DNA from: a virus | DNA: 21,296 nucleotides | IMG/VR virus record: IMGVR_UViG_3300044675_003745 | Coordinates: 1 to 21,296 of that record | Direction: 5' to 3' (one strand) | Part shown: in pieces, positions 1 to 21,296 of the stretch | How positions within the stretch are numbered: the stretch's first letter is position 1 | Layout of the letters: each line of letters opens with the position of its first letter | Notes under the pieces: model-generated | Told to the model about the DNA's origin: nothing | Seen by the model: only the letters and a program-made list of their open reading frames with translations | The model's database searches: none | Made by a program: the position numbers and the translations under genes

Positions 1-1358
1 TTGGTGACACTCCGTTTGATGGAAGCTCGTTCTGGGATTTGATTGCGTCCGCTGGACAAAACGGAGCCGCCGCCACGATTACCATTGGCACGATCACTAC
101 CTCATCAAATTCAAGCGCCAGCGTCACCAATTCCGGCACAAGTACTAATGCTGTGTTGAATTTCGTCATACCACGCGGCGTGATTGATACGACCGTCGAT
201 GCCGTTGTAAATAGCGTTACTTTTGGAAGGGGCAGCGGCAACAATGCAAATAGCACTGCTGCTGGTGCGTCTGCTATTCTCTCTAATACATCAGGCATTT
301 GGAACTCAGCGTTTGGTAGTTCTGCTTTAAGAAATAATACGAGTGGTAGTTTCAATGTTGCTGTAGGCAATTCAGCACTTCGAGCAAATACTTCTGGAGG
401 CTCAAACACTGCAATTGGAACTGGCAGTCTATATAGCTCAACCACTGGACAAGATAATACAGCGATTGGAGGGAACGCTCTTTTCTATAATAATGGGTCT
501 CGTAATACAGCTGTTGGATTACAAACGCTATTTTCAAATACGAGTGGCGAAAACAATGTAGCGTTTGGAAATAGTGCCATGAGTTCCAATACTATTGGAG
601 CTAATAATGTTTCATGTGGCTATTTTGCTCTTTATTTTAATACAAGCGGAAACTTTAACACCGCCTCTGGCGGATCATCCCTTGTGTTTAGTCAGACTGG
701 AAGTTATAACTCAGGATTTGGTCATCTAGCATTAGTTTCATCATCCGGCCCAACTGCTGGATACAATAACACAACAGGTTTGGGTTATCAGTCATCGGTA
801 ACTGGATCAAATCAAGTTCAATTAGGCAACTCATCGACCACGACATACGCTTATGGCGCTGTACAGAATAGATCAGATGTTCGTGATAAAGCAGATATAC
901 GAGACACTACTTTAGGTCTTGAGTTTATTGATTCACTTCGTCCAGTTGATTTCAAGTGGGACATGCGAGAAGATTACCGTCCCGCTATTCCTGACATTGT
1001 AGTCAAACCCTTGGAACTGTCAGATGATGCTACTGACGAAGAAAAGAATAAATACGCTGAACAACTGGTTGCCTACGAAGAGTTTATTGAGGCTAAAAAC
1101 CAATGGGTAGAAGAATCAAGACTCTCCAACATCACCCATGACGGCAGCAAAAAGCGCAGCCGTTACCACCACGGCTTGATCGCTCAAGAGGTAAAAGCCG
1201 TACTAGACCAACAAGGGATCGACTTTGGCGGCTTCCAAGACCACAGCCTAAAGGACGGGGATGATGTTCTTTCTATCGGCTATGTTGAGCTTATTGCTCC
1301 GATGATCAAGGCAATCCAAGAACTAAAATATCGAGTAGAAGAACTAGAAAGTCGCTAA
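1..1358 (+). CDS. Tail fibre with YadA-head-like repeats and C-terminal S74 intramolecular chaperone (5'-partial)
   Basis: The frame is open from base 3 (it begins GDTPFDGSSFWDL), so the start lies left of the window; the TTG at 39 is internal. A short spacer ending FVIPRG is followed by about nine degenerate 22-24-residue repeats (NTSG..N.A.G..AL), resembling the trimeric beta-roll heads of YadA-type adhesins. The end is a peptidase S74 domain: SDVRDKADIRD, then LGLEFIDSLRPVDFKW, then HHGLIAQEV, and a C-terminal helix. In S74 proteins this domain assists trimerisation and cuts itself off just before the conserved Ser; here that is the Ser codon at 873-875. Likely role: receptor-binding fibre at the virion tail. 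The S74 assignment is strong; the repeat homology is by pattern. Confidence 0.9.
   Translation, partial: GDTPFDGSSFWDLIASAGQNGAAATITIGTITTSSNSSASVTNSGTSTNAVLNFVIPRGVIDTTVDAVVNSVTFGRGSGNNANSTAAGASAILSNTSGIWNSAFGSSALRNNTSGSFNVAVGNSALRANTSGGSNTAIGTGSLYSSTTGQDNTAIGGNALFYNNGSRNTAVGLQTLFSNTSGENNVAFGNSAMSSNTIGANNVSCGYFALYFNTSGNFNTASGGSSLVFSQTGSYNSGFGHLALVSSSGPTAGYNNTTGLGYQSSVTGSNQVQLGNSSTTTYAYGAVQNRSDVRDKADIRDTTLGLEFIDSLRPVDFKWDMREDYRPAIPDIVVKPLELSDDATDEEKNKYAEQLVAYEEFIEAKNQWVEESRLSNITHDGSKKRSRYHHGLIAQEVKAVLDQQGIDFGGFQDHSLKDGDDVLSIGYVELIAPMIKAIQELKYRVEELESR
282..800 (+). repeat. Degenerate coding repeats of the fibre shaft/head
   Basis: Roughly nine imperfect units of 66-72 bp encode the pattern N-T-(S/T)-G-x2-N-(T/V)-A-x-G-x2-(A/S)-L. 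Conservation is visible in the protein more than in the DNA, so this is an old repeat domain and not a recent tandem duplication. Confidence 0.75.
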
Positions 1359-1370
1359 TCGCCATTCATC

Positions 1371-1404
1371 TTGACCAAAACCACAAACCATATAGAATAC
1401 CCCC
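1371..1404 (+). promoter_or_regulatory. Sigma70-like promoter abutting the ATG (leaderless candidate)
   Basis: TTGACC (1371-1376), a 16-nt spacer and TAGAAT (1393-1398), followed by ACCCCC and then the ATG at 1405. Usual -10 to +1 spacing puts the transcription start at or next to the A of the start codon. No Shine-Dalgarno sequence is present. The element at 7916-7950 has the same architecture. Confidence 0.55.
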
Positions 1405-1689
1405 ATGACTGACACAATCCTCAAACAAAATGCCGGACGCGGCGGTGCTGTAATCGTTAATGGAACCACACAAACTATTCCAGCTGGCGAGTACAGCCAT
1501 GTGGAGTTCCTCGCAGCCTCCACATTCCCGACCCTTCCGGCAGCGGCAGAGATGCCTCTGCTCACTGGCCTCACAACGACTACTCCATTTCCAGCTAACT
1601 CATCGCTGAAAACAACGCTTGTAATTGGCGCGTCGTCACCAGCTAGAGTTACCGGAACCGCTGTATTCTACAAAGCAATTATCGATTAA
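1405..1689 (+). CDS. Small hypothetical protein of the tail-fibre cluster
   Basis: 94 aa, not recognised as a named family. It has no signal peptide or cysteines and is rich in Thr, Ala and Pro, with alternating hydrophobic stretches suggesting a small beta-sandwich (GAVIVNGTTQTIPAGEYSHV; TTLVIGASSPARVTGTAVFY). It sits between two fibre genes, so a virion role (fibre accessory, decoration or assembly factor) is plausible but inferred from position only. It starts directly after a promoter-like element and is probably the first gene of a rightward unit running at least through the second fibre. Confidence 0.7.
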   Translation: MTDTILKQNAGRGGAVIVNGTTQTIPAGEYSHVEFLAASTFPTLPAAAEMPLLTGLTTTTPFPANSSLKTTLVIGASSPARVTGTAVFYKAIID

Positions 1690-1695
1690 GCCAAA

Positions 1696-2058
1696 ATGCT
1701 CGCCGCTAACTACGATATCACGATTGATCGCGCAGCTGAATACAACTTCGTGCTGACGATCCAGAATCAGGCTAGTGCTGCTGTCAATATCGGCAGTGCT
1801 ACATTCTATGCTGATATCCGTGAGACGGCTACTAAGAAAGAGGTAGTCTCGTTTACGGCGACCATTCTCAATAGCGGCGTAAACGGACAGGTTTCACTGG
1901 CCCTTACGGAAGCGAATACTCTCCTGCTTAAATCAACTGGAGACTACGAGTACGACATCTTCATGCAACGCGGAACAGTCATGGAGCGTCTTCTTTATGG
2001 TTCTGTCGCAGTGCGAGCCAACATCACTAAAGGAGTTCCAGTAGACCCAATCAGTTAA
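1696..2058 (+). CDS. Small beta-sandwich tail/baseplate-associated protein (BppU-N-like)
   Basis: 120 aa. The opening YDITIDRAAEYNFVLTIQNQ, followed by FYADIRE, a middle VSLALTEANTLLL and DYEYDIFMQ, matches the layout of short phage proteins resembling the N-terminal domain of BppU-type baseplate proteins (YDI-x-I-x-x-G-x-x-F...; Ig-like fold). These usually lie beside fibre genes and may serve as fibre anchors. It starts 6 nt after the preceding stop and ends 4 nt before the next fibre gene, so the three are one transcription unit. No Shine-Dalgarno sequence. The family link is from pattern memory and should be treated as moderate. Confidence 0.65.
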   Translation: MLAANYDITIDRAAEYNFVLTIQNQASAAVNIGSATFYADIRETATKKEVVSFTATILNSGVNGQVSLALTEANTLLLKSTGDYEYDIFMQRGTVMERLLYGSVAVRANITKGVPVDPIS

Positions 2059-2062
2059 TATC

Positions 2063-3838
2063 ATGCCATCAGACACCTACATCTTGACTATTTCAGACGC
2101 TGGCGTTTCAGTGCCATCTGTCGGATCAGTAACGAATACTTCCGTCGCAGCCGATGCCGCAATCGCGTTCAGCAAACTTGCTTCTCTGACTAGCGGAAAC
2201 GTGCTTGTCGGAAACAGCAGCAATGTTCCAACATCCGTTGCCGTTACGGGAGACGTTACAATTTCCAATACTGGCGTGACATCGATTGCCTCTGGAGCCG
2301 TCGTCAACGCTGACATCAATGCTTCTGCTGCTATTGCACACTCGAAGCTCGCCTCTATGTCGAGTGGGAATATTCTCGTAGGCAGTAGCGGCAGCGTTCC
2401 GACATCCGTCGCGGTCACTGGCGACGTTACTATTTCTAATGCTGGTCTCACAACAATTGCCAACGACGCCGTCACGTTCGGCAAGATGCAACCTGTATCC
2501 GGCTACTCGATCGTTGGAAAGCCAACGACTGGTACTGGTGACATCGCAGAAATTAGTTCCTCTTCCTTTATGCTGGAAGCCAGCACCGGATTCTTGCGTC
2601 AGGCAGACGCTGCCGCTGCCCGATCGACTTTGGGTATCACTCTCCCGCTATCTGTTGCTAACGGCGGCACTGGTGTTACTACTTCAACTGGTAGTGGTGC
2701 TAATGTTCTTGCTACTTCACCAACACTAATTACTCCAGTTTTGGGGACTCCAGCAGCGGGTAGTGTCCTCACTAACTGTACTGGCTTACCATTGACAACT
2801 GGCGTGACTGGAATCCTTCCAGTTGCAAACGGCGGTACAGGCGTCACTGCTTCAACTGGTACTGGAGAAAATGTACTGGCAAGTACTCCTACCCTCATCA
2901 CACCAATTTTAGGTACTCCGACATCTGGAACACTTACCAATTGTACCAACTTGCCCCTGACAACGGGTGTTACTGGTTCTTTGCCAGCTGCAAACGGTGG
3001 TACTGGTCAAACAGTTTATACTATTGGCGATGTCCTTTTTGCCAGTACATCTACTGCTTTATCAAAACTTGCAGACGTCGCTACAGGAAACGCACTTATT
3101 TCTGGCGGTGTTGGAGTTGCTCCGTCTTATGGAAAAATTGGACTAACCACACACGTAACAGGAACCCTTCCAGTTGCCAGTGGTGGAACTGGACTTTCTA
3201 CCATTACTGGATACGTAAAAGGAACTGGTACATCTCCGTTATCTACAAGTGCAACTATACCAGTTGCTGATATTTCCGGCATCCTTCCAGTAGCTAATGG
3301 CGGTACTGGTGTAACCGCATTAGCGTCTGGCTTTATTAAGTCTGATGGTACTATTCTTACTTCTAGTGCAGCACCAATTTCTATTGCGGACGGTGGTACA
3401 GGAGTCACTCAATCGACATACGGTGAGTATTATATTTCGAGCATTACCGCAACATCAATAGGCACAACTGGAACTTTTGTAAAAGTTAACGGAACAACAA
3501 CGGCGGGTTTTTTATCTAACTTCACACACCCTGCTAGTAACAGATTAACGTATACAGGAACTGCAACACGTAAGTTTTTGGTAGCGGCGGCGTTAAGTTT
3601 CCACGGGACTGCTACAAATGACTATAAGTTTGCATTTCATAAGAATACATCATCCCTATTAAGTCCGTCAATTATTTCAACAACTGGTGCAGGCGCTGGT
3701 GATCTGGCTCACGTATCGATCCAAACTATTGTTGAGTTAGCGACTAATGACTTTATTGAAGTGTTTGTTACGAATGCAGATGCCACAAATAGTGCAACCA
3801 TAGACTTCATGAACGTGACGGCAGTAGCACTCATCTAA
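2063..3838 (+). CDS. Tail fibre with ANGGTG repeats and C1q-like C-terminal domain
   Basis: 591 aa. Residues about 30-140 contain two tandem 57-residue repeats (AAIA-x-SKLAS...GDVTISN). Residues about 195-450 carry six copies of an (A/S/A)(N/S/D)GGTG motif such as LPVANGGTGVT, spaced by Thr/Gly/Ser-rich linkers, a hallmark of phage tail-fibre shafts. The last about 138 residues (from 454) form a hydrophobic, beta-rich region (VKVNGTTTAGFLSNF... FLVAAALSFHGTATNDYKF... IELA-type strands) like C1q/TNF-type trimeric jelly-roll tips. It lacks an S74 domain, unlike the fibre at 1-1358, so the virion probably carries two different fibre types. Host receptor binding is inferred. Confidence 0.85.
   Translation: MPSDTYILTISDAGVSVPSVGSVTNTSVAADAAIAFSKLASLTSGNVLVGNSSNVPTSVAVTGDVTISNTGVTSIASGAVVNADINASAAIAHSKLASMSSGNILVGSSGSVPTSVAVTGDVTISNAGLTTIANDAVTFGKMQPVSGYSIVGKPTTGTGDIAEISSSSFMLEASTGFLRQADAAAARSTLGITLPLSVANGGTGVTTSTGSGANVLATSPTLITPVLGTPAAGSVLTNCTGLPLTTGVTGILPVANGGTGVTASTGTGENVLASTPTLITPILGTPTSGTLTNCTNLPLTTGVTGSLPAANGGTGQTVYTIGDVLFASTSTALSKLADVATGNALISGGVGVAPSYGKIGLTTHVTGTLPVASGGTGLSTITGYVKGTGTSPLSTSATIPVADISGILPVANGGTGVTALASGFIKSDGTILTSSAAPISIADGGTGVTQSTYGEYYISSITATSIGTTGTFVKVNGTTTAGFLSNFTHPASNRLTYTGTATRKFLVAAALSFHGTATNDYKFAFHKNTSSLLSPSIISTTGAGAGDLAHVSIQTIVELATNDFIEVFVTNADATNSATIDFMNVTAVALI
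2156..2497 (+). repeat. Two tandem 57-codon repeats in the fibre N-terminus
   Basis: Unit 1 starts at 2156 and unit 2 at 2327 (period 171 bp, in frame). Both encode AAIA(F/H)SKLAS-x-(T/S)SGN(V/I)LVG and VPTSVAVTGDVTISN. Synonymous positions have diverged, so the duplication is not recent. Confidence 0.8.
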
Positions 3839-3842
3839 AATT

Positions 3843-5741
3843 ATGCCAGTATCCCAATTACCGCAAGCCCCGTATAGGCAAGACCGCAAGATCTTCCCAA
3901 CCCCAATTATTGGGGATGTCTTGTTCAGTGAAGTACGTGACTGTAATCGTGGTAATCCTTTCCCCGAATACGGTTCTCCGTATCCTAATGCCAATAAATG
4001 GCCAGATCATAAGCTCGTCTACATCAAGCCAGTAGACATCGAACGCAACGAGATCTTCGAGTTCTTTTATGCAGCTGATAGGGAGAATCAGGATCTCTAC
4101 AACTTCTCTTCAGGATATCGAAACGTAGTTGGCAATGCTGGCGGTCGTGAGTTCCGTGTTGTGCAGCGTTCTTATGTGACGCTACGTGAGAACTTTCAGC
4201 CGTTAGATATCGAGTTTGGGGCAGCGATGCCAAACGTTCCAGAAGGCAAGTTTGATGGAGTAGAATATGTTTTCTTTGACCGCCAACAACAGCGGATCAA
4301 TGAACAGGAACTGGATTCTCTGTACGTCGCAGAAGTTCACACGTACATTGAGACAGCATTTCTAGACTACAAGCTATCGTACGGGACGCAGAAGAGCGAC
4401 GTCGTACCAGAAAAGTTTAGGGTTTCGATTCCTCAGACGACAACGGAACAGATCGTAGAAGGACTCGCTGAACAGCCAGTGCTAACTGGATCGCAGCTTT
4501 CCGTTACTGAAGACCAGATCAATCCCGACATTAAGCTCGTAAAGATCGTGTCCAGAGAAGAGCCGGACGACGATATTTCCTTAATTGGGAAGCGGGCTTA
4601 TGTGGAGGGTGGCCCTCCCGCTAACACAATAGAAACGTATTCTAAAGATGAAATCGAAGTAGACACTGGCGTAAATGTTGTACAGTCTACTGTCACGCCG
4701 TTAGGAGACGGGAGTTTTGTCAAGGAAACGGTAGAAGTTGAATCATGGCCCGAACTCAAAGGTTCTGAATGGGACTATCTGTTGAACACACAAGTTGTTA
4801 GCACACAACAAATGGTTGTTCCGCCGACAACCTTTAATGAACCAAACACTTCTTACAGAGCAGTAAACGAAGACCGTTCGCTGAAGATTGTCGAAGAAGC
4901 TCCAATAGCGGCTCTTAATTCGTATCTTATTTCGTTACCAACTAGAACGGATATTCAGATGCCAACAGTTCTGAAGTCCATAACAGCGTATTGGACGGTG
5001 GATGTGTCTGGTTCAAATGGAGATTCTGAGTCATCTGGTTCGATGCCAGCTACTGGAGGGTCTTCTTTAGAGTGTATGGCATCATCAAGTGGACAGTTTC
5101 GCAACTCTGCGATTCCAACTATAGCGACTGAGATCGAAAGTATTTTTGGAAGTGACGTACCCGCTACAATTTATTTCTTTTATTATGATTCGGGAAATGG
5201 ATCTATGTCTGAAACCAATCTAAGAAATAGGTTGAGTTCTTTAATAGGGCAAGAAATAAGAGTGTGGCCGACATTTAAACCTGAAGCACATACTATTGTA
5301 GCGACTGGTGGAACAGTTACTGCAAGTGCAAAAGCGGTTGCTAGCGAAACTATTGTAGAGTCTATAGACGGTACGCGTGGAAACGCACAAGGAATCCAAC
5401 AAGATAGTTCTTTTAGTCGTGATGTAAATAAAGATATTGTTAATTTAGCCCCGACAATACATAGAGCCTTAACGATCATAAATGCCAACCAGTATAGATC
5501 TGTTACTGCTACAGCCACAGCTAGAGCCCGTTTAACTGGAGATTTTAATACTACTGCTTATTCTGGCGAAAATTCTGGAACATTACAGGTATCAGTACAG
5601 CCCTCATCTTTTCCAGCGACAAGTCCTTCGGATATACCCCGATCTGGACTCTATATCGTTGATTCAAAAGCAGAACCCTTCAAATGGGGTTGGGTAAAAT
5701 GTTCTGCAACAGTTGTGAATGCAGGTTTATTCGCTTCTTAA
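3843..5741 (+). CDS. Large probable structural protein, function unknown
   Basis: 632 aa; I do not recognise a named domain. The first about 200 residues are aromatic and charged (FFYAADRENQDLYNF, FDGVEYVFFDRQQQ, VAEVHTYIETAFLDYKLSYG) and look globular. The middle is Val/Thr/Glu-rich, and after a Gly/Ser-rich stretch (about 395-420) the C-terminal third is beta-rich (SVTATATARARLTG...LQVSVQPSSF). No signal peptide or membrane segment. It starts 4 nt after the fibre stop and ends 3 nt before the next ORF, so it is co-transcribed with tail genes. A tail, baseplate or fibre-connector role is the best inference. Confidence 0.75.
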   Translation: MPVSQLPQAPYRQDRKIFPTPIIGDVLFSEVRDCNRGNPFPEYGSPYPNANKWPDHKLVYIKPVDIERNEIFEFFYAADRENQDLYNFSSGYRNVVGNAGGREFRVVQRSYVTLRENFQPLDIEFGAAMPNVPEGKFDGVEYVFFDRQQQRINEQELDSLYVAEVHTYIETAFLDYKLSYGTQKSDVVPEKFRVSIPQTTTEQIVEGLAEQPVLTGSQLSVTEDQINPDIKLVKIVSREEPDDDISLIGKRAYVEGGPPANTIETYSKDEIEVDTGVNVVQSTVTPLGDGSFVKETVEVESWPELKGSEWDYLLNTQVVSTQQMVVPPTTFNEPNTSYRAVNEDRSLKIVEEAPIAALNSYLISLPTRTDIQMPTVLKSITAYWTVDVSGSNGDSESSGSMPATGGSSLECMASSSGQFRNSAIPTIATEIESIFGSDVPATIYFFYYDSGNGSMSETNLRNRLSSLIGQEIRVWPTFKPEAHTIVATGGTVTASAKAVASETIVESIDGTRGNAQGIQQDSSFSRDVNKDIVNLAPTIHRALTIINANQYRSVTATATARARLTGDFNTTAYSGENSGTLQVSVQPSSFPATSPSDIPRSGLYIVDSKAEPFKWGWVKCSATVVNAGLFAS

Positions 5742-5744
5742 ATT

Positions 5745-6347
5745 ATGGATTATAAAAACGACATGGATGAATTCATACGCGAGACTTTGCGTTCATCTCG
5801 CCGTATTCGGGATAAAAATTTTTCCCCGATTCAAAATACTGTCGCATCATCTGCGACATCTAGCTCAACTTTTTCAGAGACACAAATTCCCCTATCAGAG
5901 GCAATGAGGGTAAGGGGTGGTCTAATCGGCGTCGGCGGTGGAGATAGTTGCTCTGGCTTATCTCTCTACGTAAAAAGTATTCCTCAGAGCGGCGGCAATA
6001 AAGATAAAAAACAAGTCTGGATTAGCGGGGGCACAGTCGGCGGAGTAATCCCCAATGGAGTAGATCCGATAGAAGGTAAACAAATTGCTGCCGCCGGAAC
6101 GGGAAACGTTTGGGCTGGTGTGCGGATTACAGATGAAGGGGAGGTCGATAAAACAATTATTGATCGTGGTACTGGTGATCCGCCAGAGGATACAGACACA
6201 GATTTTTATTATCTTATCGGGGCTTTTCAATACGACGGAGATACACCGACTGTGAATAATTTTGGTTGCGGGTCGATAAATGTAACAGTTTGCCGAAAAT
6301 GGTACGCTTCAGAAGCTCCATATTTTAATGTTTATTTTGCGCGTTAA
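5745..6347 (+). CDS. Hypothetical virion-cluster protein
   Basis: 200 aa, unrecognised. The N-terminal about 30 residues are charged and helical (MDYKNDMDEFIRETLRSSRRI), followed by a Ser/Thr linker and then a Gly-rich beta region (RGGLIGVGGGDSCSG, WISGGTVGGVIPNG, GNVWAGVRITDEGEV) with acidic DPPEDTDTDFYYLIGAFQ near the end. The layout (short helical anchor, beta body) suits a small virion protein. It follows the 632-aa protein by 3 nt, and the next ATG comes 14 nt after its stop. Confidence 0.65.
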   Translation: MDYKNDMDEFIRETLRSSRRIRDKNFSPIQNTVASSATSSSTFSETQIPLSEAMRVRGGLIGVGGGDSCSGLSLYVKSIPQSGGNKDKKQVWISGGTVGGVIPNGVDPIEGKQIAAAGTGNVWAGVRITDEGEVDKTIIDRGTGDPPEDTDTDFYYLIGAFQYDGDTPTVNNFGCGSINVTVCRKWYASEAPYFNVYFAR

Positions 6348-6361
6348 ATTAAAAAAGACTC

Positions 6362-7492
6362 ATGTTAAATTCCGGTTGTGATTGTTGTATAGTTAGTGGG
6401 GCTTCAATTGCCATTAACAGCGTCAGCGTTACTAAAACATGCCAACCTGAACAAAGTGGCGGCGGCGGTGGTGGGGGTGGTGGTGGGTGTGCTGGATATA
6501 CAGATCCAGATGATACTAGCGAATGTCCAGTACGATATAGTACTGTAGTTACAACTACCACGCAATCGAGGCCATTTTTCAGTTTTAACTCTCCATGTAG
6601 TGCAACTAATCCATTTTTTTCGTCGTCTCTTTCTTTTGGAATGTCAGCTGTTATAGTTACAACAGTTACTTGTGGAGAATCAACAACTGAACAATCAGGG
6701 AATTCTAGTTCGACAAGTTCAACTTTTTTATGTGGCACTGGGATTGGATCATCTTCTTCTTGTGACTCCACTCTAACAAACGCCGGTTGGTCTGAGGGTG
6801 GTCCTTGCGTTGAACCAACTGAAATCAATACTACAACAACATACAGCGGCCCAATCAGCGATGAAGAGGAGACATTTACACCAGATCCCGAATGTGAAGA
6901 AACAGAAATCCCTTTCCCAGAGTTTCGTGATAAATGCCGATTTGGGTGTCAACCAGATGGCGATTGCGATGACCCACCCGATTTAGAGGAGGGGCAGGGC
7001 TACGACCAAAATGCATTTGATTTTAGCCTAAACGGAGAAATACTTGAACAAAAGTTCAAGTACAAAATAGTCCACTCTGCACCATCAACGTGTTATTTGA
7101 AAGTATGGACACGTGAAAAAATTTACAAATATGTAAAAAAGACACCAGATCCTACTGATCTATTAGATCCAGATAATCCTTGCTATCAACCAAATCCACA
7201 AAATTATCAATATTGGGAGGCTGATGAAGAAGAGCCATTTTCATATGGCAGTGAACAAACTTATATATGGAGTGGACCCACTGTAAAAAATGGACTGTGC
7301 GTAGATCCCGAAAAAAGTGTGAGTCATTGTGATAATCATGAGGAATCATCTGTTCGTATTGTTAACGCTACGAATGGACAAGAAGTATTTCTTGAAATGA
7401 AATACTCTTTCGTAGAAGGCTATGAGCCAGACTGGCCAGACGAACCGAATTCCTGCAAACCAAACGGATTTCCAAATACTAACTGTGAATGA
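6362..7492 (+). CDS. Cysteine-rich protein with ten-glycine run, function unknown
   Basis: 376 aa with about 21 cysteines, including CDCC near the N-terminus (residues 6-9) and a cluster CRFGCQPDGDC. Ten consecutive glycines are encoded at 6458-6487 by mixed GGC/GGT/GGG codons, followed directly by Cys. Ser/Thr-rich stretches fill the first 150 residues; the C-terminal half is acidic and aromatic (YKIVHSAPSTCYLKVWTREK; YQYWEADEEEPFSYG). No signal peptide is evident. Its place in the structural run suggests a virion component; the many cysteines suggest disulfides or metal sites, both unproven. Its last 4 nt overlap the next gene (ATGA). Confidence 0.7.
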   Translation: MLNSGCDCCIVSGASIAINSVSVTKTCQPEQSGGGGGGGGGGCAGYTDPDDTSECPVRYSTVVTTTTQSRPFFSFNSPCSATNPFFSSSLSFGMSAVIVTTVTCGESTTEQSGNSSSTSSTFLCGTGIGSSSSCDSTLTNAGWSEGGPCVEPTEINTTTTYSGPISDEEETFTPDPECEETEIPFPEFRDKCRFGCQPDGDCDDPPDLEEGQGYDQNAFDFSLNGEILEQKFKYKIVHSAPSTCYLKVWTREKIYKYVKKTPDPTDLLDPDNPCYQPNPQNYQYWEADEEEPFSYGSEQTYIWSGPTVKNGLCVDPEKSVSHCDNHEESSVRIVNATNGQEVFLEMKYSFVEGYEPDWPDEPNSCKPNGFPNTNCE

Positions 7493-7908
7493 AACTTCCT
7501 GAATCTATACAAATTTTTAGAAAAAATCTCTGCCCTAATTGTACGTGTGGTGTAGATTTTTCTGATCCGTGCGCGTCTTGCCCCAATAATAAATGGAAGA
7601 AAGCCTTATGCAATAAGCGGTTTAAGCTAGTTGACGCCCCGATTTCTAGTACAGAATCATCGCTGATAAAAACACCTACTATTTCAAGTATGGTTAAAAC
7701 AGCTACAAAATCAACTGTTGTTTGGGCCTCAAACGGATTCAAAATTGCAGACGAAAAAGTTTTTGAAGACCGCCTTAACCACTGTAAAAGCTGTGAGTTT
7801 TGGGACTCAGAGGCACTCAACGGCACGGGCCGCTGCAAAAAGTGTGGCTGCTCCACATGGGCCAAACTCCGCATGGCTACTGAAAAGTGCCCTATTGACA
7901 AGTGGTAA
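7489..7908 (+). CDS. Small protein with two cysteine (zinc-type) clusters
   Basis: 139 aa. An N-terminal cluster CPNCTCG...DPCASCPNNKW...LC lies at residues 15-41. A C-terminal cluster starts at about residue 101: CKSCEFWD, then GRCKKCGC, then EKCPIDKW. The C-terminal pattern C-x2-C...C-x2-C-x-C...C-P-x2-K-W recurs in many small phage proteins and probably binds zinc; the molecular role is not known. The start is coupled to the preceding gene by ATGA (7489-7492). The gene closes the structural transcription unit before the promoter-like element at 7916. Confidence 0.75.
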   Translation: MKLPESIQIFRKNLCPNCTCGVDFSDPCASCPNNKWKKALCNKRFKLVDAPISSTESSLIKTPTISSMVKTATKSTVVWASNGFKIADEKVFEDRLNHCKSCEFWDSEALNGTGRCKKCGCSTWAKLRMATEKCPIDKW

Positions 7909-7915
7909 ACCATCC

Positions 7916-7950
7916 TTGACCCCTAACCCTTTTTCCTGTAAGCTGCCCCT
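7916..7950 (+). promoter_or_regulatory. Sigma70-like promoter abutting the ATG (leaderless candidate)
   Basis: TTGACC (7916-7921), 17-nt spacer and TAAGCT (7939-7944), then GCCCCT and the ATG at 7951. Compared with the element at 1371-1404, the -35 is identical, the -10 to ATG distance is identical (6 nt) and that stretch is again (A/G)CCCC(C/T). The -10 is weaker (TAnnnT). It lies in one of the few intergenic gaps of the rightward module. Confidence 0.5.
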
Positions 7951-8880
7951 ATGCCCGCTATGACCGTAAAGTCTCTGTCCGACCAGCTGTCGAACTATTG
8001 TTCGCCTGATCAGCAGTTTTTGCCCGTCCTAAATCTCGTCCTGCCGCGACTCTACGCGATGGGCTACTGGCGGGATCTCTGCTACGAGCTGGAGATTACC
8101 ACTCCGAACGGCTATTTCTCCCTGCCAGCAGAGGCCGAATCGATCATGTGCGCCACTGTGGACGGCACTCCTAAGAATCTGTGGGCCCAATGGCACGACT
8201 ACAAAATCGCTGGAGTTCCCAATAACTACAAAACCTTCCCGATTTTCGGTGTTGTTGATGACGGTTACGGACCCGTAAAGGAAGTCCTGCCCAACGATAC
8301 CAACCATACTTTGCGTCTGGAGCCCATCTCGCCCAACACAACTTTGCCAAACGACGGCTACGTACATGTCGTTTATGAGCGGGAAAGTGGCTCAATAAGC
8401 AACTATTCCTACGATATCAGCAATGCCGCCTCAATGCTGTCGCCCCATACGGACATCCGTAAAGTGGTCGAAGTCCGTTTTGAAGGCATTCCAGTGAACG
8501 TCCGTCTCGTCGGAATAGCAGGAGCAGACACCTACACTCTGGCAGAAGGCAGAGGAGATTTCGTCGCCCGATACAGGCGTTTCCGCACTAGCGAACCGAA
8601 TAACGGAGCTACTCAGAAGGTCTTCCTGCTCCTCAAGCGGGCGTTCCTGCCGCTAATGGACGAGTCCGACATCGTCTATTTGGGCAACGTGAACGCCATT
8701 AAGTGCGCCATTCTGGCCACTACAGCGGAAGACAACGCTGACATCGAACGCTCTGGCTACCACTGGCAAGTCTGCCGCCAGCTACTGGAAGAGGAGAAAG
8801 ATGCCTCCAGAGGCGGTGCGCGACAAGTCTTTACCATTGATCCTTATTCAGGAAACGGGACTCCCTACAACATGTACTAA
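7951..8880 (+). CDS. Probable tail-completion/adaptor-type structural protein
   Basis: 309 aa. The opening has helical PDQQFLPVLNLVLPRLYAMG and WRDL, then a strand-rich part with ITTPNGYFSLPAEAESIM. This is the layout of phage tail-tube A/adaptor-like proteins, in which a helix bundle is followed by a x-LP-x-(D/E)-x-x-x-I/V segment. The C-terminal part is helical (NAIKCAILATTAEDNADIER, then HWQVCRQLLEEE). It lies between the structural cluster and the lysis genes and has its own promoter-like element. The structural assignment is inferred from layout and position; the precise role is uncertain. Codon use is more GC-rich than in the preceding structural genes. Confidence 0.65.
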   Translation: MPAMTVKSLSDQLSNYCSPDQQFLPVLNLVLPRLYAMGYWRDLCYELEITTPNGYFSLPAEAESIMCATVDGTPKNLWAQWHDYKIAGVPNNYKTFPIFGVVDDGYGPVKEVLPNDTNHTLRLEPISPNTTLPNDGYVHVVYERESGSISNYSYDISNAASMLSPHTDIRKVVEVRFEGIPVNVRLVGIAGADTYTLAEGRGDFVARYRRFRTSEPNNGATQKVFLLLKRAFLPLMDESDIVYLGNVNAIKCAILATTAEDNADIERSGYHWQVCRQLLEEEKDASRGGARQVFTIDPYSGNGTPYNMY

Positions 8881-8885
8881 GTAAA

Positions 8886-9128
8886 ATGATTAGCGACCAC
8901 TTAACCACTGACCTGTCCATCAACCCTATGTGGTCTTACACTAATGGATTTACTGGAATCGCCGCATCCTCACTCGCTCTAATTACTTCATTTCAGGAAC
9001 AGCTGGACTGGTGGGTACGCTTTAGCGGCAGCGTTATTCTGCTTGCAATCAGTATTATTTCACTGTATAACATGGTCAGCCAGATCATTGTGAAATGGCG
9101 CAAGAGAAATAACCCCACAGACAAATGA
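8886..9128 (+). CDS. Putative holin / small membrane protein
   Basis: 80 aa. Hydrophobic stretches lie at residues 21-36 (GFTGIAASSLALITSF) and 43-66 (WVRFSGSVILLAISIISLYN), followed by a basic C-terminal tail (IIVKWRKRNNPTDK). Size, one or two membrane segments, the charged tail and a position just before an amidase gene fit a phage holin or a related lysis membrane protein. It starts 5 nt after the preceding stop, and its stop overlaps the next gene (ATGA at 9125-9128). Holin families are too diverse to name one from sequence alone. Confidence 0.65.
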   Translation: MISDHLTTDLSINPMWSYTNGFTGIAASSLALITSFQEQLDWWVRFSGSVILLAISIISLYNMVSQIIVKWRKRNNPTDK

Positions 9129-9277
9129 GAACAACCGCATTAGGCATCCTCACTATCGTTGCTACGCTTTCGGGCGTTGGCATCCAAATCCTCAAAGGTG
9201 GTGCGCCCGATTTTGTCGGCGCATTTGCAGCTGTGACGGCTGGCATTGGCTTGATCAAGGCCAAAGACGCTAAGTAA
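9125..9277 (+). CDS. Very small membrane protein (second holin/antiholin candidate)
   Basis: 50 aa, starting MRTTALGILTIVATLSGVG and ending GIGLIKAKDAK. Two hydrophobic segments (residues about 5-22 and 28-45) are separated by a KGGAPDF turn, giving a short hairpin membrane protein. The ATG overlaps the stop of the 80-aa membrane protein (ATGA), and the amidase starts 22 nt after its stop, so it lies inside the lysis cassette. Paired small membrane proteins before an endolysin often act as holin and antiholin; that role here is inference. Confidence 0.6.
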   Translation: MRTTALGILTIVATLSGVGIQILKGGAPDFVGAFAAVTAGIGLIKAKDAK

Positions 9278-9299
9278 TACACAGAAAGGTATTCACCGT

Positions 9300-9869
9300 A
9301 TGCCTAAAAAGATCGCAATTTGTGTAGGCCACAGCCGTTCCGGCGATAGGGGTGCGGTGAATACCAACTGTGTCACAGAGTGGGCGTTCAATAAGCCATT
9401 AGCAGAGCGTACAGCGGAACTTCTCCGCGACGCAAAGCACGACGTCAAAGTCTGGTCCCGCTACGAGGGGACTGGATACAGCAGCTCAATGAGCTGGATC
9501 GCGAAGCAGATTCAGGAATACGGCGCGGATGTTGCCGTTGAACTCCACTTCAATTCGGCTGGCCCCAACGCAAAGGGATACGAGTTCCTTCACTGGCACA
9601 GCTCTGGAAGGTCCGCCAGACTGGCATCCTGTTTCCATTTCGCTTTTAAGAAAGTATTCCCACACGCTAAGTCTAGAGGTCTAAAGCCTATCTCGAAAGA
9701 GGACAGAGGTTCCGCGTTCCTGCAAAGGACTCCGTGTCCGGCTTCAATCCTTGAGCCCTACTTCGGCAGCAATGTCGAAGAAACTGTTTTCTATTCCGCC
9801 CGTCGCGAAGAACTTGCCAGAGTCTACGCAGACGCAATCATTAGCTGGCTATCCGCAGAGAAACCGTGA
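9300..9869 (+). CDS. N-acetylmuramoyl-L-alanine amidase endolysin (Amidase_3)
   Basis: 189 aa. It cleaves the amide bond between N-acetylmuramic acid and L-Ala in peptidoglycan. The Amidase_3 zinc ligands are in place: H11 (CVGHSRSGDRGA), E27 (VTEWAFN) and H83 (VELHFNSA); the catalytic Glu is E152 (ASILEPYFGS). The whole protein is the catalytic domain with no added cell-wall-binding domain and no signal peptide, so export would depend on the holin. A purine-rich AGAAAGG (9283-9289) lies 10 nt upstream of the ATG, among the better ribosome-binding candidates in this module. The last 4 nt overlap the next gene (GTGA). Confidence 0.9.
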   Translation: MPKKIAICVGHSRSGDRGAVNTNCVTEWAFNKPLAERTAELLRDAKHDVKVWSRYEGTGYSSSMSWIAKQIQEYGADVAVELHFNSAGPNAKGYEFLHWHSSGRSARLASCFHFAFKKVFPHAKSRGLKPISKEDRGSAFLQRTPCPASILEPYFGSNVEETVFYSARREELARVYADAIISWLSAEKP

Positions 9870-10012
9870 AACCAGATCCATCCAAATCCAAATCTAAGAA
9901 ACAAGTCGCTTACTTGCTCTCCAAAGTTAGCCCGCTCTCCAAAAAGGAGCAGGGCAAACTCAAAGGCGAGCTACACAGCGGAGCCGTTAAGGTTAAGAAG
10001 GAGAAGATGTGA
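9866..10012 (+). CDS. Very small lysine-rich protein
   Basis: 48 aa beginning with GTG at 9866, which overlaps the amidase stop (GTGA), and ending TGA at 10010-10012. About a quarter of residues are Lys; a central segment QVAYLLSKVSPLSKKEQGKL is amphipathic, followed by ELHSGAVKVKK. I recall similar short basic proteins beside phage lysis genes but know no function. Stop-start coupling and the absence of competing ORFs support it. It is the last gene before the inverted repeat at 10015-10041. Confidence 0.55.
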   Translation: MKPDPSKSKSKKQVAYLLSKVSPLSKKEQGKLKGELHSGAVKVKKEKM

Positions 10013-10014
10013 GT

Positions 10015-10041
10015 AGTAGGTCAAGCTAGACTTGACCTATT
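10015..10041 (+). terminator. Inverted repeat, possible weak terminator that also contains TTGACC
   Basis: The perfect arms GGTCAAG (10019-10025) and CTTGACC (10031-10037) flank the loop CTAGA; pairing extends outward through 10015/10041 with one G-T pair. It is followed by TATTTAAC. The stem is AT-rich and the U-tract short, so termination would be partial. The right arm carries TTGACC, the -35 used by the other two promoter-like elements, but no convincing -10 lies at the right distance before the ATG at 10059. Confidence 0.4.
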
Positions 10042-10058
10042 TAACGCATTTCAAACTT

Positions 10059-10625
10059 ATGGAAAATCAAAATCTAGTATCTGAAGCTTTCAAAGTAATT
10101 CGTAAACACGAAGGCTTCAAAGCTGAACCTTATCTCGACTCCAAAAATAACTGGACGGTCGGCATTGGAACACTTATTGGAAAAGGAAAAGACGCTGATC
10201 TAAAGGCTAGCCCATATTATGGGAAAAAGATCAACGAGGCTACAGCACAAAAAATCGCTGTAGCCGACATCAATAAGAAAATAGATTTAGTCAAAGGACT
10301 TATTGGTCCTGATAAGTTTGACACATTTTCTCCTCAGCTTCAGGCACAGATTGTTAGTGGAGCTTATCGTGGGGACATTACAGGTTCTCCAAAAACACTC
10401 TCTCTTTTGAGGGGAGGTAAGTTTAAAGAAGCTTCTAAAGAGTTTCTAAATAACAAAGAATACAGAGATGCAGTAGCGACGAAATCTGGTGTTGCTGGCC
10501 GTATGAAAGAAGTCTCTTCTGTAATGGCTGTTGAAAACCCAAACAGCCTTACTGCAAAACCTAACTTTGCTGATGTAGTTGAGTATCGACTCTTGCAGAA
10601 CAAAATCTTGCCTGAGAGAAAATGA
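10059..10625 (+). CDS. T4-type lysozyme (glycoside hydrolase, second endolysin)
   Basis: 188 aa from ATG 10059. It hydrolyses the beta-1,4 bond between MurNAc and GlcNAc in peptidoglycan. The active-site block reads KHEGFKAEPYLDSKNNWTVG: E18, D27 and T33 reproduce the E-x8-D-x5-T spacing of T4 lysozyme. The C-terminal part (SGAYRGDITGSPKTLSLL, GGKFKEASKEFLN, KSGVAGRMKEV) matches the conserved helix region of the T4-lysozyme-like superfamily. A TTG at 10032 in frame would add nine residues, but it falls inside the inverted repeat, so the ATG is preferred. No signal peptide. The stop overlaps the next ATG (ATGA). Confidence 0.85.
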   Translation: MENQNLVSEAFKVIRKHEGFKAEPYLDSKNNWTVGIGTLIGKGKDADLKASPYYGKKINEATAQKIAVADINKKIDLVKGLIGPDKFDTFSPQLQAQIVSGAYRGDITGSPKTLSLLRGGKFKEASKEFLNNKEYRDAVATKSGVAGRMKEVSSVMAVENPNSLTAKPNFADVVEYRLLQNKILPERK

Positions 10626-10927
10626 AAAGCAAATGGCCAAAGACCATCATGGTTGCAGGTAGGCGGGTACGCCTACTCTTCTGCGATCTCGATGACACTT
10701 ACGGCCAGTACAAGCACGACCTCAAGACCATTGAGATTAGTCGTGCGATATCAGACTCTGCCAAATTGATCACGATCCGCCACGAACTGATGGAGGCGTC
10801 ATTGCTTCTATCGGGAGTTGGATTCGCTGATCGATATGAACAGGAACCAGTTGTTCGATGTATGGAGGAAATCTTCTTCCCTGCGTGGGACACCTTTTTG
10901 AAACGTATAACTAAAGCAAATGCTTGA
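10622..10927 (+). CDS. Zincin-like small protein with degenerate HExxH motif
   Basis: 101 aa. Residues 53-60 read RHELMEAS, with H54, E55 and E58 in place of the usual second His of the HExxH zinc-protease motif. The layout (beta-rich N-terminus with DLDDTYGQYKHDLKTIEIS, then the HE-containing helix, then a helical end EEIFFPAWDTFLKRI) is that of short phage zincin-like proteins. With E at the third ligand position it may still bind a metal or may be inactive; no protease activity can be claimed. The start is coupled to the lysozyme (ATGA), and the end overlaps the nuclease start by 8 nt. Confidence 0.65.
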   Translation: MKSKWPKTIMVAGRRVRLLFCDLDDTYGQYKHDLKTIEISRAISDSAKLITIRHELMEASLLLSGVGFADRYEQEPVVRCMEEIFFPAWDTFLKRITKANA

Positions 10928-11471
10928 ACAATTCAAACCCGTCGCTGACGGGAAATATGTAGAATTCCGTCCGTCAGGAGAGGATTTCAAACGTGCCGCT
11001 GACATGTCCGAACAAATGGGCGTTCTAGCAAACTCTCACACAAGGGGTGCTGGACGCATGAACGGATTCTTAGGGGAAATCGCAGTAGAAAAGTATCTAG
11101 CTGAACTCGTTGCTGAAGACAGCAAGGCGACTAAAAGCTATGACTTGAAGTGTAAGTCCGGCCTTACAGTCGAAGTAAAAACAAAAAAGGCTTCTTCGAT
11201 CCCTAAGCCAGAATATCTGGCTTCTGTGGAATCGAAGAAGACTTATATGTTTGAGAACGACGTTTATGTTTTCCTCCGCTCCCACAACTCGTTGAACAAG
11301 TTGTGGATTTTAGGATGGATTAAAACGGATTCATTCAAGCGTCGTTCTACTTTCAAACCAGCGGGTCATGTGGATGAGGATTCAAATTTCAAGTATAGTG
11401 TCGATGGATACCACATTGAAATTAAGAAGCTCAGTCCCATTACGACTCTGAAGGAGTATCTTGCGGGTTGA
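10920..11471 (+). CDS. Small PD-(D/E)XK-type nuclease
   Basis: 183 aa. Motifs in order are GFLGEIAVEKYLAE (E53, helix 1), SYDLKCKSG (D75) and TVEVKTKK (E85-V-K87), the D-x9-E-x-K core of the PD-(D/E)XK fold as in restriction-like and Holliday-junction-type phage nucleases. A weakly conserved strand VYVFLRSHNSLNKLWILGWI follows. It may resolve branched DNA or degrade host DNA; substrate is not deducible. It is the last rightward gene and overlaps the 3' end of the leftward primase-helicase gene by 32 bp. It contains an unusual nested inverted repeat. Confidence 0.75.
   Translation: MLEQFKPVADGKYVEFRPSGEDFKRAADMSEQMGVLANSHTRGAGRMNGFLGEIAVEKYLAELVAEDSKATKSYDLKCKSGLTVEVKTKKASSIPKPEYLASVESKKTYMFENDVYVFLRSHNSLNKLWILGWIKTDSFKRRSTFKPAGHVDEDSNFKYSVDGYHIEIKKLSPITTLKEYLAG
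11191..11240 (+). repeat. Nested inverted repeat inside the nuclease gene
   Basis: The outer arms CTTCTTCGAT (11191-11200) and ATCGAAGAAG (11231-11240) pair perfectly over 10 bp. Inside them AAGCCAGA (11205-11212) and TCTGGCTT (11216-11223) pair perfectly over 8 bp with a 3-nt loop. 36 of 50 bases can pair. Confidence 0.7.
11282..11306 (+). repeat. Second perfect hairpin in the nuclease gene
   Basis: CCACAACT (11282-11289) and AGTTGTGG (11299-11306) pair perfectly over 8 bp with a 9-nt loop, followed by ATTTTAGG. A stem this size alone could be chance in 21 kb. Confidence 0.45.
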
Positions 11472-13611
11472 CTGTGATGTCGAATTTGGGATCTAGATTG
11501 ATCTCCCAAATCTTACCACCGCCCTGTCCATGGGATTTCACTGGACGCAAGTGCTTGTTATTGCGACTTGCTTCCTCCATCGTGGACATGCCACGGCGGA
11601 CGAATTCCAGATTGTTGGACATTCCAACTCCACGACCATTGTTGAAATCGTGGAGCGCAACTTGAAACTCCGTAAGAGTTCCCTGCCAGATTGCCATATC
11701 TGGATTGAGTGCCCTACAACGCTTCGAGAAGAACTCAACAAGTTCGGCAACTGAAGAACGGCTGGAGTTATCGTAAGCGGCGGACGCAATAGTCTCGTCG
11801 ATATAGCTGATAATTCCAAATCGTCCGAAGTCCTCGATCTCCTTAGGAATCTGCCAGTCCAGCAAGAATCTAGCGAAGTGAGGTAGTTCCTGTTCGATCG
11901 TTGCCTCAATAATTGAGTTGCGGGGGAACTTGCTAGTAGCCTTATCGCTAATGCGGAGAGCCATAAGCTTATCTCTGTTGCTCGAATCCAGTGCCGGAAT
12001 CACGGACAGACTGTTTGCATCCATGTTAAGCGACATAATAACGCGCCCCGTCCACGGCACAGACATAGCGTCAGCGTACTTCGCCTGATACTCGACTCGC
12101 GGGTTGGCGACAGAACGCTTGATGATTTCTGTGGCTTTGCGCTGGTCTTGAAACGAAGCAGCAGACGTAGTGTCATCAATGACCCACGCCGCTACGCGAC
12201 CCAAATCCTTGTTGAACTTCGTCTGTCCAGAAATGTAATCGCTGGCATCTGCGTACCCACCCACTAGACCCGAAATAACTCTGTTGGATAGGAGTGACTT
12301 CCCTTTGTTTGTGGGCCCGACAAGCAGCAGTGCCTGTCCTTGAACGAACTCACGCTCTAGAACTGCGCCATAGAATCGCTTGAGCCATGAGTAGAGGTAC
12401 TCCACAGTTGGTTTGTTGCCCGCTGTATTGACGAACAACTGGTTGAGCCATTCGTGAATGAAGGGCCACTTAGCTGGATCTCCGTCGGAATCTGGCTCAA
12501 CTGGATGGATGTTGGCGCAGTTGAGGATTCTATGTCCGTTGTAGGCTACGACTCGATCCTTCGAGAATACGACTGGTGCGATCTCGTCGATGCGATTCTG
12601 GTTGGAGATAGTCAGGATAGCCGACTCCAGTTCGGAAAGCGGCTGACCCTTCTTCGGCTTCATAGAGAATCCGTACTGCCTCAACTCCAGCACAAGCTGT
12701 TCGCGTGGAATCGTGACAGCAGAGGTGAACAGGACTTTGAAGAACGAGCGTCCGTTGTACCAGTACTCGTCCAGTAGGCTACCCATCTTCTTCTCCTCGT
12801 AGTCCTTGACGAACTTCGATCCGAAGATTTCCTTCCACGACACGAATCCTTTTCCAGCACGGTCAGAGTAACAGATGATCCCGTCTTCCGCTACCTGACA
12901 CCCGTCTCGATTGATGCCGTCATCGATCCAGAACAATGGCCCACGGCATCCCACTTCAAATTCTCCGATCCAACGATTCGGGAATCGGGCTTCAACTTCA
13001 GCCGCTACGACAGCGATTGGAATTGAAGTATCAGATGATTGAGGTGGGTGATCATTAGCTGCTTTCATCAGCGCAGTCTGCACTAGCGCGTCAGAAACAT
13101 TCCCGCCTAAATTGTGCCAATCTTCACCTAATTCAAAGTATTGGCTGGCGCGTAGGGACGTACTATCGAATCCGGCAAACAGACGCTCCAATTTGAGGGA
13201 GGAGTTCATCTGCTTCATGAATGCGTCGAACATCTCTGGAGCAATCGGGATCGCGTTGTCGAACTCCCATACTAGACGCAAATATCCTGATTGGGTTTTA
13301 GTTCGCCACGTTGGCATGTTGACCCCACACTTTGCGGCGATATCGCTATCGATGTTGCCCCAATTGACTGGAGCATCGTAGTCAGCAACTACTCCACAGA
13401 TCTTGTTCGGCGGGTTGTCATTGCTGATCCGTTTCGACGGCGTACTTCCTTCGACCATATTGTAGAACACATGGTCTGTAGTTGCGTTAGAACACCACGC
13501 ACGGAAATCTGCTTTGGACGCAAATTTAGGTTTGGGCTTCTGGAGGGTGTTAAGACTCTGCGCCTTAACGGCTTTGGTTTCTCTCAAGTTTTTTAGGTAT
13601 CGATAGCTCAT
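11440..13611 (-). CDS. Primase-polymerase / SF3-type helicase
   Basis: 723 aa. The N-terminal about 300 residues look like an archaeo-eukaryotic-type primase: GVVADYDAP places two acids as D77-Y-D79 (the hhhDhD motif), followed by SGYLRLVWEF and a FDSTSLRASQYFELG segment typical of primpol domains. The C-terminal half is a P-loop ATPase: Walker A GPTNKGKS at 432-439 (K438), Walker B AAWVIDD at 474-480, then SVANPRVEYQAKYADAM and RVIMSLNMDA (sensor-like), as in D5/SF3 phage replicative helicases. It would prime and unwind DNA at the fork beside the polymerase encoded just upstream. The ATG overlaps the polymerase stop (ATGA, 13608-13611). Confidence 0.85.
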   Translation of the reverse strand: MSYRYLKNLRETKAVKAQSLNTLQKPKPKFASKADFRAWCSNATTDHVFYNMVEGSTPSKRISNDNPPNKICGVVADYDAPVNWGNIDSDIAAKCGVNMPTWRTKTQSGYLRLVWEFDNAIPIAPEMFDAFMKQMNSSLKLERLFAGFDSTSLRASQYFELGEDWHNLGGNVSDALVQTALMKAANDHPPQSSDTSIPIAVVAAEVEARFPNRWIGEFEVGCRGPLFWIDDGINRDGCQVAEDGIICYSDRAGKGFVSWKEIFGSKFVKDYEEKKMGSLLDEYWYNGRSFFKVLFTSAVTIPREQLVLELRQYGFSMKPKKGQPLSELESAILTISNQNRIDEIAPVVFSKDRVVAYNGHRILNCANIHPVEPDSDGDPAKWPFIHEWLNQLFVNTAGNKPTVEYLYSWLKRFYGAVLEREFVQGQALLLVGPTNKGKSLLSNRVISGLVGGYADASDYISGQTKFNKDLGRVAAWVIDDTTSAASFQDQRKATEIIKRSVANPRVEYQAKYADAMSVPWTGRVIMSLNMDANSLSVIPALDSSNRDKLMALRISDKATSKFPRNSIIEATIEQELPHFARFLLDWQIPKEIEDFGRFGIISYIDETIASAAYDNSSRSSVAELVEFFSKRCRALNPDMAIWQGTLTEFQVALHDFNNGRGVGMSNNLEFVRRGMSTMEEASRNNKHLRPVKSHGQGGGKIWEINLDPKFDITVNPQDTPSES

Positions 13612-15371
13612 TTTTCGTATTTAGTTAGAATTTGTCCTTCAGCGGAAACTGGGATGTCGGGTATCCAATCTGGTGGAGTGGACATGATTTGAATGATTTG
13701 ATCCAAAGCTTGTTCAGCTTTGTCGGCGTCAACTTCTACAACGACTTCGTCGTGTACGTGCATAATCAGTTCGACACCGTTTCCAATATCGTTGATCTTG
13801 CACAGCATATGGCTGAAGATATCACGGGCAAGAGCCTGACTGGCGTTTTCAGCCACTAGACCACCCCAAAGTTTGACAGGCACACGCTTACCATTCTTTG
13901 GCATCATTGCCACATACTGGATCTTGTCGTTCTGTTTGACTGGTTTAAGTCTCCCATAATCAAGTGTCCTGCCACTAGGAAGGTCTACAGTGAATCTGTT
14001 CTCCGTATCATAAGAAGTAATGATATCTGTGGTATAATCAGACCACAGCTTTTTAACACTCTTCATCTTCGATCTGTAGAGATTAACAGCGTCCTTCGCT
14101 TCCTTCTCCGACATGCCAGACATCATAGCGAACTTTGGAGCACCAGCCCCGTATCCACAACCCAACACCATCGCTTTCACTTTGTGGCGCATCTTAGGAT
14201 CGTTACGGAGGGAGCCCTTTTCACGGGACCATAGACCGAAACGGATGGCGAAGGCTTCGTAGATATCTTCCGACTCTTTGATCTCCTTCATCGTCTCATG
14301 GTCTTTGGCAAGCCAGCAGAGAGTACGAACTTCGATCTGCGAAAGATCAACTACGAGCAATCTCTTGTCCTCTTTGGGGGCAATCAGATGGCGCATTTTG
14401 ACTCCGAACATCTCGTCTTTAGGGAGATTCTGGAGATTCAAATTGCCACCAGATCCTGAGAAGCGACCAGTATGGGCTCCGAAATACATGATGTTTCCAT
14501 AGAAACGTCCGTTCGGCATCGTCGCATAATCGAAGGATTCTAGTTTACACTTGAGGGAATTGATACGCCGCCAGTTCTTGACAGCACCAACCCACGCAAA
14601 CTTCTGCCCATTGACACGCAGCCACTCTTCAGCGTCTGGATCTCCTTCAGCCAAACTAGCGGGGGGTTCAATCCCCACAGCGCGACACTGATCGTCAAAA
14701 GCGGGGCGGCTCAACAGCGGCCTTTCCCCGATCCACGGAATGAGACTCTCTGCTTCAAAGAGTTCAGCCTTGATCGTTTCGAGTTGCTGGCGAAGTAGCT
14801 CAGTGTTCATCGGCAATCCTCGTTGTACACAACGGCGATTGACTAGACTTATCCCACGCTCGCGTTCGGGCCAGTTGCTGGAATAGTCCTGCCAAAGTTG
14901 CAAGCACAACTCCGAATCCTTGAGGGCGTAATCGCTGACCTCCTTCTTAAACTCAGAGGTCATGTTCTCCCATCGCTTTCCGCTCATGTTGTCTCGCGTT
15001 GACTTGTCAACTTTGAGATCATAAGCCTGAGCTGTGGCCCCCTTCAGAGAACGTGGGAGACCACAATATACAGCCATATCGGCAGTACAGTGCCATTCAC
15101 CACTCCATTTATCAGGCCACCAATTCTGGCTGACCCCATAAAAATAAAGAGACTCGTCAAATGACGCATTGTGCGAAAGGACGATAGAGTCTTTAAGCAA
15201 GCTCCAGTCAAAATCTTTTGGGTGACCAACAAATTTGACTCCATTATCACCCACTACTGACACCATATAGGCGTCAAAATCGGGGTGAGAGAAATAGCCC
15301 AACGGGCCTAATGTCTTAATCGAGCACCTCTTATCATAGTATGTCTCGAAATCCAGTGCGTATGTATTCAT
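13608..15371 (-). CDS. Family A DNA polymerase with 3'-5' exonuclease
   Basis: 587 aa replicative polymerase. Exonuclease motifs: DFET (D7, E9), SHNASFDES (N68, D72) and YALKD (Y148, D152). Polymerase motifs: TGRFSGSGGNLNLQNLP; motif A VVDLSQIEVR (D342); motif B RHKVKAMVLGCGYG (R395, K399, Y407); motif C MHVHDEVVVEV (H540, D541). The residue equivalent to E. coli Pol I Phe762 is Leu403 (codon 14163-14165). No 5'-3' exonuclease domain is present, as usual in phage enzymes; it is shorter than T7 polymerase (704 aa). It pairs with the primase-helicase encoded directly downstream. Confidence 0.95.
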   Translation of the reverse strand: MNTYALDFETYYDKRCSIKTLGPLGYFSHPDFDAYMVSVVGDNGVKFVGHPKDFDWSLLKDSIVLSHNASFDESLYFYGVSQNWWPDKWSGEWHCTADMAVYCGLPRSLKGATAQAYDLKVDKSTRDNMSGKRWENMTSEFKKEVSDYALKDSELCLQLWQDYSSNWPERERGISLVNRRCVQRGLPMNTELLRQQLETIKAELFEAESLIPWIGERPLLSRPAFDDQCRAVGIEPPASLAEGDPDAEEWLRVNGQKFAWVGAVKNWRRINSLKCKLESFDYATMPNGRFYGNIMYFGAHTGRFSGSGGNLNLQNLPKDEMFGVKMRHLIAPKEDKRLLVVDLSQIEVRTLCWLAKDHETMKEIKESEDIYEAFAIRFGLWSREKGSLRNDPKMRHKVKAMVLGCGYGAGAPKFAMMSGMSEKEAKDAVNLYRSKMKSVKKLWSDYTTDIITSYDTENRFTVDLPSGRTLDYGRLKPVKQNDKIQYVAMMPKNGKRVPVKLWGGLVAENASQALARDIFSHMLCKINDIGNGVELIMHVHDEVVVEVDADKAEQALDQIIQIMSTPPDWIPDIPVSAEGQILTKYEK

Positions 15372-15401
15372 GAGTAGTGTTCATAATTGGGGGTAGTAGG
15401 A

Positions 15402-15437
15402 AGCCCGTATCGGTTTGAACATGTACCGATACGGGCT
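15402..15437 (-). promoter_or_regulatory. Perfect 13-bp hairpin in the DNA polymerase leader
   Basis: AGCCCGTATCGGT (15402-15414) and ACCGATACGGGCT (15425-15437) pair perfectly around a 10-nt loop. It sits between the small coiled-coil gene and the polymerase ATG, 30 nt upstream of the latter. No T-run follows on the minus strand, so it is not a standard terminator. An RNA-processing site, attenuator-like element or operator are possible. Confidence 0.7.
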
Positions 15438-15453
15438 GAGTTATACAGTTTTA

Positions 15454-15672
15454 TTAAGCAGTCTGCTCTGCATCGGGTCCATTGAAATCGAAGACCAATT
15501 GCTCGTCTTTGTTTTCAATGCTTTTAAGAAGGTGGTCGCGGACGACCGACATCTTAATTAGGTTTGCCTGAGCTTGTTTGATGTTGCTCAGGACTTCGTT
15601 AATCATTTTACTGAGCATTTCAATTTCAGCTTTGATGATTTCAGTTTCAGTAGGTTGCGCGTCAATAGTCAT
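15454..15672 (-). CDS. Small coiled-coil protein of the replication cluster
   Basis: 72 aa, almost entirely helical with heptad-like hydrophobics (IIKAEIEMLSKMINEVLSNI, then QANLIKMSVVRDHLLKSI) and an acidic tail (VFDFNGPDAEQTA). No recognised family. The ATG overlaps the stop of the preceding gene by one base (TAATG). The position between the ssDNA-binding-type protein and the polymerase suggests a replication accessory, but this is from context only. It is followed by the 13-bp hairpin. Confidence 0.65.
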   Translation of the reverse strand: MTIDAQPTETEIIKAEIEMLSKMINEVLSNIKQAQANLIKMSVVRDHLLKSIENKDEQLVFDFNGPDAEQTA

Positions 15673-16400
15673 TATCGTGAGAAGTTAGCGGTGAATTCAA
15701 GAACGGAGGCATCTGGTTGCTTCTGAGTGGTGCTCAGAGACGGTGCGTACCAGCTGTATTTCCCTTTCGTCATCAAGCTGGACTCAAAGTTCCAGAGCTT
15801 GTTCTGAAGGGGAACCGACTTGTTGAAGGCTGCGAATGTAGCGAGACGCTTGTACGTCTGGCGATACGCATCCTTCGCGACGTTGATCTTACCGATCGCA
15901 TATTGGTGGTCGCCAATTGGGAACGGGTAAGCTTCTTCGTCTTCACTTCCTTCGGGTTGCTTGAACATCAACGTGATTTCAGCGAACTCCAGCATATCGT
16001 AATCCGACTGAGAAGCAATTACTTGCATCTCTTCTGGAGAGTACGCGATGCGCGGAATGCCATCATCATCATATGGGATGTCTTCACGCCAGCCTTTGAT
16101 CGCCGCAAGTACAACGACTTCGGCGGGTTCATCGGGTTTAAGCAGGACGTGTTTCTTATCGACGACTACTGATCCAACGGGGGCGTTGATGTCGCTAGTC
16201 TTTTGGACAAGATTGATACGTGGGATATCAATGTCGCTGGAGTCCATCATCAGTCCACTTTCGTTGGTGATGATTGCTGTGGGCTTAGTTGCTACTACTT
16301 CTGTTGTTACTGCTTCCATGTTACTGGTTTCTACTTTGTTGTTTGTTGTTTTAGACATAGTGTCTATTTTGTTGTTTCTTGTTTTTGACGGGCGGCTCAC
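15672..16400 (-). CDS. Probable ssDNA-binding-type replication protein
   Basis: 242 aa from a GTG that overlaps the upstream stop (GTGA), or 228 aa from an ATG at 16358; the first about 45 residues are low-complexity Lys/Asn/Thr/Val. The body (DIDIPRINLVQKTSDIN; VLLKPDEPAEVVVLAAIKGW; YPFPIGDHQYAIGKINVAKD; YRQTYKRLATFAAF; KGKYSWYAPSLSTT) resembles a phage protein type common between a RecB/Cas4-like nuclease and a polymerase gene. Aromatic and basic residues in the last third and the gene order suggest a ssDNA-binding or recombination partner. No experimentally defined family is recognised. Confidence 0.6.
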   Translation of the reverse strand: MSRPSKTRNNKIDTMSKTTNNKVETSNMEAVTTEVVATKPTAIITNESGLMMDSSDIDIPRINLVQKTSDINAPVGSVVVDKKHVLLKPDEPAEVVVLAAIKGWREDIPYDDDGIPRIAYSPEEMQVIASQSDYDMLEFAEITLMFKQPEGSEDEEAYPFPIGDHQYAIGKINVAKDAYRQTYKRLATFAAFNKSVPLQNKLWNFESSLMTKGKYSWYAPSLSTTQKQPDASVLEFTANFSR

Positions 16401-17512
16401 CTAAGTGTGAAGCGCGTGTCAGAGCTTTCGACGATGCCAGCATTTTGACAGGCGTCAAGAAATTCTTGCGATATTTTTTTTCTTTCTGATTTTTCGTGGC
16501 GATCGCTAATCGCTTTCGCTATTTTTGAAAGGGGAAATGTCGCTTCGTCCATCAGTTCGTGTGGGGTCATTCCGTAATCCAAAGCAATCCCTAACAGCCC
16601 TTGATTGTCAACGACTTTTTTCGATGAGCCCATTGAGTGCAATTTCAATGTAGGCAATTCAAGTCCGTTCTTGACAAGATCAAGGGTTCGTGCCTTCTGG
16701 CGGTCAGCCCAATTCGTGACGATCTTTCCAATGTTCCAGAGGTCTTCAAGGACTAATGGATCTTCCGTATTCTCGATATCGACATCTGGAAGTTGTGGGT
16801 CGATCTTCTTCGCCACTTCCAGAATAAGTCCACCTAACGATGGGCAGATGTCTTCGTAACGGCAGAAGCGGCAATTGGGGGTAGGCGTCAGATCTTCCAG
16901 AGCTGGCTTGCCTCCGATCCATTTTGGTCTTGTAGCTTCGGCTTTGAGGATGGCTACGCTCAAGTCATGAACCAGTGTGTCGTAGTCTTCCGACCTCTTG
17001 AACGTATGGTACAGAGACTGGTTGTGCTGCGGCACATAGAACACGAATGTGATTTCCTCTACCTCTGGAAACTTCTGGAACGCTCCGACGACATATGCCT
17101 TCGCTTGCCAGTTTTTTTCCGGTGGATCGATGATACTGATGCCCGTCTTGTAGTCTGCCATCACAGCGTTTCCGGTTCCAAGAATCAGGAATCGGTCGCA
17201 CGTACCCCATGTCTCTGTACCGTTGAGGGTTACAGTAACTTGAATCTCGTTGTACTCCTCAGTGATGTTTCCAAAGTTATTCAGGAACTCTTTCTCCATC
17301 GCTACGATCTTCTCGTAGATATCCAGTTCCTGTTCGTTGTGTAGCGCGGACGGGTCGAAGATCTCTAGCGCCTCATGGATTCGAGTACCCATTTCAGCGG
17401 CGGCGTTTGTGCCTTCCCGTCCATGGAATCCTGCACATTTCGATACGTACTTGAGCGACGATGGCGAGAACTCTGCGTGTCCACGCGAGCTATGGTCTGG
17501 TTGTTGTTTCAT
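16397..17512 (-). CDS. RecB/Cas4-like PD-(D/E)XK exonuclease with Fe-S-type cysteines
   Basis: 371 aa. SPSSLKYVSKCAGF carries C26; GTRIHEALE carries the motif-I His (H46); GTCDRFLIL carries D106; VMADYKTG carries D120-Y-K122; NWQAKAYVVG carries Q136. Near residues 214-223 is NCRFCRYEDIC (C214, C217, C223). One N-terminal Cys plus a C-x2-C-x5-C triad framing a RecB-type nuclease core is the Cas4/AddB-type 4Fe-4S arrangement, as in phage DUF2800-like nucleases. Likely role: DNA end-processing for recombination or replication. The start overlaps the upstream stop (ATGA, 17509-17512). Confidence 0.85.
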   Translation of the reverse strand: MKQQPDHSSRGHAEFSPSSLKYVSKCAGFHGREGTNAAAEMGTRIHEALEIFDPSALHNEQELDIYEKIVAMEKEFLNNFGNITEEYNEIQVTVTLNGTETWGTCDRFLILGTGNAVMADYKTGISIIDPPEKNWQAKAYVVGAFQKFPEVEEITFVFYVPQHNQSLYHTFKRSEDYDTLVHDLSVAILKAEATRPKWIGGKPALEDLTPTPNCRFCRYEDICPSLGGLILEVAKKIDPQLPDVDIENTEDPLVLEDLWNIGKIVTNWADRQKARTLDLVKNGLELPTLKLHSMGSSKKVVDNQGLLGIALDYGMTPHELMDEATFPLSKIAKAISDRHEKSERKKISQEFLDACQNAGIVESSDTRFTLR

Positions 17513-17775
17513 TCGGTTACGATGATCAAGAGTTTATCGTTGCGCTCAATCGACACAATCTTTTTGTTTGGTAATTTCGGGTGGTATTCCCGCAACGATG
17601 TGCCGACACTAATGAAAGGACCACCAGATGGATCGACAAATTCCAAATCGGGATGTCCACCAAAACTGATAATGGGGTTTACGAACGAAATCAAATATCT
17701 TTTTGGTTTGAGTTTCGTGAGTGTGCAGGAATGGCCGTAACGGCCCATGATTTTAAACGGTTCAATTTTCTTCAT
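17509..17775 (-). CDS. Small hypothetical early protein
   Basis: 88 aa, unrecognised. It looks like a compact beta-rich domain: YGHSCTLTKLKPKRYLISFV, PDLEFVDPSGGPFISVG, then KKIVSIERNDKLLIIVTE. One Cys, no membrane segment. It is coupled to the nuclease downstream by ATGA, and its start lies 14 nt inside the preceding small ORF. Its role is unknown; translation is probably linked to the nuclease. Confidence 0.6.
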   Translation of the reverse strand: MKKIEPFKIMGRYGHSCTLTKLKPKRYLISFVNPIISFGGHPDLEFVDPSGGPFISVGTSLREYHPKLPNKKIVSIERNDKLLIIVTE

Positions 17776-17950
17776 CTTCTTTAATTTGTTGTGTAATTTC
17801 TTTGATCGCGATTTCTAGCAAATCCATTTCTGCTGTGAGTATTTGTGTAGATCCTAACTTTTCTTTTTTGGCTCTTCTGAAATAAGCCTCTTTAAGGGCA
17901 GTCAGGATTAGTTTCTGTATTATTTGTTTCTCTATCTGTTCTGTTTTCAT
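17762..17950 (-). CDS. Small helical protein
   Basis: 62 aa, predicted almost fully helical (KTEQIEKQIIQKLILTALKE; MDLLEIAIKEITQQIKEDEE), with an acidic end. It overlaps the downstream 88-aa gene by 14 nt and the upstream 59-aa gene by 59 nt in another frame. The next internal Met is residue 42, so shortening it would remove most of the protein. It is plausible but less secure than its neighbours because of the long overlap. Confidence 0.5.
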   Translation of the reverse strand: MKTEQIEKQIIQKLILTALKEAYFRRAKKEKLGSTQILTAEMDLLEIAIKEITQQIKEDEEN

Positions 17951-18071
17951 GTGATTGTTCTAAAGCTATTTGTCTCCATCTCTCAGCCTCTGCTTTCCAC
18001 AGCGCAGCTTCTTTAAGGGCTGCGTTTTTGTCAGCAATAATCTTTGCAATGGAGTCATCTACAGCACTCAT
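17892..18071 (-). CDS. Very small helical protein (59 aa)
   Basis: Starts MSAVDDSIAKIIADKNAALK, continues ALWKAEAERWRQIALEQ, and ends in a polar tail with NTETNPDCP. The ATG overlaps the stop of the upstream zinc-ribbon gene (ATGA, 18068-18071), which is the main reason to accept it. The Ala/Glu/Lys/Trp pattern is that of a short coiled coil. Its last 59 nt are shared in a different frame with the 62-aa ORF downstream. Function unknown. Confidence 0.6.
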   Translation of the reverse strand: MSAVDDSIAKIIADKNAALKEAALWKAEAERWRQIALEQSHENRTDRETNNTETNPDCP

Positions 18072-18280
18072 GATCGATTTCTAATTTTACGTTTGATGAT
18101 ATCGAAGAGGGACATGTGTGCGATAATTGTATCGAAATGTCGAAGACTTTTTTCGCACGACGGGCAGACAGGTTCTCTCAGCCGTTCATCCGGTGCGTTG
18201 TTGCGGCGTCCCTTTCGACCGCACATCTTGCAGGTGTAGCGACGCGACGGAAGTTTAGTGGTACGCTGGCATGTTGTCAT
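18068..18280 (-). CDS. Small zinc-ribbon protein
   Basis: 70 aa from ATG 18280; a GTG at 18313 would add 11 residues but overlaps the upstream gene by 59 nt. CKMCGRKGRR and CPSCEKSL are two C-x2-C pairs 23 residues apart, a typical zinc ribbon, with a basic linker and a basic end (DIIKRKIRNRS). Nucleic-acid binding is plausible. It overlaps the upstream gene by 26 nt, and its stop is coupled to the 59-aa gene downstream. Confidence 0.65.
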   Translation of the reverse strand: MTTCQRTTKLPSRRYTCKMCGRKGRRNNAPDERLREPVCPSCEKSLRHFDTIIAHMSLFDIIKRKIRNRS

Positions 18281-18497
18281 AAATAGGATTTCTACTTTTA
18301 GTTGGCTCTTCACCGTCCATCCAGAACGTTGCTGCTTTGGTTGTTCTGGCGAAGCCGACGCACTTTAGGATCTCAAAGTATCCTGTAGGGTGTTGCTCTG
18401 CCAGACGCATTGCTTCTGTTTGCGCGGCTTCGAGTGTAGCGTGGCGGACTTTTGGTCCTCTGTCGTTGTATCGGTATACGTAGTAGTATGGTTTCAT
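18255..18497 (-). CDS. Small early protein of unknown function
   Basis: 80 aa. It starts MKPYYYVYRYNDRGPKVRHA, has a helix LEAAQTEAMRLAEQHP and a strand GYFEILKCVGFART, so a beta-alpha-beta layout. I recall similar short proteins in phage early regions, but no function. The C-terminal tail is polar (GEEPTKSRNPIYDNMPAYH). It begins 15 nt after the strong inverted repeat at 18513-18543, which would lie in its leader. Confidence 0.6.
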   Translation of the reverse strand: MKPYYYVYRYNDRGPKVRHATLEAAQTEAMRLAEQHPTGYFEILKCVGFARTTKAATFWMDGEEPTKSRNPIYDNMPAYH

Positions 18498-18512
18498 TGG
18501 TTCTGATTAGTT

Positions 18513-18543
18513 TTCAAAGTAACATTGGTCGTGTTACTTTGAA
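18513..18543 (-). promoter_or_regulatory. Perfect 12-bp hairpin between two early genes
   Basis: TTCAAAGTAACA (18513-18524) and TGTTACTTTGAA (18532-18543) pair perfectly with a 7-nt loop. A further ATGTTACTT (18551-18559) could pair with AAGTAACAT (18517-18525) instead, giving two mutually exclusive stems. No U-run follows on either strand. Confidence 0.65.
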
Positions 18544-18553
18544 TGGTTTAATG

Positions 18554-18742
18554 TTACTTGCTTTTTCGGTTTGTTCGTTTATCGTATTCTGTGATTTGTT
18601 TAATCCGTTTTTCACGGTTCCTTTGGTAGTAAGCTCTGTGGTAGGCGTTGTTGCACTTGATGCAATCGACCCGTCCAAAGTAGTATTCTCTTTCTTCTTT
18701 GTGCTCGCCACACTTTGTGCAAGCCTTAGTTGTAGTTTTCAT
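18554..18742 (-). CDS. Small zinc-ribbon protein with basic helix
   Basis: 62 aa from ATG 18742; a longer reading from 18814 would put 24 extra residues inside the upstream gene. CTKCGEHKEEREYY and RVDCIKCNNAYHRAYYQ give two C-x2-C pairs, followed by a strongly basic helix (RNREKRIKQITEYDKR). The pattern is that of the zinc-binding part of phage endonuclease VII/HNH-like proteins, but the catalytic part is absent, so nuclease activity is not claimed. It overlaps the upstream gene by 17 nt. The inverted repeat follows its stop. Confidence 0.65.
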   Translation of the reverse strand: MKTTTKACTKCGEHKEEREYYFGRVDCIKCNNAYHRAYYQRNREKRIKQITEYDKRTNRKSK

Positions 18743-18935
18743 CCCTGAAAAGTTTATTGAGTTTGCTGACAGCTTTGCCGGAATGAATGACGTTGATGTC
18801 GTTGTAAAGCTCAATCAGCAATCCTCGAAACTCGTCGCGTTGCTCAGTAACTGACGCAAGCGTACGCCGTTCAAGTTCGAGTAGTTTTTTATAGTACTCT
18901 ATTTTGTCGGTCGTTGTCATTTCGTCAATTATCAT
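18726..18935 (-). CDS. Small helical early protein
   Basis: 69 aa from ATG 18935. This start is chosen because the purine run GGAAGGGGGGAG lies directly upstream and the overlap with the preceding gene is only 11 nt; an ORF start at 18989 would be inside that gene. The protein is helical (DKIEYYKKLLELERRTLASV; EQRDEFRGLLIELYNDINVI) with a short basic end. Function unknown. Confidence 0.6.
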   Translation of the reverse strand: MIIDEMTTTDKIEYYKKLLELERRTLASVTEQRDEFRGLLIELYNDINVIHSGKAVSKLNKLFRDENYN

Positions 18936-19137
18936 GGCTCCCCCCTTCCACGGCGGCCTGAATGACAGCGCGTGTATTTGGTGTGTCACTCATTGTTTGG
19001 TCGGATTGTTTTTCATCAACGTCTTTGCCGCAATCACGACAATAAAAACCCATCGGTACAGAGCGTGAGAAGTACGGCTCATTGTTGCTGTCGCAGTGTG
19101 GGCAATAGACGTGATTCGTTTTTGGTGTCCTGCTCAT
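18925..19137 (-). CDS. Small zinc-ribbon protein
   Basis: 70 aa. YCPHCDSNNEPYFSR and FYCRDCGKDVDE are two C-x2-C pairs about 17 residues apart, a compact zinc ribbon such as binds nucleic acid or serves as a structural knob, with an acidic, Ser/Thr-rich tail. AGGAA lies just upstream of the ATG, one of few Shine-Dalgarno-like sites here. It shares 59 nt with the end of the upstream gene in another frame. Confidence 0.65.
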   Translation of the reverse strand: MSRTPKTNHVYCPHCDSNNEPYFSRSVPMGFYCRDCGKDVDEKQSDQTMSDTPNTRAVIQAAVEGGSHDN

Positions 19138-19333
19138 TGTTCCTGTTTTGTTTTAGTTGTTTCTGGTTTTCGTTATAGAATTTCGTGGCCATCTCAGAGT
19201 AATACCGTTCGAGCAGCAAGCCCACAGCATCTTCTACTGTGGAATAGTCCGTCTCGAAGAACTCCTCTGGAATCATCAGGCCAATGCGGCCCAACATTTG
19301 GGCGCATCTTTTGTCGGTTTCTGCTTCGCTCAT
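19079..19333 (-). CDS. Small hypothetical early protein
   Basis: 84 aa from ATG 19333, which overlaps the stop of the upstream gene (ATGA, 19330-19333); the longer reading from 19393 is rejected. The body is helical (CAQMLGRIGLMIPEEFFETD; YSTVEDAVGLLLERYYSEMA), with a Gln/Asn/Lys-rich tail (KQLKQNRNNEQDTKNES) lying over the next gene. Function unknown. Confidence 0.6.
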   Translation of the reverse strand: MSEAETDKRCAQMLGRIGLMIPEEFFETDYSTVEDAVGLLLERYYSEMATKFYNENQKQLKQNRNNEQDTKNESRLLPTLRQQQ

Positions 19334-19560
19334 TGTTTCAGTTTCTCGATTTCTTGAATCAACTTGCCCACAGCCTTCGCGATGTGGGGCCACTCATCAA
19401 GGTCAAAGCGAAGATTTTTTTCATCGCCCTCATCTGGAAATTGCCTCATTTCAATAAACGGTCCAGCGGCTTCGTCCACGATGCTGATCTCTGTGGCGAG
19501 TTGGCTGAAGATTGATTCGCCTTTCGGCAGCACTGTTATTCTTGATGTTATTGTGTTCAT
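19330..19560 (-). CDS. Small hypothetical early protein
   Basis: 76 aa. The N-terminal half has strands (SRITVLPKGESIF; ATEISIVDEAAGPFIEMRQF), followed by acidic DEGDEKNLRFDLDEW and a C-terminal helix (AKAVGKLIQEIEKLKQ). No recognised family. Its AT-rich leader (10 nt after the upstream stop) has no Shine-Dalgarno sequence. It is coupled to the next gene by ATGA. Confidence 0.6.
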   Translation of the reverse strand: MNTITSRITVLPKGESIFSQLATEISIVDEAAGPFIEMRQFPDEGDEKNLRFDLDEWPHIAKAVGKLIQEIEKLKQ

Positions 19561-19570
19561 ATTATTTAAT

Positions 19571-20122
19571 TTATTGTGGTTCTAATTCAATAGATTTTTC
19601 TTTGTACTCAGCTGCGGAAACAGTGAGGCCAAACATCCTCAATACTTGATTTGCTTTCCCGATCTGAAGCGTAGGCTTTGATTTTTCTAAATCAATAATA
19701 AAACGTATTCCAGTTCCTGCATATCCGGCGAGCTGTTTCTGAGTCAAACCCAAAGACTTTCGTCTGTACTTTACTATTTGAGATATTGGCGAATATTCTG
19801 TTGGTTGGGTGGGAGTCGTTAATTCTTTTGACTTCTTTGGGATTGGGTTTTTTAGTTTGTGTTTATTTACCAAATTGAAGCCCATAAGTTTCGCTCTGTA
19901 GATCTCTACCGACTCTAACTCAAGAGCTTGTTCTTCGTTGTCATAGCAGTGAACTATTTCAACTTCGCGATCCATATTGCAAGAAGATATAATTTCTTTA
20001 CGCACAGCTAACCATTCGTCACTCCTGCCACAAGTCTCATAAGCTCTATCACCAACGCCTTTTCCAACATAGAAAATGGCTTTAGTGACTGGATGCTTGT
20101 GGCGGTAAACATAATATAACAT
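19571..20122 (-). CDS. GIY-YIG nuclease domain fused to HipB/XRE-type helix-turn-helix
   Basis: 183 aa. Residues 1-88 read as a GIY-YIG domain: YYVYRH (GIY-like), IFYVGKGVGDRAY (YIG-like with R26), ALELESVEI (metal-binding Glu, probably E70) and NLVNKH (N86). A polar linker (about 90-112) leads to residues 113-168, a HipB/XRE-like HTH: ISQIVKYRRKSLGLTQKQLA, then GTGIRFIIDLEKSKPT and KANQVLRMFGL. The gene looks more AT-rich than its neighbours, lies beside a tRNA gene, and has a 104-nt leader ending TATATTTTAATACC-ATG, which could hold its own -10. It may be a homing-type nuclease using an HTH for targeting, or a self-regulated nuclease. Each domain call is good; the biological role is open. 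Confidence 0.75.
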   Translation of the reverse strand: MLYYVYRHKHPVTKAIFYVGKGVGDRAYETCGRSDEWLAVRKEIISSCNMDREVEIVHCYDNEEQALELESVEIYRAKLMGFNLVNKHKLKNPIPKKSKELTTPTQPTEYSPISQIVKYRRKSLGLTQKQLAGYAGTGIRFIIDLEKSKPTLQIGKANQVLRMFGLTVSAAEYKEKSIELEPQ

Positions 20123-20226
20123 GGTATTAAAATATAAAGCAGCCTTTTTGCTCAGAGTGCGCGGCTCGATCCACTGACCGCTACTGCCAAAACTGTCGTG
20201 TTTCTCCCAACCGGTACGGGAAATTG

Positions 20227-20300
20227 TGGAGCCCCATGAAAGAATCGAACTTTCGTCAGATGATTACAAATCAACCGTTTTACCATTAAACTAATAGGGC
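20227..20300 (-). tRNA. tRNA-Thr (anticodon TGT)
   Basis: On the minus strand: acceptor GCCCTAT pairs with ATGGGGC (one G-T pair), D stem GTTT/AAAC, anticodon loop TTTGTAA with anticodon TGT (20266-20268 on the plus strand as aca), T stem GAAAG/CTTTC with loop TTCGATT, and an encoded CCA after discriminator T. The anticodon stem GTTGA/TCATC has one T-T mismatch. G1-C72 and C2-G71 fit threonine identity. It begins 6 nt after the upstream gene's stop, so it is probably cut from the early transcript; it would supply ACA-reading tRNA. The 104 nt between it and the nuclease gene show no second tRNA or clear terminator. Confidence 0.88.
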
Positions 20301-20306
20301 GGAGAA

Positions 20307-20462
20307 TTATTTTTTCCAGACCCAACGCTTTGGTTTTTTGGATTCCAAATACGCTTCATAGTCCAGTTTGTTTTTGCAGCCTAATGGTCCCCTACAGGCG
20401 CTCCTTAAGACACCAATGCTGGCGCAGGAACACTGGTAGGTGACTTTAGGCTTTCGTTGCAT
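20307..20462 (-). CDS. Very small cysteine-containing basic protein (51 aa)
   Basis: Starts MQRKPKVTYQCSCASIGVLR, continues SACRGPLGCKNKLDYEAYLE and ends in a basic KKPKRWVWKK. Four cysteines (C11, C13, C23, C29) could bind zinc. The ATG lies 2 nt after the upstream stop and the stop lies 6 nt before the tRNA, so it fills the gap exactly. Function unknown. Confidence 0.6.
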   Translation of the reverse strand: MQRKPKVTYQCSCASIGVLRSACRGPLGCKNKLDYEAYLESKKPKRWVWKK

Positions 20463-20464
20463 AA

Positions 20465-20662
20465 CTAGATGCAGTTGTCCTCAAGGAACTCACGCTTGAA
20501 CATGGACTCCGTGATATCGGGATGCCATGACATGTAGGTCATGAGTGTCCGAAACACTGTGACAAGTTCTTCTAGCGGAGCGTCTCGCGGAAACGAGAAC
20601 TCCATCTTGCTTCCTTCATGTGGAATCTCCACGCTGATTTTCATTCGTCGGTCGTTGTTCAT
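20465..20662 (-). CDS. Small hypothetical early protein
   Basis: 65 aa. The first part is a likely beta strand (MKISVEIPHEGSKMEFSF), followed by a helix (LEELVTVFRTLMTYM) and an acidic end. Unrecognised. The ATG overlaps the upstream stop (ATGA, 20659-20662), which supports the start at 20662; an internal ATG gives MKISVE. It belongs to the early transcript with the 51-aa gene and the tRNA. Confidence 0.6.
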   Translation of the reverse strand: MNNDRRMKISVEIPHEGSKMEFSFPRDAPLEELVTVFRTLMTYMSWHPDITESMFKREFLEDNCI

Positions 20663-21285
20663 GGGTAGTAGGAGTCGTGAGATTTAAGGTCGCAGTCTTC
20701 ACAGATGTACCCGTAAAGCCAATGATAAATTTTACGGCGACCGCATTTGCATTCGTCGTCGATTGGGGGTTCCTCTTTAAGGTCGCAATCTGCGACCTTA
20801 TCTTTAAGATCACAATCTGTGATCTTGCGGCGGTAGGTTCCGTTGCGGACAATTGAAGGCGTCATCCAATCTGAAACGTACACAGGCAACCAGTGGTCTT
20901 CACCGACATACACTTCATCACCGTCCTGTAGTTTATCGCCCTCTCTTAGGAGGACGTGGTATTCTGGTACGGTGTCTTCTTTAAGGTCGCAATCTGCGAC
21001 CTTACGGCGGTACAAATCAATGTATTCCACTTCTATCCCCATAGCTTTTACTATGCTCGTTTCTTTCCATTCGCCAACTTGTTCATCAAAGAACTCATCG
21101 CCTTCTTGAATTAACTCTCCTTTTTTAAGAACGCGGTATTCTGGTACGGTGTCTTCGTCAAGCGGACCCCAAAAGTCTTCGTATGACTCACCGCCGCCGA
21201 CATGTTTAGTTGGTGGCTCTTCGTCTTCGCCACGAATCCATTTAAGGATGTCAGCGAACTCACTCACTGTCAGTAGCTCACCCAC
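20659..21285 (-). CDS. Duplicated-domain early protein with CDLK repeats (possibly 5'-partial)
   Basis: 208 aa from a GTG at 21285, but the frame stays open to the window edge, so the true start may lie outside. Two copies of an about 59-residue module begin EDTVPEY(R/H)VL (residues 44 and 103), each with a G-(E/D)-x-(L/I)-Q-(E/D)-G-D-E motif and ending in YRRK. Between and after them are nine-residue units K-(V/I)-(A/T)-D-C-D-L-K-(E/D) at residues 95, 154 and 163; the DCDLK core recurs at 197 in a C-terminal zinc ribbon (CKCGRRKI...YICEDC). I recall similar YRVL...GDE modules in small phage proteins but no function. The repeat units are DNA palindromes. Confidence 0.75.
   Translation of the reverse strand: MGELLTVSEFADILKWIRGEDEEPPTKHVGGGESYEDFWGPLDEDTVPEYRVLKKGELIQEGDEFFDEQVGEWKETSIVKAMGIEVEYIDLYRRKVADCDLKEDTVPEYHVLLREGDKLQDGDEVYVGEDHWLPVYVSDWMTPSIVRNGTYRRKITDCDLKDKVADCDLKEEPPIDDECKCGRRKIYHWLYGYICEDCDLKSHDSYYP
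20684..20697 (-). repeat. Half-copy of the in-frame palindrome
   Basis: TTTAAGGTCGCAGTC-like half (plus strand) encodes DCDLK at residues 197-201, but the other arm has decayed to TTCACAGAT, so it no longer pairs. Confidence 0.55.
20778..20800 (-). repeat. In-frame palindrome copy 1
   Basis: TAAGGTCGCA and TGCGACCTTA flank ATC: a perfect 10-bp inverted repeat with a 3-nt centre, coding for KVADCDLK (residues 163-170). Confidence 0.85.
20806..20826 (-). repeat. In-frame palindrome copy 2 (covarying)
   Basis: AAGATCACA and TGTGATCTT flank ATC: a perfect 9-bp inverted repeat whose centre is 27 bp from that of copy 1. It differs from copies 1 and 3 at four bases that form two compensatory pairs, and codes for KITDCDLK. 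Confidence 0.85.
20958..21156 (-). repeat. Direct repeat marking internal duplication of 59 codons
   Basis: A 22-nt segment starting GGTATTCTGGTACGG is identical at 20958-20979 and 21135-21156 (period 177 bp, in frame). It encodes EDTVPEY and neighbours; outside it the two modules have diverged. Confidence 0.8.
20982..21004 (-). repeat. In-frame palindrome copy 3
   Basis: Identical 23-bp core to copy 1, about 204 bp away, encoding KVADCDLK (residues 95-102). The flank CGGCGGTA on the 3' side (plus strand) is shared with copy 2. Confidence 0.85.
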
Positions 21286-21296
21286 TACCAGAGAAC

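Follow-up and report, generated by a model that had tools for sequence, protein, structure and literature searches.

The sequence analysed here, referred to as the window, is a 21,296-nucleotide stretch of viral DNA (IMG/VR record IMGVR_UViG_3300044675_003745, positions 1 to 21,296) from a 21-kb virus record that may be a fragment. Near its end, three palindromes lie in a single minus-strand open frame (...YRRKVADCDLKE...YRRKITDCDLKD-KVADCDLKEEP...). In gene sense, the features of this region are as follows.

20659..21294, minus strand: carrier gene, open frame; 3′ part including the stop codon, with the start codon past the window end
20983..21003 (10-bp arms, 20982-21004), minus strand: first palindrome, AAGGTCGCAGATTGCGACCTT, encoding KVADCDL
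20806..20826 (9-bp arms), minus strand: second palindrome, the other allele, AAGATCACAGATTGTGATCTT, encoding KITDCDL
20779..20799 (10-bp arms, 20778-20800), minus strand: third palindrome, 27 bp after the second and of the same sequence as the first
20683..20698, minus strand: half copy (TGCGACCTTAAA at 20683-20694), at the end of a zinc-ribbon-like tail (YICEDCDLK)

The initial annotation had described three perfect palindromes lying in frame within one gene, and a pattern scan, shuffles and translation confirmed this description. Exactly three matches to AAGRTCRCA-NNN-TGYGAYCTT were found in the whole window, with perfect arms of 9 bp in all three and of 10 bp in the outer two. Dinucleotide shuffles of the window gave a mean of 0.07 matches when up to three mismatches were allowed, and none of 100 shuffles reached three. 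Synonymous-codon shuffling of the carrier gene (n = 3000) produced no palindrome in 2955 cases and one in 45, compared with the three observed, and of the 1536 possible codings of KVADCDL and the 1152 of KITDCDL, just 2 each yield perfect 9-bp arms. The three palindromes are beyond chance expectation. Copies one and three are indeed identical, and copy two carries both of the paired changes originally noted (GTC to ATC together with the silent GAC to GAT, and GCA to ACA together with the silent TGC to TGT). The half copy resembles the unit in one arm, and most close relatives have CEIK or CDIK at its position.

The carrier gene and its phage relatives

The N-terminal part of the carrier protein, as seen in a full-length relative, is a dATP/dGTP diphosphohydrolase N-terminal domain (PF18909, E = 7e-29). 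The tail consists of modules of about 59 amino acids ending in YRRK, followed by a Cys-rich end, and the palindromes lie at module borders. A search of the phage collection returned no named relative of the protein, and the tail matched nothing in Pfam or PHROG. Homologues of the gene exist both with and without palindromes; a typical module border lacking one reads YRRKVEANEPDLCTCGR (L375), compared with YRRKITDCDLKDKVADCDLKEEPPIDDECKCGR in the window. One relative (L365) carries its copy at about residue 142, while elsewhere copies sit at the YRRK borders, so the unit does sit at differing protein positions, a point that the initial annotation had proposed to check. Modules bounded by palindromes have been gained and lost among the phages.

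Arm covariation across homologues was another check proposed initially. Among 25 distinct phage copies, the inner pairs (offsets 2-7) were paired in 23-25, and the outer pairs decay in several copies. Variation in the family amounts to two alleles, GTCGCA/TGCGAC and ATCACA/TGTGAT, and unpaired mixtures of the two occur in L268/L359 and L269/L351, which look like recombinants. Since only two alleles are present and these sometimes recombine, the phage family alone is no proof of selection on the palindrome. The peptides VADCDL and ITNCDL are themselves conserved within the family.

Several other features of the window and of related phages were recorded. A tRNA-Thr gene (anticodon TGT; 20227-20300, minus strand; ARAGORN and Rfam agree) adjoins the carrier gene. 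A 183-amino-acid protein (19571-20122, minus strand) has an N-terminal part that reads as GIY-YIG nuclease-like and, after it, a weak HTH_3 match slightly under the Pfam cut-off. The protein encoded at 2063-3838 (plus strand) contains six copies of a repeat of about 41 bp (VANGGTGVT-like) and is probably a repetitive tail or surface protein. Relatives of the carrier phage hold other long palindromes of similar build outside the gene (AGTAGGTTACAAATTGTAACCTACT, TAAAACATCCATATTGGATGTTTTA; L396:3710, L400:4985, L376:255 and L381:2256), and a further phage contig (L020) has a different palindrome, AAGTCAAGACGGTCTTGACTT, three times, at 5807, 6291 and 7718.

A palindrome family centred on ORF6N genes

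The initial annotation had proposed a search beyond this genome, and the unit proved to be widespread. The degenerate pattern used on the window was found in 86 viral-contig stretches, compared with 5 for a composition-matched control palindrome, and at no fewer than 130 sites in bacterial genomes of many phyla. Of the 130 bacterial sites listed, 115 are linked to ORF6N-domain genes: 92 lie in the domain itself, a further 21 no more than 300 bp away and another 2 no more than 1 kb away. The typical translation of the bacterial matches, ...FMFQLTxEExxxLRSQ[IF][VA]TLK..KYLPYAF, is that of the ORF6N domain. In 20 genomes there were 1-4 copies each, often clustered and mostly ORF6N-linked. Only 6 of 111 viral sites were linked to ORF6N, and no ORF6N gene was found in the window phage or in 14 related records (up to 66 kb, possibly incomplete); the phage copies must therefore either rely on a host protein or lack a partner. 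Beyond the 21-bp pattern they continue with AAAGAA, AAAGAT or AAAGAG, all among the commonest continuations of ORF6N arms; AAAGAA, which follows the arm of the first window palindrome, is the most frequent of these (37 of 272). Such agreement makes common origin much likelier than convergence, and the phage and ORF6N palindromes very probably form one family. No donor gene for the phage copies was found.

Matches encoding KVTICDLKTT (L007, L030, L032, L061) were set aside as a probable coincidence with what appears to be a natural nuclease motif. In many phages (L022, L044, L012, L035 and similar loci) the palindrome is a solitary intergenic copy, often with a run of T after it; these copies may also act as transcription terminators.

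An unbiased set of 90 ORF6N genes was assembled with the Pfam model and not by palindrome, from the three phyla of the Dyadobacter (G001, Bacteroidota), Omnitrophota (G007) and Legionellaceae (G013, Pseudomonadota) loci. In 84 of these genes the best-scoring palindrome lay at or near position 79 of the domain HMM, and 66 of the 90 beat all 60 synonymous shuffles of their own sequence. The palindromes, 21-41 bp long, share a near-constant centre, T-N-N-CAA-N-TTG-N-N-A, whose CAANTTG and flanking T/A hardly vary. Around it the arms (8-20 bp, perfect up to 20 bp) are variable in sequence yet complementary, with TTGAGGTCACAA, TTGAGGTTCCAA, TCTAAGGTGCCAA, TATGCGGTCACAA, TTGATATCGCAA and AGGTGGTCACAA among the forms found. 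Over 80 distinct sites, which were placed by taking the top-scoring palindrome in a set portion of the domain, a choice that favours the palindromic register, 93.5% of cells were paired, compared with 71.2% after shuffling and 26-42% in slid controls. Changes on both sides of a pair occupied 212 cells (47 shuffled), the covariation score was 0.573 (0.149 shuffled), and one-sided intermediates were almost absent. Parsimony on a tree built without the palindrome loop put the number of pair-type changes at about 24 for offset 4 and at 10-15 for several other offsets, rough counts given the low node support.

The palindrome is read in two phases, A in 71 genes and B in 13, which yield unrelated peptides (LRSQIVTS as opposed to VVTNCDHL). 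The phase B peptides at this DNA position are VVTNCDHL or LVTNCDRF, and KVADCDLK of the window shares their phase. Because the same DNA is read as unrelated peptides, it is the DNA that is conserved and not the peptide. In phase A, the third codon position stands opposite the second position of a codon in the other arm, and the silent base follows its partner: it matches in 51 of 52 cases for Ser TCN opposite V/A (27.9 expected), in 68 of 70 for the third base of V/A/G codons opposite S/C/F (43.4 expected) and in 49 of 53 for that of Thr opposite R/K/I (27.7 expected). The pairing of an amino-acid change with a silent change, first noted in the window, is general in the ORF6N gene family. Symmetry of the ORF6N-centred palindrome is very probably maintained at the DNA level. 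The original suggestion of selection on the palindrome itself is thereby upheld as far as conservation of the DNA goes; the window's own covariation comes down to two alleles, and the decisive covariation is that of the ORF6N genes.

Extra palindromes flank only about one in six ORF6N genes, a minority of the genes have one upstream, and a promoter operator is therefore not a general explanation. Two loci with several ORF6N copies were also observed. At L260:1061-1665, a degraded ORF6N gene precedes an intact one of yet another class; the loop of the degraded gene contains several palindrome classes, spaced about 34 bp apart. On a Parabacteroides distasonis plasmid (L429, 1310-3043), three tandem ORF6N genes are separated by 24 bp each; palindromes with differing arms occur in genes one and two, and none was detected in the third.

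The ORF6N protein and possible exchange of palindromes

An AlphaFold model of the ORF6N protein (mean pLDDT 80.6) shows a fold like that of antirepressors and KilA-N, with a long helix at the C-terminus. Its sole segment below 50, residues 73-78, falls in the loop encoded by the palindrome, which lies at a border between structural elements. Among viral proteins the fold matched KilA-N, antirepressor and regulatory proteins (best E = 1.7e-6); no solved relative was found by sequence, nor by fold in the PDB at E ≤ 0.001. The proteins match the PADLOC models of PDC-S05 (E = 2e-60 and 5e-63), which is a candidate defence system only and in whose definition no palindrome was found. One study that names PDC-S05 places it in a tree only, with ORF6N unmentioned. 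In the literature within reach, which included few subscription journals, no report linking ORF6N with such palindromes was found, nor any mechanism for ORF6N proteins.

The neighbours of the 90 ORF6N genes are mostly unrelated housekeeping genes, and no recurrent recombinase, transposase, integrase or defence gene was found beside them. The varied company makes the gene appear mobile-like, and suggests that ORF6N is a solitary, mobile-like gene. Plasmid copies in Bacteroides ovatus and Legionella adjoin integrases. On the B. ovatus plasmid (L427), two integrase genes flank a family palindrome at position 1862, and the ORF6N gene downstream of it carries its own in-gene palindrome.

At a Flavobacterium locus beside the gene for a 436-amino-acid protein, 15 of the 30 genomes have ORF6N. 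No ORF6N gene was found in the remaining 15, and one of these offers just 339 bases downstream. Across related species the resident palindromes belong to differing classes, each with its own following loop.

Palindrome class TCTTTAAGG: loop LKKGRGxHQKYLP
Palindrome class TTCTTCAAGG: loop LKxGRGSNLKYLP
Palindrome class AATTGGAGG: loop SNS-KMGLRY
Palindrome class CTTGAAG/CTTGAGG: loop SSWGG

Arrays of palindromes, mostly of other classes, adjoin the gene on its 3′ side in L431, L434-L436 and L439 and on its 5′ side in L456. In L438, a chimeric palindrome is followed by the loop of the second class above, and in L432 what looks like a deletion between palindromes took the 3′ half of the ORF6N gene. 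From these arrangements we infer that the palindromes are exchange points.

Origin and possible role of the element

On balance, the window palindromes are probably copies of an ORF6N-centred DNA element whose arms are copied and recombined and which forms a putative site for ORF6N-type proteins. According to this model, the home of the element would be one fixed position inside bacterial ORF6N-domain genes. Either arm could template the other in a hairpin by template switching, and the palindromes would recombine with one another, thereby keeping the arms identical. The element would then persist as a putative DNA site used by ORF6N-type proteins. That last component is tentative, and we rate it somewhat below an even chance: neighbouring palindromes differ in their arms, which fits poorly with sequence-specific binding by one protein. 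The phage copies, as elements of class TTTAAGG, would have entered flexible linkers between the tail modules of the diphosphohydrolase protein, where they may be tolerated passengers and spots of module gain and loss, or decoys for a host ORF6N protein.

Template switching has been documented to make inverted-repeat arms alike, to invert spacers and to alter coding DNA (PMC8604942), and it is proposed both to generate and to preserve hairpins (PMC8794818). Homogenisation of the arms in this way could account for a large share of the covariation even if selection played no part. The centre base, left free in the search pattern, was T at 69, A at 60 and G at 1 of the 130 listed genome sites, and the tree implies about 22 changes in it; such a balance is expected if template switching or hairpin processing inverts the centre, the alternative being a sequence requirement for A or T. 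Known quasipalindrome hotspots of template switching share homogenised arms, inverted spacers and clustered amino-acid changes with the present case (PMC8604942, PMC8794818), but they are scattered mutation events, whereas here one site is kept in most members of a family. The same process underlies a rival explanation that is rather unlikely, namely that a neutral or selfish hairpin sequence, kept perfect only by template switching during replication, rides on the mobile-like ORF6N gene and is functionless both there and in phages. The two-sided changes with hardly any one-sided (G-U) intermediates, the near-equal use of A and T at the centre and the unrelated housekeeping neighbours of a mobile-looking gene all favour it. 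However, it leaves unexplained why a single site of a single gene family should hold the element across phyla and in two phases, why the centre (CAANTTG with its flanking T/A) hardly varies, and why genomes hold only 1-4 copies, mostly at ORF6N.

We consider it unlikely that the element is a recombination site at which crossovers, homologous or made by a putative recombinase, swap ORF6N loop cassettes and phage tail modules. The tracking of loop class by palindrome class in Flavobacterium, the flanking arrays of other classes, the chimera of L438, the apparent deletion of L432, the coming and going of palindrome-bounded phage modules and the L268/L269 chimeras would all be accommodated. Yet no recombinase recurs near the 90 ORF6N genes, though some plasmid copies adjoin integrases; the symmetric centre would give a recombinase no direction; and homologous recombination between 20-40-bp repeats would suffice. 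Less likely again is a reading in which ORF6N genes hold, within the sequence coding for their own DNA-binding-type domain, a self-encoded, class-specific site that at some loci is accompanied by an adjacent array of other classes; site and array would make up a cassette-exchange or self/non-self recognition system, possibly antiviral (PDC-S05), with the copies in some phages as decoys. An mRNA hairpin within the gene that tunes translation or mRNA stability is improbable. A conserved tip and a covarying stem, inside genes and at the border of protein structural elements, are what such a hairpin would present, but G-U mismatches on the sense strand (8) were not favoured over A-C (15), a comparison weakened by coding constraint on the drifting side, and wobble intermediates are nearly absent. 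Moreover, many copies lie outside genes, both up- and downstream, and an Rfam scan of the window and seven ORF6N loci matched only a tRNA. Chance, protein-level constraint or slippage in a single genome has a negligible probability. The conserved VADCDL/ITNCDL peptides of the phage family speak for constraint on the protein, but the codon shuffles and the two phases with unrelated peptides rule out both constraint and chance, and slippage is ruled out by the presence of the window's unit in many unrelated contigs and phyla. Of the caution initially attached to the palindromes, single-genome slippage can be dismissed, and homogenisation of the arms stays a live part of the explanation.

The palindromes had first been likened to the Rickettsia palindromic elements (RPE), which are about 150 bp long and occur in unrelated genes of one genus in many copies per genome (Ogata 2000, 2002, reviewed in PMC10969869). 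Both are in-frame coding palindromes that proteins accommodate in loops or linkers, here the low-pLDDT loop of ORF6N and the module linkers of the phage protein, with positions that differ among homologues. The likeness goes no further: the present element is shorter (21-41 bp), is present in 1-4 copies per genome and not dispersed, keeps to a single gene family across many phyla, and has covarying arm classes. REP palindromes are dispersed and intergenic, and their partner RAYT is an HUH (Y1) transposase. Like the present element, they are short palindromes that gather around a characteristic single gene, but here the main copy lies within the gene, the partner is the antirepressor-like ORF6N, and neither dispersed intergenic copies nor a recurrent transposase neighbour is seen. 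By the features tested, the element is neither an RPE nor a REP. Operators of phage repressors and antirepressors likewise place a palindrome in or near the gene of a protein with a KilA-N/antirepressor-like fold, and linkage to the gene of a DNA-binding-type protein is found here as well. Operators keep their sequence, however, whereas these arms vary freely yet stay complementary and differ between neighbours, and only a minority of ORF6N genes have a palindrome upstream.

Taken as an ORF6N-centred element, the palindrome is a natural case in which selection or copying at the level of DNA overrides protein sequence, at one codon position, across phyla and in two phases. It bears on whether template switching alone can sustain compensatory covariation over the long term, and hence on the use of covariation as evidence of structure. 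It also provides a handle on the ORF6N proteins, which are common and listed as a candidate defence family.
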